Shown here in pieces: positions 1-64,000 of a DNA stretch of 64,000 bases (positions within the stretch are counted from its first letter, which is position 1; the number at the start of each line of letters is the position of its first letter). The position numbers were made by a program, and so were the translations under genes. The stretch comes from Microbispora sp. H11081 (GTDB taxonomy: Bacteria > Actinomycetota > Actinomycetes > Streptosporangiales > Streptosporangiaceae). The DNA is taken from assembly GCF_012999535.1 (NCBI RefSeq), contig NZ_JABBWV010000011.1, positions 62,001 to 126,000 on the forward strand. The letters run 5' to 3'. Under the pieces are notes generated by a model. That model was given only the letters and a program-made list of their open reading frames with translations, searched no databases and had not been told where the DNA came from.

Positions 1-7
1 GCGATAC

Positions 8-238
8 GTGACTGGAGCTCTCGCCCCCATCAAGCCGCTGACAGCCCTGGACCGGTGCGACCGGTGCGGTGCTCAGGCCTACATCCGCGCGACCCTGCCC
101 GTGGGTGGGGAGTTGCTGTTCTGCGCCCACCACGGGCGTCAGCACGTGACTGTGCTGCGCGACAAAGGTGCTGAGATCCAGGACGAGTCGGCCAGACTCA
201 GTGAATCCCCCGCGACCGCCTCTGACGGCGAGCGCTGA
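8..238 (+). CDS. DUF7455-type small zinc-ribbon-like protein
   Basis: A 76-residue protein of unknown function. The N-terminal half has the pattern LTALDRCDRCGAQAYIRA followed by GGELLFCAHHGRQH, that is CxxC plus a CxHH-like group, which suggests a small metal site. This matches the short actinobacterial family catalogued as DUF7455, usually found close to the principal sigma factor gene, and the sigA-like gene lies about 6 kb away here. The C-terminal third is acidic and serine-rich and probably disordered. The GTG start lies only 7 bases from the window edge, so its ribosome binding site cannot be judged. The family N-terminus supports this start. Function is not known. Confidence 0.8.
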   Translation: MTGALAPIKPLTALDRCDRCGAQAYIRATLPVGGELLFCAHHGRQHVTVLRDKGAEIQDESARLSESPATASDGER

Positions 239-244
239 CCCATA

Positions 245-290
245 GACGGCGTGCCGGAGCGTCACGACGACGTCCGCTCCGCACGCCGTC
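245..290. terminator. Hairpin between convergent genes
   Basis: Positions 245-261 pair with 275-290 over about 16 bp with one bulged C and a 13-nt loop. It sits between the DUF7455-type gene and the convergent acetyltransferase gene, so it could end transcription from either side. There is no clear T tract. Confidence 0.5.
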
Positions 291-477
291 GCCATATCGA
301 TCACCGGCCCGGGCCGGACATCCGCCGTTCCCCGCTTCCCCCGGGGCCCCGGCGGATGCCGTCCCGGGAGTGATCGGCGGCCCCCGGCGCACCGGCGGTC
401 GCCGTACGGGTGCTGCGCGGGCGCCGGGACCGGTCAGGTCCGGTGCACGGCCTCCCCTTTCCTGCGGCGGCGCCCTG

Positions 478-1209
478 TCAGGGCCGCACCCGGTAGTGAT
501 AGCGGCCCTCGACCGTGAAGCCCTCCCGCTCGTAGAGCGCGCGGGCGGCGGCGTTGGCCTCCGTCACCACCAGGTACGCGCTGTCCGCGCCGCGCCGCCC
601 GCCCCAGTCGAGCAGGGTGCGCAGCACGGCCGCGCCCAGCCCGCGCCGCCTTACGCGCGGCTCGACGGCCATGCAGTAGATGCCGACCCACCGGCCCTGC
701 GGCACGGCCCTGCCCACCGCGCCCTCGTCGAGGAGGACGTATCCCGCGGGCACTCCGGTGAGGATGCGCTCGCCCCACGTCCGCGCGGGGACATCCCCGG
801 TGTCGCGGTGCCGCCCGCCGTCCACGCCCCACCACGTGCGCAGCCACCGCTCCGACGGCGCGTCCTCCACCACCGCTCCGGCGGCCAGACCGGCGGAGGC
901 CGGCGTCCTGGTCATCACCAGGGTGGGGTCCACGATCCGGTAGCCCCGCCTGCCGAGTTCCTCGTCGAGCCCCGGCGTCGCGCCCATGCCGACGGAGAAC
1001 ACGCACGGCTGCCCGAGATCCGCGTAGAACCGCTCGGCCCGGTCGACCGCCCGCGGCAGGTCCGCGCACTCTCCCAGCGCGAGCACCGAGTTGGCCCGCT
1101 TCGTCACGCCCTCGGCGTGCCGGTAGACCCAGCCCGCCGCCTCGACCCGCCCCGGCGCCGGCCACGCCTCGTCGACCAGCAGGTCGAACCGTGCGCTCTC
1201 CTCGTCCAC
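478..1209 (-). CDS. GNAT family N-acetyltransferase
   Basis: A 243-residue acetyl-CoA-dependent N-acetyltransferase. The C-terminal half carries the GNAT core: a strand ending WVGIYCMAVEP followed by the acetyl-CoA pyrophosphate-binding loop RVRRRGLGAAVLRTLL (about residues 190-208), and then the EANAAARALYEREGF segment typical of motif B. The N-terminal half, beginning near AWPAPGRVEAAGWVYR, looks like a degenerate second GNAT-like domain, so this may be a two-domain acetyltransferase. The substrate cannot be inferred. The start is GTG without a clear Shine-Dalgarno sequence. The gene stands alone between a convergent upstream gene and a co-directional GntR regulator. Confidence 0.85.
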   Translation of the reverse strand: MDEESARFDLLVDEAWPAPGRVEAAGWVYRHAEGVTKRANSVLALGECADLPRAVDRAERFYADLGQPCVFSVGMGATPGLDEELGRRGYRIVDPTLVMTRTPASAGLAAGAVVEDAPSERWLRTWWGVDGGRHRDTGDVPARTWGERILTGVPAGYVLLDEGAVGRAVPQGRWVGIYCMAVEPRVRRRGLGAAVLRTLLDWGGRRGADSAYLVVTEANAAARALYEREGFTVEGRYHYRVRP

Positions 1210-1289
1210 CCGCCGCAGCCTAGCTGGCCCGCGCCGCCGGACACCTCCTCGCCGTTTTCGCGCAGGGAGTCACACGACCGGACGGAGGG

Positions 1290-1946
1290 CTAGGCCCTCT
1301 CCTCAGGCTCGACCGGGGCGTAGCCGAGCACGTGCTCGCGGAGCAGGACGCCCAGCCCGGGGTCGTCCCGCTCGAACGCCTCCATCAGAGGTTCGTGGTC
1401 GGCGACGTTCTCGTGCGGATGCGTGCGGAACAGGCGGATCGACAGGTGTGACCACACCTCGACGCAGAGCGACTCCCACACCGACACCAGCACCTCGTTG
1501 CCCGAGGCTTCCACGATCTCCCGGTGGAAGGCCACGCCGTGCCGCACCTGATCGCGCGGGGAACCTCGGGCCGCGGCGTCGCGCAGGCGGCCGAGGTGCG
1601 TGCGCAACGCCTCCACGCTGGGCCTGCCCAGCCGTACGGCCGTCTCCTCCAGGCCCGCCCGCACCTCGTACACCTCGCGGAGGTCGCTGCGGGTGAGCCC
1701 GCGGACCCGTGCGCCCTTGTTGGGCGCCGACTCGATGAGCCTGAGCGCCTCCAGTTCGCGCAGCGCCTCTCGCACCGGGGCCTGGCTGACGCCCAGTTCG
1801 GCCGCCATGCGCCGCTCGACGATGCGGTCGCCGGGCTTCCATCGGCCGTCGACCAGGCCGTCGAGCACCGCTTGCCTGATCTGGTCGCGAAGCGGCGATC
1901 GCAGGACGGGTTCCACGAGACCGATGATAGGGCCGCGTGGATACAT
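1290..1946 (-). CDS. GntR/FadR-type transcriptional regulator
   Basis: A GntR-family repressor of the FCD type. Residues about 15-80 form the winged helix (PLRDQIRQAVLDGL, then ELGVSQAPVREALRELEALRLI and the wing NKGARVRGL). The rest is the all-helical ligand and dimerisation domain, with candidate metal or ligand histidines in GVAFHREIVEASGN and at DHEPLMEAF near the C-terminus. It is divergent from aceE, so by analogy with PdhR it probably controls pyruvate dehydrogenase E1 and itself; this is inference. Several in-frame starts exist (ATG at 1982, 1961 and 1946, GTG at 1916) and none has a good Shine-Dalgarno sequence. I chose 1946 because it leaves the palindromic operator outside the coding region. 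A leaderless transcript is possible. Confidence 0.85.
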   Translation of the reverse strand: MYPRGPIIGLVEPVLRSPLRDQIRQAVLDGLVDGRWKPGDRIVERRMAAELGVSQAPVREALRELEALRLIESAPNKGARVRGLTRSDLREVYEVRAGLEETAVRLGRPSVEALRTHLGRLRDAAARGSPRDQVRHGVAFHREIVEASGNEVLVSVWESLCVEVWSHLSIRLFRTHPHENVADHEPLMEAFERDDPGLGVLLREHVLGYAPVEPEERA

Positions 1947-1964
1947 CCTATGATCGATCATAGG
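1947..1964. promoter_or_regulatory. Perfect 18-bp palindrome, candidate GntR operator
   Basis: The sequence CCTATGATCGATCATAGG is a perfect palindrome in the gap between the divergent GntR regulator and aceE, 16 bases before the aceE ATG. A related half-site, GATGATAGG, lies at 1923-1931. FCD-type GntR proteins bind short inverted repeats in such gaps, so this is the likely operator for both genes. Confidence 0.7.
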
Positions 1965-1980
1965 GTGATTAAATGGATTC

Positions 1981-4437
1981 ATGGACGAAGACCTGGACCC
2001 GCAGGAGACCGCCGAGTGGCTCGAATCCCTCGAGGCGGTCCGCCGTGCGGCCGGCCCCGAACGGGCCGGCTACCTGCTGAAGCGGCTGGCGACGACCACC
2101 CGCTACATCAACACCGTCCCCACCTCCGAGGAGCCCCGGTACCCCGGTGACCTGGAGCTGGAGGAACGTATCGCCGCGTACGACCGGTGGAACGCGGCAG
2201 CGATGATCACGAGGGGCAGCCGGCTGGGGCTCGGCGGGCACCTGGCGACCTACGCCTCGGCCGCCTGGCTGTACGAGGTGGGCTTCAACCACTTCTTCCA
2301 CGCCGGCCACGACCAGGTCTACTTCCAGGGTCACGCCTCCCCCGGCATCTACGCCCGGGCCTTCCTCGAGGGCAGGCTGAGCGAAGCCCAGCTCGACCTG
2401 TTCAGGCGCGAGCCCGAGGGCGGGCTGCCGTCGTACCCGCATCCGCGGTCCCTGCCGGACTTCTGGCAGTTCCCCACCGTCTCCATGGGCCTCGGGCCGC
2501 TCAACGCGGTCTACCAGGCCAGGTTCAACCGCTATCTGCACAATCGCGGCATCAAGGACACCTCGCGCAGCCACGTATGGGCCTTCCTCGGCGACGGCGA
2601 GATGGACGAGCCGGAGTCCACGGCCGCCCTCACCCTGGCCGCCCGCGAAGGGCTCGACAACCTCACGTTCGTGATCAACTGCAACCTGCAGCGGCTCGAC
2701 GGGCCGGTGCGGGGCAACACCCGTATCGTCCAGGAACTCGAGAGCGTCTTCATGGGCGCGGGCTGGCACGTCGTCAAGGCGCTGTGGGGCCACGAGTGGG
2801 ACGGGCTGCTCGGCTCCGACGAGCTGGTGGCCCGGCTGGGCGAGGTGCCGGACGGGCAGTTCCAGACGTTCGCCGCGTCGACGGGCGCCTACATCAGGGA
2901 GCGGCTGTTCCACGGCCTGGACGTGCCGCACTCGGACGAAGACCTGCGGCGCATCGTCGGCGGGTCCCGGGCAGGCCACGAGCCGCGGAAGGTGTACGCG
3001 GCCTACCGCAAGGCCCTGGACAACCGCGGCGCGCCCACCGTGATCCTCGTGCAGACGGTGAAGGGCTGGACCCTCGGTGCGGGGATCGAGGCGCGCAACG
3101 CCAACCACCAGATGAAGAAGCTCACCCAGGACGAGTTCCGCGCGCTGCGCGACCGGCTCGGCCTGCCGGTGCCGGACGAGGCGCTCGACGGCGACCTGCC
3201 TCCCTACCTGCATCCCGGGCCGGACTCCCCGGAGGCGCGGTACGCCGCCGAGCGGCGCCGTGAACTGGGCGGGCCCCTCCCCCGCCGCACCGTGTCCCAC
3301 GTCCCGCTGCCGGCCCCGGGCGAGGCGCCGTTCCGGGCCCTGGAGAAGGGCTCGAAGCAGCCCGTGGCCACGACGATGGCCTTCGTCCGCCTGGTGAAGG
3401 ACCTGATGAAGGAGCCGGAGACGGGACGCCGCTGGGTGCCGATCGTGCCCGACGAGGCCAGGACGTTCGGCATGGAGTCGCTGTTCCCCACCGCCAAGAT
3501 CTACTCGCCGCTGGGCCAGCGCTACGAGTCCGTCGACAGGGACCTGCTCCTGGCGTACAAGGAGGCGGCCGACGGGCAGATCCTGCTGGAGGGCATCACC
3601 GAGGCCGGGTCGATGGCGTCGTTCACGGCCGCGGCCTCCAGCTACGCCACCCACGGCGAGCCCATGATCCCCTTCTATATCTTCTACTCGATGTTCGGCT
3701 GGCAGCGCACCGGCGACCAGATGTGGGCGCTGGCCGACCAGCTCGGCCGCGGGTTCCTCGTCGGCGCCACCGCGGGCCGGACCACGATGACCGGGGAGGG
3801 CCTGCAGCACGCGGACGGCCACTCGCAGCTCCTCGCCTCGGCCAACCCGGCGTGCCTCGCCTACGATCCCGCCTTCGCCTACGAGGTGGGGACGATCGTG
3901 CGCGAGGGCCTGCGGCGCATGTACGGCCCCGACGGCGAGGACGTGTTCTACTACCTGACCGTCTACAACGAGCCGATGCCCCAGCCTTCGATGCCCGAGG
4001 GCGTCGAGGAGGGCATCCTCCGGGGGATCTACCGGTACGCCGCCGGTGGCGGCCAGGCCCACCTGCTGGCCAGCGGCACCGCGATCCACTGGGCGCTGGA
4101 GGCGCAGCGGCTGCTCCAGGAGGAGTACGGCCTGGGCGTGGACGTGTGGTCGGTCACCTCCTGGAGCGAGTTGCGCCGCGACGCCATGACCACCACGGGC
4201 GTGCCGTACATCCGGCAGGCCCTGGCCGGGGCCGCGGGGCCGGTGATCGCGGTCAGCGACTGGATGCGCGCGGTGCCGGACCAGATCAGCCCGTGGGTCG
4301 ACCGGCCGTGGACCTCGCTCGGCACCGACGGGTTCGGGCTGTCGGGCACCCGCGAGGCGGTCCGCAGGCACTTCGGCGTGGACCCGCGCTCGATCGCGGA
4401 GGCCGTGCTCAAGGCGGTGGAGGCCGGACGGGACTGA
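1981..4437 (+). CDS. aceE: Pyruvate dehydrogenase E1 component, homodimeric type
   Basis: This 818-residue thiamine-diphosphate enzyme decarboxylates pyruvate and reductively acetylates the lipoyl domain of E2 in the pyruvate dehydrogenase complex. It aligns over its whole length with the fused-chain AceE type: [20 protein letters not shown] near residues 85-104, the ThDP motif [10 protein letters not shown] at 204-213 with [10 protein letters not shown] at 233-242, and the C-terminal [16 protein letters not shown]. It is somewhat shorter than the usual 890-910 residues, apparently through small internal deletions rather than truncation. No E2 or E3 gene is adjacent, so it must pair with subunits encoded elsewhere and may be a second aceE. 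AGGGTG at 1962-1967 is a distant ribosome binding site. Control by the divergent GntR regulator is likely. Confidence 0.93.
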
Positions 4438-4458
4438 GCACGGCCATCGCCTCCTGGC

Positions 4459-4495
4459 GGCCCCCCGACCGGGGAGAACCCCCCGGTCGGGGGCC
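4459..4495 (+). terminator. GC-rich hairpin after aceE
   Basis: Positions 4459-4474 pair with 4481-4495 around a 6-nt loop, with one extra C on the left arm. It follows the aceE stop by 21 bases and precedes yaaA. No T tract follows, as is common in high-GC actinobacteria. Confidence 0.6.
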
Positions 4496-4511
4496 AGTAG
4501 GCTGCGGAATC

Positions 4512-5261
4512 GTGCTCATCCTGCTGCCACCGTCGGAAGGGAAGGCCGAGCGGGGGACCTCCACCGTCCGCCGGCTCAGCTTCCCCGACCTCGCGTCCCC
4601 GCGTGAGAAGGTCCTCGACGCCCTCGTCACGCTCTGCCGCTCCTCCGACGCGCAGGCCGTGCTCGGCCTTTCGGACGGGCAGACCGGCGAGATCGAGCGC
4701 AACCTGGCGCTGCCCACGGCGCGCACGCTGCCCGTCTCCGCCCTCTACACGGGCGTGCTGTACGACAACCTCGGCCTGGCCACCCTCTCCCCCGAGGCGC
4801 GGCGGCGGGCGGACCGCAGGATCGTCGTGTTCTCGGCGCTGTGGGGCCTGCTGCGCCCCTCCGACCGCGTGCCGCCGTACCGGCTGTCCATGGGCGTACG
4901 GCTGCCGCCGATGGGCGGCCTTGCCGCGTTCTGGCGGCCGTCGATCAGCGCCGTGCTCGACGCGACGAAGGGTCTCGTGGTGGACATGCGGTCCGCGACG
5001 TACGCAGCCGCCTGGCAGCCCGGCGAACGCGGCGTGGCCGTACGGGTGCTGAGAGAGGCGGCAGGAAGACGGACCGTCGTCAGCCACATGGCGAAGGCCA
5101 CCAGGGGCGCGGTCGCCCGCTCGCTCGTCGAGACCCCCGACCGGCCCCGCACGGCCGGCGACCTCGCCGACCTGCTCACCAGCCTGGGGCACCGGGTGGA
5201 GCCCGGCGTGTCCGCCGGCCGGGGACGGCCGCGGACCCTCGACGTGATCGTGGACGAGTGA
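4512..5261 (+). CDS. yaaA: YaaA family peroxide-stress protein
   Basis: A 249-residue protein that starts with the family signature VLILLPPSEGKAER and contains the conserved block VFSALWGLLRPSDRVPPYRLSMG (split here as VFSALWGLLRPSDR and PPYRLSMG) and, near the C-terminus, VVSHMAKATRGAVAR. In E. coli YaaA limits intracellular iron and DNA damage during hydrogen peroxide stress and belongs to a DNA-binding fold; the role here is assumed from the family. The open frame runs much further upstream inside aceE, but the family N-terminus fixes the GTG at 4512. A hairpin separates it from aceE, so it probably has its own promoter. Confidence 0.9.
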   Translation: MLILLPPSEGKAERGTSTVRRLSFPDLASPREKVLDALVTLCRSSDAQAVLGLSDGQTGEIERNLALPTARTLPVSALYTGVLYDNLGLATLSPEARRRADRRIVVFSALWGLLRPSDRVPPYRLSMGVRLPPMGGLAAFWRPSISAVLDATKGLVVDMRSATYAAAWQPGERGVAVRVLREAAGRRTVVSHMAKATRGAVARSLVETPDRPRTAGDLADLLTSLGHRVEPGVSAGRGRPRTLDVIVDE

Positions 5262-5262
5262 G

Positions 5263-6228
5263 TCAGACGTTGAGCCGGGAGCAGGCCCGGCGGTAGTGCT
5301 GTCCCGGGTCGCCGAGGTGCGACCAGGGCAGTCTGCTGAAGCGGCCGTCGGTCCTGGCCAGGTGGCCGCGCGCCGGACGCCGCAGGTCCGACAGATAGAA
5401 CGCGGCGCCGAAGACGTTGTGCGCCTCGATCGCCCGTGGGTGCGCCCCGCCGAGGCGGCGCTCCGACCAGTGGGCGGAGGCGGAGACGATCTCGCGTTGC
5501 ACCTCGAAGGAGAACCAGCCGCCCCGCGACATGGGCGTGCGCCCCGCGGCGACGATCTCGAAGTGGGCCAGCGGCACGAGCGCGGGCAGCGGGCTGCCCT
5601 CGGGGGCGTGCCTGGCGGCCGAGCGGGCGAAGGCGAGCATCTCCTGGGCGGTGCCGCCCCAGCCCGGCGACAGTGTGATCAGACGGGCCACCGCCCCCGA
5701 GTACAGCGTCGGCCAGCGGCGGGAGCACTCGTACCAGACCGCGTCCTTGTCGCCGCGTGGCCGGTCCAGCCCGACGGCCAGCCACATCAGGCACTCCCAC
5801 GGCACGGGGTCGCCGGGCGCGAACGCCGCGGCCCGCAGCAGCGGCTCCCTGGCCTGCTCCATCGCCGACTGGTAGGCGCGCAGCCGGTCCGCCTGCACCG
5901 CTCTGGCCCGTACGTCGGGCCGCAGTTCCCAGGCCTCCTCCAGGCGGGCCCTGCCGAGCCACAGCCAGAGGTCGGGATTGCCCTGGTCGTAGGCGAGCAG
6001 CGTCTCGATCGACCGGCTCGCCCCCATGACGGCCCGCGACAGCGCCTCCACCCGGAGCGACCGCTTCTCCGGATCGCCCCTGCTGTCCGCGAGGACGGCC
6101 GCGGCCGGTCCGAGGTCGCCCCGGCAGACGGCCTCGACCGCCCTGTCGAGCATGATGTCCGCCCACGGGCGGTCCGGGATCACGCGTGGCCCCCGAGCAC
6201 GTGCCCGATCCACTTCGATCACTCCCAT
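5263..6228 (-). CDS. Uncharacterised alpha-helical (TPR-like) protein
   Basis: A 321-residue soluble protein that I do not recognise. It is rich in leucine, alanine, arginine and tryptophan, with helix-turn-helix periodicity of the TPR/solenoid kind (for example VEAVCRGDLGPAAAVLAD, WLWLGRARLEEAWELRP and LLRAAAFAPGDPVPWECLMW). The C-terminal part has many aromatic residues (GGWFSFEVQREIV, SRLPWSHLGDPGQHYRRAC). There is no signal peptide or membrane segment. It converges on yaaA with one base between the two stop codons, and is downstream of the sigA-like gene but separated from it by a strong hairpin. The length and absence of frameshifts support a real gene. Confidence 0.7.
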   Translation of the reverse strand: MGVIEVDRARARGPRVIPDRPWADIMLDRAVEAVCRGDLGPAAAVLADSRGDPEKRSLRVEALSRAVMGASRSIETLLAYDQGNPDLWLWLGRARLEEAWELRPDVRARAVQADRLRAYQSAMEQAREPLLRAAAFAPGDPVPWECLMWLAVGLDRPRGDKDAVWYECSRRWPTLYSGAVARLITLSPGWGGTAQEMLAFARSAARHAPEGSPLPALVPLAHFEIVAAGRTPMSRGGWFSFEVQREIVSASAHWSERRLGGAHPRAIEAHNVFGAAFYLSDLRRPARGHLARTDGRFSRLPWSHLGDPGQHYRRACSRLNV

Positions 6229-6295
6229 GAGGCGGGAGCCTAGGAGCGCCGACCTTCCTGTGGCGCTACCGCGAGGTTACGGCGGTGTAAACGTA

Positions 6296-6331
6296 ATCGT
6301 CCCCCCGGCCGAATGCGGCCGGGGGGACGAT
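6296..6331 (-). terminator. Strong terminator after sigA
   Basis: A perfect 15-bp stem (6296-6310 with 6317-6331) around a 6-nt loop begins 12 bases beyond the sigA stop codon. It separates sigA from the next minus-strand gene. Confidence 0.85.
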
Positions 6332-6343
6332 CGACGTCGTGCG

Positions 6344-8032
6344 TCAGTCCAGGTAGTCGCGCAGCACCTGGGAACGCGAGGGGTGGCGCAGCTTCGACAT
6401 CGTCTTGGACTCGATCTGGCGGATCCGCTCCCGGGTCACGCCGTAGACCTTCCCGATCTCGTCGAGGGTCTTCGGCTGACCGTCGGTGAGACCGAACCGC
6501 ATGGACACCACGCCCGCCTCCCGCTCCGACAGCGTGTCGAGAACGGAGTGCAACTGCTCCTGCAGCAACGTGAAGCTGACGGCGTCGGCCGGGACGATGG
6601 CCTCGGAGTCCTCGATGAGGTCGCCGAACTCGCTGTCGCCCTCCTCACCCAGCGGAGTGTGCAGGGAGATCGGCTCGCGGCCGTACTTCTGCACCTCTAT
6701 GACCTTCTCGGGCGTCATGTCCAGCTCGCGGGCCAGCTCCTCCGGAGTGGGCTCGCGGCCGAGGTCCTGCAGCATCTGCCGCTGGACGCGGGCCAGCTTG
6801 TTGATCACTTCGACCATGTGGACCGGGATGCGGATGGTCCGCGCCTGGTCGGCCATGGCCCGGGTGATCGCCTGCCGGATCCACCACGTGGCGTACGTCG
6901 AGAACTTGTAGCCCTTGGTGTAGTCGAACTTCTCGACGGCGCGGATCAGACCGAGGTTGCCCTCCTGGATCAGGTCCAGGAACAGCATGCCGCGGCCGGT
7001 GTACCGCTTGGCCAGCGAGACCACGAGGCGGAGGTTGGCCTCCAGCAGGTGGTTCTTCGCGCGGTGGCCGTCCTCGGCGATCCACTCCAGCTCGGCGCGG
7101 ACGTCGACGGGCAGGTTGTCGGCCTCCTGGCCGAGCTGCTCCTCGGCGAACAGGCCGGCCTCGATCCGCTTGGCGAGCTCGACCTCCTGCTCGGCGTTGA
7201 GGAGCGGCACCTTGCCGATCTGCTTGAGGTAGTCCTTCACCGGGTCGGCGGTGGCGCCTGCCGCCGCGACCTGGGCGACGGGCGCGTCGTCGTCGTCGTC
7301 GGTGAGGATCAGCACCTCGTCCTCGGACTGGACGAGCACCTCGGCCTTGGGCTCCTCGCCCTCGGCCTCCGCCTCGGGTTCCGTCTCGGTCTCCTCGGTC
7401 TCCGCCTCGGCCTCGATCTCGACGTCCTCGACCTCGATGTCGAAGTCCTCGATGTCGACGTCGGCCTCGAGGTCGATGTCCTCGTCGTCCTCGGCGATGT
7501 CAGCCGACTTCGGCTTGGTGTCGGCCTTGGGCGCCTTGGCCTCGGGCCCCGAGGAGGGGGCCTCCGGCTTGGCGGGCGCGGCCTTCTTCGGCGGAGCCGG
7601 CTTGGCAGGAGCCTTGGCCGCGGCCGGCTTGGCGGCGGACGCGGGCTTGGCCGGGGCAGGCCTCTTCGCCTGCGGCTTGGCGGCCGGCGCGGAGTCGGTG
7701 ACCACGGCGGTCACCGTCTCCGGCTGCGACTCCTTGGCCGCCGCGGACTTGGTGGTCTTCTTGACGGGCGCGGTGGTGCGGCGCTTGGCTTGACCTCGAG
7801 AACGCTTGGGAGCCGCGGAGTCGGCGGCCGTCACCACGACGGTCACACCCTCCTTGCTGAGGCTGCGCAGGAATCCAGCGGCTTGCGACATCGGGATGTC
7901 CGCTTCCTCGAAGGCCTTGCGGACATCCTCGGACTCGAGGAAACCCTGCGAGCGCCCACGCTCGAGGAGCTGCTGAATCACTGGCTCGTTCAGCTCCGAC
8001 GGCTTCGAGCGAGTCGAACTTGCAGGCGACAC
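6344..8032 (-). CDS. sigA: Principal RNA polymerase sigma factor (HrdB/SigA type)
   Basis: The housekeeping sigma-70 factor, 562 residues. Order of regions: region 1.1 ([20 protein letters not shown]), a long lysine/alanine/proline-rich block, a strongly acidic block ending in a run of aspartates, region 1.2 ([20 protein letters not shown]), region 2 ([34 protein letters not shown]), region 3, and region 4 ending [19 protein letters not shown]. The basic-then-acidic N-terminal architecture is typical of HrdB-like factors. I chose the GTG at 8032 because it gives the family N-terminus [17 protein letters not shown] and has GAGAGG five bases upstream. Longer forms starting at 8134 lack this support. 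It recognises -35/-10 promoters such as the one at 11111. Confidence 0.95.
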
Positions 8033-8251
8033 GAACACCTCTCGAACGAACGCATGGCGGGAATGGACCCAGGTGCTTCTTCTTTTCCGGCGGTGAGGTC
8101 GCGCAGACCGCGACATGCCATTGTGGCACGCCACGACACGTGATACGGCCGCGTCCCGCCGGGTTGCCCCTCCACCCTAGGCCGACCTAGACACTAGTGC
8201 GTACGGAAGGAGGTCACTGATACCCGAAAGCAACCGTTATGACTGTTTCAT

Positions 8252-10333
8252 TCAGTCACTCTTCGTGGCCGGTGGGACGTGGACCGCGAGGACCGTTACA
8301 TCATCGTCCTGTTCATACCCGGACAGCATGTGGTCCACCAGGAAATCGAGCAGCATATTCGGACTGTTCAGCACCTCCTCGGGTGCCTCGGCCACAACGG
8401 ACGAAAGCTCCCTGAGTCCGGCGTCCAGCCCGCGCTTGCGGTTCTCCACCAGGCCATCCGAGTACAGGACGGCGGTGTGACCCGGCGGCACGCGGAACCT
8501 GCCCTGCTTGCGGCTCGTGGCCCAGCCGAGCGGGGTGCCCGGCTCGCTCTCGTGCAGCAGGCCGACGCCCTGCGGCGAGACCAGCAGCGGTGGCGGGTGA
8601 CCGGCCAGGGCCAGCGTGCCCTCCCCGGTCCCCGGCTCGACGACCATGTACGCGAGGGTCGTGACCTGCTCCTCCTCCTCGGTCGCCTCGAAGACGCGGT
8701 CGAGTCCGGTCAGCACCGCCGCCGGCGGCGGGTTCGTCAGCGCGAGCGCCCGCATGGCGTTGCGGATCCTGCCCATGCCCGCGGCGGCCTTGACGCCCTT
8801 GCCCATGACGTCGCCCACCACCGCCGCCACCCGGCCGTCCTGCAGGACGAACGCGTCGTACCAGTCGCCGCCGACCTGCACGTGGCGTGAGCCGGAGCGG
8901 AAACGGTAGGCCAGCATGAGGCCGCGCACCACCGGCAGACGCTCGGGCAGCAGGCTGCGCTGCAGCGTCTCGGCCGTCTTGTGCTCCCGCTCGAACAGCG
9001 TGGCCCGCTCGACCGCGAGGGCGCACTGTCCCGCCAGCGCCTCCAGGAAGACGCCGTCCTCCTGCGAGATCTTCTGGGTCCGGGTGAACGAGAACCGCAG
9101 CGCGCCGAGCGCCCGCCCGGCCGCGAGCAGCGGCAGGCCCACCCAGGCCCGCTCGTCCGTCTTCGCCAGGAAGCCGGAGATCCGCGCCTCTTCCGCGCCG
9201 GCCTCGACGAGCTGGGCGCGCAGGCTGTCGGGCGACTCGGCGAAGAGCGGGCGGCGGCTGTTGACCGCCATCGTCATCACGTTGGGCTGCGCGAGGTCGA
9301 TGTCCTCACCCGGGGCGTCCGGGGTGCCGCCGCTGTTGATCACCTTCAGCGTGCCCCGGTCAGGGTCGAGCAGGGCGACGGACGAGTGGTCGGCGGCGAG
9401 CGCCGTACGGCCGACGTCGATGATGACCTGCACCACCTGCTCGACCGTGAGCGCCTCGGCGAGCTGCGCGGTCGCGCCCTGGAGGCGGGCGGTGCGCAGC
9501 GCGGCGGCGCCGAGCTGGTCGGTGAGGCGGCCGCGCATCTCCTCGGCCTCGCGCTGCGGCGTGACGTCGGTGTTGGCCCCGACCCACTCCACCACGCGGC
9601 CGTGCCTGACGATCGGCACGGCCCTGACCTCGAAGTGCCGGTAGCCGCTGGCCCGGGTGCGCACCCGGTAGCTCCACTCGAACATCGTCCGGCCGCGCAG
9701 CGCCTCGCGCCACGCCTCCTCGGTGCCTGGCCGGTCGTCGGGATGCACCGCGTCCAGCCAGCCGTGCGCGAGGTACTCCTCCAGGCCCTGGCCCGTGATG
9801 GCCCGCCACTGGGGCGCGTCCTCGACGACGGAGCCGCTGGGCGAGCTGATCCACACCAGCTGCTGCTGCGACTCCACGAGCGAGCGGTAGCGCTCCTCGC
9901 TGCGCTCCAGCACCTCTTCGTTCTGCTGCCGCTCGGTCACGTCGACCCCGAAGAGCGCGGTCCCGATCACGCCGTCGTCGCCGTGCATGGGGAAGAACGA
10001 CACCGTCCAGTGGCGGCTGTCGCCGTTCTCCGCGCGGGTCCTGATCCGCTGGTCGGTGATCGGCAGCGCCTCGCCGGCGATCCGGCCCAGCGCCGCCTCG
10101 ATCAGGGTGGTCAGGTCGGCCGGCAGCAGCTCGGCCGGGCGGCGGTCAAGATGCAGCTCGACAGGGTGGCCGGTCAGCTCGGTAAAGGTGGAGTTGACCC
10201 GGACGAAACACCCATCCGGATCGAAAAACGCGAAGGCGAACGGCGCCTCCGACATCAGGCCTCTGAAGAGGTCGGAGTCTGATATGTCCAAACCGGGCTC
10301 CCGGGGCCGGGGCACGGAGGTTTCGGCGCTCAT
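8252..10333 (-). CDS. PAS-PAS-GAF-PP2C (SpoIIE-type) serine phosphatase
   Basis: A 693-residue cytoplasmic signalling phosphatase. Two PAS domains (about residues 25-145 and 150-285; the first contains FAFFDPDGCFVRVNSTFTEL), a GAF domain (about 300-455) and a C-terminal PPM/SpoIIE phosphatase (about 470-685) with GGDWYDAF, VVGDVMGKGVKAA and LYSDGLVENR. In actinobacteria such proteins dephosphorylate anti-sigma-factor antagonists in partner-switching pathways. No kinase or antagonist gene is adjacent, so the target is unknown. The ATG at 10333 has GGAGG eight bases upstream. It lies just upstream of sigA on the same strand with 219 bases between them, so read-through is possible. There is no membrane segment, so its signal is probably cytosolic. 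Confidence 0.92.
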   Translation of the reverse strand: MSAETSVPRPREPGLDISDSDLFRGLMSEAPFAFAFFDPDGCFVRVNSTFTELTGHPVELHLDRRPAELLPADLTTLIEAALGRIAGEALPITDQRIRTRAENGDSRHWTVSFFPMHGDDGVIGTALFGVDVTERQQNEEVLERSEERYRSLVESQQQLVWISSPSGSVVEDAPQWRAITGQGLEEYLAHGWLDAVHPDDRPGTEEAWREALRGRTMFEWSYRVRTRASGYRHFEVRAVPIVRHGRVVEWVGANTDVTPQREAEEMRGRLTDQLGAAALRTARLQGATAQLAEALTVEQVVQVIIDVGRTALAADHSSVALLDPDRGTLKVINSGGTPDAPGEDIDLAQPNVMTMAVNSRRPLFAESPDSLRAQLVEAGAEEARISGFLAKTDERAWVGLPLLAAGRALGALRFSFTRTQKISQEDGVFLEALAGQCALAVERATLFEREHKTAETLQRSLLPERLPVVRGLMLAYRFRSGSRHVQVGGDWYDAFVLQDGRVAAVVGDVMGKGVKAAAGMGRIRNAMRALALTNPPPAAVLTGLDRVFEATEEEEQVTTLAYMVVEPGTGEGTLALAGHPPPLLVSPQGVGLLHESEPGTPLGWATSRKQGRFRVPPGHTAVLYSDGLVENRKRGLDAGLRELSSVVAEAPEEVLNSPNMLLDFLVDHMLSGYEQDDDVTVLAVHVPPATKSD

Positions 10334-10509
10334 GGTCGGCACCTCCGTCGCGTGCCAGCGTCTCCCACGAGGCACATCTCCATAACTGTGATTGGTAGCG
10401 CAGATCTGCCCTACATCATGGGCGATCGGCATACGCGGACGGAAGCCCCGCCCGCCATGCGGTCAACGCATCCTGTCAAAGACCGGTGCCTCGCGGAGGA
10501 ACATCCGGC

Positions 10510-11076
10510 CTACTTCTTGGCCGCCCGCTTCGCTTCCTGCTTGGTCGCGCGGACCAGCCGCAGGGTCTCGGCGTCCACGACGTCGGCCACCGACCGGTGC
10601 ACCCCCTCCTCGCCGTACGGCCCGGCCGCCTCACGCCAGCCGTCCGGGCGCACGCCGCACTGTTTGCCCAGCAGGGCCAGGAAGATCTGGGCCTTCTGCC
10701 GGCCGAATCCGGGGAGAGCCAGCAGCCGGCGCAGCAGCTCGGCCGAGTCGCGCACATCCTCCCATACCTTCTCGGCCGTGCCGTCGTAGTGCTCAACGAG
10801 ATACGCCGCGAGCGCCTGGACGCGGGCAGCCATCGCCTTCGGATACCGGTGAACGGCGGGCGCCGCCGCGAACAGTGCCGCGAACTGGTCAGGATCATAG
10901 GAGGCGATCTCACGCGCGTCCAGGTCATGGCCGAGCCGGGAGACGATCACGCGCGGTCCCGCGAAGGCCCGCTCAAGCGGCACCTGCTGGTCGAGCAGCA
11001 TGCCGACGAGCAGCGCGAGAGGGCTGCGGCCGAGCAGCTCGTCGGCCTCGGGATCCTGAGCGAGCCGGATACGCAT
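10510..11076 (-). CDS. HhH-GPD-type base excision repair protein
   Basis: A 188-residue protein of the HhH-GPD superfamily of DNA glycosylases. It begins with PEADELLGRSPLALLVGMLLDQQVPLERAF (shown in part: LLVGMLLDQQVPLERAF), the usual DNA-binding start of the fold, and has the helix-hairpin-helix LPGFGRQKAQIFLALLGKQ near residue 125. It is shorter than Nth, MutY or AlkA and lacks the iron-sulfur cluster cysteines. The catalytic aspartate normally found after the hairpin is not obvious, so the chemical activity is uncertain. The C-terminus is lysine-rich. It is a stand-alone gene close to sigA, an arrangement seen in related genomes from memory. Confidence 0.85.
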   Translation of the reverse strand: MRIRLAQDPEADELLGRSPLALLVGMLLDQQVPLERAFAGPRVIVSRLGHDLDAREIASYDPDQFAALFAAAPAVHRYPKAMAARVQALAAYLVEHYDGTAEKVWEDVRDSAELLRRLLALPGFGRQKAQIFLALLGKQCGVRPDGWREAAGPYGEEGVHRSVADVVDAETLRLVRATKQEAKRAAKK

Positions 11077-11110
11077 GGGTCAAGCTTCCCACGCGGTGGC
11101 CCGCCAAGGG

Positions 11111-11140
11111 TTGACACCGCCGGGGAAAGAGGTGGAATAA
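11111..11140 (+). promoter_or_regulatory. SigA-type promoter
   Basis: TTGACA at 11111-11116 and GAATAA at 11135-11140 are 18 bases apart. The start site should fall near 11147, about 22 to 31 bases before the small downstream gene. It is one of the few clear housekeeping-type promoters in the window. Confidence 0.6.
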
Positions 11141-11168
11141 AGGGCGGCAGGTCCCCATTCAGCGAGGA

Positions 11169-11432
11169 ATGCAGTCCATGCCCGTACTCGCAGCACGAAT
11201 CAGTGGCGGCCCATCACCGGAGCCGGGTCTCCGTGAACCGGCGGATCTGGTGTCCGAACGTCTGGCCGCGGAATTCCTGACCGTCCCCCTGTCCACCGTG
11301 TCCCGTTGCGTCGCCGACGCCTGGGCGTGCGGCGAGCACCTGGGCCTCGACGTCACACCGGAGATCGCCGAGCGGGTCGCCAGGGAACGCCTCCTGGGTC
11401 TCGTCAACTCGGCGCCGCCTTCCCGGAGGTGA
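11169..11432 (+). CDS. Small helical protein of unknown function
   Basis: An 87-residue protein (84 if the ATG at 11178 is used). Its core DLVSERLAAEF, VPLSTVSRCVADAW and ITPEIAERVARERL-like segment (here VTPEIAERVARERL) predicts three helices, resembling the short three-helical dimerisation proteins common in actinobacteria; this assignment is tentative. A good promoter lies directly upstream. The ribosome binding site is ambiguous: GAGG ends at 11166, very close to the first ATG and 11 bases from the second. Confidence 0.6.
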   Translation: MQSMPVLAARISGGPSPEPGLREPADLVSERLAAEFLTVPLSTVSRCVADAWACGEHLGLDVTPEIAERVARERLLGLVNSAPPSRR

Positions 11433-11590
11433 GGCGGCGCACGACGTCCCGCACGGCCGTCGCCCCGTGCCGCCCCGGCCCGCAAGGCTGGAGCGGCAGA
11501 TAACGGGGAAGTCACCGCACCGTGTTCCTGATGCCGTTCACGGCGGGAATGCGAGAGGGTGGTGACCGTGAGCGAGCGGAGCGAGATCTC

Positions 11591-13156
11591 GTGAGTCGCC
11601 GGCGCCGACGTGATCCCCGGGAGACCCAGCCGCCGGACGACGTGTTCGCGGAGATGCTGCTGGCTGCGAGGGAGCTGCTCGCCGTGCGCAGTCCGCTCGA
11701 CGCGGAGCTCATGGTCTCCGACATGCTCGGCGCCTGGTGGGGCAGGCGGCTGCGCGGCGGCGACGTGGAGCAGATCCTCGGCGAGGGCCTGGTGGACTAC
11801 GCCGCCAAGGCGGGCACGCCGGCCGCCCTCACCCTGCTCGTCTCCGTCGCCTACCTCGGCACCGCCCGTCAGGCGGCCAAGGCGGAGGGCGCGGCGCTCG
11901 CGCTGATGGAGTCCGACGTCGCGAGGCCCGGCTGGGCCGACCGCGTCGGCGCCGTGAAACCCACCGGCTGCTACGTCTCCAGGGACGTGTACGGCGACCA
12001 GGACACCGTGGTGTGCACCTTCGCCTACAACGGCGAGGACCGGCACGCGCTGGTCGTGGTCGTCGACTACAACATGGGCGGCATGGCCCGCGACGCGTGG
12101 GTGTCGTCCCACGTCGACAAGCTGCTGGAGCAGGCCAGGCTGGAGGCGGCGGGCAACGCGCTGCTGCGCTTCGAGGAACTGGAGCCGCAGCAGGCGCGGG
12201 CGCTGCTGGAGTTCGCCATGAAGGCCACGGGGACCGCCGCGCACGGCCGCACCGGCCCGAAGCCGGTGAGCGACAGCTACAGCGCCTACCACGCCTTCGC
12301 GCGGGCGCGCATCAAGGCACTGCCGCCCGGCCGGATGCGGCCCGCTCCCGCCCACACGGAGGCGCCCTACAGCCGCGACCGCCGCGCGATGCTGGCGGCC
12401 GAGTTCCTCGCCTCGGACGCGGCGGAGAACCTCTCCGACCCCTCGGCCGCCTCCCGGTGCGCCGACCACATCATCGACTACGGCTGCGACCAGGACTTCG
12501 GCCGGCCGATGCGGGTGAGCCCGACCAAGTGCGAGACGTTCCTGCTCGACTGGCTGCCGCGCAAGGTCCTGCTCACCCCGGCGGAGCAGGACGCGATGCC
12601 GCACGTGCTGTCCGCGTGGGTACGTTTCGCCGGCCCCCGGATCGGGCTGCCCGAGGAGGGCGTGCGGGCCACGCTGGACGCGGTCTGGGAGGCGACCGCC
12701 CGGTTCACCGAGGCCTACCGGGACCCGGCCACGTTCGGGCTCGACCGCTCTCTCGTGGAACGGCTGCTGCCGGACGGCGACCTGTCCGCGCTGGCCAGGC
12801 GCGCGTTCGCGTTCCCCTTACTGCAGGGCATGCGCGGGTCGACCAACCTCGACCTGCTGAACCCGGCGGACGAGGCCGACCGGCGCATCCTGCTGGAGAT
12901 CGACCACGCCGGCGAGCTGGGCCGTACGGACCTGGAGGAGCACCTCGCCTGGCACGAGGAGATCGCCGGGCGGCTGTGGGCGGGCGACCCGCCGCAGCTG
13001 TGGGACGCCGCCCAGCGCCTGATCGACCTGGGGCACGACCGGCACGACGTGCTGCACGTCCTCATCGAGATCGCCGAGCGGATCGGCGACCACCCGGGCG
13101 AACTGGCCGCCGCCCTGGACGACATCGCCGACATCCCCGACGAACCCCCCACCTGA
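11591..13156 (+). CDS. Uncharacterised protein with DUF1841-like C-terminus
   Basis: A 521-residue soluble protein of unknown function. The C-terminal part (about residues 445-500) reads HLAWHEEIAGRLWAGDPPQL followed by a helix and GHDRHDVLHVL, resembling the DUF1841-type pattern of a histidine-containing helix, DPP, and an RHDVLH segment. The N-terminal 200 residues contain a mixed alpha/beta region (VVCTFAYNGEDRHALVVVVDY). The GTG at 11591 is a choice: the frame is open back to 11522, and the region just before is the GTGAGCGAGCGGAGCGAG-like sequence often found near start codons in these genomes. It ends 30 bases before the stop of the convergent binding-protein gene. Confidence 0.7.
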   Translation: MSRRRRRDPRETQPPDDVFAEMLLAARELLAVRSPLDAELMVSDMLGAWWGRRLRGGDVEQILGEGLVDYAAKAGTPAALTLLVSVAYLGTARQAAKAEGAALALMESDVARPGWADRVGAVKPTGCYVSRDVYGDQDTVVCTFAYNGEDRHALVVVVDYNMGGMARDAWVSSHVDKLLEQARLEAAGNALLRFEELEPQQARALLEFAMKATGTAAHGRTGPKPVSDSYSAYHAFARARIKALPPGRMRPAPAHTEAPYSRDRRAMLAAEFLASDAAENLSDPSAASRCADHIIDYGCDQDFGRPMRVSPTKCETFLLDWLPRKVLLTPAEQDAMPHVLSAWVRFAGPRIGLPEEGVRATLDAVWEATARFTEAYRDPATFGLDRSLVERLLPDGDLSALARRAFAFPLLQGMRGSTNLDLLNPADEADRRILLEIDHAGELGRTDLEEHLAWHEEIAGRLWAGDPPQLWDAAQRLIDLGHDRHDVLHVLIEIAERIGDHPGELAAALDDIADIPDEPPT

Positions 13157-13186
13157 CGTTCCTCCCGCGCCGGGCGGCCCCGCCGT

Positions 13187-14890
13187 TCAGGAGGCGTAGC
13201 CGATGTCCTCGTACCTGAGGTCGTGGAACCCGTTGGCGCCGACGTTGGCGAGCGCGGACCGCACGGCCACGCCCTGCGGGCACTGGTAGAGCGGCAGCAC
13301 GTTGGCCTTCTTCCAGACCAGCCGGTCGGCCTCGTTGAGCAGGCCGGGCACCTTCGCGGTGTCGAGCGTGCTGCCCGCGCGGTACATCGCCTCGTCGATC
13401 TGCTTGCTGCCGCTGCGCGCGATGTTGGCGTACCACTCGGTGTCGTCGCCCCGGCCGCCGCTCTCGCCGTCGGCGTAGATGTCGAAGGCGCTCGAGATGG
13501 GGTACGGCGTGCTCGGGTATGCGAACGCGGTGATGTCGAAGTCGCCGGGGATGAGGTGCTTGCCGAAGAAGTCGTCGAAGGACACCTTGCGCACGTCGAC
13601 CCGGATGCCGACGCGCTGCAGCATCTGCCGGGCGGCGTCGGCCTCGACGCCGCTCATGACGATCCCGTCGGGGACGACGAAGCGCAGCGTGAGCGGCTTG
13701 CCGTTCTTCACGCGCGTCTTGCCCGACATCGTCCAGCCCGCCTGGTCGAGCAGCCGCCCGGCCCGGCCCGGGTCGTACGCTCCGATCTCCGCGGCGTTGG
13801 CCCGGTAGCCCTGCTGGGTGTTCATCAGGAAGTGGTTGTCCAGCGTGACGGCCGGCCAGCCGAGGCCCTTCAGGTCCGCCTGCATGAGCCCGCGGCGGTC
13901 GAGCGCCGCCGCGACGGCCTCGCGCACCCGCGCGTCGGCCAGGACCGGGCTCTCCCCGTTGAGGGTGATCTGGCGGTACTGGGTGCCCGCGGCCTGCCGT
14001 ACGACGGCGTCCCACGCCTCCCTGACCCGCGCGTAGTCGGTGGGGGCCGGCCCCACCTCGAAGACGTCCACGTCCCCCTTGGTGAACGCGTGGACCATCT
14101 GGTCGGGCCGCACGGCCCGGAACACGATGCCGTCCAGCTTCGCCCGGTTGCCCCACCAGGCGGGGTTGCGGGTGAGCGTGACCGTCCTGCCCTTGACGTC
14201 GAGGCGATCCACCTTGAACGGCCCCGCGGTCACCGGGATGCGGTTGATCCAGTCGGAGTCGAACGCCGCGGCGGTGGCGTTGGTGGTGCTGGGATACAGC
14301 GGCGTGAACAGCGCCTGCCACTCGTTGAACGGCTGCGCGAGGGTGACCACCACCTCACGGTCGCTAGCCCCCCGTGCCACGCTCTGGATGTTCTCGTACG
14401 CGATGGCCGAGTCGACCCGGTAGTCGCGGTCGCGGCCGCTCATGGCCTTCCACTGCGCGGCGAAGTCCGTCCAGGTGATCGGCCTGCCGTCCGACCACTT
14501 CGCCTTGGGGTTGATCGAGTAGGTGATGACCTGTCGAGGGGAGGTGGCGGTGATCCTGGCGTTGGTCACGTAGTCGGTGTCGATGGTCAGCCGTCCCCGC
14601 GCGTCGGAACGGAACGTGCGCGGCATCAGCGCGTCCGTCACGACCTTGACGGCGGTGGTGTCGCCGTCGACGTGGTTGCGGTTCCACTGGGACGGGAAGT
14701 CGGTGAGGCCCCACCGGAGCGTGCCGCCGTCCTTGACCTTCTCCCGCGCCAGCGGGTTGATGTCGTAGGCCTTGACCGGGGAGGGGGCGAGCCCCGTGTC
14801 CGGTTCACCCGGCCCCAGCTGCGCGGCGCAGGCGCCGACGGACCACAGAGCGGCCAGGGCGGCCAGGGCAACCGGCCATCGTGCTCTCAC
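13187..14890 (-). CDS. Oligopeptide-type ABC transporter substrate-binding lipoprotein
   Basis: A 567-residue extracytoplasmic solute-binding protein of the OppA/DppA family (SBP_bac_5). An N-terminal signal ends in the lipobox SVGAC (cysteine about residue 20), so it should be a membrane-anchored lipoprotein. Family features include KDGGTLRWGLTDFPSQWN near the N-terminus, ITYSINPKAKWSDGRPITW, and the later DVFEVGPAPTDYARV. It probably binds peptides or another small ligand. No permease or ATPase genes are adjacent, so it is an orphan that must use a transporter encoded elsewhere. The GTG start has GGAGA six bases upstream. Confidence 0.9.
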   Translation of the reverse strand: MRARWPVALAALAALWSVGACAAQLGPGEPDTGLAPSPVKAYDINPLAREKVKDGGTLRWGLTDFPSQWNRNHVDGDTTAVKVVTDALMPRTFRSDARGRLTIDTDYVTNARITATSPRQVITYSINPKAKWSDGRPITWTDFAAQWKAMSGRDRDYRVDSAIAYENIQSVARGASDREVVVTLAQPFNEWQALFTPLYPSTTNATAAAFDSDWINRIPVTAGPFKVDRLDVKGRTVTLTRNPAWWGNRAKLDGIVFRAVRPDQMVHAFTKGDVDVFEVGPAPTDYARVREAWDAVVRQAAGTQYRQITLNGESPVLADARVREAVAAALDRRGLMQADLKGLGWPAVTLDNHFLMNTQQGYRANAAEIGAYDPGRAGRLLDQAGWTMSGKTRVKNGKPLTLRFVVPDGIVMSGVEADAARQMLQRVGIRVDVRKVSFDDFFGKHLIPGDFDITAFAYPSTPYPISSAFDIYADGESGGRGDDTEWYANIARSGSKQIDEAMYRAGSTLDTAKVPGLLNEADRLVWKKANVLPLYQCPQGVAVRSALANVGANGFHDLRYEDIGYAS

Positions 14891-14992
14891 GTGTCTCTCC
14901 GATCCTCCCGGCTACCCTACGCTGTCGATTAGTAGCAGGAAGTGACGGCAGTCGGCCATCGGGACACGCGCCCTGGGGATTCCCCTACGGGA

Positions 14993-17341
14993 TCAGGACA
15001 ACTCGTCCACCGCGCTGCGCACGTCGTCGCTGGTGATCGTCGTCAGCTCGGCGGCGTTCGCCGACCCCTGCGCGGCGAGGCGGACGTCGCGCCGCAGCGC
15101 GGCCCGCTCGTACAGGGACCGGGCGAAGCGGCCGTTGCCCAGCCCGTCGATGAGCCCCTCGCGGCAGACCCAGCCGAAGACGTCCGCGAGGTCGCGCGCG
15201 GCGGAGGCGTCGAACCTGTCGCCGCTCCGCGCGGCGAGCATCTCCGCGATCTCGGTCAGCTCGGACGGCGAGTAGGAGGGGAACGACACGCGCTGGTTGA
15301 ACCGGGAGGCAAGGCCGGGGTTGGTCGCCAGGAACGCGTCCATCTCGCGCTCGTAGCCCGCCAGGATGACGACCAGACGGTCGCGGTCGTCCTCCGCGCG
15401 CTTCAGCAGCGTCTGCACCGCCTCCGCCCCGAAGGCGTCGCCGCCCGAGTAGCCGGTGTTGACCAGGCTGTACGCCTCGTCGATGAACAGTACGCCGCCG
15501 AGCGCGCGGTCGACCAGCTCGTTGGTCTTGATCGCGGTCGCGCCCAGGTGCTGGCCGACCAGGTCGGCCCGCGACGCCTCGACCACGTCGGGCCTGGCCA
15601 GCAGGCCGAGCGCGGAGAAGATCCGGCCGAGGATCCGCGCGACGGTCGTCTTGCCGGTGCCCGGCGGGCCGACGAACACGATGTGCCGCATCTGCGACTG
15701 GACCGGCAGGCCCTGCTCCTGCCGCATCCTGGCCACCTTGAGCTGGGCGGTGATCGCGTGGACCTGCCGCTTGACCGGTTCGAGGCCGGCCATCCTGTCG
15801 AGGTCCGCGAGCGCCTCGTCCAGGGTCGGGGTGACCTGGTAACCGCGGTATCGCGCGGTGATCTCGTTGAACGCCTTGGTCACGTCGTCGGCGGTGACGG
15901 TGACCAGGTCCTCGCCGCGCGGCGCTCCGCCCGCGCTCACCACGCGCACGTCGCGGGCCTGCGCGGCGGCCTCGGCGAGGCTGCGGGCGAAGCGCGCGTT
16001 GCCGAGGTCGTCGACGAGCACCCGGCGGTGCACGTCCTCGAACAGCCGGCGCAGCACGGGACGCGCCTCGGGATCGAGCCGGTCTCCCCGGCGCTCCTGC
16101 AGCGCCTCGGTGATCTCCAGCAGCTCCGCCGGGCTGTAGCTGGGGAAGCGCACCCGGGTGGCGAAGCGGCTCGACAGCCCGGGGTTGGACGCGAGGAAGT
16201 CGTTCATCTCCCGCTCGTAGCCGGCCAGGATGACGATGAGCCTGTCACGGTCGTCCTCGGCCCGCTTGAGCAGCGTCTGCACGGCCTCCGCGCCGAACCG
16301 GTCGGGCTGGCCGTCGCCGGAGTTGACGAGGCCGTACGCCTCGTCCACGAAGAGCACCCCGCCGAGCGCGCGGTCGATGAGCTCGTTGGTCTTGATGGCC
16401 GTGGCCCCCAGGTACTCCCCCACGAGGTCGGCCCGCTGCGCCTCCACCACGAACGGCGTCTCCAGCAGCCCGAACGCGTAGAAGATCTTGGCGAGCGACC
16501 GGGCGACGCTGGTCTTGCCGGTGCCGGGAGGGCCGACGAACACGAAGTGGCGCATCGGCCGCTCGTTGGTGTAGCCCGCCTCCCTGCGCAGCCGGGCCGC
16601 CTCAATCGACGCGGCGATGGCGCGCACCTGCTCCTTGACCGGCTCAAGGCCGATCATGGACTCCAGTTCCGCGAGCGCCTGCTCGACCGTGATCGGCGGC
16701 GGGGCGCCGGTCTCCGCCGCCGCGGGCTGGTGGCCGCCCGCCCTGGCGCGCACCCGCACCTGGCTCTCCGCGCCCGCCGCCTCCCGCTCGGCCTCCGCCC
16801 GCACCTTGCGGGCCAGCACCAGGCGGTAGAGGAGCACCGCGGCGGCCACGCCGTACGCGCCCCACAGGGCGGCGGTCGGCGACAGCGTCGACACCGACAG
16901 CGCGACGACCCCGGCGGGCGCGAGGGCCATCAGCGTCGTCAGCCACGGCGGCACCCACCGGATCAGGTGGGCGGCGCCACCGGTCAGCGCGCCGAGCAGC
17001 ATCAGCAGGCCGGGCGCGAGCGACTGCCCGCCGAAGACGGCCATGAACAGCGGCAGCAGCAGGCCCCACCCGGCGAGCACGAGCACGGTCGCGGCGGCAC
17101 GCGGATAGCTGAGGGCCAGCCCGAGGAAGCACAGCGCCAGGAACGTGTAGATGAACGTGGGCATCAGCGACCAGTTCAGCGCCGCGGCCGCTCCCATGGT
17201 GGCGATCAGCAGCACCACGAACAGCGCGCGTCGCGTGAACGGCGAAAGCCGGAAATAGCGGAAGCGCACCTGTTCGAACAGATCACGGGCCGCAGTCCGG
17301 TTTAAGAGGCTCGCCGCCCGTGCCTTGTCGGAGTCCCGCAT
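14993..17341 (-). CDS. Membrane protein with two CbbX/SpoVK-type AAA+ domains
   Basis: A 782-residue ATPase. Residues about 38-175 contain four or five hydrophobic segments, so the protein is membrane-anchored at its N-terminus. Two complete AAA+ domains of the CbxX/CfqX class follow: Walker A GPPGTGKTS (about 270-278) with Walker B GGVLFVDEAYGL, and Walker A GPPGTGKTT (about 558-566) with GGVLFIDEAYSL. Each has the family pore-loop region ADLVGEYLGATAIKT or ADLVGQHLGATAIKT and the lid GNARFARSL or GNGRFARSL. Relatives include Rubisco activase CbbX, SpoVK and EccA of type VII secretion, but no secretion genes are nearby. The ATG at 17341 has GGGAGG five bases upstream. A TATAAC -10-like hexamer lies on the minus strand at 17366-17371. 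Confidence 0.88.
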   Translation of the reverse strand: MRDSDKARAASLLNRTAARDLFEQVRFRYFRLSPFTRRALFVVLLIATMGAAAALNWSLMPTFIYTFLALCFLGLALSYPRAAATVLVLAGWGLLLPLFMAVFGGQSLAPGLLMLLGALTGGAAHLIRWVPPWLTTLMALAPAGVVALSVSTLSPTAALWGAYGVAAAVLLYRLVLARKVRAEAEREAAGAESQVRVRARAGGHQPAAAETGAPPPITVEQALAELESMIGLEPVKEQVRAIAASIEAARLRREAGYTNERPMRHFVFVGPPGTGKTSVARSLAKIFYAFGLLETPFVVEAQRADLVGEYLGATAIKTNELIDRALGGVLFVDEAYGLVNSGDGQPDRFGAEAVQTLLKRAEDDRDRLIVILAGYEREMNDFLASNPGLSSRFATRVRFPSYSPAELLEITEALQERRGDRLDPEARPVLRRLFEDVHRRVLVDDLGNARFARSLAEAAAQARDVRVVSAGGAPRGEDLVTVTADDVTKAFNEITARYRGYQVTPTLDEALADLDRMAGLEPVKRQVHAITAQLKVARMRQEQGLPVQSQMRHIVFVGPPGTGKTTVARILGRIFSALGLLARPDVVEASRADLVGQHLGATAIKTNELVDRALGGVLFIDEAYSLVNTGYSGGDAFGAEAVQTLLKRAEDDRDRLVVILAGYEREMDAFLATNPGLASRFNQRVSFPSYSPSELTEIAEMLAARSGDRFDASAARDLADVFGWVCREGLIDGLGNGRFARSLYERAALRRDVRLAAQGSANAAELTTITSDDVRSAVDELS

Positions 17342-17577
17342 CGACGCCTCCCCGCTTCGACCCCGGTTATACCGCACGTGCGCGCGGATTGGGTGGACCC
17401 TTGCGGCACGTCGGACGACCCACGTCGCCGCACCCCGCCTGATCACCTGGAGCGATGCGGATCCGGCGATATGTTCCCCACATCCCCGGAAGGCCTGAGA
17501 GATCCGCTTCCCATGGCCTAAGCTGCCACGCATGTTCCAGCGGGCCGGAATTTTCGGGCAGGAGCACTGAGCGGTAC

Positions 17578-19182
17578 ATGATCATGGTTTCTGTCGGGCC
17601 CGCCACCGCCCCCGCCGCGGACACCCGGCGCGGGCAAGGGGCGAGCCGGTGGTCGGTGCTCGTGCTCCTGTGCTTCAGCCTGCTCCTGATCGCGGTCGAC
17701 GCGACCGTGCTGCACATCGCCGTCCCCGCGCTCACCGCGGCGCTGGAGCCGTCGTCCGTGCAGCTGTTGTGGATCATCGACGTCTACTCGCTGGTCGTCG
17801 CGCCGCTGCTGGTCACGTTCGGCACCCTGGGCGACCGGTACGGCAGGCGGCCGTTCGTGCTCGGCGGCTACGTGGTGTTCGGCCTGGCCTCGCTGTCGGC
17901 GGCGTTCGCCGCCACCCCGCTGTCGCTCATCGTCTCGCGGGCGTTCCTCGGCATCGGGGGCGCGATGATCATGCCGGCCACGCTCTCGATCATCCGGCAG
18001 GTGTTCACCGACCGGCGTGAGCGGGCGATCGCCCTCGGCGTGTGGAGCGCCGTCGCCGCCGCGGGCGCGGCCGTCGGGCCGCTGATCGGCGGCGTCCTCG
18101 TCGAGCATCTGTGGTGGGGCGCGGTCTTCCTCGTCAACGTGCCGCTGCTGCTGGTCGCGCTGCCACTCGCCGTACGGATCCTGCCGGCCTCGCCACGGCG
18201 GGCCGAGCATCCCTGGGACGCGCTGAGCGCGGCGCTGTCCACCGCGGGCATCCTGGCCGTCGCGTTCGGGCTGAAGGAGGCGGGATCGGGGCACCTGCTG
18301 GGGCGCGGGCCCGCGCTCGCCGTCCTCCTGGCCGGCGCCGCGCTGCTCGTCTGGTTCGTACGGCGGCAGCGGAGGCTCCGCTCCCCCCTGCTCGACGTCG
18401 GGCTGTTCGCCCAGCGCGGCTTCGCGATCGGCGTTGGCTGCGTGCTGCTGGCGATCTTCGCGCTGGTCGGGCTGGAACTGATGCTGGCGCAGTATCTCCA
18501 GCTCGTGCTGGGGCTGTCGCCCCTGCAGGCCGCCGTGCGGATGCTGCCGCTCATGGTCGCGGCCATCGCGGGCGGCCTGACCGCCGCGCACGTGCTGGGC
18601 CGGATCGGGCTGCGTGCGACGGTCGGCGGCGGTCTCGCCCTCACCGCGCTGTCCCTCACCCCGGTGCTGAGCTGGGGCACCGAGCAGCATCCTGTGATGC
18701 TGACCATCTGTTTCGTCGGCATCGGATTCGGCGTCGAGGTCGCCCTTTTGGCGGCGTCCGACACGATCATGGCGTCGGCGCCCGAGGCCCGGGCGGGCGG
18801 CGCCGCCGCGATCGAGGAGACGGCCTACGAGCTCGGAGCGGGCCTCGGCATCGCCGTCCTCGGGACGATCACCACGATCGTGTACGCCCCCTCGCTCGGG
18901 GCCGTCCCCGGGATCCCGGCCGGGCTCATGGCCCAGGCCAGGGAGTCGCTCGCCTCGGCCGCGCACGTGGCGGGAGAGGCCGGCGCGGCCGGAGCCGCGC
19001 TGCTGGACTCCGCCCGCGTGGCCTTCGTCACCGCCCTGCACTCCACCGTCGTCGTCAGCGTGGCGCTGCTCGCGCTCACCTCGCTGGCGGTCGCCCTGCT
19101 GCTGCCCCGGCACACTCCCACCCATTGCGGCGCCGACGAGGAGGAGCCCGGCGGTGTCCGGGACCGGACCGGCCTGGCATGA
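17578..19182 (+). CDS. MFS transporter, DHA2 (14-helix) family
   Basis: A 534-residue proton-coupled drug exporter-like protein. It has the DHA2 signature VDATVLHIAVPALTAAL in helix 1, the motif A loop GDRYGRRPFVLGG, motif C-like GPLIGGVLVEHLWWGAVF (helix 5), and about fourteen membrane segments. The last helix, near residue 510, is followed by a short polar tail. The substrate is unknown; homologues export antibiotics or quaternary ammonium compounds. The gene is divergent from the AAA+ gene. The start is either ATG 17578 or ATG 17584; GGAG at 17561-17564 is rather far from both. No TetR or MarR regulator is adjacent. Confidence 0.85.
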   Translation: MIMVSVGPATAPAADTRRGQGASRWSVLVLLCFSLLLIAVDATVLHIAVPALTAALEPSSVQLLWIIDVYSLVVAPLLVTFGTLGDRYGRRPFVLGGYVVFGLASLSAAFAATPLSLIVSRAFLGIGGAMIMPATLSIIRQVFTDRRERAIALGVWSAVAAAGAAVGPLIGGVLVEHLWWGAVFLVNVPLLLVALPLAVRILPASPRRAEHPWDALSAALSTAGILAVAFGLKEAGSGHLLGRGPALAVLLAGAALLVWFVRRQRRLRSPLLDVGLFAQRGFAIGVGCVLLAIFALVGLELMLAQYLQLVLGLSPLQAAVRMLPLMVAAIAGGLTAAHVLGRIGLRATVGGGLALTALSLTPVLSWGTEQHPVMLTICFVGIGFGVEVALLAASDTIMASAPEARAGGAAAIEETAYELGAGLGIAVLGTITTIVYAPSLGAVPGIPAGLMAQARESLASAAHVAGEAGAAGAALLDSARVAFVTALHSTVVVSVALLALTSLAVALLLPRHTPTHCGADEEEPGGVRDRTGLA

Positions 19183-19242
19183 CGGCGGCGCACGCGGGAA
19201 GAGTCCGGGCAAGTCATCCCCCACCCCCCAGGATGAGAGTCC

Positions 19243-20061
19243 GTGAAGAGAACCCTGCACGACCTCGCCTCGCTGGCCGCCCGCATGGGCGTCGGCGGGA
19301 TCTTCTTCGCCAACGGCTGGCAGAAGCTCGAAGCCGGCCTCAACGCCACGGCCGACCAGTTCACCGCGCTGCAGGCCCCGCTGCCCCACGTGTGGGCGCC
19401 GGTGACCATGCTGACCGAACTGGTGGGCGGCACGCTGCTGATCGCGGGCCTCGCCGTGCCGGTCGTAGGACTGCTGCTGTTCGCCGAGGCCCTCGCGGTG
19501 TTCGTGCTCACGGCCGGCGACACCGGCCTGCCGCTCACCGGGGGCGACATCGAGCTGATCGTGGCGCTCGGGGCCGCGTCCGTGCTGCTGGCCGTCAACG
19601 GCGCGGGCCGCGTCTCGGCCGACCACATGGTGGTGATCAAACGACGTGAGGCGGAGGCGGCCGGCGAGTTCGCCGCCGACGCCGAGGCCGACGCCGTCAT
19701 CGCGGCGCTGCGCCCGCCCCGTCCAGGCGGGCCCGGTGAGCCCGGTGATCCCGGCCCGGACGGGTCCCACCAGGGACGGCCCCCCGCCGTCCCGCAGGGA
19801 GCCGATCACTCCTCCGGGGATCGGCCGTCCTCGCCCGGGGCGCCGGAGCCGCCCAGGTCCGCCGTCGCCGACACCGCCTCCACCACTCCCGGTGCCCCTG
19901 CCACCCGCGCCAACCGCGCCACGCCCGGGACGGCCGCGGACGCGCCCGGCGATGAGACCACGGCCGCGACGGTACGCAGGGCCGCGCCGAAGCAGCGGCG
20001 TACGCGCCGGGACGACGACACCACCACGGAGAGCCGGGCCGAGGCTCCCCCGGCCCGCTGA
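19243..20061 (+). CDS. DoxX family membrane protein with long disordered tail
   Basis: A 272-residue protein. Residues 1-140 form a four-helix DoxX membrane domain (RMGVGGIFFANGWQKLEAGL, MLTELVGGTLLIAGLAVP). DoxX-like proteins in actinobacteria are linked to oxidative-stress membrane complexes, but the role here is unknown. After VSADHMVVIKRR the remaining 130 residues are low-complexity, proline, glycine, alanine and threonine-rich and probably disordered and cytoplasmic, which is much longer than the family needs. The GTG start follows the MFS gene by 60 bases and the two may be co-transcribed. Confidence 0.8.
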   Translation: MKRTLHDLASLAARMGVGGIFFANGWQKLEAGLNATADQFTALQAPLPHVWAPVTMLTELVGGTLLIAGLAVPVVGLLLFAEALAVFVLTAGDTGLPLTGGDIELIVALGAASVLLAVNGAGRVSADHMVVIKRREAEAAGEFAADAEADAVIAALRPPRPGGPGEPGDPGPDGSHQGRPPAVPQGADHSSGDRPSSPGAPEPPRSAVADTASTTPGAPATRANRATPGTAADAPGDETTAATVRRAAPKQRRTRRDDDTTTESRAEAPPAR

Positions 20062-20089
20062 GAAGCCCAGGGGCGCCCCTCGGCGCGGA

Positions 20090-21082
20090 TCAGGCCGCGC
20101 CGTCGGTCTCCGCGCGCGCCGCAGAGACCGTGGGCGCTGTGGTCGCTGTGGTCGCTGTGGGCGCTACGGGCACTGCGGCCGGCCGCGCGGCGGCGCGCAG
20201 GCCGGCTCGCCGGGGGACGGCGCCCTGGATCACCGCGATGCCCAGCAGCACCACCAGCGCCCCGGCGGGCTGGTTCCAGGTCAGGTGCTCGCCGAGGAAG
20301 ACCACGCCGGAGACGACGGCGAACACCGGGATCAGATAGGTGACGGCCGAGGTGGTCGTCACCCCCACCTTCCGCTGGATGTCGTACAGCAGCAGGTAGG
20401 CGATGCCGGTGCCGAACGCGCCCAGCGCGAGGAGACTGCCCCAGACCGTGAGAGGGACGTCGATCCTGATCAGGCTCACCCCGGCGAGCGGCGTGATCAC
20501 GGCGAGCTCGGCCGTCCCTGCGACCAACTGCGCGGCCGCCAGCACCACCGGCTCCTCCCCCCGTGGGGTGATGAACCTGCCCATGTACGCCCCGCCCACG
20601 CCGTAGCAGGCGGCGGCGCCGAAGCAGGCCAGGCTGCCGATGGCCGTGCCCCCGGAGATCGGCTGCCACACGCCGAGCACCACCATCACGCCGGCGAAGC
20701 CGAGGCCGAGCCCGGTCACCCTGGCGGCCGTGACCTTCTCGCTGCGCAGGAGCAGCGCGAACAGCAGCGTGCACAGCGGCGTAGTGGCGTTCCAGATCGC
20801 CGCCACGACGGAGGAGACGTACTGCTCCCCGTACCCGAAGAGCGTGAACGGCACCGTGGTCAGCACGACGGAGGCGACCGCGAAGTGGCCCCACAGCCGC
20901 GGGTCGCGGGGCAGCCGGCGGCCGGTCGCGAGCACCGCGACGAGCAGGGTCAGCGCTCCGACGGCCAACCGGAGGAAGGAGATCTGGAGGGGATGGAGGC
21001 TCCCGAGCGCCACCTTGATGAAGAAGAAGCTGTTGCCCCAGATGAGCGCCAACAGGATGAAGGACGGAAGCCACCGTCGCAT
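20090..21082 (-). CDS. EamA-family (DMT) transporter
   Basis: A 330-residue inner-membrane protein with ten predicted helices in two EamA repeats. The first repeat starts LALIWGNSFFFIKVALGSLHP and the second GSLACFGAAACYGVGGAYM. The conserved ends of the repeats, such as LFGYGEQYVSSVVAAIWNAT and FLGEHLTWNQPAGALVVLLG, are present. Members export amino acids, nucleosides or metabolites; no substrate can be named. The ATG at 21082 is preferred over the upstream in-frame ATG because it begins at the first helix and has GGAGGG upstream, though 10 bases away. The tail after PRRAGL is alanine/threonine-rich. Confidence 0.85.
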   Translation of the reverse strand: MRRWLPSFILLALIWGNSFFFIKVALGSLHPLQISFLRLAVGALTLLVAVLATGRRLPRDPRLWGHFAVASVVLTTVPFTLFGYGEQYVSSVVAAIWNATTPLCTLLFALLLRSEKVTAARVTGLGLGFAGVMVVLGVWQPISGGTAIGSLACFGAAACYGVGGAYMGRFITPRGEEPVVLAAAQLVAGTAELAVITPLAGVSLIRIDVPLTVWGSLLALGAFGTGIAYLLLYDIQRKVGVTTTSAVTYLIPVFAVVSGVVFLGEHLTWNQPAGALVVLLGIAVIQGAVPRRAGLRAAARPAAVPVAPTATTATTAPTVSAARAETDGAA

Positions 21083-21168
21083 ATGCGTAATTCCCTCCGC
21101 AGATGTGCCGGTAAGGAGCGTAGTGCGGCATGGCACATTAACGGGAGCGGTTTTCCGCCCTGACGGGA

Positions 21169-22572
21169 TCAGCGCTCAGGCGAGAGCGGCAGGCACAGGA
21201 GGAAACGCGCGCCACGCGGGCTGTCCATGATCGTCAGGCTGCCCCCGTGACTCTCGGCGATCTGCCTGGCGATGGGCAGACCGAGGCCAGGACCCCCGGC
21301 GTTCCTGCTGCGGGCCGTGTCGAGCCTGGCGAAGCGCTGGAAGACGAACTCGCGCTGGTCCCGCGCGATGCCGGTGCCGTCGTCGATCACCTCAAGGACC
21401 GCCATGCCGGAGCGGAAGCGGGGGTCGCCGTTGGGCGCGTCCTCCCGCCGGACCCGCAGCCGTACGGTGGACGCGGCGTACCGCTCGGCGTTGTCGAGCA
21501 GGTGGGCGACCAGGCGGCCCAGCCGGATGCGGTCCCCTCTGACGATCACCCCGGGGTCGAGATCGGGGAGGACCTTCCTGACCGGGCGGCGTGCGTCCAG
21601 CTCGGCGGCGACGAGCCCGCTCAGGTCCAGCGGCTCGCGCTCGCAGGGCGCGCCCGCGTCCAGACGGGCGAGCGTCAGCAGGTCGGTGGCGATCGCCTGC
21701 AGCCGGTCGAGGCTCTTCAGCACGGCCTGCCCGATCTCCTTCAGGTCGGACTCCTGCGGCGCGAGGAGCGCGCCCTCCACCTGCGCGCGGATCGCGGTGA
21801 GCGGGCTGCGCAGCTCGTGGGACGCGTCGGAGGTGAAGCGCCGTTGCTGTTCGAGCGTCTCCTCCAGCCGGTCCAGCGTGCAGTTGACGCTCTGCGCGAG
21901 GTCGCGGATCTCCCCTTTGGCCCTCGGGACCGGCACCCGCCGCCCGAGGTCCGAGGCGTTGATCTCGTCGAGCTCGGCCCGGATCGCGCGCACCGGTACG
22001 AGCGCCCGCTCGACGCTGCGATGGACGCCGTACGCGAGGGCGGCCGTGACGAGCACCGACGCCACGGCCAGGCCGGCCACCAGGCCCGGCATCACCTCGA
22101 AGGCCTGGGCCGGCGCGGCGCTGTAGACGGTCCAGTCCCCGTCCTCGCGGTAGACCTGCTGCGCCACCACGAGGTGGCATCGGCCCGGGGCGAACACACC
22201 ACCGCAGACCTTCCGCGAGGCCTTGCGGAGCGGCGGCTCGGGGCGGAAGGTCGCCATGGCGGGCTTTCCCGCGATGTCCGGCGTCGCGGCCCGCACCCCG
22301 CCCCGCGGGTCCACCACCTGGATCGGCCGGTCGCGCGCGGAGGGTTGATCGTACGGCAGGACGCTCTCGAGCTGCCCGCGGTCCACGAGGTAGGCGACCC
22401 GCGCGCCGGCCGCCGTCACGTCCTTCGCGAGGTTGTCGCCGGCCGTCGTGTACAGCGCCCACATCAGGGCGATCGAGAACCCGACGCACAGCAGGGCCAC
22501 GACCGTGCCGGTGAACAGCACGACCTGGCGCTTGACCGGCCATCGCTCCCCGAGACCCACGTGATCGCCCAC
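21169..22572 (-). CDS. Sensor histidine kinase without adjacent response regulator
   Basis: A 467-residue membrane histidine kinase. TM1 spans about 17-42, the extracellular sensor domain about 43-160 (it contains two cysteines, KVCGG and GRCHL, that could form a disulfide), TM2 about 161-183, and HAMP about 184-238. The dimerisation domain has phospho-acceptor H252 in SDASHELRSPLTAIRAQ. The HATPase domain contains LLDNAERYA, EVIDDGTGIARDQ and GLGLPIARQIAESHGG. It would sense an envelope signal and phosphorylate a response regulator, but none is encoded nearby. The GTG at 22572 is a reasonable start; a second GTG 12 bases later has AGGTGG at better spacing. Confidence 0.9.
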   Translation of the reverse strand: MGDHVGLGERWPVKRQVVLFTGTVVALLCVGFSIALMWALYTTAGDNLAKDVTAAGARVAYLVDRGQLESVLPYDQPSARDRPIQVVDPRGGVRAATPDIAGKPAMATFRPEPPLRKASRKVCGGVFAPGRCHLVVAQQVYREDGDWTVYSAAPAQAFEVMPGLVAGLAVASVLVTAALAYGVHRSVERALVPVRAIRAELDEINASDLGRRVPVPRAKGEIRDLAQSVNCTLDRLEETLEQQRRFTSDASHELRSPLTAIRAQVEGALLAPQESDLKEIGQAVLKSLDRLQAIATDLLTLARLDAGAPCEREPLDLSGLVAAELDARRPVRKVLPDLDPGVIVRGDRIRLGRLVAHLLDNAERYAASTVRLRVRREDAPNGDPRFRSGMAVLEVIDDGTGIARDQREFVFQRFARLDTARSRNAGGPGLGLPIARQIAESHGGSLTIMDSPRGARFLLCLPLSPER

Positions 22573-22756
22573 CTATGACGCCGCCCCGATTGACCCCGTG
22601 CCAAAGAAATCTACCCTTCGGGGCGTTATAGGTCGGTAACGGGACAAACCGCACGAGTTGCTCCTGCGTGCTCGAAATTCCGGCATGCGCAACACGATCG
22701 GCAAGCAGGTAAAGGAGCCTTCCGGACAACGATCCCGGATGATGAGATATGGAGGT

Positions 22757-23758
22757 ATGAGCACCGCTGGACCACTGCCGGTGATCGACGTGTCCGCTCT
22801 CACCGGCTCGGGGACCCGCCGGGAGCGCGCCGAGGTCGCGCGCCGCATCGAGGCCGCCTGCCTGGACAGCGGCTTCTTCTACATCAGCGGCCACGGCGTG
22901 CCCGGCGACCTGGTCGCCCGGCTCAGGGAGGCCGCGACCCGGTTCTTCCGGCTGCCGCAGGAGCACAAGTGCCGGATCTCCATGGACCGCGGCGGACGGG
23001 CCTGGCGCGGCTACTTCCCCGTGGGCGGCGAGCTCACCTCCGGCCGGCCCGACCTCAAGGAAGGCGTCTACTTCGGCGCCGAGGACGACCACGACGATCC
23101 CCGGCCGCTGCACGGGCGCAACCTCTTCCCCGCCGAGGTGCCCGACTTGCGCCCGGCCGTGCTCGCGTACCTGGACGCCCTCACCCACGTCGGCCAGTCG
23201 GTCATGCGCGGCGTGGCGCTGAGCCTGGGACTCGACGAGGACTACTTCGCCGGTGGGTACACGGCCGCGCCCACGATCCTCTTCCGGATCTTCCACTACC
23301 CGCCCCCGCCGCAGGCCGGTCCCGACGAGTGGGGGGTAGGCGAGCACACCGACTACGGCCTGCTGACGCTGCTGCTCCAGGACGACAACCCCGGGCTCCA
23401 GGTGCACACCGCGCGCGGCTGGATCGAGGCGCCGCCCATCCCCGGCACCCTGGTCTGCAACATCGGCGACATGCTCGACAAGCTGACCGGCGGCCTCTAC
23501 CGGTCGACGCCGCATCGAGTGCGCAACGCCACGGGCCGCGGCAGGCTGTCCTTCCCCTTCTTCTTCGACCCGGGCTGGGACTGCGAGGTGCCGCCGCTGC
23601 CCGCCCTGCCCGGCCGCGAGGGGGGCAGGGCCCGCTGGGACGGCATGGACCTGCGGGCCTTCACCGGCACGTACGGCGACTACCTGACGGCGAAGGTCGC
23701 CAAGGTCTTCCCCCTGCTCGGCGAGCGCGTGCTGCCGGCCACGCCGGGCGAGAGCTGA
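22757..23758 (+). CDS. Isopenicillin N synthase-like Fe(II)/2-oxoglutarate oxygenase
   Basis: A 333-residue non-haem iron oxygenase. The N-terminal DIOX_N region ([26 protein letters not shown]) is followed by the double-stranded beta-helix with the iron ligands H197, D199 (GEHTDYG) and H253 (TPHRVRN), and the RxS co-substrate motif at R263-S265 (RLSFPFFF). This is the isopenicillin N synthase/flavonol-synthase-like superfamily; the substrate is unknown and no biosynthetic cluster is adjacent. GGAGGT at 22751-22756 directly abuts ATG 22757, which is too close for a normal ribosome binding site. Translation from ATG 22739 or 22742, or from a GTG within PVIDV, cannot be excluded. Confidence 0.88.
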
Positions 23759-23762
23759 AAGG

Positions 23763-23791
23763 CCGGCGGGGGCCGGGGTGGCCCCCGCCGG
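23763..23791. terminator. Bidirectional hairpin terminator
   Basis: A perfect 12-bp stem (23763-23774 with 23780-23791) with a 5-nt loop lies between the convergent oxygenase and GH1 genes. Confidence 0.75.
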
Positions 23792-23809
23792 GACGCGGGT
23801 GGAGCGGTC

Positions 23810-25093
23810 TCAGCCGGCGAGGCCGTTCCGGGCGATCACCTCGCGGTACCACCGGGCGCTGTCGCGGGGCGTGCGCTCCAGCGTCTCGTAGTCCACGCGG
23901 ACGAGCCCGAACCGCTTGTGATAGCCCCGGGCCCACTCGAAGTTGTCCAGCAGCGACCACACGAAGTAGCCGCGCAGGTCGGCGCCCCGCTCCATGGCCG
24001 ACCGGGCGGCGCGGAAGTGGGCGTCGAGATAGGAGATCCGGCCGGGGTCTGCCACCCCGTCGGGCATGGCGGCCCCGTTCTCCGTGATCATCAAGGGTGT
24101 GCCGGGGTAGTCCCGCGACAGCCGTACGAGCAGGTCCTCCAGCCCGGCCGGGTTGATCTCCCAGTCCATCTCGGTGACCGGGCCGCGCGGGTCCTCCCAG
24201 GCGATGCCCTCGCTGCCGGGATACTCCGGATTCCCCCCGGACGAGGGGTCGGCGACCACCCGGTTGACCGTGTAGTAGTTGACGCCGAGCACGTCGATCG
24301 GCTGCGCGATCGTCGGCAGGTCGTCGAGGTCGACCTCGGTGAAACGTTCCACATGGGCGAGGACGTCGGCGGGGTACTCGCCACGCAGCACGGGGTCGAG
24401 GAAGATCCGGTTCGCCAGCCCGTCGATCAGGCGGGCCGGCTCGTCGTCGCCGAGTATCGGCGTCAGGTTCAGCGTCAGCGAGACCGATTCCGCCCCTCCC
24501 GCCCGCAGCGCCCGCACACCGAGGCCGTGCGCGAGCATCAGGTGGTGGGCGGCGGTGAACGCGGCGGCCGGGTCGGTCACACCGGGAGCGTGCCGGCCGG
24601 AGGCGTGGCCCACGAACGCCGAGACCCAGGGCTCGTTGAGCGTCGTCCAGGTGGTGACGCGGTCGCCGAGCCGCTTGTGCGCGGCGGCGGCGTAGTCGGC
24701 GAACCGGTACGCGGTGTCGCGGTTGGCCCAGCCGCCCGCGTCCTGCAGCGCCTGCGGCAGGTCCCAGTGGTAGAGCGTCGCGACGGGCGCGATTCCCCGG
24801 TCGAGCAGCGCGTCGACGAGCCTGTCGTAGAAGCTCAGGTCGGCGAGGCGCGGCCAGGCGATCGAGAACCGGTACGCCTTGAGCCCCAGCTCCGCCATGA
24901 TCTCGACGTCCTCGAGATAGCGGTTGTAGTGGTCGCAGGCCACGTCGCCGGTGTGCCCGTCCGCGACCATGCCGGGGGTGTGGGAGAAGGTGTCCCAGAT
25001 CGACGGAACGCGCCCGTCGGCGTGGACCGCTCCCTCGATCTGGTACGACGCTGTCGCGGCGCCCCAGAGGAAGCCGCGGGGAAATGAGATCAT
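23810..25093 (-). CDS. GH1 beta-glucosidase
   Basis: A 427-residue cytoplasmic glycoside hydrolase family 1 enzyme that splits beta-glucosides or related disaccharides. It shows the family start FPRGFLWGAATASYQIEGA, the acid/base glutamate E154 in TLNEPW and the nucleophile E338 in ITENG, plus WSLLDNFEWARGYHKRFGL. The segment after IAWPR goes directly to LADLSFYDRLVDALL, so about a dozen residues usually present in this active-site-proximal loop are missing. There is no signal peptide, so its substrate must be imported. It overlaps the LacI-type gene upstream by four bases (ATGA) and is the last gene of the GH3-LacI-GH1 operon. Confidence 0.93.
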   Translation of the reverse strand: MISFPRGFLWGAATASYQIEGAVHADGRVPSIWDTFSHTPGMVADGHTGDVACDHYNRYLEDVEIMAELGLKAYRFSIAWPRLADLSFYDRLVDALLDRGIAPVATLYHWDLPQALQDAGGWANRDTAYRFADYAAAAHKRLGDRVTTWTTLNEPWVSAFVGHASGRHAPGVTDPAAAFTAAHHLMLAHGLGVRALRAGGAESVSLTLNLTPILGDDEPARLIDGLANRIFLDPVLRGEYPADVLAHVERFTEVDLDDLPTIAQPIDVLGVNYYTVNRVVADPSSGGNPEYPGSEGIAWEDPRGPVTEMDWEINPAGLEDLLVRLSRDYPGTPLMITENGAAMPDGVADPGRISYLDAHFRAARSAMERGADLRGYFVWSLLDNFEWARGYHKRFGLVRVDYETLERTPRDSARWYREVIARNGLAG

Positions 25094-26091
25094 CGTGAAC
25101 TTTCGCGAATCGTCAGCCGAGGTTCGAGAAGCGTCGACTCCGGTACGGCCTGGCCCTCCAGCTTGGCCATGAGCAGCCGGACCGCCTGTCTGCCGACGTC
25201 CTCGGCGGGAATGAGCACGGAGGTCAGCGCGGGGCTGGCCCGCTCGGCGATGTCGTCCGGGCAGATCGCCACCACCGAGACGTCCTCGGGCACCCGCCTG
25301 CCGAGGATCCGCAACGCCCCCAGCACATGACCGGCGGCCGCCTCGTTGTGCACCACGAGCCCCGACAGCCGCGGCCGCTCGTCGAGCAGCAGCTTCACGG
25401 TGGCGTGGACCTCGTCGAACGACTCCTCACAGGGCCGCGCGTCGGCCTCAAGGCCGTGCCGCAGTGCCCCTTCGACGAAACCCGCCAGCGTCCGCTCGGC
25501 GAAGCCGGTGCCGCGCTCGTAGACCACGCGCGGCGCGCCGAGCAGCGCGATCTCGCGATGGCCGAGCCCGGCCAGGTGGTCGGCGCACAGCGTCCCCGCC
25601 CGGGCGAAGTCGAGGTCGACGCAGGTCAGCCCGTGGGGGTCGGCGGGGAAACCGATCAGGACACTCGGCTGGGCGAGCTTGCGCAGCAGCGGCACGCGGG
25701 GGTCGTGGATCTCCACGTCCATCAGCAGCAGCCCGTCGACCAGCGCGCTGGCCGCCACCCGGTGCAGCCCGTCGGGCCCTTCGTCGGCCGTCATGAGGAG
25801 CACGTCGTGGTCGTACTGGCGGGCCGTCGTGACGACGGAGGTCGCGAAGCGCATGAGGACGGGCAGGTTCATGCCGGCCCGCAGCGGCAGCACCAGCGCG
25901 ATGACCTTCGCGCGCTTGCTCGCGAGCGCGCGGGCTCCGGCGTTGGGGTGGTAGCCGAGTGCGCGCACGCTGTCCAGGACCCGCTGCCGCGTGGTCGCCG
26001 AGATCGCCCGCTTGCCGCTCAGCACGTACGACACCGTGGAGACGGCGACCCCCGCGTGCTTGGCGACGTCGGCGATCGTCACGGTCCTCAC
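25090..26091 (-). CDS. LacI-family transcriptional regulator
   Basis: A 333-residue repressor with an N-terminal LacI helix-turn-helix (TIADVAKHAGVAVSTVSYVL, residues about 4-23, then the hinge helix NAGARALASKRAKVIALVLP) and a periplasmic-binding-protein-like sensor domain ending in the dimer interface. The effector is probably a beta-glucoside or a monosaccharide, judged from the two flanking glycosidases; this is inference. It is translated within the operon, overlapping GH3 upstream and GH1 downstream by four bases each. Its likely operators are the two identical palindromes upstream of GH3. Confidence 0.93.
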   Translation of the reverse strand: MRTVTIADVAKHAGVAVSTVSYVLSGKRAISATTRQRVLDSVRALGYHPNAGARALASKRAKVIALVLPLRAGMNLPVLMRFATSVVTTARQYDHDVLLMTADEGPDGLHRVAASALVDGLLLMDVEIHDPRVPLLRKLAQPSVLIGFPADPHGLTCVDLDFARAGTLCADHLAGLGHREIALLGAPRVVYERGTGFAERTLAGFVEGALRHGLEADARPCEESFDEVHATVKLLLDERPRLSGLVVHNEAAAGHVLGALRILGRRVPEDVSVVAICPDDIAERASPALTSVLIPAEDVGRQAVRLLMAKLEGQAVPESTLLEPRLTIRESSR

Positions 26092-28946
26092 GGGCGGGAT
26101 CCCGTGAGAAAACCCAGCGCCCTCACCGTGACCCCCTCGCTCTCGTACACCACATAAAGATCGCGCACTCCGGCCGCTCCCGCCAGAGGGGTGGTCACCT
26201 CGACGAAGTCGCGCCCGGTGACCGTGGGCGGGACACTGACCGCGCCGGCGACCTCGCCGGTCAGGGGATCGTCGAGCCGCAGCGTGACCACCCCGCCCTC
26301 GTCGCTCGACACCGTCAGCACGCAGGCCGCCGGCCGCCCGTCGGCGGGGTCGTCCCCGAAATCCCCTCCGCCGAAATCCCCTCCGCCGAAATCACAGTCG
26401 CGGAAGACGATCCAGGACCCCGGCGACGTGGAGCGCAGCGCGTCCCCCGCGTCGAGCGCGGCGTCGCACAGCACCACACCGTCGTACTCGTCGTGGCGGA
26501 CCGCGTCCAGTAGCCCGGCGGTCAGGTCCCGCGGCGGGATGCGCTCGCCCCGCACCCGGAAGGGCGCGCACAGGCGGATGTCCCCCGACGACGCGCCGAC
26601 CTGCACCTTGTGCTCGGCCTCCTCGACCACGAACCTGTCCCGCGTCACGTCCCAGAAGGCCAGGCCGGCGACCGGGACGTCCACCGACACCGTACGGCTC
26701 TCGCCCGGCGCGAGCCGCACCTTGGCGAAGCCGCGCAACTGGCGCAGCGGCTGCTTCACCCGCGAGCGCCGCTGGCGGGTGTAGAACTGCACGACCTCCT
26801 CCCCCGTGCGCTCCCCGACGTTGGTCACCGTCACGCTCACAGTCAAGGTGTCGCCCTCTGCGACCTCGGCCGACGACAGCTCCAGCCCGGAGTACGCGAA
26901 GCGGGCGTAGCTCAGGCCGTGCCCGAACGGGTACAACGGCCGGCCACGGTAGTAGAGGTAGGTGGCGTCGGAGGCGATGACGTCGTAGTCGAGCAGGTCG
27001 GGCAGGTCGGCGGCCGAGCGGTACCACGTCTGGGTGAGGCGGCCGCCCGGGTCGTCGTCCCCGAGCAGCACGCCGGCGAGCGCGTGGCCGTACTCCTGAC
27101 CGCCGTGCGACGACCAGACGATCGCGGGCAGGTGCTCCTGCGCCCAGGTGACCGCGAAGGGGTAGCCACTGGAGAGCACCAGGATGGTCGCCGGGTTGGC
27201 CGCGTGGACCGCCTTCAGCAGGGCCTCCTGCCGCTCGGGCAGCGCGAGCGTCGCGCGGTCCTCCGTCTCGCGGCCGTTCACCAGCGGGTGGTCGCCGAGC
27301 ACGACGACCGCGACGTCGGCGCGGGCCGCCGCCTCCGCCGCGCGGGCCGCGCCGCTCTCGACGAGTTCGACGGACAGCACAGCCGCGGCGCCGGGGTCGC
27401 CGGTGGTGCGGAGGACGCCGTCCGCCACGGTGACGTAGCGGCCCGAGGAGATGTTGCGCAGCACGATCCCCCTCGGCCGCTCCTCGATCAGGAAGGTCTG
27501 CCGCACCTCCCAGCCGTTCGGGCCCGGCTGGTCGTTGACCAGCACGCCGTCCTCCCCCGCCGACACGTGCCGCCCGTTGGCGCAGGACCGGAACGCGAGA
27601 GCGCCGCCGCCCCAGTCGAACACGTCGAAGCAGGACCGCTCGCTCCCCACCCGCAGCGGCCCGCCCTCAGGGTCGGCGGACGCGCCGACGTACCCGCCCT
27701 CGGTGCGCAGCGCGACCCGGTCGACGCCCTCGTGGTAGACGGTGGCGCATCGCCCGGCGAGCCCGTCGAGGGCGGTGACCTGGTACGGCAGGGTGCCGCT
27801 GTACCAGTCCTCGAACAACGCGCCGGCCAGCGGGCCGATCACCGCGACCACGCGCGGGGCGGCCAGGGGAAGCAGGCCGTCGTTCTTCAGCAGCGTGATC
27901 GACTGGCGCGCGGCCTCCCGCGCCAGCCGCCGGTGCCCGGGGCTGTTGACCACGTCGTGGGTGATGTCGTCGTACGGCGTGGCGGGGTCGAACTCGCCCA
28001 GCCGCACCCGGATCGACAGCGTGTGCCGGGCGGCGGCGTCGACGTCGGCCTCGGTCAGCAGGCCGCGGTCGAGCGCCGTCCTGATGTGGCCGAGGGTGGC
28101 GGCGCCGTCGGCGTCGTCCTGGGTGAAGCTGTCCAGTCCTGCCTTGATCGCGTGCGCGTACGCCTCGGGCAGGTCCTTGTGGTAGCCCTGCGCCCCGGCG
28201 AGGTTGCCCGGCGCGTACGCGTCGCTGACCACGAGGATCTCGTCCGGCGCCCAGGCCCGCAGGTGACTGCCGATCAGCGGCGACAGGTGGGCGGGTCGGC
28301 CGTTGACGAGGTTGTACGACGGCATCACGGCGACCGCCGCCCCGGATTCGAGCGCCGGGCGGAACGCCTTGAGCTCGTACTCGTGCAGCACCCGCGGCGG
28401 CAGGCCGCTGGAGGTCACGCACCGGTCGGTCTCGTTGTTGTAGCCGAGGAAGTGCTTCAGCGTGGGCGCCGTCTTCAGCACGTCGTGGCAGCCGCGCAGG
28501 CCGTTCGCGTAGGCCGTGCCCATGACGCCGGTGAGCCAGGGGTCCTCCGAGTAGCCCTCCTCGTTGCGGCCCCAGCGCGGGTCGCGCAGCGGGTTGACCA
28601 CCGGCGCCCAGACGTTGCGGCCCACGCTCTGCGGATCCTTGTGGTGGAAGGCGACGACCTCGTCGCCCGTCGCCTCCCCCACCCGGCGGACCAGGTCCGG
28701 GTTCCACGTGCTCGCCAGCCCGAGGGCCTGGGGGAACACGGTGGCGGGGCCGTGCCAGGCCAGTCCGTGCAGTGCCTCGGTGCCGGTGCGGAAGGGGCGC
28801 AGGCCGAGCCGTTCCACGGGCGCCTGGTACTGGTGCAGCAGACCGATCTTCTCGTCGAGTGTGAGCCTGCCGAGCAGGTCGTCCACCCGGTCGGCGGGAG
28901 ACAGCGCGGGGTTACGGAAGGCCGGGTCCTGAGCCGGTTCGTTCAT
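26088..28946 (-). CDS. GH3 beta-glycosidase with beta-trefoil-like insertion and CBM6-like C-terminus
   Basis: A 952-residue glycoside hydrolase family 3 enzyme without a signal peptide. The N-terminal barrel (about 15-330) has RGRNEEGYSEDP-like (RWGRNEEGYSEDPWLTG) and the nucleophile aspartate D242 in VVSDAYAPGN. The C-terminal alpha/beta domain (about 345-680) is interrupted at about 409-532 by repeats such as ALAFRSCANGRHVSAGEDG and GIVLRNISSGRYVTV, which look like a fascin or ricin-type beta-trefoil rather than PA14. A fibronectin-III-like domain (about 690-790) and a CBM6-like module (about 815-950, ending LAGAAGVRDLYVVYESEG) follow. A beta-glucosidase or beta-xylosidase role is likely. 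It is the first gene of the operon with LacI and GH1. A paralogue with the same architecture lies at 40980-43910. Confidence 0.92.
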   Translation of the reverse strand: MNEPAQDPAFRNPALSPADRVDDLLGRLTLDEKIGLLHQYQAPVERLGLRPFRTGTEALHGLAWHGPATVFPQALGLASTWNPDLVRRVGEATGDEVVAFHHKDPQSVGRNVWAPVVNPLRDPRWGRNEEGYSEDPWLTGVMGTAYANGLRGCHDVLKTAPTLKHFLGYNNETDRCVTSSGLPPRVLHEYELKAFRPALESGAAVAVMPSYNLVNGRPAHLSPLIGSHLRAWAPDEILVVSDAYAPGNLAGAQGYHKDLPEAYAHAIKAGLDSFTQDDADGAATLGHIRTALDRGLLTEADVDAAARHTLSIRVRLGEFDPATPYDDITHDVVNSPGHRRLAREAARQSITLLKNDGLLPLAAPRVVAVIGPLAGALFEDWYSGTLPYQVTALDGLAGRCATVYHEGVDRVALRTEGGYVGASADPEGGPLRVGSERSCFDVFDWGGGALAFRSCANGRHVSAGEDGVLVNDQPGPNGWEVRQTFLIEERPRGIVLRNISSGRYVTVADGVLRTTGDPGAAAVLSVELVESGAARAAEAAARADVAVVVLGDHPLVNGRETEDRATLALPERQEALLKAVHAANPATILVLSSGYPFAVTWAQEHLPAIVWSSHGGQEYGHALAGVLLGDDDPGGRLTQTWYRSAADLPDLLDYDVIASDATYLYYRGRPLYPFGHGLSYARFAYSGLELSSAEVAEGDTLTVSVTVTNVGERTGEEVVQFYTRQRRSRVKQPLRQLRGFAKVRLAPGESRTVSVDVPVAGLAFWDVTRDRFVVEEAEHKVQVGASSGDIRLCAPFRVRGERIPPRDLTAGLLDAVRHDEYDGVVLCDAALDAGDALRSTSPGSWIVFRDCDFGGGDFGGGDFGDDPADGRPAACVLTVSSDEGGVVTLRLDDPLTGEVAGAVSVPPTVTGRDFVEVTTPLAGAAGVRDLYVVYESEGVTVRALGFLTGSRP
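26356..26393. repeat. 15-bp tandem repeat inside the GH3 gene
   Basis: The unit CCGAAATCCCCTCCG occurs twice exactly (26356-26370 and 26371-26385), followed by half of a third copy. It encodes repeats of the five residues FGGGD in a loop of the CBM6-like module and is absent from the paralogous GH3. Confidence 0.85.
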
Positions 28947-28966
28947 CTGCAGAGCTACCCTTCGCG

Positions 28967-28980
28967 TCGAAGCGCTTCGA
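28967..28980. promoter_or_regulatory. LacI-type operator O1
   Basis: TCGAAGCGCTTCGA is a perfect 14-bp palindrome with the central CG-flanked step typical of LacI-family operators. It lies 21 bases upstream of the GH3 start codon. An identical copy is at 29050-29063. Confidence 0.8.
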
Positions 28981-29049
28981 TGACCTGCCGAAATCCGCGC
29001 CCGCGGGGCGCCGCGAGGATCCGCTGTCCGGGTGGGGAAGCGCCTGCTG

Positions 29050-29063
29050 TCGAAGCGCTTCGA
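29050..29063. promoter_or_regulatory. LacI-type operator O2
   Basis: A second exact copy of TCGAAGCGCTTCGA, centred 83 bases from the first. That is close to eight helical turns, so two dimers would face the same side of DNA and could form a loop over the GH3 promoter. Confidence 0.8.
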
Positions 29064-29192
29064 AGGGGTTACCGTGGATTTCCGGTGTGTAAATCCGGGC
29101 TTATCCGGAAGATTGCCCCCAACCTCGGCTCAGGTCAAGACCTCCCGCCTCACACTTTGCGACGGACGGTTATGGCCGCCTCCGAGCGCATG

Positions 29193-32100
29193 TCAGGCGC
29201 GTTCCTCTCCTCCCGCATGGGGCGACCAGCCGATGCCGGCAAAGGCTTGCGCGGCCCAGTGCCGCACTAAGGGCAGATCAGACAGGTGCGGTTCGCTTAG
29301 GATGGCCGGTTTCAGCACCTCCAACACCTGCGCCAGGAATTCGGGCGCAAGTCGTTCGTGATCGGCCGCGAGCTGTCGCAGGACGCGGGCCAGGAACGCC
29401 TCGTAGCTCACCCTGTTCTCTGCCGGGCGGCTTCGTTCGATGACCGCCAGGCAGTTCTCGTACGCCTCCCTCAGGTCGTCGCCTCCCCCGGGACGGCTTG
29501 AAGCAAGCCACAGCCGGAGGAGCGCATTCGTTGTGGAGATTGCCTCGTCCGAGGAGAGGGTGGCGAACGCGGCCGTGGCTCCCACCTCACCAGGGCCGAA
29601 CTCGTCCTCGTTGTCGAACTCTCGGACGATCGGCGTCAGGGCGTGCCAGGCGATGTCCTCGGCTAGATCACAGGTGAAATAGCTCTCCTTGAGGAGGTCC
29701 AACGTCTGGACCACGCGCCAGCCATACCAGTTCCGTCCGGCGTCGCCGGGCGCAAACCGGAAGATCCAGAAGGCGTCCAGGTCCGGAGCGGCCCAGGAAC
29801 CGTCGGGAGCCAGGTCGACGAGGACATCACGCTCGTCGCCATGCCATGTCCGTTGCAGGGACAGCAGGGCGACCAGGTTCCGCCAGGCTTCCGCAGTGAA
29901 CTGCGATCTCCAGAGCAGCGCGTGACGCCTCCACTCCGCCGCAGGGAAGGGGGACCGAGGGAACAGCTCGCGGCCGGCGACCGGGCCGCCGATTACGGAA
30001 ATGAGAACGAGCAGATTCGCGGAATAAGCGGCATGCCTTGAGGGGACGCCGGAGGAAGTGGGCCGGTAGGAGTCGTGAGCGGCGTCCCTGTGCGGTTCGA
30101 GGGCGCCCCAGAAGGCGGGGAGCAGCAGTTCTCGAAACAGTCGGCGTCGATCGTCGGGGATTCGGTGCGCGAGCGCAATCAGGAAATAGATGACTTGTCC
30201 GCGTATGGTCAGGGGTGCGAAGGACAGCAGCGCCCGGATGAAACCATCGTCGGTGATGTGCCTGCTGCGGGTAGCTGCGACGGCGGTCAGTTCGGCGAGC
30301 TCGCGCAGGATCAGCCGAGCGACGAGAAACTCGCCGAAGGTCGCGTGTAGGAACTCGCAGGTCGCGAGGTCGCCGTCGTGGCGCATTGCCCTGGCCCTGT
30401 GGATGAAGAAGAACCGGCCGATGACGTGCTGGGCAGGTGTGGGCGGGGCGTGGAAGCCCGACGTTCGTCGCGGGAGGTCCGGCGGGCCGAGCAGCGCTTT
30501 GAGGTCCGCTGACAACTCGTCCTCGGTAGACCATTGGCGGCCGCGGTTGAACATCGCAAATGCCGCGATCGACAGCCGCAGCATCTCCTCCTCTACCGAT
30601 ACCTCCAGCGAGCCGCCGGACAGCTCCGGGCGGGACTTGCGGACCTCGCGTTCGGCGAAGCGGCGCAGAATCCGCTCGTAGAGATCGGCTTCGTCGAGGC
30701 CCTTGCCATGCTGCTGCAGGGCGTTGTCCACCGCGTCGTACAGGGCCAGCATCAACAGGAGCAGTGGTTGCGTGGCCAATGCCGGTTGGCGCAACACCAC
30801 CGCGGATAGCAGCGGGCGCAATCCTCGCACTGCGAGGGGATCGGCGTTGCGCTCGTTCCATACGGTCAGCCACCGCTCGACCTGCTCGTCCGTGAACGGC
30901 TCTAGCTTGACGACGACGGCCCCGCCGGGCGGGATCCGGGCCCGGTCCGCAACTGCGATGCGGCTCGTGACGACGACCATGACCGGTCGCCCCTGGTCGG
31001 CTTCGCGTTCCTGGAAACGCTCGATCTGTTCGAGATAGTCCGTCTGGCCGATGCCGGTGGCCTGAAGCAACTCATCGAATCCGTCGAGCAGGACGACTGA
31101 CAGCGCACCGTCGGCCGTTCTGGCTAGCGTGGGCCAAGTCACGCTGTCGCCGGTCGCGTCCCTTATGGCGTACTCGATCTGGGATTGCACATCTGTGTCG
31201 GCAGGGACATCGCGTAACGACACGCGAACAGTGAGGAAGTCACGGGCTGGCAGGCGCGCGGCAAGCACCTGGGTGAGCACCGACTTGCCCGAGCCCGGAT
31301 GGCCGAGAACGATCAGAGGACTCCGGGTAGCGGCGAGCGAGGTCAGATAGCCGACGAGGAACTCCTGGAGGTCGTCCCGGACCGGCTGATCCTCCCACCA
31401 GTCCTCCTGATCGATCCGCGCGCTGCGCGCGACAGCGGCGATGCGGAACCGGGGATTGATGTATGCCTCCGCCAGTGACGGGATCGTCAGGCCGTCCGGT
31501 ACGTCTCCGGTGGCCGCGATGGGCCTGTCCAGGCTCCGCCGGTACCGCCTGGCCAGCGCCTGCCGCCGGTCGTCGGCGAGGTCGGCGCCGGAAGCGATCT
31601 CGTCGAGGATTCGTCCCAACCCTTCTAGTCCGGCTTGTAACCGCACAAGCCGCTCGTGCGTGGCGAAGTGGGCGAGACGGTTCGACCAGAATCCCACCTC
31701 GGGGAACTCACCGGCGAGCCGACGTAAGTGCTCTTCGTAGCGGCGCACGGCGGAGTCGGGAACCGCATCGCTCAGGAGCCGCTGAACCTCTTCCGCGCGG
31801 TCGAATTCCTCCCACCCCGCGGCCTCACGAAGACATGCGACGAGCCGCGCGGCCAGCGAGGCGTAGAACTCCCGCAGCGCCTTGGGCGCGGCGATGCCGC
31901 TGAGGAGTGCGGGTTCACCAGGAATGTCACTGTCGTTGAGCACAGCCGCGAGCTCGCGGAGCCGGCTGGACTGGGCGCGCTCACCGGTGACCAAGGCGAC
32001 TTGAGCCGGCTTTCCGAGCAGGAGGTTCCTAGCTCCCTCGGGAAGGGTTACGGCGCTCATGGACTCAAAGAAGGCAGTGAGGACAATCACCTTGTGAGCG

Positions 32101-32348
32101 GCTGTGAGCCGTTCGGTGCGGTCGAAACGGCCTAGGCCGCGAAGCCTGTCTCCCAGCCCGCTGATCAGTGCTCCACTAAGCCGGGCCATCTCGCCCTTGG
32201 CATCGAAGAGGCTGAGCGCGAACTCACCGCCACCGCCGGTGGCCGCCAGCAGGGCCCCGCCAGTCAGCTTGTCCAGCGCGGTCACGAGCGCGGAGCCGGA
32301 GCCGCCAAGCAACTTCACCGCGTCGGCATAGGAGAGCTTGTTCGCCAT
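29193..32348 (-). CDS. NACHT-domain NTPase, candidate antiphage protein
   Basis: A 1051-residue STAND NTPase. Residues 1-280 are a helical N-terminal domain starting MANKLSYADAVKLLGGSGSA, a type seen in front of NACHT in other actinobacterial proteins. The NACHT core has Walker A GHPGSGKSV (349-357), Walker B VVLLDGFDELL (418-428) and the sensor strand VMVVVTSRIA. A region of about 500 residues follows that is mostly helical with no recognised repeats. The segment CEFLHATFGEFLVARLIL resembles the winged-helix end of NACHT modules. Some bacterial NACHT proteins defend against phages; that role is inferred. The base composition is clearly less GC-rich than the neighbours and no partner gene is adjacent, which suggests acquisition. 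GAGGGAG precedes the ATG by five bases. Confidence 0.85.
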   Translation of the reverse strand: MANKLSYADAVKLLGGSGSALVTALDKLTGGALLAATGGGGEFALSLFDAKGEMARLSGALISGLGDRLRGLGRFDRTERLTAAHKVIVLTAFFESMSAVTLPEGARNLLLGKPAQVALVTGERAQSSRLRELAAVLNDSDIPGEPALLSGIAAPKALREFYASLAARLVACLREAAGWEEFDRAEEVQRLLSDAVPDSAVRRYEEHLRRLAGEFPEVGFWSNRLAHFATHERLVRLQAGLEGLGRILDEIASGADLADDRRQALARRYRRSLDRPIAATGDVPDGLTIPSLAEAYINPRFRIAAVARSARIDQEDWWEDQPVRDDLQEFLVGYLTSLAATRSPLIVLGHPGSGKSVLTQVLAARLPARDFLTVRVSLRDVPADTDVQSQIEYAIRDATGDSVTWPTLARTADGALSVVLLDGFDELLQATGIGQTDYLEQIERFQEREADQGRPVMVVVTSRIAVADRARIPPGGAVVVKLEPFTDEQVERWLTVWNERNADPLAVRGLRPLLSAVVLRQPALATQPLLLLMLALYDAVDNALQQHGKGLDEADLYERILRRFAEREVRKSRPELSGGSLEVSVEEEMLRLSIAAFAMFNRGRQWSTEDELSADLKALLGPPDLPRRTSGFHAPPTPAQHVIGRFFFIHRARAMRHDGDLATCEFLHATFGEFLVARLILRELAELTAVAATRSRHITDDGFIRALLSFAPLTIRGQVIYFLIALAHRIPDDRRRLFRELLLPAFWGALEPHRDAAHDSYRPTSSGVPSRHAAYSANLLVLISVIGGPVAGRELFPRSPFPAAEWRRHALLWRSQFTAEAWRNLVALLSLQRTWHGDERDVLVDLAPDGSWAAPDLDAFWIFRFAPGDAGRNWYGWRVVQTLDLLKESYFTCDLAEDIAWHALTPIVREFDNEDEFGPGEVGATAAFATLSSDEAISTTNALLRLWLASSRPGGGDDLREAYENCLAVIERSRPAENRVSYEAFLARVLRQLAADHERLAPEFLAQVLEVLKPAILSEPHLSDLPLVRHWAAQAFAGIGWSPHAGGEERA

Positions 32349-32555
32349 CCGGTCTCCCTCGCGCCCGCCCTTCCCCCATGCTGGCGGACGCGGCCAACGG
32401 CGTACAGCCTCGTTCCTGAACAGCCCGCGCAGTACCCTTCCTGTTCCTCGTCACGAGCGCCGGACGGCACACGCCGACGGAGGCCGGTGGGCGCCGCCGG
32501 AGGCGGGGGCGGCCGGCCGGTCGCGCCCACCCCGGGATGTGCCTGGAGCCGTCGG

Positions 32556-33518
32556 TCAGCGGACGACCTGCAGCAGCGCCTGCCGCCTGGCCGCGGCCGG
32601 CTCGCTCAGCCGCTGCACCTGCCTGCCGTTCTTGTCGAGCACGACCAGGGTGTTGGCGGTGCGGCCGGCGACCCGCACGGCCAGGCGGCCGTCCCGCAGG
32701 AAGAACGCCCCGATGAGCGAGCCCTTCACCGGAATGGCGGTCTTCCTGCCGGTGGCGACGTCGACCACGGCAGGACGGAAGCCGCCGGGCCAGGAGCCGT
32801 CGCCCCCGGGCGCGTTCCGCGACAGCGGGGCCACGACCACCTTCGCGCCGTCGGGCGACAGGCCCTGCACGTGGTTGGCGAGGCCGACGCCCTTCACCTT
32901 GACCGACTTGCCGGTCCTCAGGTCGAGGCGGTAGACGCCCTCGGTCGTCCCCGCGTACCCGGCGAGGTAACGGCCGCCGGCCGACCATGCCAGGTGGCAG
33001 ACCCCGAGGGTGGCGCCCGCCTTCCTGCCGCCCCTGCCGTCCGCCCCGACGATGGAGATCTGCCCGGCGTCGGAAACGCCCTTCCTCACGTACGCGACCT
33101 GGCGCGAGTCGGGCGACCAGACCGGGGTGGCGCACGGGAACCCGGCCGCGGCGCCCTTGGCAACGGTCTTCGCCGTGCGGCCGTCGCCGACCCGCACGAG
33201 ACCGCGGTCCGTGATCCAGGCGACCTTCCTGCCGTCAGGGGACGCGGAGAACTGGCCCGTCATCGGCATGGCGCCGACCTTCGAGAAGCCCCTGCCGGGC
33301 TCGTACCGGCTGATCGGGAAGCCCTTGCCGTACGAGAGGTAGACGGCGACCCCGGCGAGGGGCGTGGGCGCGGCGGAGGCTCCGGCCAATGCGGCGGCAG
33401 CCGCGGAGGTGGCCGGTGCGGCGGCCGCGGGGGCGGCCGGCGCGCCCAGCAGCGTGGCCGAGAGCGTGGCCGAGAACGCGGCGGAGAGCGTGGCGGAGCA
33501 GAGCAGGCGAGTGTTCAT
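32556..33518 (-). CDS. Secreted TolB/WD40-like beta-propeller protein
   Basis: A 320-residue protein with an N-terminal signal peptide and a long alanine-rich stretch (about residues 5-50). Residues 55-320 contain repeated beta-propeller blades of the PD40/TolB type: FSASPDGRKVAWITDRGLVR, PVWSPDSRQVAYVRKG, LAWSAGGRYLAGYAG, LSPDGAKVVVAPLSR and FFLRDGRLAVRVAG. Each blade carries the SPDG or SxGG turn. The ligand or partner is unknown. No Tol or Pal gene is nearby, as expected in an actinobacterium. The protein is probably released or retained at the cell surface. It sits between the NACHT gene and a ROK regulator on the same strand, with 104 bases to the regulator stop. Confidence 0.8.
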   Translation of the reverse strand: MNTRLLCSATLSAAFSATLSATLLGAPAAPAAAAPATSAAAAALAGASAAPTPLAGVAVYLSYGKGFPISRYEPGRGFSKVGAMPMTGQFSASPDGRKVAWITDRGLVRVGDGRTAKTVAKGAAAGFPCATPVWSPDSRQVAYVRKGVSDAGQISIVGADGRGGRKAGATLGVCHLAWSAGGRYLAGYAGTTEGVYRLDLRTGKSVKVKGVGLANHVQGLSPDGAKVVVAPLSRNAPGGDGSWPGGFRPAVVDVATGRKTAIPVKGSLIGAFFLRDGRLAVRVAGRTANTLVVLDKNGRQVQRLSEPAAARRQALLQVVR

Positions 33519-33622
33519 CGTGTCCCGATTCGTCGAGGGTGCCTTGTTCGACGCGCCGGGCCCCGATCAGGTTCGCCGGCATCCCCCACCGGCGTCGGCG
33601 CCGGCTCTGGCTCTGGCGGCGG

Positions 33623-34834
33623 TCAGCTCTGCGCGGGCAGGCGGCCGGAGTCGACCGAGTCGAGCACCCGCGCGGCCGCCCCGAGCGCCGCCGCGCCGTA
33701 CCCGAGCGTCGACACCTCCAGCCGGCAGCCTCCGCCGCCGGGGGCGAGCACCCTGCCGTACATCTCCTCCTCAGCGCACGCGACGAGCCAGGGCGCCAGC
33801 GGCACGTAGTAGCCGCCGAGGATCACGACCTCGGGGTTGAGCATGTTGGCCACGGCGGCCATCCCCCTGCCGAGATGGCGCCCCACGTCCTCCAGCAGCG
33901 CGAGGATCTCCCGCTCGCCGTTGCCGGCGCGCCGCACGACCTCGTCGATCTCGAGTTCCAGCTCGGACGGCGAGGCGTCGGGCGCGGTGTGGGCGAGGAT
34001 CGCGCCGATCCCCGCGACGGCCTCCAGGCAGCCGCGCCTGCCGCACCGGCAGGTGGGGCCCGCGGGGTCGAGCTCGATGTGGCCGATCTCGCCGCTGTAG
34101 CCCTGCCCGCCCCGCCTGAGCCTGCCGTCCATGACGATGCCCGCGCCCACGCCCACCTCGCCGGTCACGTAGACGAGGTTGGCGGCGTTGCGGTGCGGCC
34201 CGAACCGGTGCTCGGCGAGCGCGGCGAGGTTGGCGTCGTTGTCGGCCAGCACGGGGAAGCCGGGGTCGCGCAGCGCCTTGGTGAGGTCCCCGGCCAGGTC
34301 CGCGTCGCGCCAGCCCAGGTTGGGCGCGACCCGCACGACGCCGTTCACGTCCACCAGCCCGGGGACGGCCACGGTCAGGCCGAGCACCTGACGGGACTCC
34401 TTGCTCATCTTGCTGACGACCCGCCGGGCGAGCGCGGCCATCGCGACGACCGCCTGACCGGCGCTGGAGGTGCCGCCGGGGAAGGACCGCCGCCAGTTCA
34501 GCAGTTCCTCGCCCTTGAGGTCCACCGCGACCGCCGAGATGTAGTCGACGTTGACCTCGATGCCGATCGCGGCGTACGGCGAGCCGTCCAGGACGAGCAT
34601 GGTGGCGGGCCGGCCGACGCGGTGCTCGGTCAGGCCGGTCTCGCGCAGCAGCCGCCGTTCGATGAGGTCGGCGACCAGGCTGGACACGGTGGCCTTGTTG
34701 AGGCCCGTCGAGGCGGCGATGTCGGCACGCGAGCAGGGCGCGTTCTCCCGGACGAACCGCAGCACGACGGCGAGGTTGGTCGCCCGTACGTCGGTGAAGT
34801 CGGCAGGCTTCGGCCCGTTGTGCGATGTGATCAA
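33623..34834 (-). CDS. ROK-family transcriptional regulator
   Basis: A 403-residue sugar-responsive repressor or activator. An N-terminal MarR-like winged helix (APCSRADIAASTGLNKATVS, VADLIERRLLRE) is followed by a ROK sugar-kinase-like domain with GIEVNVDYISAVAVDL, the zinc cluster CRCGRRGC with upstream GEIGHIELDP, and the C-terminal NPEVVILGGYYVPLAP. Members such as XylR and NagC bind xylose or amino sugars. The GH31 operon 6 kb away is one plausible target, but proximity is the only argument. A candidate operator lies about 180 bases upstream of its start. It is not in an operon with a kinase or transporter. Confidence 0.9.
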   Translation of the reverse strand: MITSHNGPKPADFTDVRATNLAVVLRFVRENAPCSRADIAASTGLNKATVSSLVADLIERRLLRETGLTEHRVGRPATMLVLDGSPYAAIGIEVNVDYISAVAVDLKGEELLNWRRSFPGGTSSAGQAVVAMAALARRVVSKMSKESRQVLGLTVAVPGLVDVNGVVRVAPNLGWRDADLAGDLTKALRDPGFPVLADNDANLAALAEHRFGPHRNAANLVYVTGEVGVGAGIVMDGRLRRGGQGYSGEIGHIELDPAGPTCRCGRRGCLEAVAGIGAILAHTAPDASPSELELEIDEVVRRAGNGEREILALLEDVGRHLGRGMAAVANMLNPEVVILGGYYVPLAPWLVACAEEEMYGRVLAPGGGGCRLEVSTLGYGAAALGAAARVLDSVDSGRLPAQS

Positions 34835-35192
34835 TGTCCGCCCCGTTCCCGCTTGGCCTCATCATGCCGCAATTGCGAGCAATTCGACACGACAACGGCG
34901 GCCATGGCGGCGCGGACGGACGCGTGAGCCGCGCCGTGTCCGGCCCGGCCCCGGCCGCAGGCCCCAGCGGTTCCCGGGTACCCTGGTGGCACTCGCCCCT
35001 CCGGTATTTGTTTAGTCACTAGACTAACTAAAGCCTACCGTGCCGCGCCGGGTGAATCCAGCGGACCGCGCTTTGTCACCCCGGGGACGGCACGGGGCGC
35101 CGAGCGGGACTCCCGTGAGCGGAACGCGCGCCAGCACCAGGGGCAACTGGAGTGCAAGCCCGCATCAAACGGGACGCGGCAGCATTGACGCC
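34835..35192. other. Intergenic region between ROK gene and small plus-strand gene
   Basis: This 358-base gap holds the inverted repeat at 35011-35032 and no convincing coding sequence. The upstream open frames on both strands lack start signals. The AT-rich stretch around 35005-35035 stands out from its surroundings and probably contains the divergent promoters. Confidence 0.5.
35011..35032. promoter_or_regulatory. Nested inverted repeat, candidate ROK operator
   Basis: TTAGTC-ACTA-GACTAA (35012-35027) is a perfect inverted repeat, and TTTAGT (35011-35016) also pairs with ACTAAA (35027-35032). Known ROK operators begin TTAGT and end ACTAA around an AT-rich centre, so this could be the site bound by the regulator encoded downstream. 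The distance to that gene, about 180 bases, is large. Confidence 0.45.
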
Positions 35193-35540
35193 ATGGAGAA
35201 GGACGTATCGCACTATCTCGGCGAACTGCTCATCTGGGAGATCGAGGACTACCTGCGCGCCCGCACGGCACGCCCCGAGCGGGCGCGGGTGGCGCGCATC
35301 AGGGTGCCCAGCCGGTCGGCGGCGGAGGCGGTCGCCGCGGACCTGGAGGCGGGCGGCAGCTTCTACGCCGCGGCGAGACGCGCCCTCGCCCGCGGTGTGG
35401 CCGTGCCGGACGTCCTGTTCTGCGTGGTGACCCGGCACGAGCACCCGGACGTGTTCGAGGCCGTGCCGGGCACCACACTGCCGCCCAGGCCCGAAGGCGA
35501 GCACTTCGTCATCATGCGCCTCGTCGCCTTCGAGTCCTGA
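35193..35540 (+). CDS. Small protein with parvulin-like segment, function unknown
   Basis: A 115-residue soluble protein. The middle reads ARIRVPSRSAAEAVAADLEA and then GGSFYAAARRALARG, and the end is GTTLPPRPEGEHFVIMRLV. This order resembles the first strand and helix and the last strand of parvulin (PpiC-type) peptidyl-prolyl isomerases, but the usual catalytic residues are not evident. The resemblance is weak and may be coincidence. The ATG at 35193 gives a compact protein (MEKDVSHYLGELLIWEIEDY). It converges on the metallothionein-like gene with 22 bases between the stop codons. Confidence 0.6.
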   Translation: MEKDVSHYLGELLIWEIEDYLRARTARPERARVARIRVPSRSAAEAVAADLEAGGSFYAAARRALARGVAVPDVLFCVVTRHEHPDVFEAVPGTTLPPRPEGEHFVIMRLVAFES

Positions 35541-35562
35541 CCGGCGCGGACCAGGTCACGTG

Positions 35563-35817
35563 TCACCGCATACCGGCGGTCGTGACCTCCCTGTCGGCGA
35601 TCCTGGTCGCGCCCTCCTCGCGCGCGCAGTGCGCGCAGCAGAACCAGCGGCCGTCGTACTCGGCGCCGTGGCCCACGATCCGGCACCCGCAGTGCTCGCA
35701 TACGGGTGCCATCCGGGTGATGGCGCACTCGAAGCTGTCGAAGACGTGCACCGCGCCCTGGCTGTGCACTTCGAAGGCCATGTCGTAGTCGTTGCCGCAC
35801 ACTTCACAGGTAGCCAT
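35563..35817 (-). CDS. Prokaryotic metallothionein-like cysteine-rich protein
   Basis: An 84-residue protein with nine cysteines at about 4, 7, 31, 40, 43, 45, 60, 61 and 64, in the order CEVCGNDYD, DSFECA, PVCEHCGCRIVGHG and FCCAHCARE. It also has several histidines. This matches a small widespread family often annotated as prokaryotic metallothionein and probably binds zinc. It may store or buffer zinc, or be a zinc-stabilised binding module. The ATG at 35817 has GGGGGA six bases upstream; the longer frame adds 20 residues without support. Confidence 0.85.
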   Translation of the reverse strand: MATCEVCGNDYDMAFEVHSQGAVHVFDSFECAITRMAPVCEHCGCRIVGHGAEYDGRWFCCAHCAREEGATRIADREVTTAGMR

Positions 35818-35881
35818 GGTTTCCCCCGTCGACTCACGGTCGAGTGGGGAAGTACCCGCCTGAATCTGGACGAACACCGCC

Positions 35882-37933
35882 TCACAGAGCGTCGAGCAGG
35901 GCTTTCGCCACCGACTTGGCCCCCTCCTCGGCCTCCTTCGGGTCCATGAGCACGGAATCGGACGAGTTGATCGGCGTGTTCTCCGGGCGGTCGCTGCCGG
36001 ACAGCAGCACCCAGATGACGTTCTTGCCGTCCTGCGCCCAGATCTCGTACCGGTTGCCCTGGGCCGTCTGGGTACGTTGCCGGATCGCCTGGCCGAACGC
36101 CTCCTGCCCGAAGCCGGTCAGCTTCTGGACCTTGCCCCACCGGATGCCGCCGATCTCGCTGCTCGCCGTGAACTTGGTCTTCGAGCGCTCGTCGATGAGG
36201 TGATACCGGGCGGATTCCTCGTCCCAGAAGCTGTGGATCGCGACACGGAGGTTCCGCCAGCGGACCTTGCCGCCGCCGAGCGGCAGTTTCTCGTTCCACC
36301 ACTGGCACTGGGTGACGGTCGAGTTGCCCTCCTTGCTCCGCACCGCCGCGCCCTCGGTCCCCGGCACCAGCGTCGCGGTCAGCGGCTTGAGCCGCACGCA
36401 GGCGCTCGGCAGCGGGATCCGGGTGGGCGAGGGCGACGGCGAAGGGCTCGGCTTCGGGCGCGCGTGGTACGGCAGCGGGCGCCCGTCCCGCCAGGCGGCC
36501 ACCGACTTCGCGACCTGCGTGAGAAGGCCCTTCACCTCGCGCAGGGCGTTCTCCTCGGTGATCGACTGGGTGGTCTCGCTGGAGAAGATCTTGGCTTCCT
36601 TCTTCTGCTGGCTCGCCTCGTACTTCACCTGGAAGACCACGTCGCCGACCCGGCCGACCCCCTGGCCGTAGGAGTACCAGTGCTTGCCGGTCTCCCGCGT
36701 CCAGTGGTACTGCGCGGCCGCCTGGTCCCCGATCCCCTGATACTCCTGGGCCTCCGAGTAGTAGCGCTCCTCGTCAGAGTGGGTCGCCTGGTACTTGTAC
36801 TGCCTGAGCTCGCCGTCGTACTGGATCCGTGCCGATTTCTCCGCCGTGGTCGTCCCGATCGCCTCGTACCTGGACACATTCACCGTGATCTCACGGCTGC
36901 GGGTGACGTCCTTGTAGGAGATGTCCCGGTTGACCCAGCCGCAGGTGTAGCGGACGTAGCTGACGAAGGTGCCGTCCCTGTTGTCGTTCGTCGAGGATTC
37001 GATCTTGGCCTTCGGCACGAGGCGCTCGGCGTCGTCCGGGTCGAGCATCGAGCACGCGTCGGCGCCTGCCGCCTGTGGCACCGCCGACGCCGACTTCCCG
37101 GCCGGCGACGGCTCGGCCGAACCCGCCGGGCGGGTCGGCGTCCCCGCCTGGCGCACCGACATGAACGCGAACGTGCCGCCGGCCACCGTCAGCACGGCGA
37201 CGACCGCCACCACCGGTATGACCCAGCCGCGCCGCGCCGGGGCCGACGGCTCGGTCGGCATCTGCCACAGCTCGGGCGGTGGCGGCGTCGCGGGCTGCCA
37301 GCCCTGTCCCTGCCGCGCGTCCCCGCCGCTCTGGCCGGGGTACGGGCTCGAATAAGGGCTCGAGTAGGGGCTCGAGTAAGGGCTTGGATACGGGCCCGGG
37401 TGCTGGCCCCGCTGCCCGGGTGGCGGAGGGGACGGCGGGCCGGCCTGCCCGCCGGGCGGCGGATAGGGGTAGGGGTTCTGCTGCTGCCCGCCCTGCGGCT
37501 GCTGCTGCGGCCCGCCCTGGGGCCCCGCCTGCTGCGGCCAGGCCTGCCCGCCCGGATAACCGCCGGGCTGCTGACCGGGGTACTGCCCAGGCTGCTGAGC
37601 GGGGTAAGGGCCGGGCTGCTGACCGGGGTAGGGGCCGGGGTACTGCCCGGGCTGCGGCTGCGGACCGGGTTGCGCGCCCGGATACCCGCCGAAGCCAGGA
37701 CCTTGCGCCGGCTGTCCACCCGGCGGGGCACCCGGATACGCGCCCGACTGAGATCGCGGATCCTGCGGCACAGGCGGCCCGTACGGCTGGTACGGATCCT
37801 GAGGACCATGCGGTCCCTGCGGCGCGCCCGGCGGCGGACCGTACGGGGGCGGGTACGGCGGCACGCCCTGCCGGGGGCGGTCCTGGGGAGGAGGTCCGCC
37901 GGTCTCGGGGGGTGTGTCGTCACCGCTGGTCAT
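35882..37933 (-). CDS. Membrane protein with Pro/Gln/Gly-rich cytoplasmic tail and DUF3558-like sensor lobes
   Basis: A 683-residue single-pass protein. Residues 1-235 are extremely rich in proline, glutamine, glycine and tyrosine (repeats such as PGQYPGQQPG), resembling the tails of kinase-associated or FHA-type membrane proteins. A transmembrane helix follows (VIPVVAVVAVLTVAGGTFAF, about 240-262). The outer part has two lobes of about 200 residues separated by a proline/serine linker; each begins with a cysteine pattern like DACSMLDPDDAERLVP and later YTCGWVN or TQCQWWN, similar to DUF3558-type lobes. It is the third gene of an operon after two kinases, 22 bases behind the second. It may be their partner or substrate. 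GGAG lies five bases before the ATG at 37933. Confidence 0.75.
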   Translation of the reverse strand: MTSGDDTPPETGGPPPQDRPRQGVPPYPPPYGPPPGAPQGPHGPQDPYQPYGPPVPQDPRSQSGAYPGAPPGGQPAQGPGFGGYPGAQPGPQPQPGQYPGPYPGQQPGPYPAQQPGQYPGQQPGGYPGGQAWPQQAGPQGGPQQQPQGGQQQNPYPYPPPGGQAGPPSPPPPGQRGQHPGPYPSPYSSPYSSPYSSPYPGQSGGDARQGQGWQPATPPPPELWQMPTEPSAPARRGWVIPVVAVVAVLTVAGGTFAFMSVRQAGTPTRPAGSAEPSPAGKSASAVPQAAGADACSMLDPDDAERLVPKAKIESSTNDNRDGTFVSYVRYTCGWVNRDISYKDVTRSREITVNVSRYEAIGTTTAEKSARIQYDGELRQYKYQATHSDEERYYSEAQEYQGIGDQAAAQYHWTRETGKHWYSYGQGVGRVGDVVFQVKYEASQQKKEAKIFSSETTQSITEENALREVKGLLTQVAKSVAAWRDGRPLPYHARPKPSPSPSPSPTRIPLPSACVRLKPLTATLVPGTEGAAVRSKEGNSTVTQCQWWNEKLPLGGGKVRWRNLRVAIHSFWDEESARYHLIDERSKTKFTASSEIGGIRWGKVQKLTGFGQEAFGQAIRQRTQTAQGNRYEIWAQDGKNVIWVLLSGSDRPENTPINSSDSVLMDPKEAEEGAKSVAKALLDAL

Positions 37934-37955
37934 TTCGTCTCCTACGGTCGGGAGG

Positions 37956-39356
37956 TCACCCGAGCCCGATGCCGACGAGTTCGGCGGCACGCTCGGCGGT
38001 GCGCCGGTCGGCCGGGGTGACCGAGGGGTCACCGGCACGCCGATAGGCGACCTCGACGATGAGATTGCTGAGGCGGAACCAGACCGTGGCCCCGGTGGTC
38101 CCGCCGGCGGGTCCGGCGGAGTCGAAGGTGAAGGCCTCGTCGCCGATACCGGGCCGGTCGCGCGGCGCGGCACCCCGCTCGGCGCCCTCGGCCTGCGCGG
38201 CCCTGGCGGCCCGCTCCGCCGCGAGGTCGTGCGATGCCGCCGCGTCGTCCCCGCCGGCGGGCAGCCGGTAGGTCACGGTGATCGCCCCGTCGCGGCCTGT
38301 GGTGTGCTCGTCCCACTCGCATCGCCCCTCCGCGGCGGGTTCCGCGCGCGGCGCGGCGCCGAGGAGTTCGCGGATCTGGGCCTCGGTCAGGCTGCGGCAG
38401 GCGTCCGGGACGGCGGTGAAGCGTGCGGAGCCGTCCTGGTCCCCTGACACCAGCAGCCAGGCGCCCAGGCCCGCCGCCAGCCCGGCGACCACGATCAGGG
38501 CGGCCACGGCGGCCAGCCGCCATGCCCGCGCGGGGCGCGCGGTGGGCGTCGGCGGCGCGGCGGCGGCCCGCAACGCCTGCCGTACGACGTCGGGGGGCGG
38601 CCGCCGCGCCGGGTCCTTGTCCAGCAGCGCGAGCACGATCCACGCGAGGACCCGGGAGGCCCGCGTCATCGGCCGGGGCTCGTGCAGCAGGACGGCGGCG
38701 GCGAGCGCGGCGGCCGTACCCCGCTGGAAGGGCGGCTCCCCCTCCACGGCCGTGTAGAGCGTGGCGCCCAGCGACCACAGGTCGGAGGGCGGGCCGTCGG
38801 GCTCGTCCCTGAAGCGTTCGGGGGCCATGTAGGTCGGCGAGCCCGCCGAGCTCTGCCAGGAGCCGCCCGCGCCGCCCACAGGCGCGGCGATCCCGAAGTC
38901 GGTGAGCAGGGCCCTGCCGTCCGGTGCGATGAGGACGTTGGCCGGTTTCACGTCGCGGTGCAGGATGCCCCGGGAGTGGGCCGCCTCCAGCGCGTCGAGC
39001 ACCGCCAGCCCGATCTCGGCCACCCGCTCGGAGGGAAGCGGCCCCTCCGCCTGGATGATCTTGTCGAGGGAGCGGCCGGGCACCAGGTCCATGACGATCC
39101 ACGGCTGCCCGGCGTGCCCGACGACGTCGTGGATCGTCACGATGCCGGGATGGGTGAGCCGCCCTGCCGCCCTGGCCTCGTCGACGGCTCTGCCCAGGAA
39201 GCCCGCCCGCTGCCGGTCGTCAAGGCCGGGCGGGACGCGCACCTGCTTGATCGCCACCTCCCGGTTCAGCAGTTCGTCGTGGGCGCGCCAGACCGTGCCG
39301 CCGCCGCCCTCACCCAGCGGTTCTGCGAGCCGGTAGCGTCCGGCGAGCGGATCCAC
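37956..39356 (-). CDS. Receptor-like Ser/Thr protein kinase (second of pair)
   Basis: A 466-residue membrane kinase. The kinase domain (about 7-270) has the glycine loop GEGGGGTVWRAHD, lysine K37 in VAIKQVR, catalytic HRDVKPAN (D135) and TDFGIAAP, and SPTYMAPERF in the activation segment. A single membrane helix (LAAVAALIVVAGLAAGLGAW) follows, then an extracytoplasmic domain of about 160 residues starting VPDACRSLTEAQIRELLGAA and containing GRCEWDEH. The same pattern occurs in the upstream kinase and, more distantly, in the downstream membrane protein. The GTG at 39356 lies two bases after the upstream stop codon, so translation is coupled. Its targets are unknown. Confidence 0.88.
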   Translation of the reverse strand: MDPLAGRYRLAEPLGEGGGGTVWRAHDELLNREVAIKQVRVPPGLDDRQRAGFLGRAVDEARAAGRLTHPGIVTIHDVVGHAGQPWIVMDLVPGRSLDKIIQAEGPLPSERVAEIGLAVLDALEAAHSRGILHRDVKPANVLIAPDGRALLTDFGIAAPVGGAGGSWQSSAGSPTYMAPERFRDEPDGPPSDLWSLGATLYTAVEGEPPFQRGTAAALAAAVLLHEPRPMTRASRVLAWIVLALLDKDPARRPPPDVVRQALRAAAAPPTPTARPARAWRLAAVAALIVVAGLAAGLGAWLLVSGDQDGSARFTAVPDACRSLTEAQIRELLGAAPRAEPAAEGRCEWDEHTTGRDGAITVTYRLPAGGDDAAASHDLAAERAARAAQAEGAERGAAPRDRPGIGDEAFTFDSAGPAGGTTGATVWFRLSNLIVEVAYRRAGDPSVTPADRRTAERAAELVGIGLG

Positions 39357-39358
39357 GG

Positions 39359-40870
39359 CTAGGCCAGCCCTCTCAGGCCCTCGGCCGCCGCCTCCGCCGC
39401 GGCGACCGCCCGGTCGCGCAGGTCCGCGGGCGACTTCGCGTCGAGGTCGGCGTACTGGAGCCTGGCCACGAGATCGCCGAGCCTGAAGTACACGACTGTG
39501 GCCTGGGCCCCGCCCTCCGGCGTGGTGAGGTCCACCGCGAACGCCTCGTCGGCCGCCTCCGGCACGTCCCTGGCGGCCGACTCGATGGCCGGGCTCCTGC
39601 GGTCGAGGCCGATCTCGTACCAGATCCAGTCGCGGTCGCGCGGGCCCGTCGCGTACTGCCTGCGCAGCCCCTCCAGGAGCGCGTGCGCGGAGGCCGTGTC
39701 GAGCGCCCACGGGTCGGGGGTGTCGGAGTCGGTCTCCGCGCTGAGCGCGATGCCGGAGCCCGTGACGGCCCACTGGCAGCTCTCCTTGCCAGGCCGCGCC
39801 TGCGCGGCGGCCCCCAGGATGCTCCGCACCCGGTCGGCCGGCAGCGACCGGCACAGGTCCACGGCACGTTCGAAGGACGGCGAGGCCAGGCGTACGGAGT
39901 CGTCCGGCGGCTCGTCCCCCGGCAGCCGCACGGCCAGGGCGACCGCGCCGGCCACCACGACGACGGTGGCGGCGCCGATCCACCACCACGTCCGCCGGCG
40001 GCGCGGCGGGGGTTCGATCCTGATGCCCGGAGCGTGGTCCACGGACGGCGTGCCCCCGGCGGCGACCTCGCGCAGCAGCGTGAGCGCGGTCGCCGCGTCG
40101 GGCCGGCGGGCGGGGTCTCGGGCCATCATCCACGCCAGCACCGGGCCGAGCGGCCCCGCGAGCGCCGGAGGACGGGGAGGCAGGGTGAGGGTCGCCTCGA
40201 TGACCTCGGCGCGGGAGCCGCGGTACGGGGCGACGCCCTCGACGGCCGTGTAGAGGGTGGCGGCGAGCGACCACAGGTCGGCGGCGGGGCCGCCGGGCTC
40301 GCCCGCGAGGCGTTCCGGCGCCATGTAGCCCGGCGAGCCGACCAGCAGCCCGGTCTCCGTGATCGGCGCCTGGCCGGCCTGGCGGGCGATGCCGAAGTCG
40401 GTGAGCAGCACCCGGCCGTCGGCACAGAGGAAGACGTTGCCCGGTTTGACGTCGCGGTGCTGCACTCCCCCGGCGTGCGTGGCCGACAGCGCGTCGAGCA
40501 GGCGGGCCCCGAGGTCGGCCGCCTGACGGTACGGCAGCGGCCCGTACGCCGCGATCCACCGGGCGAGGTCGTGGCCGTGGAGCAACTCCATGACGATCCA
40601 CGGCCTGCCGTCCTGGAGGAGCACGTCGTGGAGGGCGACGATCCCAGGGTGGCGGACGCGCGCGGTGGCCTCGGCCTCGCGCATGACCCTGGCCACGAGT
40701 TCGGCCCGCTCACGCTCGCCGAGGCCGTCGGGGACGCGCAGCTCCTTGATCGCCACTTCGCGGTCGAGCACGGAGTCCCTGGCCAGCCAGACCGTGCCCA
40801 TGCCGCCGGAGCCCAGCGGGCGCAGGAGGTGGTATCGCGAGGCCGGCGTCCCCCTCAGCGATTCGACCAT
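39359..40870 (-). CDS. Receptor-like Ser/Thr protein kinase (first of pair)
   Basis: A 503-residue membrane kinase. The kinase domain (about 13-270) shows GSGGMGTVWLARD, K42 in VAIKEL, HRDVKPGN (D140) and TDFGIARQ (158-160 is DFG), and SPGYMAPERL. A short linker leads to one membrane helix (about 294-315, WWWIGAATVVVVAGAVALAV). The outer domain starts AVDLCRSLPADRVRSILGAA, contains ESCQWAV, and closely parallels the sensor of the next kinase. Kinases of this type read cell-envelope signals. The ATG at 40870 lacks a Shine-Dalgarno sequence, and TATTCT lies 7 bases upstream, so the transcript may be leaderless. It heads the three-gene operon. Confidence 0.88.
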   Translation of the reverse strand: MVESLRGTPASRYHLLRPLGSGGMGTVWLARDSVLDREVAIKELRVPDGLGERERAELVARVMREAEATARVRHPGIVALHDVLLQDGRPWIVMELLHGHDLARWIAAYGPLPYRQAADLGARLLDALSATHAGGVQHRDVKPGNVFLCADGRVLLTDFGIARQAGQAPITETGLLVGSPGYMAPERLAGEPGGPAADLWSLAATLYTAVEGVAPYRGSRAEVIEATLTLPPRPPALAGPLGPVLAWMMARDPARRPDAATALTLLREVAAGGTPSVDHAPGIRIEPPPRRRRTWWWIGAATVVVVAGAVALAVRLPGDEPPDDSVRLASPSFERAVDLCRSLPADRVRSILGAAAQARPGKESCQWAVTGSGIALSAETDSDTPDPWALDTASAHALLEGLRRQYATGPRDRDWIWYEIGLDRRSPAIESAARDVPEAADEAFAVDLTTPEGGAQATVVYFRLGDLVARLQYADLDAKSPADLRDRAVAAAEAAAEGLRGLA

Positions 40871-40877
40871 ATGGGGG

Positions 40878-40883
40878 AGAATA
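40878..40883 (-). promoter_or_regulatory. Candidate -10 box of the kinase operon
   Basis: TATTCT on the minus strand ends 7 bases before the kinase ATG. Transcription would then begin at or next to the start codon, giving a leaderless mRNA, which fits the missing ribosome binding site. No strong -35 is visible. Confidence 0.35.
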
Positions 40884-40933
40884 GCGAAATCGTGATCGAT
40901 CGCCGGACGAAACCGGGTCGACGGCCGGACGGG

Positions 40934-40963
40934 GGACGCCCCGCGCACGCGCGCGGGGCGTCC
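40934..40963 (-). terminator. Terminator after the GH31-ABC-GH3 operon
   Basis: A perfect 13-bp stem (40934-40946 with 40951-40963) and a 4-nt loop, 17 bases past the GH3 stop. It insulates the kinase operon from the sugar operon. Confidence 0.8.
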
Positions 40964-40979
40964 GCCGTTTCCGGACGGC

Positions 40980-43910
40980 TCAGCTCAGGGTGAGGTCCCT
41001 GATCCGGACGTCGCCGGTGAAGACGAGGTAGACGTCCTTCACTCCGTTCGCGCCGGACAGGGGTGCGCTCGCGGTGGCCCAGTCGTAGATCCCGCCGGTC
41101 GCGGCGACCGGGATCGTGGCCGCTCTGGCGCCGGTCGGCGAGCCGAGGCGCACCTCGATCGTCCCGCCGCCCGCCGAGGCGACCCCGGCCGTCACCTTCC
41201 TGGAGTGCCGGAGCTGGACGTCCTCGAACGCGATCCAGCCGCCGTCCGCGCCCGCCACGGCGTCGCCGCGCTCCTTGGTCTCGTCGACCAGGTGGATGCC
41301 CGCGTAGTCGTCGAAGTCGGCCGCCCGGGTGGTCTTCGACAGGTCGCGGTGCGGGATGTTCTCGCCCTGCACGTTGATCGTCGCCCGCTGCCGGATGTCG
41401 GCCGATGACGACCCCACGAGCACGTCGTGGGTGGCGTTCTCGACGGCCCACTTGTTCCGCGTGACGTCCCACAGCGCGAGGTCGCTCTTCTCGACGGTGA
41501 AGACGACCGTCCTGCTCTTACCCGGCGCGAGCGTCACCCGCTCGAACGCGCGGAGCTGCTTGACCGGCTGCTTCACCCGCGAGCGCTGCTGGTGGGTGTA
41601 GAGCTGCACGACCTCGTCGCCGGCCCTGGAGCCGGTGTTGGTCACCTTCACGGACACCTCGTACGCGTCGCCCTTCCGGGCCGCCTTGAGGCCCTGGTAG
41701 GCGAACGACGTGTACGACAGGCCGTGCCCGAACGGGTAGAGCGGCCTGCCCCGGTAGTACAGGTACGTCTGTTCCTTCTTGACGATGTCGTAGTCGAGGA
41801 TGCTCGGCAGTTCGTCCGCCGACCGGTACCACGTCTGGGGGAGCCGGCCGGCCGGGTTGACGTCGCCGTACAGCACGTCGGCGAGCGCGTGCCCGGTCTC
41901 CGCGCCCGCGTGGGTGGTCCACACGATGGCGGGGATGTTGTCCTGCTCCCAGCCGATCGTGGTCGGGTAGCTGTTCTCCAGCACCACCACCGTGTTCGGG
42001 TTGGCCGCCTTCACGGCCTTGATCAGCGCCTCCTGGCCCTCGGCGAGGTTCATGTCGGTGCGGTCGTGGGCCTCGCGGCCGTTGATGAACGGCATGCTGC
42101 CGACCACGACGACCGCCACGTCCGCCGCCTTCGCCTTGGCGACCGCGTCGTCGGCGCCGCTGGAGACGACCTCCTTGGCGTAGCGCGTGGCCTGGGCGGC
42201 CGTGGTCAGGCCGAGCGCGCCGTCGGCCTCCGCCTTGACGTAAGTGTTCTCCCCGAACCAGCTCTCGGCCGTCTCGTAGCCGGCGTACCGCAGCAGGTAG
42301 GTGCCGTCGTCCTGCCGCTCCAGCTTGAACTGCTCCTGCACGAACCAGCCGGACGGCTGGTCGGCGGTGTTGGCCAGGGTCGCCCAGTTGGCCCGGCTGA
42401 CGTACTTGCCGTTGGCGACGCTGCGCAGCGTCAGCACGCCCTGTCCCCAGTCGAACGCGTCGAACTGCTCGGTTGCGCCCGCCGAGGTCGCGCTCTCCCT
42501 CAGGTCGCCGCCGGCCGCGGGCGCGCCGATGTACCTGCCGGTGGCGACGTTCCGCAGCGCGATGCGATCGACGCCCTCTGAGGAGGTCACCGACGCCGCC
42601 CGCTCCGTGATCCCGTCGAGCGGGGTCACCTTGTACGGCAGGCCGCCCGAGTACCAGTCGGTGTAGAGCACATCGGCCAGGGGGCCGACCACGGCGACCT
42701 TCTTGCCGGGCTTCAGCGGCAGCGCGCCGCCGGAGTTCTTCAGCAGCACCATGGCCTTGGCGGCGGTCTCGCGGTTCAGCCTCCGGTTGGCCGGGCTGTC
42801 GACCACCTCCTTGGTGATCTTCGCGTACGGCCCGCCGTCGGGGTCGAACTCGCCGAGCCTGAAGCGGATGCTCAGCTGGTGCCGGACGGCGTCGTCCACG
42901 TCGGCCGGGGTGAGCAGGCCCTTCGCCAGCGCCTCCTTGACGGCCGCGACCGTCGGGCCGCCGTTCGTGTCGTCCACGGTGAAGCTGTCGAGGCCCGCCT
43001 TGATCAGCGCGGCGGCCGCCTCGGGCTGGGTGGCGAAGTACTTCTCGGTCTGCACCAGGTTGTTCGGCGCCCAGGCGTCGGAGACGTTGAACAGCGTGCG
43101 CTTCGTCCAGGAGCGGACCACGTCGTCCAGGTCGGGGTTGACCGTGTTCGGCCGTCCGTTGACGAGGTTGTACGACGCCATCACGCCGGTGGCCGCGTCG
43201 GCCGCGATGGCCGGTTTGAACGCCGCCTCGTCGTACTCGCGCTTCACCCGCGGGGGCAGTTCCGACGACGTGGTGTCCCTGTTGACCTCGTTGTTGTTGG
43301 CCAGGTAGTGCTTCAGCGTGGGCGCCGTCTTCAGGTGGTCGGGGTCGTCGCCCCGCAGGCCCAGGCCGTACGCGGTGGAGATGGCGCCGGTCAGCAGCGG
43401 GTCCTCGGAGTAGCCCTCCTCGTTGCGTCCCCAGCGGGGGTCGCGCAGCAGGTTGACCACGGGCGCCCAGAGGTTGAGCCCCCACACCGTGGGGTTCTCG
43501 GCGTGGAAGCCGCGAGCCTCGTCGCCGACGGCGGAGCCGACCCGCTTGATCAGGGCGGGGTCCCAGGTGCTGGCCAGGCCGACCGCCTGGGGGAAGACGG
43601 TGCCCTTGGCGGTGACCACGGCGCCGTTGTTCGTGTAGTCGGTGGACCAGGCGACGCCGTGCAGCGCCTCGGTGCCCGTCTTGAACATCTTGATGCCGAG
43701 ACGGTCGATCGCGGGTGCGTACTGGTGCAGCATCGCGACCTTCTCGTCCAGCGTGAGCCGGCCGAGCAGGTCGTCGACGCGCTGGGCGAGCGGCAGCGAC
43801 GGGTCTCGGAACGGATGGTCTCCGGCCGCGCTCGCGGGGCCGGCGCCCAGGCTCAGTGCCAGAGCCAGGGCGGCCGACGCGGACAGCATCGCCGAACGGC
43901 GATGGGACAT
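40980..43910 (-). CDS. Secreted GH3 beta-glycosidase with beta-trefoil-like insertion and CBM6-like C-terminus
   Basis: A 976-residue glycoside hydrolase family 3 enzyme with a Sec signal peptide (residues 1-28, cleavage likely after GPASA). The barrel shows RWGRNEEGYSEDP and the nucleophile D278 in FNVSDAWAPNN. The second domain carries an insertion with repeats VLTLRSVANGKYVSRAN and IALRNVATGRYIGAP, a fascin-like beta-trefoil in place of the better-known PA14. A fibronectin-III-like region and a CBM6-like end (FEDVQLRHSRKVTAGVAS, PLSGANGVKDVYLVF) follow. It should act outside the cell on beta-linked glucan or xylan oligosaccharides. GGAGG lies four bases before the ATG. It is the last gene of the GH31-ABC operon, 41 bases after the permease. 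Confidence 0.93.
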   Translation of the reverse strand: MSHRRSAMLSASAALALALSLGAGPASAAGDHPFRDPSLPLAQRVDDLLGRLTLDEKVAMLHQYAPAIDRLGIKMFKTGTEALHGVAWSTDYTNNGAVVTAKGTVFPQAVGLASTWDPALIKRVGSAVGDEARGFHAENPTVWGLNLWAPVVNLLRDPRWGRNEEGYSEDPLLTGAISTAYGLGLRGDDPDHLKTAPTLKHYLANNNEVNRDTTSSELPPRVKREYDEAAFKPAIAADAATGVMASYNLVNGRPNTVNPDLDDVVRSWTKRTLFNVSDAWAPNNLVQTEKYFATQPEAAAALIKAGLDSFTVDDTNGGPTVAAVKEALAKGLLTPADVDDAVRHQLSIRFRLGEFDPDGGPYAKITKEVVDSPANRRLNRETAAKAMVLLKNSGGALPLKPGKKVAVVGPLADVLYTDWYSGGLPYKVTPLDGITERAASVTSSEGVDRIALRNVATGRYIGAPAAGGDLRESATSAGATEQFDAFDWGQGVLTLRSVANGKYVSRANWATLANTADQPSGWFVQEQFKLERQDDGTYLLRYAGYETAESWFGENTYVKAEADGALGLTTAAQATRYAKEVVSSGADDAVAKAKAADVAVVVVGSMPFINGREAHDRTDMNLAEGQEALIKAVKAANPNTVVVLENSYPTTIGWEQDNIPAIVWTTHAGAETGHALADVLYGDVNPAGRLPQTWYRSADELPSILDYDIVKKEQTYLYYRGRPLYPFGHGLSYTSFAYQGLKAARKGDAYEVSVKVTNTGSRAGDEVVQLYTHQQRSRVKQPVKQLRAFERVTLAPGKSRTVVFTVEKSDLALWDVTRNKWAVENATHDVLVGSSSADIRQRATINVQGENIPHRDLSKTTRAADFDDYAGIHLVDETKERGDAVAGADGGWIAFEDVQLRHSRKVTAGVASAGGGTIEVRLGSPTGARAATIPVAATGGIYDWATASAPLSGANGVKDVYLVFTGDVRIRDLTLS

Positions 43911-43951
43911 TGCGCCTCCAGGTCAGGTAGTGACGCGTTCATTCGGGGGTG

Positions 43952-44791
43952 TTACTTGATCGCGCCGACCGTGATGCCACGGGTCAGCGTGCGCTGGAAG
44001 ATCAGGAAGAAGGCCACGGCGGGGATGATGCCGAGCAGCGCGGACGCGCTGGACATGGTGGCGTCCATCATCTTCTCGCCCTGCAGGACGCCCAGGGCGA
44101 CCGGCACGGTCTGGTTGTCGTTGGCGATGAGGAACACCATCGGCAGGAAGAACTCGTTCCACGTCCAGATGAAGAAGAAGATGAGCAGCACCGACAGGGT
44201 CGGGCGGCTGACGGGCACGACGATGCGCCACAGCGTCCGCCACTTGCTCGCCCCGTCGATCTCGGCCGCCTCCAGGATCCCCCGGGGGAACCGCCCGAGC
44301 ACCGACGAGAGCAGGTAGGTCCCGAAGGCCGCCTGGATCACCGTGAAGATCAGGATGACGGCGAGCTTCGAGTCGTACAGCCCCGCCTCCTTCGACAGGT
44401 AGTAGAGCGGGTAGACCAGGGCCTCCTGCGGCAGCGTGTTGGCGAGCAGGAAGAGCACGAGGATCCACAACCGGCCCCGGACCCTGCCGATCCCCAGCGC
44501 GTACGCGTTGAGCACCGACAGCACCACGGCGGCGACAGCGACGACGCCGCTGATGAGGAGGCTGTTCCACAGCTTAAGGCCGAAGTCGACGCGGTCCCAG
44601 AAGGCGACGATCCCGTCCAGGTAGAGCCCGTGGGGCAGGCTCAGCGGACCGCCCGAGGAGTATTCGGCCGGGGACTTGAAGGCGTTGAGCGTGACGATGA
44701 CGAAGGGGAAGAGCATCACGACCGCGAGCACGACCAGCGCCGCGAGCACGGCCCAGCGTCCCGGCTGGCGGACGACGCGATCGGGGGTCAC
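43952..44791 (-). CDS. Carbohydrate ABC transporter permease (MalG type)
   Basis: A 279-residue inner-membrane permease with about six helices. The EAA loop, EAAEIDGASKWRTLWRIVVP, contacts the transport ATPase. The C-terminal TRGITVGAIK is typical of MalG-like subunits. It overlaps the MalF-type gene by four bases and precedes GH3. The operon has no ATPase gene, so it probably uses a shared MsiK-type ATPase as in other actinobacteria; that is inference from the family. Confidence 0.93.
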   Translation of the reverse strand: MTPDRVVRQPGRWAVLAALVVLAVVMLFPFVIVTLNAFKSPAEYSSGGPLSLPHGLYLDGIVAFWDRVDFGLKLWNSLLISGVVAVAAVVLSVLNAYALGIGRVRGRLWILVLFLLANTLPQEALVYPLYYLSKEAGLYDSKLAVILIFTVIQAAFGTYLLSSVLGRFPRGILEAAEIDGASKWRTLWRIVVPVSRPTLSVLLIFFFIWTWNEFFLPMVFLIANDNQTVPVALGVLQGEKMMDATMSSASALLGIIPAVAFFLIFQRTLTRGITVGAIK

Positions 44792-45690
44792 GACTCACTC
44801 TCCTGGTCGCGCTCCTGCACCCGCAGGAAGAAGAAGGTCACCACGACGATGATCACGGCGAGCACGGTCGCGATCGCCGAGCCGTACCCGACGTTGGCCT
44901 TCTGGAAGAAGTTCAGATAGGAGAAGTACGACGGCACCATGGTCGCGGAGCCGGGCCCTCCCCTGGTCAGCACGAAGATCGGCCCGAAGACCTTCAGCGC
45001 CGCGATCGTGCAGGTCAGCAGCACGACGAAGATCTCCGGCCGGATCTGCGAGAGCGTGATGTGCCAGAACCTGCGCCACCACGAGGCGCCGTCGATCTCG
45101 GCCGCCTCGTACAGCGAGGGGTCGACCCGCTGGAGCCCGGCCATGAAGATGACGACCGGGTACCCGAGCTGGAACCACACCATGATCGCCATGACCGTCG
45201 CCAGCGCGATGCCGGGGTCGCCCAGCCAGTTGACCTCGATTCCGAAGATCTGGTTCACCGCGCCGTACGACGGGTGGAGCATCCAGCCCCACACCACCCC
45301 GGCCACCGCGACGGGCAGCACCTGCGGCAGGTAGAACGCCGCGCGCAGGGCCGAGGCCGTACGCGCGCCGAACCGCCTGGCGACGTAGTCGAACAGCGCG
45401 GCGGCGAGCACCAGTCCGAGGACCGTCGGCACCACGGCCATCGCGACGATCAGCGCGACGTTGTGCTGGAAGGAGGCCCAGAAGCGCTCGTCCCTGAACA
45501 GCTTGGTGTAGTTGCCGAGCCCGATCCATTTGGGGGTGCCGACGCCGGACCAGCGGGTGAAGCTCGTCGCGACGTTCATCAGGAACGGAACGACGATGAT
45601 CGCGAGGAACAGCACCAGGCTCGGAACCAGGTAGAGCCAGTAGCCGCCCCTCCCGCGCGGGCGGGCGGTGCCCGCGCCGGGTGGTGCCAT
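44788..45690 (-). CDS. Carbohydrate ABC transporter permease (MalF type)
   Basis: A 300-residue permease with about six membrane helices (WLYLVPSLVLFLAIIVVPFL at the start) and the EAA motif YEAAEIDGASWWRRFWHITL. It ends with VQERDQESES and overlaps the next gene by ATGA. With the MalG-type subunit it forms the membrane channel of a sugar importer fed by the binding protein encoded just upstream. AAAGG precedes the ATG by eight bases. Confidence 0.93.
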   Translation of the reverse strand: MAPPGAGTARPRGRGGYWLYLVPSLVLFLAIIVVPFLMNVATSFTRWSGVGTPKWIGLGNYTKLFRDERFWASFQHNVALIVAMAVVPTVLGLVLAAALFDYVARRFGARTASALRAAFYLPQVLPVAVAGVVWGWMLHPSYGAVNQIFGIEVNWLGDPGIALATVMAIMVWFQLGYPVVIFMAGLQRVDPSLYEAAEIDGASWWRRFWHITLSQIRPEIFVVLLTCTIAALKVFGPIFVLTRGGPGSATMVPSYFSYLNFFQKANVGYGSAIATVLAVIIVVVTFFFLRVQERDQESES

Positions 45691-45762
45691 GTGCGGAGCC
45701 TTTCGAAAAGGGGGTCCCGGCGGCGGAGGCCGCTCAGACGGCCCCGCCGCCGGGGTCGGGGG

Positions 45763-47076
45763 TCATTCGGCGATGTCGGCCAGGTTGTCGTCGTACGGCT
45801 GGGCGATCTCGTCCAGGACTTCCTCGGGCTTCTTGCTGCCGTTGATCAGTTCCTGCACGCCGGCGACGAGCACGTCGTAGTAGCCGGGGGCCGGCCAGTC
45901 AGGGTAGAAGGCCAGACCGTCCTGCGTCGAGAGCCGGTTGAAGTTCTCGATCAGCTCCTTGTTCCGCTCGTCGGTGATCGCTGCGGGGTCGGCCGCGACC
46001 GGGACGCCGCCCGAGTTGCCGAGCAGGTTCTGGATCTCCTTCTTCATCGTGATGTCGATGAAGTCGTAGGCGAGGTCCTTGTTGCCGGACTTCTCCGGCA
46101 CGACCCAGATGTTGCCGCTCGATCCAGGAGCGAACCGGCCCGGCCACAGGAACGAGCCCCACTCGAAGTCCTTGATCTCCTCCCGCAGGCGGCCGAACCA
46201 CCAACTGCCCGACACCATGATCGGGTACTTGCCGCCGATGAACGCCACGCCCATGTCCTCGGCCTTCATGCCGGCCGAGTCCTTGCCGACGTACCCCTTC
46301 TTCACCCAGTCGGAGAAGGTCTGCGCCGCGTAGGTGAACTCGGGGCCGTGGAAGTCGACCTTGCCCTTGTAGAGCTCGAACGAGTCGATCCAGGCGCGCT
46401 CGGCCTTGTTCAGCGCGAGCAGGTAGAACAGCTGCTGGGCGGGGTACTCCGCGCCCGCCGTCGCGATCGGCGTGGTGCCCTTCTTCGCGAACGCGTCGAG
46501 CGCGGCGGTGAACTCGTCGAAGGTGGTGGGCACCTTGACGCCCGCCTTCTCGAACATGTCCTTGTTGTAGTAGACCATCACGTACTCGCCGTAATTCGGC
46601 ACACCGAACCACTTGCCGGAGCCCATGATGCCCCGCTCGTCGTATCGGGCGGTGGTCTGCAGCGACGGGCTGAGCAGCTTGTCCCAGCCGCGCTTGACGG
46701 CCTCCTCCGACAGGTCGGTGAGCAGGCCCTGCTTGGACAGCTGACCGGCCGTCGCGTTGCCCTTGTTGTACTCCATGATGTCGGGCGCCTCGTCGGAGTT
46801 GAGGACCATGGACGCCGTCTTCTGGATCTGCTCGAAGCCCTTCTCCTCGAACTTCACCGTGACGCCTGGGTGGCTCGCCTCGAAATCCTTGATCGCCTGG
46901 GCCCAGGCGGTGCCCATGGCGCTGTTGCCGGTCTCGTAGTGCCAGAGGGTGAGGGTCCTGCCCTCCGCGGAGCCGCCGCCGTCGCCCGAACCGTCGGACG
47001 ATCCACCGCACGCGCCGAGCGCCAGCGCGGCCGCGGCCAGTGCCGCCACCGCCGCGCTCCTGCCTGCTCTGAACAT
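45763..47076 (-). CDS. Sugar ABC transporter substrate-binding lipoprotein
   Basis: A 437-residue family 1 extracellular solute-binding protein. The signal peptide ends in the lipobox LGAC (cysteine about 23), followed by a glycine/serine/aspartate-rich linker. The mature part starts TLTLWHYETGNSAMGTAW and has the hallmarks of MalE-like proteins (VYYNKDMFEKAGVKVPTTFD, MVSGSWWFGRLR). The substrate is probably an oligosaccharide released from plant wall glucan or xylan, judged from the flanking GH31 and GH3 enzymes. It lies 23 bases after GH31 and 72 bases before the MalF-type gene. Confidence 0.92.
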   Translation of the reverse strand: MFRAGRSAAVAALAAAALALGACGGSSDGSGDGGGSAEGRTLTLWHYETGNSAMGTAWAQAIKDFEASHPGVTVKFEEKGFEQIQKTASMVLNSDEAPDIMEYNKGNATAGQLSKQGLLTDLSEEAVKRGWDKLLSPSLQTTARYDERGIMGSGKWFGVPNYGEYVMVYYNKDMFEKAGVKVPTTFDEFTAALDAFAKKGTTPIATAGAEYPAQQLFYLLALNKAERAWIDSFELYKGKVDFHGPEFTYAAQTFSDWVKKGYVGKDSAGMKAEDMGVAFIGGKYPIMVSGSWWFGRLREEIKDFEWGSFLWPGRFAPGSSGNIWVVPEKSGNKDLAYDFIDITMKKEIQNLLGNSGGVPVAADPAAITDERNKELIENFNRLSTQDGLAFYPDWPAPGYYDVLVAGVQELINGSKKPEEVLDEIAQPYDDNLADIAE

Positions 47077-47099
47077 GGTCCTTCTCCAGGGGGTTCTGT

Positions 47100-49382
47100 C
47101 TAGTTGATGACGACCGGGGCGCCGGGGCCCACGAACTCGACGCCGTCGATCTGCTTGGGGCCCTCCACGGTGACGACCAGCCGCTCGCCGTCCCGCACCG
47201 CCGTGACCATCGTGTCCCCGTCCATGTCCCTGATCGTCGTACGGCTCTCGCGCTCCGGCACACCGAAGACGAGCAGCGAGACCCGGGGATCGTCGGCGAC
47301 CGTGTCGCCCGCCTCGGTCACCGGGATCAGCGAGCCGTGCCGCGCGAACAGGGGGATGCGGTCGAGTGGCGGCGACACCGTGACGTATCGGCCGCCGTCG
47401 ACCTCCTCACCGGTCCAGTAGTCGACCCACACCCCCGAGGGCAGGTAGACCTTCCTGGTGCCGTCGGCGGCGGTCATCGGGGCGACGAGCAGGTCGGTGC
47501 CGAGAAGATACTGCAGGTCCGCCTGCCAGGCCACCGGGTCGCCCGGGTGGTCGACGCACAGCGCGCGCAGCATCGGCGCGCCGGTCTCGGCCGCGGTGAC
47601 GGCCGCCGAGTAGATGTACGGCATGAGCCGGTATCGCAGCCGCAGGGCCTCGACGGCGGCCCGCTCCGCGTGCGGGGGGAACTCCCACGGCTCCCGGGTG
47701 GTCGTGCCGTGGAACCGCACGAGCGGGGACAGCGCGGCGAACTGCGACCAGCGGATGTAGAGGTCAGGGCTGGGGGTGCCGGTGAAGCCGCCCGCGTCGT
47801 GGCTCCAGAACGGGATGCCGGACAGGCCGTGCGACAGCCCGCCCCTGATCGTGCTGCCCATCGCGGCGTAGGTGGTGTCGACGTCGCCGCTCCACTGGGC
47901 CGAGTGGCGCTGACCGCCGAGGTAGGACGAGCGGGCCCAGACCAGGCCGTGCCCGTTCACCTCGCGGGTCACGTCCGCGACGATGTCGTTGAACAGCAGC
48001 GTGTAGACGTTGTGCAACTCGGTGCCGGTCATGCCGTTGAAGGCCACGGCGTCCGCGGGGACGCCCTCGGCGAAGTCGGTCTTGAACGCCGCCACGCCCT
48101 CGCGCAGGCGGTCGCGCAGCAGTCCCTTGAACCACTCAACCGCCTCCGGGTTGGTGAAGTCGACGATGCCGCAGGCCGGGTATGAGCCGTGCCAGGTGTC
48201 GGCGACGTACGTCTCGCCGCTCCGCGTCCTGAGGAAGTACCCCCTTTCGGACGCCTCGGCGAAGGCCGGGCTGAGGTGCGAGATGTAGGAGTTCATCCAC
48301 AGACAGACCCTGAAGCCCTGGTCCCTGAGGGCGGCGAGCATGCCGACCGGGTCGGGGAACGCCTCCGGGTCCCACTGGAGGTCGGACCAGTGCCCGTCCG
48401 CCTGCCAGTAGCAGTCGAGGTGGAGCACGTCGCAGGGGATGCCGCGCTCCCTGATCTTCCTGGCGCGTCCCAGCACGCGCTCCTGGCTGTCCCGGAAGAA
48501 GCCGGAGGAGATCCAGGTGCCGAACGCCCACTTCGGCGGCAGTTGCGGCCGGCAGGTCAGCCGGTCGAACCGGTCCAGGACGTCCGCCGGGGCCGGCCCC
48601 GCGATGACGTAGTAGTCGATGAGGTCGTCCGGCACGACGATCTGCACGGCGCTGTGCGTGGACTGGCACACGTCGAACTCGACCGGCGTCCCGCTGTCGA
48701 CGCAGATGCCGTACCCCCTGCTGGACAGGTAGAAGGGCACGTTCTTGTACGCGCGCTGCGACTCCGCGCCGAAGGCGTCGAAGTTCCACATCAACGGCCG
48801 CTGGCCACGCTTGTCGAGCGGGGTGAACGACTCGCCGAAGCCGCAGAACGCCTCGTCTGCGGGGGCCGCGAACGTCTCGTGGTAGGCGACGGGAGCGCCG
48901 TCGACGGCGGAGCGGCCGAACGGCAGCGTGCGCAGCCGGCCGCTGATGTCGGGATGGCCCGGGTCCTGCTCAACCAGCGTCCGGCCGGCCCGGTCCGTGA
49001 AGCGCAAATTCCACGGGTTCAGCCGCACCTCGGCCCGCAGTGATCCCGCGTCGACCACCACGCGGCTGTGGCTCGCCTCCACCACGGCCTCGCCGTACAC
49101 GCCGGGGGTGACCATGGAGATCGCGCGGGCGGACCGGGTGCGCGCCTCCGCGTCCTCCGACAGGCGTACCCGGATCACCCCCTCGCCCGCGGCCGTGATC
49201 CGTACGACGAGCGTCTCCTCGGCCGAGGTGGAGCCCTTGAGCGTCACCCCTCCGCCGTCGGAGGCCACCACCTCCGCGCTGGTCAGCGCCGACAGGCCCT
49301 CCTCGCCCGGCTCGCGCACGGGAAGCTCGGGAGGATCCGCCACGAAGAACTCGCGCGCGATCAGTGGGGGACGGTACGGCAT
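47100..49382 (-). CDS. GH31 alpha-xylosidase-like glycosidase
   Basis: A 760-residue cytoplasmic glycoside hydrolase family 31 enzyme. The sequence GFGESFTPLDKRGQ (about 181-194), the nucleophile aspartate D436 in FKTDFAEG, the acid/base D500 in QWSGDVDTTYAAM, and FWSHDAGGF match the YicI-like alpha-xylosidase branch rather than typical alpha-glucosidases. It would remove alpha-xylosyl residues from imported xyloglucan-type oligosaccharides or isoprimeverose. There is no signal peptide. It is the first gene of the operon GH31, binding protein, two permeases, GH3. GGAG lies seven bases before the ATG. Exact substrate specificity cannot be decided from sequence alone. Confidence 0.9.
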   Translation of the reverse strand: MPYRPPLIAREFFVADPPELPVREPGEEGLSALTSAEVVASDGGGVTLKGSTSAEETLVVRITAAGEGVIRVRLSEDAEARTRSARAISMVTPGVYGEAVVEASHSRVVVDAGSLRAEVRLNPWNLRFTDRAGRTLVEQDPGHPDISGRLRTLPFGRSAVDGAPVAYHETFAAPADEAFCGFGESFTPLDKRGQRPLMWNFDAFGAESQRAYKNVPFYLSSRGYGICVDSGTPVEFDVCQSTHSAVQIVVPDDLIDYYVIAGPAPADVLDRFDRLTCRPQLPPKWAFGTWISSGFFRDSQERVLGRARKIRERGIPCDVLHLDCYWQADGHWSDLQWDPEAFPDPVGMLAALRDQGFRVCLWMNSYISHLSPAFAEASERGYFLRTRSGETYVADTWHGSYPACGIVDFTNPEAVEWFKGLLRDRLREGVAAFKTDFAEGVPADAVAFNGMTGTELHNVYTLLFNDIVADVTREVNGHGLVWARSSYLGGQRHSAQWSGDVDTTYAAMGSTIRGGLSHGLSGIPFWSHDAGGFTGTPSPDLYIRWSQFAALSPLVRFHGTTTREPWEFPPHAERAAVEALRLRYRLMPYIYSAAVTAAETGAPMLRALCVDHPGDPVAWQADLQYLLGTDLLVAPMTAADGTRKVYLPSGVWVDYWTGEEVDGGRYVTVSPPLDRIPLFARHGSLIPVTEAGDTVADDPRVSLLVFGVPERESRTTIRDMDGDTMVTAVRDGERLVVTVEGPKQIDGVEFVGPGAPVVIN

Positions 49383-49466
49383 CGCGGCACTCCATCGACT
49401 CGTCCGGCGATTGTGGAGTTAGTTTGCCGTCCATCCCAACAAAGGTCAATGGTCCGAGGTGGTTCC

Positions 49467-49482
49467 TGATTTGTCCAAATCA
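49467..49482. promoter_or_regulatory. 16-bp inverted repeat upstream of the GH31 operon
   Basis: TGATTTGTCCAAATCA is a perfect inverted repeat except for its 2-nt centre, located 84 bases upstream of the GH31 start and 58 bases before the divergent small gene. TTAGTTTG at 49419-49426, nearer the start, resembles half of a ROK-type operator. Either could control the operon. Confidence 0.5.
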
Positions 49483-49540
49483 TTCCTATTTGTGTCTGCT
49501 TGGGGTAACGTGACCGCAATCCCAGGTCAAGGTAGGTGAC

Positions 49541-49777
49541 ATGGACAGGTTCGTGCACGTGATGCCGCTCGACGACGTGATCGGCCACGAGGGCAGCCCC
49601 CGGTGCGTCTGCGGTCCGGGCGGCGAGCCCGTCACCACCGCCGACCTCGGCGAGCCGGTCGCACGCGCGGACGGCGACACCATCGCACCCGGCTGGTCCC
49701 GCCCCGTGGTCGGCGTCGTCTACCGGCACCACGCGCTCAGCCCCTGCCGCGAATGGGAAGCCGTCCCCGAGTCCTGA
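49541..49777 (+). CDS. Small conserved protein of a phage/actinobacterial type
   Basis: A 78-residue protein starting MDRFVHVMPLDDVIGHEGS with RCVCGPGGEPV, and ending VVYRHHALSPCREWEA. This layout (HVxPxxDxxxHE, then CxCGP, then an HH and REW segment) resembles a short protein common in actinophages and their hosts. Its function is unknown. AGGTAGGTGAC directly precedes the ATG. It is divergent from the GH31 operon. Confidence 0.65.
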   Translation: MDRFVHVMPLDDVIGHEGSPRCVCGPGGEPVTTADLGEPVARADGDTIAPGWSRPVVGVVYRHHALSPCREWEAVPES

Positions 49778-49868
49778 GTTACGCCGGCCGCGCGAATCAA
49801 CCCCGCCAAACACCGCCAATTTCTCGACTTTACGTAATCGGTCAACCGCGCTGAGTAATCTCTGGGTC

Positions 49869-50744
49869 ATGCCCGGTATTGATCACGAGATGCCACTCGA
49901 ACTCATCCGCAACCGGCCGGAGACCGCGCTGGAGCTGCTGCGCTGCGTGAAGAGGATCGAGCTGCCGCCCTTCGCCGCCGCGCGCGTGGAGTCGGCCGAC
50001 AGCACCCAGCCCGCACCGATCGAGTTCCGCGCCGACTCGGTGGTGGTCGTACGAGACGAGACCGGAACCGCGATGATGGCCGTGATCGTGGAGGTCCAGC
50101 AGGGCAGGGACGCCGGCAAGCGGTTCAGCTGGCCGGTCTACGTCACGACGTTGCGGTCTCAGCACAAGTGCGACATCGCGCTGCTGGTCATCTGCCCCGA
50201 CCGGTCGACGGCCCGATGGTGCGAGAGGACGATCCACCTGGGCCCGAGCGGCGTCATCACGCCGCTGGCGATCGACCCCGGCCGGATACCTCTGATCACC
50301 GACCCTGACCAGGCCCGTGCCAGCCCGGAACTCGCGGTGCTCTCGGCCGTGGCGCATCCGGAGGAGGCCGACGACGAGCAGGTGCTGGAGGCGATGCTCG
50401 CGGGGCTGACGACCCTGGATCAGGATCGGGCCAGAGTATATTTGAACTACGTGATCAGCTCGCTACCCGCTGTGATGGTCAAGCGTCTGGAGGAGATGGT
50501 GACCACCATTCAGGACTTCGAATACCTCGGTGAGAAGTACTTCTCCCACTGGCTCGCCAAAGGGGAAGCAATAGGGGAAGCGAAGGGCGAGATCAAGGCG
50601 ATCTTCTCGGTGCTGGACGCGCGAGGCCTGGAGATCTCCGACGATGCCCGCGAACGCATCCAGCGATGCAAGGACCCGAACCAACTGGACGCCTGGGTCC
50701 GCAAGGCCGCCATCGTCACCTCGGCCGACGAACTGTTCGCCTGA
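49869..50744 (+). CDS. Rpn/PD-(D/E)XK-type putative nuclease
   Basis: A 291-residue protein of the Rpn/transposase-like PD-(D/E)XK superfamily. The candidate active site is D-x-V at FRADSVVVVRDE followed by MAVIVEVQQGRDAGKRFSWP, where E and Q stand in the usual E-x-K/Q positions. A helical C-terminal part (KRLEEMVTTIQDFEYLGEKY, then a glutamate/lysine-rich linker and ISDDARERIQRC) follows. Related proteins promote RecA-independent recombination or belong to mobile elements. The last 90 codons are duplicated directly downstream. No good Shine-Dalgarno sequence is seen. Confidence 0.8.
   Translation: MPGIDHEMPLELIRNRPETALELLRCVKRIELPPFAAARVESADSTQPAPIEFRADSVVVVRDETGTAMMAVIVEVQQGRDAGKRFSWPVYVTTLRSQHKCDIALLVICPDRSTARWCERTIHLGPSGVITPLAIDPGRIPLITDPDQARASPELAVLSAVAHPEEADDEQVLEAMLAGLTTLDQDRARVYLNYVISSLPAVMVKRLEEMVTTIQDFEYLGEKYFSHWLAKGEAIGEAKGEIKAIFSVLDARGLEISDDARERIQRCKDPNQLDAWVRKAAIVTSADELFA
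50479..50744 (+). repeat. Direct repeat, copy 1 (3' end of the Rpn-like gene)
   Basis: From 50479 to the stop codon and a few bases beyond, this sequence is repeated at 50806-51059 with few differences and a 12-base shorter linker in the second copy. The first 74 bases are virtually identical. Confidence 0.9.
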
Positions 50745-50780
50745 TCAGGTCGGCACCGGGCCACGGCACATCTGGACCAT

Positions 50781-51059
50781 GTGCACAGCTCACCAGAAGT
50801 GCCGATCAAGCGTCTGGAGGAGATGGTGACCACCATTCAGGACTTCGAATACCTCGGTGAGAAGTACTTCTCCCACTGGAAGGACCAGGGCCGCACGGAA
50901 GGCGAGATCAAGGCGATCTTTTTGGTGCTGGACGCGCGAGGCCTGGATATCTCCGACGATGCCCGCGAGCGCATCCAGCGATGCGAGGACCCGAACCAAC
51001 TGGACGCCTGGGTCCGCAAGGCCGCCATCGTCACCTCGGCCGACGAACTGTTCGCCTGA
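50781..51059 (+). pseudogene. Duplicated C-terminal fragment of the Rpn-like gene
   Basis: An open frame of 92 codons whose residues from about 9 on repeat the C-terminus of the preceding gene (KRLEEMVTTIQDFEYLGEKY to AAIVTSADELFA). It lacks the nuclease core. The linker is four codons shorter (KDQGRTEGEIKAIF instead of LAKGEAIGEAKGEIKAIF). The reading frame is intact and several third-base changes are silent, so it may be expressed as a stand-alone helical protein or be the remnant of a second full-length copy whose 5' part was lost. Confidence 0.6.
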
Positions 51060-51170
51060 TCAGGGGGCGGCATCCAGCGGAGGTAAGGGAGCGGAGCGGA
51101 AGGGAGCGAGGACCGCAGCGAGGGCCCAGCGAAGCGGGCTTCGCGAGGACCGGAGCTTCCTTCCGGCGCA

Positions 51171-51245
51171 GTGACCGGCTCGGCCAACGCAGTGACCGAC
51201 CCGGCCAGCCCGGTGACCGACCCTGCCAACGCGGTGACGGAGTGA
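51171..51245. repeat. 21-bp tandem repeat, about 3.5 copies
   Basis: Three 21-base units start at 51171, 51192 and 51213 (each begins GTGACC and has GCCA near its end), followed by a truncated fourth unit with GTGACGGAG. In one frame each unit encodes a heptapeptide such as VTDPASP and ends at TGA 51243-51245, but no start codon with a ribosome binding site is evident for such a frame. Confidence 0.8.
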
Positions 51246-51305
51246 GCGCGGTGGCTCGGGCGACACTCAGCCGACGCGGCATTGCCCGGACTCGTCATCG
51301 ATCCT

Positions 51306-51333
51306 GTAGCGGGCCGCACTACCGGCCCGCTAC
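51306..51333. terminator. Perfect 10-bp hairpin
   Basis: GTAGCGGGCC (51306-51315) pairs with GGCCCGCTAC (51324-51333) around an 8-nt loop. It lies between the nuclease-like fragment and the convergent membrane-protein gene and could be a terminator. Confidence 0.5.
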
Positions 51334-51554
51334 GTCCTCGACGAGAGCCCGTGGAGATGCTGCCGGAGTGGCTGCTCCGCCACACCACGCTGTGACGGGC
51401 GGAGGAGCTGACTTGCGACTCGCCCGTGCCTGACGTCGTCCAAGACAGCGTCGGAAATGGCGTCGGAGGCACGGTGGATAAAGACCGCCTCTTCCACGCC
51501 ACCGCCCGGGCGATGGTCACGCCGCAGCCCATCGCTCCCGGCGGCACCGGCGCG

Positions 51555-51869
51555 TCAGTAGTAGTGCTTGGTGACCTGCTTGCGGCGGACGAACAGCCGG
51601 AAGACCCACAGCGGGAGCCACACGAACAGTCCCCACAGCCCGCACGTGAAGATCGTTGCGAGCAGGTGGAACGTGTGCGATTTCGCGGACAACCCGCGGT
51701 GCTTGGTGACGCTCTTGCGCGGCATCGGCGGCTGCTGCGGCTGGTAGGGGGGCTGCCCCTGATAGGAGGGCTGCGGCTGATAAGGCTGCCCCTGGTAGGG
51801 GGGCTGCGGCTGGTAGGGCTGCTGAGGATGCCCGTACGGCTGATTGGGCGGGTAAGGGGGCTGGCCCAT
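51555..51869 (-). CDS. Small Pro/Gln/Tyr-rich membrane protein
   Basis: A 104-residue protein. Residues 1-48 consist of imperfect repeats built from PYQPQPPYQGQ. A hydrophobic stretch (HLLATIFTCGLWGLFVWLPL and following, about 68-95) forms one or two membrane segments, and the end is basic (RRKQVTKHYY). Such short proteins with a proline/glutamine/tyrosine tail occur in many actinobacteria; their role is unknown. GGAG precedes the ATG at 51869 by eight bases; the longer frame upstream has no support. Confidence 0.7.
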   Translation of the reverse strand: MGQPPYPPNQPYGHPQQPYQPQPPYQGQPYQPQPSYQGQPPYQPQQPPMPRKSVTKHRGLSAKSHTFHLLATIFTCGLWGLFVWLPLWVFRLFVRRKQVTKHYY

Positions 51870-52092
51870 GGTCGGTTCTCCGTGCCTCAACTGATGATCT
51901 TCGGAGCGTAGCAACAGCGGCCCTGATATATCTGACATTTCGGTCTTTCCGGATCATGAGGCCCTGCGACGCCCAAACCCACCAGTAAATGCCGGGCTGC
52001 GTCCCCTTGTCGGCTCGCGGATGACGGTCGGTGCGTACCAGGTGACGTGAGCAACGGCCAGCGGGGTGGCGAGGTTCGGGGAGATCCGGCCG

Positions 52093-52133
52093 GAGCGGGC
52101 CGCCCCGGAGAAGTCACGCGAGGCGGCCCGCTC
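52093..52133 (-). terminator. Terminator after the GH53 gene
   Basis: A perfect 12-bp stem (52093-52104 with 52122-52133) with a 17-nt loop, 12 bases past the GH53 stop codon. Confidence 0.65.
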
Positions 52134-52145
52134 GATGTCAGGTGG

Positions 52146-53237
52146 TCATGGGGTCCACCTGACGTTCGGGTTGATGTGGCCGGTCCAGTTGAAGACGGCC
52201 ATGTTGTCCCAGCCGTTGCCGGTGCCGTTGATGTTCGCCGGGTCCCATCCGTTGCCGGGCACGGCGTACCACGTCGGCTCCCAGTAGAAGACGCCGACGG
52301 CGCCCGCGTTGCGGGCCGTGCTCTGCACCGCCGCGAACTGGGCGCCCTGCCCCTGCCAGGTGAGGCCGTACCCCGGGCAGCCCGACGTGACCGTGTTGCC
52401 CTGCCAGTCCGCGTTGTCGGCGGTGAACGGGTAGGCCGTCTCGGCGATGACGACCGGCTTGCCGTAGCGGGACCGCATGTCCGAGATCACGGTGGACAGG
52501 TTGGACAGCGTGCCGTGCCACATGCAGTAGTACGACAGCCCGGTGATGTCCCAGGGGACGCCCTTGGCCCGGATGCCGTCGTAGAACCAGCGGGCGTGCT
52601 CGATGTTGTCGGCGTTCGCGGTGTGAATGATCACCTGAGTGCCGGAGTTGCACGCCTTGGTCGCGTTGTAGCCGGCCTTGAGCAGCAGGCTCAGGTCCGT
52701 GAAGTCGTTGTTGACGACCTTGCCGTCGTTCCACAGCATGCCGACGTTGATCTCGTTCCCGATCTGCACGCTGTCGGGTGTGGTGCCCTGCGCCTTGAGG
52801 CTGGAGCACACGTCGTAGGTGTAGTTGTAGACGTCGCTCTGCAGTTGGCCAATGCCGTGGCTCGCCCAGGCGGCCGGCTTGTACTGCTTGCCGGGGTCCG
52901 CCCAGGTGTCCGAGTAGTGGAAGTCGATCAGCAGCTTCAGGCCCTTGGCCTTCACCGTCCTGGCGTACTGCAGGACCTTCGCCTTGTTGTTGTAGCCGCT
53001 GGCCGGGTTGTTCCAGATCCGCAGGCGGACGTAGTTGACGCCGACGCCCTTGAGGATGTCCAGCGGGTCCCGCTGGGCGCCGCTCGCGTCGTAGTACCTC
53101 GCGCCCAGGTCGAGGGAGCGCTGCACCGAGGAGACGTCGGCTCCGAGCATGGTCAGGGTGTTGGCGGCGTGCGCCGGTTGGCCGGCGTTCACCACCGCGG
53201 CGGCGCACAGCACCAGCGCCGCCAGGATTCTCTTCAT
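52146..53237 (-). CDS. Secreted GH53 arabinogalactan endo-beta-1,4-galactanase
   Basis: A 363-residue exported enzyme that cleaves beta-1,4-galactan side chains of pectin. A signal peptide of about 24 residues (cleavage near PAHA-ANT) precedes the GH53 barrel: LGADVSSVQR, YVRLRIWNNP, LLIDFHYSDTWADPGKQ, the acid/base E162 in QIGNEINVG and the nucleophile E266 in IAETAYP. It ends with GHINPNVRWTP and has no binding module. The ATG at 53237 has GGAGG four bases before it. It is a single-gene unit; no galactoside transporter or GH42 gene accompanies it. Confidence 0.93.
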   Translation of the reverse strand: MKRILAALVLCAAAVVNAGQPAHAANTLTMLGADVSSVQRSLDLGARYYDASGAQRDPLDILKGVGVNYVRLRIWNNPASGYNNKAKVLQYARTVKAKGLKLLIDFHYSDTWADPGKQYKPAAWASHGIGQLQSDVYNYTYDVCSSLKAQGTTPDSVQIGNEINVGMLWNDGKVVNNDFTDLSLLLKAGYNATKACNSGTQVIIHTANADNIEHARWFYDGIRAKGVPWDITGLSYYCMWHGTLSNLSTVISDMRSRYGKPVVIAETAYPFTADNADWQGNTVTSGCPGYGLTWQGQGAQFAAVQSTARNAGAVGVFYWEPTWYAVPGNGWDPANINGTGNGWDNMAVFNWTGHINPNVRWTP

Positions 53238-53373
53238 GGGTCCTCCGGTCAGGAGAGGAATGGACGGAAACCCCCGAACCCCCACTGTGACGAGGTCAGG
53301 CCGCCACGGCGAGGGGAGTCTCGATACTCGGCGGCGGCCGTACTCCCCCAGCGCGGGCACCCCGTACCAGCGG

Positions 53374-53868
53374 TCAGCCCCTGATAGGCAGGACCGCGCG
53401 GGCGACGGCCAGGCGTTCGGCCTCTTCGCGCTCGGCGGCCTCCTGCTCGGCGGCCACACGTCGGTCGTAGGCGGCGCGGGCCGCGGCTATGGCGTTCTGG
53501 TGCTCCTCGGTCCAGTCCACCAGCGCACGGATGGTGGTGTGCAGAGTCGCGCCCATCGGCGTCAGCGCGTAGTCCACGCGCGGGGGGACCGTCGGGTGCA
53601 CCGTCCGGCTGACCAGCCCGTCGCGTTCCAGGTGCCGCAGCGTGCGGGCCAGCATCCGCTGGCTGATCCCGTCGATCGCGCGGCGCAGCTCGGTAAAACG
53701 CAGGCTCCGCTTGTCGAGCAGCGCGATGACCAGAAGCGACCACTTGTCGGCGATGCGGTCGAGGATCTGCCGTACCTCGCAGTTCGCGCGCTGATCCCAT
53801 TGGAGGACGTCGTCGTCGACGCCGGTATTCGCGCAGTAACCGAGGGACTCGGAGGTGCCGTCTTCCAT
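53374..53868 (-). CDS. HxlR-family transcriptional regulator
   Basis: A 164-residue winged-helix regulator. It contains NCEVRQILDRIADKWSLLV, FTELRRAIDGISQRMLARTL and GLVSRTVHPTVPPRVDYALT, the standard HxlR order, and ends in a glutamate/alanine/arginine-rich helix (AAEQEAAEREEAERLAVAR) longer than usual. Only one cysteine stands in the usual redox-sensing position (ANCEVR). It is divergent from an MFS transporter and probably controls it in response to a small electrophile or drug; this is inferred from the arrangement. The ATG at 53868 fits the family N-terminus. Confidence 0.9.
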   Translation of the reverse strand: MEDGTSESLGYCANTGVDDDVLQWDQRANCEVRQILDRIADKWSLLVIALLDKRSLRFTELRRAIDGISQRMLARTLRHLERDGLVSRTVHPTVPPRVDYALTPMGATLHTTIRALVDWTEEHQNAIAAARAAYDRRVAAEQEAAEREEAERLAVARAVLPIRG

Positions 53869-53878
53869 GGTCACCGAT

Positions 53879-53924
53879 AGTGCCTGACGATGCAGTCGGT
53901 TACAAGAAGGAACCGGCAGGCACT
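53879..53924. promoter_or_regulatory. Widely spaced inverted repeat in the HxlR/MFS gap
   Basis: AGTGCCTG (53879-53886) pairs with CAGGCACT (53917-53924), with 30 bases between the arms. It lies directly upstream of the regulator start and could be an operator bound by two dimers. Confidence 0.4.
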
Positions 53925-53954
53925 CGGGGAACCGCTCCGGGACCGGTTCCCCGA
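53924..53954. promoter_or_regulatory. 11-bp inverted repeat, candidate HxlR operator
   Basis: TCGGGGAACCG (53924-53934) and CGGTTCCCCGA (53944-53954) are perfectly complementary with a 9-nt centre. It ends 20 bases before the MFS start codon. It could be an HxlR operator or a hairpin in the leader mRNA. Confidence 0.5.
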
Positions 53955-53974
53955 CGAGATGGAGCCGGACTCCG

Positions 53975-55441
53975 ATGTCCAATTCCGTGGGCGGAATCGC
54001 CGCCCGGCAACCGGCCCCTATGACCGCCCGCATGACGGGACGCGCATGGGGCGTGCTGCTGGTGTTGTGCGGCGCGATCTTCCTGGAGGGGATCGACGTG
54101 GCGATGCTAAACGTGGCGCTGCCGTCGATCCGGGCCGACCTTGGCCTGTCCACCGGGATGCTGAGCGGCGTGGTCAGTGCCTACGTGCTCGGCTACGGCG
54201 GCTTCATGCTGCTCGGCGGCCGCGCCGCCGATCTGCTGGGCCACCGGCGGATGTTCCTGCTGTGGCTGGCCGTCTTCCTGGTCTTCTCCGGTCTCGGCGG
54301 GTTCGCCACGCAGGGCTGGATGCTGCTGGCCGCACGGTTCGTCACGGGGGTCGCGTCCGCGTTCATGGCGCCCGCCGGGTTGGCGCTGGTCACCTCCAAC
54401 TTCCCCGAAGGACCGGTGCGCACCAAGGCGCTCGGCGTGTACGCGGGCACGGCGGCGGGCGGGTTCTCGCTCGGCCTGGTCGCCGGTGGCGTGCTCACCG
54501 CGTTCGGCTGGCGGTGGGTGTTCTTCGCGCCGGTCATCCTGTCCGCGCTGATCCTGGCGGCCGCGCTGATCCTCCTCCGTGACACGGGCGGCGCGCGCCC
54601 CTCGGGCGGCTTCGACCTGGCCGGGGCGTTCGCCGTCACGGGGGCCATGTTGCTGCTGGCGTACGGGGTGGTCCGGTTGGAGCACCCCGGCGACGGCCCC
54701 GGCCTGACCGCCGGCGCGATCGCAGCGGGGCTGGTGCTGCTGGGGGTGTTCGCCGCGATCGAGCGGCGGTCGTCATCACCCCTGATGCGCCTGGGCATCC
54801 TGCGCACCGCGCCGCTGGTGCGGGTGAACGCGGCGGCGTTGCTGTTCCTGTTCGCGTTCGCGGGGTTCCAGTTCCTGATCACCCTGTATCTACAGGAGTG
54901 GCGTGGCTGGAACACGATGCAGACCGGCCTGGCCATGCTGGTGATCGGCATCGACACGGTGCTCGCGCCGACGCTGACGCCGCGCCTGGTGAACCGCTTC
55001 GGCAACACACGGGTGCTGTTCGGCGGCATCGTCCTCGCGGCGGTCGCGTACGCGCTCTTCCTTCCCGTGGGAATGGACTGGACCTACACCGCCATGCTCC
55101 CGGCGTTGCTCCTGCTCGGTCTGTCCTTCTCTCTGGCGTACGGCCCGCTGACCATGGCCGCGACGGAGGGCGTCGACGAGGAGGAGCACGGCCTGGCGGG
55201 CGGCCTGCTCTACACGGCGATGCAGTTCGGCACCGCGCTCGGGCTGTCGGCCGTCACCGCCGTCAGCGTCGCGGCCGGGCCGGGACCGGACGCGCTGCGG
55301 TCCGCGCTGGTCGTCCCGCTGGTGGCGGCGGTGCTCGGCGCGGTCGTCGTCGCGTTCGGCCTCCGCGCCCCCGGAGGTTCCCCGGCACCGGCTCAGGACG
55401 CCCCGCGAGCGCGGCCGCCGCAGCGGGATGTCACACACTGA
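53975..55441 (+). CDS. MFS drug-exporter-like transporter
   Basis: A 488-residue major facilitator with fourteen predicted helices. The N-terminal part has FLEGIDVAMLNVALPSIRAD (motif D1-like) and GGRAADLLGHRRMFLLW, which is motif A. The sequence ends in a short polar tail. It is divergent from the HxlR regulator, a standard arrangement for inducible efflux. The substrate is unknown. Start codon ATG 53975 has a distant GGAG; the ATG at 54020 (MTARMTGRAWG) is an alternative. Its stop codon overlaps the promoter of the following sigma factor gene. Confidence 0.9.
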   Translation: MSNSVGGIAARQPAPMTARMTGRAWGVLLVLCGAIFLEGIDVAMLNVALPSIRADLGLSTGMLSGVVSAYVLGYGGFMLLGGRAADLLGHRRMFLLWLAVFLVFSGLGGFATQGWMLLAARFVTGVASAFMAPAGLALVTSNFPEGPVRTKALGVYAGTAAGGFSLGLVAGGVLTAFGWRWVFFAPVILSALILAAALILLRDTGGARPSGGFDLAGAFAVTGAMLLLAYGVVRLEHPGDGPGLTAGAIAAGLVLLGVFAAIERRSSSPLMRLGILRTAPLVRVNAAALLFLFAFAGFQFLITLYLQEWRGWNTMQTGLAMLVIGIDTVLAPTLTPRLVNRFGNTRVLFGGIVLAAVAYALFLPVGMDWTYTAMLPALLLLGLSFSLAYGPLTMAATEGVDEEEHGLAGGLLYTAMQFGTALGLSAVTAVSVAAGPGPDALRSALVVPLVAAVLGAVVVAFGLRAPGGSPAPAQDAPRARPPQRDVTH

Positions 55442-55455
55442 AGGCGTGTCTCGTC
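55429..55455 (+). promoter_or_regulatory. ECF41-type promoter TGTCACA-N16-CGTC
   Basis: TGTCACA at 55429-55435, exactly 16 bases, then CGTC at 55452-55455. This matches the published ECF41 consensus as I recall it. It overlaps the end of the MFS gene and lies right before the sigma factor, so the sigma factor should activate its own gene. Confidence 0.8.
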
Positions 55456-55463
55456 CTCAGGAT

Positions 55464-56369
55464 GTGAACGACCATGACAACGCGGTGACCGGCCTGGACG
55501 CCGAGTTCCAGGCGCTGCGGCCCCGGCTGCTCGGCGTCGCGTACGGCCTGCTCGGCAGCCTGGACGAGGCCGAGGACGTGGTGCAGGACGCCTGGCTGCG
55601 GCTGCGCGCCGCCACGGCGGCGACGGGCGACGAGATCAGGGACGTGACCGGCTGGCTGGTGGTCACGGTCTCCCGGCTCACTCTCGACGTGCTGCGCTCC
55701 GCCCGGCATCGCAGGGAGGAGTACGTGGGGCCGTGGCTGCCCGAGCCCGTCCTGACCGGGCCGGACCTGGCCGGGCCCGACCCCGCCGAGCGGGTGACCC
55801 TGGACGAGTCGATGAGCATGGCCATGCTCGTCGTGCTGGAGTCGCTCAGCCCGGCCGAGCGGACCGCCTTCGTGCTGCACGACGTGTTCGGCCTGACGTT
55901 CGCCGAGGTGGGCGCGGCGGTCGGGCGCAGCCCTGCGGCCTGCAGGCAACTCGCCGCGCGGGCGCGGGCGCACGTCGCGTCCCGCGCGCCCCGGTTCGAC
56001 GTGGATCCCGCGGAGCACCGGCGGGTGGTGGACGCCTTCGCCCGCGCCTGCCTCGGCGACGACATCGACGCGCTGCTCGCGCTGCTCGACCCGGACGTCG
56101 TCCTGCGCAGCGACGGCGGCGGCATCGTGACCTCGGCCCGGCGGCCGGTCATCGGCGCCGCCAAGGTCGCCAGGCTGCTGCTCGGCGTCCGCAGGCCAGG
56201 GCATGCGATGGTCCCCGCCACCGTGAACGGCTGGCCGGGGCTGCTGCGCTACCGGGACGGCCGGTTGGTGACGGTGATCGGCCTCACCGTCGCCGACGGC
56301 CGGGTCACCGCCGTCGACATGGTCCTCAACCCGAGGAAGCTCGCCCGCGTGACGCGGGTGGCGAGATGA
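55464..56369 (+). CDS. ECF41-group RNA polymerase sigma factor
   Basis: A 301-residue extracytoplasmic-function sigma factor with a fused C-terminal SnoaL-like domain. Region 2 contains RPRLLGVAYGLLGSLDEAED, region 4 FVLHDVFGLTFAEVGAAVGR, and the C-terminal domain the ECF41 signatures DGGG (VVLRSDGGGIVT) and NPRKL near the end. The fused domain stands in for an anti-sigma factor. I place the start at GTG 55464, not the ATG at 55428, because the latter lies inside the promoter. The mRNA is then leaderless or nearly so. It is followed by an AhpD-like gene, its usual partner. Confidence 0.9.
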   Translation: MNDHDNAVTGLDAEFQALRPRLLGVAYGLLGSLDEAEDVVQDAWLRLRAATAATGDEIRDVTGWLVVTVSRLTLDVLRSARHRREEYVGPWLPEPVLTGPDLAGPDPAERVTLDESMSMAMLVVLESLSPAERTAFVLHDVFGLTFAEVGAAVGRSPAACRQLAARARAHVASRAPRFDVDPAEHRRVVDAFARACLGDDIDALLALLDPDVVLRSDGGGIVTSARRPVIGAAKVARLLLGVRRPGHAMVPATVNGWPGLLRYRDGRLVTVIGLTVADGRVTAVDMVLNPRKLARVTRVAR

Positions 56370-56380
56370 GGAGCTCAGAG

Positions 56381-56833
56381 ATGACCGCGAGGATCGACGT
56401 GCCGGCCCTGGCCCCCGAGGCGTACCGGGCGATGAGCGGCGTGGAGCGCTACCTGCGCGAGTGCGGGGTGCCGCACTCCACCCTGGAGCTGGTGAAGATC
56501 CGGGCCAGCCAGATCAACGGCTGCGCCTTCTGCCTCGACATGCACAGCCGGGACGCGAAGAAGGCCGGGGAGAGCGACGAGCGGCTGTGGTCGGTGGCCG
56601 CCTGGCGGGAGGCGCCGTACTACACCGGCGCGGAGCGGGCCGCGCTCGCGCTGACCGAGGCCGCGACCCGCCTGGCCGACCGGTCCGACCCGGTGCCGGA
56701 CGAGGTCTGGGCGGAGGCGGCCGAGCACTACTCCGAGGAACGGCTGGCCGCGCTGGTCATGGCCATCGCGCAGATCAACGCCTGGAACAGGATCGCCGTG
56801 GTCAGCCGTAAGGTCCCCGGCACGATCTCCTGA
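56381..56833 (+). CDS. AhpD-like carboxymuconolactone decarboxylase-family protein
   Basis: A 150-residue alkylhydroperoxidase-like protein. The catalytic motif is CAFCLDMH (CxxCxxxH), here with the preceding KIRASQING typical of the family. AhpD-type proteins reduce peroxides through their cysteine pair, and CMD genes are the classic neighbour of ECF41 sigma factors. GAGGAG lies seven bases before ATG 56381; an in-frame ATG at 56366 overlaps the sigma stop codon. It is probably co-transcribed with the sigma factor. Confidence 0.92.
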   Translation: MTARIDVPALAPEAYRAMSGVERYLRECGVPHSTLELVKIRASQINGCAFCLDMHSRDAKKAGESDERLWSVAAWREAPYYTGAERAALALTEAATRLADRSDPVPDEVWAEAAEHYSEERLAALVMAIAQINAWNRIAVVSRKVPGTIS

Positions 56834-56906
56834 TCCGTCCCGGAAAATCGCGAGACGCCGGGAGGCGGGGCGAAATAGTCTGCCAACGTCACGGAAGGAG
56901 GAGGCC

Positions 56907-56999
56907 ATGAGACGCACGAGGATCCGCAAGCCGCTCCGTGTCCGCCGCCCCGCCGGTCTCGACCTGCGCACCCCTTCAGGCCGGCCGCTCCCCTACTGA
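56907..56999 (+). CDS. Possible 30-residue basic peptide
   Basis: A short frame with an excellent ribosome binding site (AAGGAGGAGG five bases before the ATG). The peptide starts MRRTRIRKPLRVRRP and ends GRPLPY; eleven arginines and lysines fall in thirty residues. I know no family. It could be a small basic protein, a leader peptide, or an artefact of a purine-rich tract. The signals favour translation. Confidence 0.45.
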   Translation: MRRTRIRKPLRVRRPAGLDLRTPSGRPLPY

Positions 57000-57097
57000 G
57001 ACTCGTGTGACGACTGAGGCTTTACGCCCGTTTTACCTAGTCTCCGGTATCTATAGCGACAAGGTCACGGAACCATCACGGTCAGGGGGGAACGAAC

Positions 57098-57265
57098 ATG
57101 GTCACGGTGGTGCCGTCACTCGCCAAGGTCAGGGACATCAGGTCGGCGCTGCGCCGCAGGCCCAGGAGGGACAGAGGGGACAGGAAGATCGTCGATCTCC
57201 GCGCTTACACGGGCGGTAACGTCATCCGGTTCCCGAGGACGTCCGGGCCGACGTCGGCAGCCTGA
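57098..57265 (+). CDS. Possible 55-residue small basic protein
   Basis: A frame of 55 codons starting at ATG 57098, with AGGGGGG seven bases upstream, and followed 24 bases later by a strong terminator. The sequence begins MVTVVPSLAKVRDIRSALRR and continues with a very basic middle, then KIVDLRAYTGGNVIRFPRTS. No family is recognised. The strong ribosome binding site and terminator support expression. Confidence 0.6.
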   Translation: MVTVVPSLAKVRDIRSALRRRPRRDRGDRKIVDLRAYTGGNVIRFPRTSGPTSAA

Positions 57266-57289
57266 TCCGGTCCGTACTCAGCGATTTAG

Positions 57290-57321
57290 AGACCCGCCCG
57301 GCATCCCTGCCGGGCGGGTCT
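57290..57321 (+). terminator. Strong intrinsic terminator
   Basis: A perfect 14-bp stem (57290-57303 with 57308-57321), a 4-nt loop, and a partly T-rich tail (GCTTTCT). It ends transcription of the small-ORF unit. Confidence 0.88.
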
Positions 57322-57344
57322 GCTTTCTGGTTGGATGTCACCCC

Positions 57345-57983
57345 ATGAGCGATCTGTCCGCGACGGAGCGGACCCGGCACCGTCGCCTTCGGGAGCAGGG
57401 CCGCACCGACCGGCAGGCGCTGTTCGAGGTGCTCAGGGCCGGGTTCGTCTGCCACCTCGGCGTCGTCGTGGACGGCGACCCCATGGTGGTGCCGACGGTG
57501 TACGGCTTCGACGACGACCATCTGTACGTACACGGCTCCGTCGCCAGCCACAGCCTCACCCGGGACACGACGGTCTGCGTGACGATCACCCATGTCGACG
57601 GCCTCGTGCTGGCCCGCTCGGTCTTCGAGCACGGCGTCAACTACCGCAGCGCGATGATCTACGGCGTCCCGCGCGCGCTGGAGGGCGACGAGAAATTCGA
57701 CGCCCTGCGCTGCCTCACCGAGCACGTCGCCCCCGGCCAGTGGGACCACGCCAGGCGGCCGAACCGCAAGGAACTGGCCGCGACGACGATCCTCGCTGTC
57801 CCGCTCGCCGAGGCGTCGGTCAAGGTGCGCGAGGGCCACCCGGACGACGCGGACGACCCGCACGACGTGTGGGCGGGCGTCCTGCCGCTCACCCCTTCAT
57901 GGCAGGCCCCCGTGACCGACCCGCTGGCCGCAGCCCACCCCGTCCCGCCGCACATCCTGGCCCGCGCCGGCGCGAGCCTCTGA
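57345..57983 (+). CDS. Pyridoxamine 5'-phosphate oxidase-like FMN-binding protein
   Basis: A 212-residue split-barrel flavoprotein of the PNPOx-like superfamily. RQALFEVLRAGFVCHLGVVV, DGDPMVVPTVYGFDDDHLYV, and HGSVASHSL mark the barrel and the FMN phosphate region. Related proteins reduce nitro groups or F420-type substrates; this one has no neighbour that suggests a substrate. It lies 24 bases after a terminator, and its ATG has no strong Shine-Dalgarno sequence, so its own promoter or a leaderless transcript is likely. Confidence 0.85.
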   Translation: MSDLSATERTRHRRLREQGRTDRQALFEVLRAGFVCHLGVVVDGDPMVVPTVYGFDDDHLYVHGSVASHSLTRDTTVCVTITHVDGLVLARSVFEHGVNYRSAMIYGVPRALEGDEKFDALRCLTEHVAPGQWDHARRPNRKELAATTILAVPLAEASVKVREGHPDDADDPHDVWAGVLPLTPSWQAPVTDPLAAAHPVPPHILARAGASL

Positions 57984-58268
57984 CCGGCGTTCCCCGGGTT
58001 CGCCGAGGCCGCGTCCTCAGGCGGGCCGCGGCGTCACGACTGATCACGGGCTGAACGACGACCCGGCCCGGCGAGTGCCCGGGCGGTCACCATGAGGGCC
58101 GGCCGAGGCGGGAGCGAGACGGCCGCGGGCGTGGCCGAGGCGATCGACGCCGACGGGGCGCTGGAGGTTCTCCAGAGCGAGCAAGACAGAGGTTGACCGG
58201 ACGATCTTCTTCACGGACGCTGCATGGAAGAAACACGTCCCCCTTTCCCGATCAGCAAGGGAGCGTCC

Positions 58269-58838
58269 ATGCCCCATATCGCCCTCGGATCCGACGCACC
58301 GGGGATCCGCGGCCTGTTCGCCTTCCGCCCCGAGACCGCACATCCGCTCAACGCGCTCGCCGAAGTGCTGCTGCGCGGCGACAACACGCTGTCCCGGGGT
58401 GAGCGCGAACTCATCGCGGCGTACGTCTCTTCGCTCAACGAGTGCCGTTACTGCTACTCGTCGCACGCCGCCTACGCCGCCGCCCAGTTGCCCGAGGGGA
58501 TGACGCTGGTCGACCAGGTGCGCGCCGACCTCGACTCCGCGCCCATCACGCCCAAGATGAGGGCCCTGCTGCGGATCGCGGCCTCCGTACAGCGCGGCGG
58601 CAGAGAGGTGAGCGAGGAGCAGATCACCGCGGCACGCGCCGAGGACGCGACCGACATGGAGATCCACGACACCGTGCTCATCGCCGCGGCCTTCTGCATG
58701 TTCAACCGGTACGTCGACGGCCTGGCCACGTTCGCGCCCGACGACCCCGAGTCCTACGCCGCGCGGGCCGAACGGATCGTCTCCCACGGCTACCTCGCGC
58801 TCTTCGCCGAGATGCAGGCCGCCACCGGACGGTCCTGA
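58269..58838 (+). CDS. Peroxidase-related AhpD-like protein
   Basis: A 189-residue protein of the uncharacterised peroxidase-related branch of the carboxymuconolactone decarboxylase family. The motif is ECRYCYSSH (CxxCxxxH, with an upstream glutamate), preceded by LSRGERELIAAYVSSLN. GGGAG precedes the ATG at 58269, the start chosen; the longer frame to 58224 adds an unsupported segment. It is followed by a membrane-protein gene 70 bases downstream. It probably acts in peroxide or thiol chemistry. Confidence 0.88.
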   Translation: MPHIALGSDAPGIRGLFAFRPETAHPLNALAEVLLRGDNTLSRGERELIAAYVSSLNECRYCYSSHAAYAAAQLPEGMTLVDQVRADLDSAPITPKMRALLRIAASVQRGGREVSEEQITAARAEDATDMEIHDTVLIAAAFCMFNRYVDGLATFAPDDPESYAARAERIVSHGYLALFAEMQAATGRS

Positions 58839-58908
58839 CCTGGTTGACGCGGCTCCCGATCGCACCTCCCCCGCCACGTCCTCGTCATCGTCCGGAGAAA
58901 GGTGTCTC

Positions 58909-59853
58909 ATGGCTCGAACCCTGCCGCTTTCCACCTCCCCCTCACTCTCGCACTCCGACGACACGCCCCGGCGCCGCGGCCTGATCATCGTCCTCAGCGT
59001 GCTGGCCGGCGCGCTCATCGCCGTCGTCTGGTCGTTCCACTTCGTGGACAGCGTGATCGGCGACAACGTCGCGAACACGCTGCTCGGCTACGACGCGAAG
59101 GGGACCGCGATCGGCGGTCTCGCCGCCGGCACCGTCTTCGCGTTCGTCTCGGGCCTGGCCGGGACGTTCACGGCCTGCAACATCGCCGTGTTCGGCGCGA
59201 TGGCCCCGATGGCCGACTCTCCTGACGCGGAGAGCAACCCGCTCAGGGCCGCGCTACGCCCGCTCGGCAAGCTCGCCCTCGGCATGGTCGTCGTCTCCGC
59301 GGTGTACGGCGCGGTCGGGGCGCTGCTCGGCGACCGGCTCCCCCAGTTGTCCACCGCGCAGACGGCCTCGGGCCTGCCGGTCCGGCTGATCCAGGCGTCC
59401 GTGGTCTTCGGGCTGATCGGCCTGGCCTTCGTATATCTCGGCCTGGCGGCCCTGCGCCTCGTGCCCGATCCGTTCGCCCGCCTGTCCGGCCGGTTCCCGA
59501 ACGTCCGGCTCGTCGTCATCGGCGGGCTGATCGGCGGGTTCCTCATCGGCCGCCCGTTCCCGCTGTTCCACAAGCTCTTCGAGTACGCCGCGGCGACGCA
59601 CAACCCGTTCTACGGCGCCGCCGTCTTCGTCCTGCAGTCCCTCGGCAACATCACCATCATGGCCGTGCTCTTCGTGGTGCTCCTCTACGCGACGAGAGGC
59701 GGTTTCACCCGCTGGCTCACGGCGTCGCCCGCGCGGATCGCCACGATCACCGCCGTGACCTTCCTCGTCGTCGGCGCCTTCACGTTCCTCTACTGGGACG
59801 TGCGGCTGCCCGCGATGTTCGGGTACGGATGGTTCCCCACGGTCTCCTGGTGA
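58909..59853 (+). CDS. Polytopic membrane protein, CcdA/DsbD-like
   Basis: A 314-residue membrane protein with six or seven helices (LIIVLSVLAGALIAVVWSFH, GGLAAGTVFAFVSGLAGTF, LVVIGGLIGGFLIGRPFPLF and others). The order of small-residue helices suggests the LysE/CcdA superfamily, but the expected cysteine pair is absent; only one cysteine (TACN) was seen. It follows the AhpD-like gene by 70 bases and may form a unit with it, perhaps in electron or thiol transfer across the membrane. Function is unproven. Confidence 0.7.
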   Translation: MARTLPLSTSPSLSHSDDTPRRRGLIIVLSVLAGALIAVVWSFHFVDSVIGDNVANTLLGYDAKGTAIGGLAAGTVFAFVSGLAGTFTACNIAVFGAMAPMADSPDAESNPLRAALRPLGKLALGMVVVSAVYGAVGALLGDRLPQLSTAQTASGLPVRLIQASVVFGLIGLAFVYLGLAALRLVPDPFARLSGRFPNVRLVVIGGLIGGFLIGRPFPLFHKLFEYAAATHNPFYGAAVFVLQSLGNITIMAVLFVVLLYATRGGFTRWLTASPARIATITAVTFLVVGAFTFLYWDVRLPAMFGYGWFPTVSW

Positions 59854-59995
59854 CGGCACGGCGTGTGCCGCCCGCGGCCGGCGACCCCTTCACCCGGGTC
59901 GCCGGCCCCCGGCGCGGCGCGTACGGCGATAAGGCGCGGAACGCGTCCGCCCCGGCGGGCTCCGTTGTCACATCCGTCACTTCGGGAGCGGAGCG

Positions 59996-60448
59996 ATGCG
60001 GCAGGATGGGATCGTGACGCCTTCCCCAGCGGTCGTGCAGCCCGACCGGGATCTCATCGAGGAGATCCTCGACGAGCTGGACATCGCGCACACCACGGAC
60101 GCGGAGGGTGATCTGGCGATCTCCACCGCGCATCTCACGACGTTCTTCCTGTTCGGCAAGGAGGGAGACCTCTTCACCGTACGGACCTTCTACGACAGGC
60201 CGCACTCGGTGGACGACAAACCGATGCTGCTCAGGGCGCTCAACGAGTGGAACGCCGACACGATGTGGCCGAAGGTGTACACGTTCACCCAGGACAACGG
60301 CGACATCCGCCTCGTCGGCGACTCGCAGATCTACATCGGCGCCGGCGTGACCAGGGAGCACCTGACCACGATGGTGGCCCACTGGGTGCGATTCTCGATC
60401 AAGTTCTACAGCTGGCTGACCGACAGGCTCGCGTTCGAGACCGACTGA
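59996..60448 (+). CDS. YbjN domain-containing protein
   Basis: A 150-residue soluble protein with a YbjN fold: DRDLIEEILDELDIAHTTDA near the start, FFLFGKEGDLFTVRTFY, LLRALNEWNADTMWPKVYTF and a closing VAHWVRFSIKFYSWL. Related proteins resemble type III secretion chaperones, but the role in actinobacteria is not known. GGGAGCGG precedes ATG 59996; an in-frame GTG is at 60014. Confidence 0.88.
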   Translation: MRQDGIVTPSPAVVQPDRDLIEEILDELDIAHTTDAEGDLAISTAHLTTFFLFGKEGDLFTVRTFYDRPHSVDDKPMLLRALNEWNADTMWPKVYTFTQDNGDIRLVGDSQIYIGAGVTREHLTTMVAHWVRFSIKFYSWLTDRLAFETD

Positions 60449-60460
60449 CCTGACGGCCGA

Positions 60461-60486
60461 CGGCCCCGGCGTGACCGCCGGGGCCG
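60461..60486. terminator. Terminator between convergent genes
   Basis: A perfect 11-bp stem (60461-60471 with 60476-60486) and a 4-nt loop, 12 bases after the YbjN-type stop. Two copies of a 14-bp unit (CCGTCCGGAGTCAG and CCGTCCGGAGTCGG) follow at 60488-60515. Confidence 0.75.
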
Positions 60487-60524
60487 CCCGTCCGGAGTCA
60501 GCCGTCCGGAGTCGGCCGTCCAGT

Positions 60525-61151
60525 TCAGCCGCGGCTCAGTGCGTCGCGCAGCTCGGCGATGGTGAGTCGCGGCCCGTACGCCGGCTTGTCGCGCTGGAAC
60601 CGCTTCCCCTCCGCGAGCGGGCCCGCGTCGACCACGTCGAAGCCGAACGAGTCGATCAGCTCGGCGACCGTCTTCTTGGCCTCGTCGTCGTCGCCCGCGA
60701 TGGGCAGCGCCCGCCGGTTCTCCGTGCCCGCGGGCTGGCCCTCCTCGGCGAGGTGGACGTAGTGGATGGCGTTGAACGCCTTGACCACCCGGGATCCCGG
60801 CAGGTGCGCGGCCAGCAGTTCGCTGTCGGTGCTCTCACCGGCGTCGAGCTCGGGGTAGTGGCCGTCCCGCTCGAAGTAGTAGTTGTTCGTGTCGATGACG
60901 ATCTTTCCGTCGAGCGGCCCCACAGGGATCTCCCGGTACCGTCCGAAGGGGATCGTGACGACCACGATCTCGCCCGCCTCCGCGGCCTCGGCCGCGGTGG
61001 CGGCGCGTGCGGCCGGGCCCAGCTGTGCGACGAGTTCCGAGAGCGTCTCCGGCCCGCGGGAGTTGCTCAGCACCACCGAGTGCCCGGCGTCGACCGCCAG
61101 TTTCGCGAGGGTGCCGCCGATCTTTCCGCTGCCGATGAATCCTATGACCAT
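60525..61151 (-). CDS. NADPH:F420 reductase-like NAD(P)-binding protein
   Basis: A 208-residue Rossmann-fold protein. It starts MVIGFIGSGKIGGTLAKLAV, a GxGxxG dinucleotide site followed by SNSRGPETL, and has IVVVTIPFGRYREIP, KIVIDTNNYYFERDG and VVKAFNAIHYVHLAE. This order matches the NADPH-dependent F420 reductase (Fno) family as found in actinobacteria, including many members of unknown specificity. Start ATG 61151 fits the family. It lies downstream of nrdJ, separated by a terminator. Confidence 0.88.
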   Translation of the reverse strand: MVIGFIGSGKIGGTLAKLAVDAGHSVVLSNSRGPETLSELVAQLGPAARAATAAEAAEAGEIVVVTIPFGRYREIPVGPLDGKIVIDTNNYYFERDGHYPELDAGESTDSELLAAHLPGSRVVKAFNAIHYVHLAEEGQPAGTENRRALPIAGDDDEAKKTVAELIDSFGFDVVDAGPLAEGKRFQRDKPAYGPRLTIAELRDALSRG

Positions 61152-61234
61152 GGCTGTCGGAACGCGCTGACCTCGGCCCTCATTCCCCGGGGCCACCGTC
61201 GGGGCGGCGGTGCGACGGTTTCGAGGAGGAATGC

Positions 61235-61266
61235 GAAGGGGGCCGGCGCGTTCGCCGGCCCCCTTC
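61235..61266 (-). terminator. Terminator after nrdJ
   Basis: A perfect 14-bp stem (61235-61248 with 61253-61266) around a 4-nt loop, 27 bases past the nrdJ stop codon. Confidence 0.88.
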
Positions 61267-61292
61267 ACTCCCGGGGTGTTTCGCTAAGCGGC

Positions 61293-64000
<2,708 letters not shown>

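What the first reader, a model, noticed from the sequence alone, without database searches (positions are those of the whole stretch)
35882..40870. Two receptor kinases and a membrane protein share one type of extracytoplasmic module
Both kinases and the third protein carry outer domains that begin with an acidic or neutral cysteine helix (CRSLPADRVRSILG, CRSLTEAQIRELLG, CSMLDPDDAERLVP) followed by a cysteine/tryptophan strand (SCQWAV, RCEWDE, TCGWVN, TQCQWW). The third protein has two such lobes. The genes are separated by 2 and 22 bases. I infer a three-part envelope sensor in which related domains may bind the same ligand or each other; I know of no described system with this layout.
Basis: partly seen in the sequence, partly recalled or inferred. 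Interest (0 to 1): 0.62.

Follow-up and report, generated by a model that had tools for sequence, protein, structure and literature searches.

The report
Paralogous receptor kinases sharing sensor domain
A soil actinomycete carries three neighbouring genes, two membrane-spanning signalling kinases and one kinase-less partner, whose outward-facing parts are four copies of one duplicated sensor domain; the set is kept together in relatives and probably forms one mixed receptor.

Summary
In a genome closest to Microbispora, PK1 (39359-40870), PK2 (37956-39356) and P3 (35882-37933) lie 2 and 22 bases apart on the minus strand. Their four outer lobes are homologous: profile-profile probabilities 95.4-99.65%, column-shuffled controls at most 1.7%. 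The predicted folds of PK1's lobe and both P3 lobes share one layout; PK2's was not folded. The best solved match is the M. tuberculosis PknH sensor domain (Z 13.6 and 14.9), without sequence support. A link to DUF3558 is suggestive and below Pfam's cut-off. Two cysteines per lobe are invariant. PK1-PK2-P3 order holds in all 44 distinct loci with enough flanking DNA.

In 19 complete arrays, genes 1 and 3 are kinases (two gene-1 copies lack one catalytic residue), gene 4 is a pseudokinase, and gene 2 keeps only a kinase C-lobe (15) or none (4). PK1 groups firmly with gene 1, PK2 less firmly with gene 3.

Best reading: a hetero-oligomeric envelope receptor with two kinases and dead or kinase-less co-receptors. 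Assembly and ligand are inferred.

The parts
39359..40870 (-). PK1: membrane receptor Ser/Thr kinase, 503 aa (ATG at 40870)
   Evidence: ORF; Pkinase E 8.9e-43, residues 13-263; HRD in 45 of 45 rows, 44 of them distinct
40082..40834 (-). PK1 Hanks-type kinase domain (VAIK, HRDxxxxN, DFG intact)
39923..39982 (-). PK1 single transmembrane segment, basic residues on the kinase side
   Evidence: hydropathy
39362..39889 (-). PK1 extracytoplasmic lobe (PknH-sensor-like fold, two invariant Cys)
   Evidence: model pLDDT 95.7; 4ESQ Z 13.6, rmsd 3.1, 151 aligned; C13, C38, W40 invariant in 44 of 44
37956..39356 (-). PK2: membrane receptor Ser/Thr kinase, 466 aa (GTG at 39356)
   Evidence: ORF; Pkinase E 3.6e-46
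38595..39335 (-). PK2 Hanks-type kinase domain
38448..38507 (-). PK2 single transmembrane segment
   Evidence: hydropathy
37959..38435 (-). PK2 extracytoplasmic lobe, paralogous to PK1's (not folded)
   Evidence: hhalign to PK1 lobe 99.65%, E 4.5e-25; C13, C39, W41 invariant in 43 of 43
35882..37933 (-). P3: kinase-less membrane protein, 683 aa, with two lobes
   Evidence: ORF; no kinase match in its N-part or in those of relatives
37223..37933 (-). P3 Pro/Gly/Gln-rich cytoplasmic tail, 237 aa; about 16 to 799 aa in relatives (from the first ATG/GTG after PK2)
37163..37222 (-). P3 transmembrane segment
   Evidence: hydropathy
36482..37072 (-). P3 lobe 1
   Evidence: two-lobe model pLDDT 92.0; 4TMD Z 11.1, rmsd 3.8, 153 aligned, model residues 6-199; C13, C50 invariant in 50 of 50
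35885..36424 (-). P3 lobe 2
   Evidence: 4ESQ Z 14.9, rmsd 2.6, 144 aligned; C231, C262 invariant in 50 of 50

Best explanation
The three genes encode one hetero-oligomeric envelope receptor. Supported by computation: PK1 and PK2 are kinases with intact catalytic motifs and one transmembrane helix each, P3 is a kinase-less membrane protein, and all four outer lobes descend from one sensor domain whose predicted fold resembles the PknH ectodomain. The trees support one lobe duplication inside P3, and PK1-type and PK2-type kinases that already coexisted before the split from the related four-gene arrays. Inferred: the lobes associate with one another, directly or through a shared small envelope ligand bound in their clefts. 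This brings the PK1 and PK2 kinase domains together for trans-autophosphorylation through the conserved N-lobe dimer face. P3, with tandem lobes, acts as a co-receptor or bridge that sets stoichiometry or ligand sensitivity. In the sister arrays the same role is filled by pseudokinase and kinase-less paralogs. Ligand, substrates and physiological output are unknown.
For: Homology of all four lobes and matching predicted layouts. Order PK1-PK2-P3 on one strand in 44 of 44 distinct loci including the window, with Microbispora, Sphaerimonospora, Nonomuraea and Thermoactinospora among the named ones. Of 150 family genomes (own included) 38 carry a full P3, in 14 of 68 genera. In the same 150 handles the PK1-lobe profile has 39 places with E below 1e-60: one in each of those 38 genomes and a second in G100 (the second, L204, showed a kinase with this lobe but no PK2- or P3-type neighbour within the 12 kb taken). 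Lobe tree: P3L1+P3L2 together 99/96, PK1+gene 1 100/99. Kinase tree: PK1+gene 1 100/99; PK2, gene 3 and gene 4 together 98/85. In 24 of 24 four-gene loci at least one member has the ectodomain but no competent kinase. Gene 4 lost VAIK-Lys in 18, HRD-Asp in 19, Asn in 18 and DFG-Asp in 18 of 19, yet keeps three N-lobe dimer residues (R 19, L 18, D 19 of 19; PknB R10, L33, D76 recalled). Ectodomain distances correlate after controlling for kinase-domain distances (partial 0.14-0.50, 40 loci). TiME, a protein with a related fold, forms rings (PMC11434571, passages).
Against: No physical interaction, complex model or expression evidence. Paralogs in an operon can be kept for dosage or redundancy. 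The distance correlation could come from different rates and saturation. The three dimer residues are among 27 of 80 conserved columns kept in at least 18 of 19 gene-4 copies, so their retention is only mildly informative. P3's tail is only about 16-38 aa in ten loci, so it cannot be essential to a common mechanism. The placement of P3 beside PK2 (94/76) and gene 3 (83/70) is weak, gene-4 lobes do not form one group in the lobe tree, and PK1 and PK2 kinase domains are not shown to be each other's closest relatives: their two groups meet eight other kinases of the genome in an unresolved fork. P3 does not follow PK2 tightly everywhere (first ATG/GTG 1429 bases away in L007, 537 in L072). For the two-lobe model pTM is 0.79 and no inter-lobe error was given.
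Confidence: 0.5

Rival explanations
1. Independent homodimeric receptors: PK1 and PK2 each dimerise only with themselves and sense related but different ligands; P3 is a separate binding protein. Shared domains reflect duplication only.
For: The lobes of the window's set have diverged to 18-30% identity between paralogs. PK2 is non-RD (HQD or HHD) in 13 of 44 readable rows while PK1 is HRD in 45 of 45, so the two kinases may be regulated differently. PknH1 and PknH2 are described as having different sensor domains (PMC7785237, passages).
Against: Co-retention of all three genes in 44 of 44 loci, and the recurrent presence of partners without a competent kinase in 24 of 24 four-gene relatives.
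Confidence: 0.3
2. P3 is a structural or transport component of the envelope: its tandem PknH/TiME-like lobes assemble a ring or tube, and the two kinases with matching lobes monitor its assembly state.
For: TiME is the second-best structural match (Z 12.7 for the PK1 lobe, 14.0 for P3 lobe 2) and assembles rings across the mycobacterial envelope (PMC11434571, passages; its PknH-like domain is stated in PMC4118811). P3 was duplicated in tandem in 6 loci.
Against: Sequence profiles do not link the lobes to PknH_C (at most 10%). P3 appears tethered to the inner membrane by an uncleaved helix with a cytoplasmic tail (inference from hydropathy). The family has no mycomembrane (recalled).
Confidence: 0.12
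3. Operon inertia: P3 and the degenerate array members are decaying duplicates with no function.
For: Array gene 2 looks like a decay series: C-lobe only in 15 of 19, no kinase match in 4 of 19.
Against: The P3 frames stay open, and the four cysteines are invariant in 50 of 50 P3/P3b rows down to 29% identity. In gene 2 both ectodomain cysteines remain in 19 of 19 although the kinase is cut down or gone.
Confidence: 0.06

Closest known systems
Mycobacterium tuberculosis PknH (receptor Ser/Thr kinase, PknH_C sensor domain, PDB 4ESQ)
   Same: Cytoplasmic Hanks kinase, one TM helix, C-terminal outer domain of similar fold (Z 13.6 for the PK1 lobe, 14.9 for P3 lobe 2).
   Different: No sequence relation found between the domains; PknH's domain has two disulfides (PMC4118811), the window's lobes have two Cys each.
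PknH-like stand-alone envelope proteins of M. tuberculosis (Rv3705c/TiME, LpqQ, LprH, LppH, LpqA)
   Same: A receptor kinase's sensor domain also occurring in kinase-less envelope proteins (PMC4118811).
   Different: Those are secreted or lipoproteins; P3 is a TM protein with two lobes, co-encoded with two kinases bearing its paralogous domain.
pknH1-tbd2-pknH2 locus (RD900) of the M. tuberculosis complex
   Same: Neighbouring paralogous receptor kinases.
   Different: The two have different sensor domains and flank a potential ABC-transporter gene (PMC7785237, passages).
DUF3558 (PF12079) proteins
   Same: Matches at E up to 0.1 in 39 of 44 PK1, 31 of 43 PK2 and 7 of 50 P3/P3b ectodomains (best 1.2e-7, 9.5e-7, 2.5e-5), over the Cys / C-x-W region. 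Of 11 places over the cut-off in the order scan, two are ectodomains of kinases (L092, L094).
   Different: The window's proteins are below the curated cut-off, and P3 lobe 2 shows no profile link. Five over-cut-off members are short frames of 182-223 aa with no kinase match.
ActPs3 pseudokinases (for gene 4 of the sister arrays)
   Same: Actinobacterial, all catalytic motifs degraded, activation-loop deletion, C-terminal TM, N-lobe dimer face constrained (PMC12599244, section 8).
   Different: Gene 4 groups with PK2 and gene 3 in the kinase tree and carries the shared ectodomain; assignment to ActPs3 was not tested.

Membership tests
Hanks-type receptor Ser/Thr kinases (PK1, PK2) | Kinase fold with VAIK Lys, HRD Asp, Asn, DFG Asp | tested here: met
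   Pfam Pkinase 147 and 158.1 bits, cut-off 31.7; residues intact in the window and in every row readable at that column
Hanks-type receptor Ser/Thr kinases (PK1, PK2) | Autophosphorylation and ligand-driven dimerisation | not testable with these tools
   needs experiment
PASTA kinases (PknB/PrkC) | Extracellular PASTA repeats and NCBIfam NF033483 cut-off (450 bits) | tested here: not met
   204.2 and 219 bits, kinase part only; no PASTA family listed up to E 5 in Pfam
DUF3558 (PF12079) | Curated Pfam gathering score 34.1 | tested here: not met
   18.8, 16.1 and 15.7 bits for PK1, PK2, P3; a PK1-like paralog in G100 reaches 38.9 bits (overlapping its place)
DUF3558 (PF12079) | Homology at profile level | tested here: inconclusive
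   A first set (PK1 96%, PK2 91%, P3L1 56%, P3L2 0.6%) held two kinase ectodomains and one empty row. Cleaned (8 kinase-free rows): PK1 84.6%, PK2 76.9%, P3L1 13.4%, P3L2 0.2%; with five short frames only: 5.6%, 56.6%, 3.5%, 0.2%
PknH_C (PF14032) | Sequence match to the family | tested here: not met
   No match at E 1e-5 in the window's genome nor in the Pfam scans; hhalign to 27 members 0.3-4.9% for the four lobes, at most 10.1% for array lobes
PknH_C (PF14032) | Fold of the PknH sensor domain | tested here: met
   4ESQ best VIA-align match, Z 13.6 (151 aligned, rmsd 3.1) for the PK1 lobe and Z 14.9 (144, 2.6) for P3 lobe 2; Foldseek alone gave E 1.2e-3 and 1.7e-3
PknH_C (PF14032) | Two intramolecular disulfides | tested here: not met
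   Exactly two Cys in the window's lobes; in orthologs exactly two in 43 of 44 PK1, 26 of 43 PK2, 44 of 44 P3L1 and 44 of 44 P3L2. PknH's two disulfides as stated in PMC4118811
ActPs3 pseudokinases (sister-array gene 4) | All catalytic motifs degraded and activation-loop deletion | tested here: met
   Losses in 18-19 of 19 per residue; profile match interrupted between model positions about 150-157 and 181-189 in 16 of 19; L195 is an exception that keeps Lys, Asn and DFG

The most novel reading that the evidence does not exclude
A family-specific class of bacterial hetero-oligomeric receptor kinases: two divergent active kinases plus dedicated co-receptors, made from the same receptor type by losing catalysis (pseudokinase), losing the N-lobe, or having no kinase at all and a doubled sensor (P3). 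This would be a bacterial parallel to eukaryotic receptor sets with active and dead members such as HER2/HER3 (comparison recalled), assembled through one shared sensor fold.
Probability: 0.38. Interest if true: 0.77.

Novelty: new variant of a known kind. Interest (0 to 1): 0.58.

Why it matters
Bacterial receptor Ser/Thr kinases are mostly studied as homodimers, and what their non-PASTA sensor domains recognise is largely open (both from general knowledge). Operons in which two kinases are kept together with dead or kinase-less paralogs carrying the same sensor give a testable case for heteromeric kinase receptors and for what bacterial pseudokinases are for; a 2025 review calls bacterial pseudokinases largely unexplored experimentally (PMC12599244, abstract). 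The domain family nearest by sequence, DUF3558, is named in only one paper of the held library, on an unrelated subject by its title.

Tried and rejected
Chance motif similarity was rejected by profile comparison with shuffled controls. Membership in PknH_C by sequence was rejected although the fold agrees. A PASTA kinase was rejected. A firm DUF3558 assignment was not kept: on checking, the set used held two kinase ectodomains (L092, L094) and one empty row; the cleaned comparison is weaker. A defence-system reading: PADLOC listed 33 and 34 families for PK1 and PK2 and none for P3; these look like generic kinase matches and were not used. A kinase remnant in P3 was sought in 51 P3/P3b N-parts (50 distinct) and none was found. 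PDB sequence searches with the PK1 and P3 profiles gave nothing below E 0.85. Neighbours: the GH3 glucosidase is found in 14 of 47 loci and the ROK regulator in 12 of 47, mainly the nearest relatives; flank lengths differ, so absence is not proof. Foldseek ranked aromatase/cyclase di-domains first for the two-lobe model with TM-scores of 0.13-0.19; not followed. Superposing the lobes in 3D was not possible because no coordinates were handed out. No DNA-level selection test was run. In genome searches only part of the first-look candidates were scored (11 or 23 per genome), so absences are lower bounds.

Rows dropped: L044 duplicates L004. PK2 of L076 has no readable kinase frame and was left out of PK2 counts. 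One search left out L044, L064, L065, L068 and L076. L008, L053 and L055 are cut by contig ends and were not counted in the order test; G065, G084 and G119 (strong P3 hits) were not fetched with flanks. The trees used 16 of 44 loci, 10 of 19 arrays, 5 of 6 P3b and 5 DUF3558 rows (lobes), and 14 loci, 10 arrays and 20 of 39 other kinases found in the genome (kinases). One search mapped 34 regions chosen: 19 complete K-dead-K-dead arrays, 5 other four-gene loci (L189, L194, L196, L197, L198), and 10 shorter, truncated or contig-split ones.
Full report
WHAT IS THERE. The window's genome has no name in the tools; its nearest named relatives are Microbispora: eight Microbispora records encode P3 at 75-84% identity and one Sphaerimonospora at 67%. 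The window is G000:C3:62001-126000 of a 7.4-Mb genome. Three same-strand genes run from 40870 down to 35882: PK1 503 aa, PK2 466 aa, P3 683 aa, with gaps of 2 and 22 bases. PK1 and PK2 are Hanks-type kinases (Pfam 147 and 158 bits), each with one transmembrane segment and a C-terminal outer domain. P3 has a Pro/Gly/Gln-rich N-terminal tail, one transmembrane segment with basic residues before it, and two outer lobes.

IS THE SHARED MODULE REAL. Ortholog sets were collected and split into lobes. Profile-profile comparison relates all six pairs of lobes at 95.4-99.65% over 141-171 columns; 12 column-shuffled controls gave 0.07-1.67%; the small P3b sets gave lower values against PK1 and PK2 (35-96.5%). 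Pfam scans of the orthologs matched DUF3558 in 39 of 44 PK1, 31 of 43 PK2 and 7 of 50 P3/P3b ectodomains at E up to 0.1. Two cysteines per lobe are invariant: 44 of 44 PK1, 43 of 43 PK2, and four in 50 of 50 P3/P3b; 17 of 43 PK2 lobes and 1 of 44 PK1 lobes have further cysteines. One disulfide per lobe is an inference.

FOLD. The AlphaFold2 models are confident: PK1 lobe mean pLDDT 95.7, P3 ectodomain 92.0. The order of elements is the same in the PK1 lobe and both P3 lobes: helix, three strands, helix, four or five strands, C-terminal helix. By VIA-align the PK1 lobe's best match is the PknH ectodomain 4ESQ (Z 13.6, rmsd 3.1, 151 aligned), then TiME (Z 12.7). P3 lobe 2's best is 4ESQ (Z 14.9, rmsd 2.6, 144 aligned), then TiME (14.0). 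P3 lobe 1 matches 4TMD, an Rv0999 ortholog (Z 11.1, rmsd 3.8, 153 aligned). Further rows include Mog1, PsbP and LpqN at Z 6-8.5, a level at which the tool warns that a match may mean only a common arrangement. Foldseek itself gave only E 1.2e-3 and 1.7e-3 for 4ESQ. The PK2 lobe was not folded; its fold is inferred from homology to PK1 (E 4.5e-25). By sequence the lobes do not reach PknH_C: hhalign 0.3-4.9% for the four lobes, at most 10.1% for array lobes. The DUF3558 link is suggestive only. My first comparison set contained two kinase ectodomains and an empty row; with 8 kinase-free rows the probabilities are PK1 84.6%, PK2 76.9%, P3L1 13.4%, P3L2 0.2%. Several sub-threshold or over-threshold DUF3558 places in the order scan are themselves members of these kinase sets, for example G100:C1:8860766 and G027:C48:310.

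IS THE GENE SET KEPT. In all 44 distinct loci with enough upstream DNA, the window included, the order is PK1, PK2, P3 on one strand (duplicate found). Two more genomes have the set split by contig ends in a compatible way (G027: L053 and L211; G033: L055 and L212). PK2 of L076 has no readable kinase frame. PK2's kinase starts 8-53 bases after the PK1 stop, measured to its GRY motif in 28 loci; P3 follows less tightly, with its first ATG/GTG 1429 bases away in L007 and 537 in L072. A full P3 occurs in 38 of 150 sampled genomes of the family, own included (14 of 68 genera); four further hits (E 4e-6 to 1.8e-8) are partial. P3 is duplicated in tandem in 6 loci. In the window's own genome the PK2-lobe profile found PK2, PK1 and one weak place (C33:140479, E 0.007), where the lobe and kinase models gave no hit (L148). 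A PK1-lobe search in 296 genomes of the class found 11 family genomes and three weaker, partial hits outside (E 2e-8 to 1.5e-6), in frames of 242-402 aa. The kinase-borne module thus appears restricted to this family (Streptosporangiaceae, name recalled) at this sampling; only 11 candidates per genome were scored.

FOUR-GENE RELATIVES. The PK1-lobe profile hit 59 of 150 family genomes (27 of 68 genera), many at three or four places about 1.4 kb apart. Of 34 regions fetched, 19 are complete arrays of four genes, each with the two conserved Cys. Gene 3 keeps all four catalytic residues in 19 of 19, gene 1 in 17 of 19 (one K to R, one DFG-Asp to Gly). Gene 4 lacks VAIK-Lys in 18, HRD-Asp in 19, Asn in 18 and DFG-Asp in 18 of 19, and its match to the kinase profile is broken over the activation segment in 16 of 19. 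Gene 2 matches only the C-lobe part of the profile (from position 87-93 on) in 15 and has no kinase match in 4. Five further four-gene loci have other orders of competent and degenerate members. In 24 of 24 four-gene loci at least one member lacks a competent kinase. Seven genomes (G009, G044, G058, G087, G095, G112, G133) carry both a three-gene set and a complete four-gene array.

HISTORY. In an ML tree of 119 lobes (a subset; see Tried and rejected), PK1 lobes join gene-1 lobes (100/99), and P3L1 and P3L2 with the P3b lobes form one group (99/96). The P3b lobes nest within each, so the lobe duplication preceded the gene duplication. P3's place beside PK2 (94/76) and gene 3 (83/70) is weak, gene-4 lobes are not one group, and the DUF3558 rows sit on a long branch. 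In a tree of 78 kinase domains, PK1 joins gene 1 (100/99); PK2, gene 3 and gene 4 form one group (98/85), with PK2+gene 3 at 97/78. The 20 other kinases of the window's genome used fall outside both groups, and eight of them share an unresolved fork with the two. The simplest account is an ancestral pair of unlike receptor kinases with one sensor type, which gained dead or kinase-less partners in two ways. Whether P3 itself descends from a kinase is not shown: no kinase match was found in 51 P3/P3b N-parts.

HOW IT PROBABLY WORKS. Bacterial receptor kinases are activated by dimerisation involving the N-lobes, and ligand can induce it (PMC6213207, passages). A dead partner could still contribute a dimer face: the MviN pseudokinase forms a back-to-back dimer (PMC12599244, section 8). 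Gene 4 keeps the residues equivalent to PknB R10, L33 and D76 (19, 18 and 19 of 19) while losing catalysis; the PknB positions are recalled. These are 3 of 27 columns kept in at least 18 of 19 copies, among 80 columns conserved in PK1/PK2, so the signal is mild. In the window's set P3 has no kinase and its tail ranges from about 16 to 799 aa, so what is conserved is the two-lobe outer part. I infer that the lobes co-assemble, with or without a cleft-bound envelope ligand, and that P3 bridges or tunes the PK1/PK2 pair. The PknH cleft has been suggested to bind a small molecule that acts on localisation or oligomerisation of the kinase (PMC4118811, citing the PknH structure paper, which I did not see). 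PK1 is HRD in 45 of 45 rows, whereas PK2 is HQD or HHD in 13 of 44, so the two kinases may be regulated differently. A partial correlation of ectodomain distances controlling for kinase distances is positive for all six pairs (0.14-0.50; 40 loci; permutations as high in 0 of 300 for five pairs and 3 of 300 for PK1-P3L2), highest for P3L1-P3L2 and PK2-P3L2; rate effects could produce this.

NOVELTY. The module's fold, and its sharing between a kinase and stand-alone envelope proteins, are known from mycobacteria (PMC4118811; part 1 of 2 of the whole text read). The three-gene set and the K-dead-K-dead arrays were not found in the searches made: (DUF3558: one paper, seen as a listing only; very loose; nothing returned), over an open-licence library that lacks most subscription papers. 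Other papers: PMC11434571, PMC7785237 and PMC6213207 were seen as passages; PMC12599244 as abstract, passages and sections 6 and 8. I rate it a new variant of a known kind.

Noticed in passing
window 35563-35817 (-): A small Cys-rich protein (84 aa, weak prokaryotic-metallothionein match, E 0.0039) follows P3 after 64 bases; a homolog is found in 24 of the 47 loci searched.
   Followed up: partly
L010-L013, L062, L064, L065, L068, L069, L071, L073, L074, L077: PK2 has HQD or HHD instead of HRD (non-RD kinase) while PK1 of the same loci stays HRD.
   Followed up: partly
L060, L061, L063, L066, L070, L075: P3 is duplicated in tandem, giving PK1-PK2-P3-P3b.
   Followed up: yes
L189:10793-11800 and L192:4147-5328: Membrane proteins with a single P3-lobe-2-like domain lie beside gene 1 of two loci, on the opposite strand; possible single-lobe relatives of P3.
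   Followed up: no
L094 (G190:C1:1176821-1177285): A 617-aa frame outside the mapped sets carries a kinase domain and a DUF3558 match over the Pfam cut-off, so kinases with this kind of ectodomain occur beyond the loci studied.
   Followed up: no
L076 (PK2 region): PK2 shows no readable kinase frame although its ectodomain is present: frameshift, assembly error or decay.
   Followed up: no
L145, L146 (own genome C33 and C1): Other tandem kinase pairs, among the nearest kinases to PK1 in this genome (48-53% identity), carry no match to the shared lobe.
   Followed up: partly
L193:4524-6659, L199 gene 1, L200 gene 1: Some gene-1 copies have lost catalytic residues (Lys to Arg and HRD-Asp to Gly; Lys to Arg; DFG-Asp to Gly), so even the usually active member may be decaying there.
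   Followed up: no
window 37223-37933 (-): The P3 tail is a low-complexity Pro/Gly/Gln/Tyr region; Ser+Thr content is 7-10% in the Microbispora tails but 12-17% in L050-L058.
   Followed up: no
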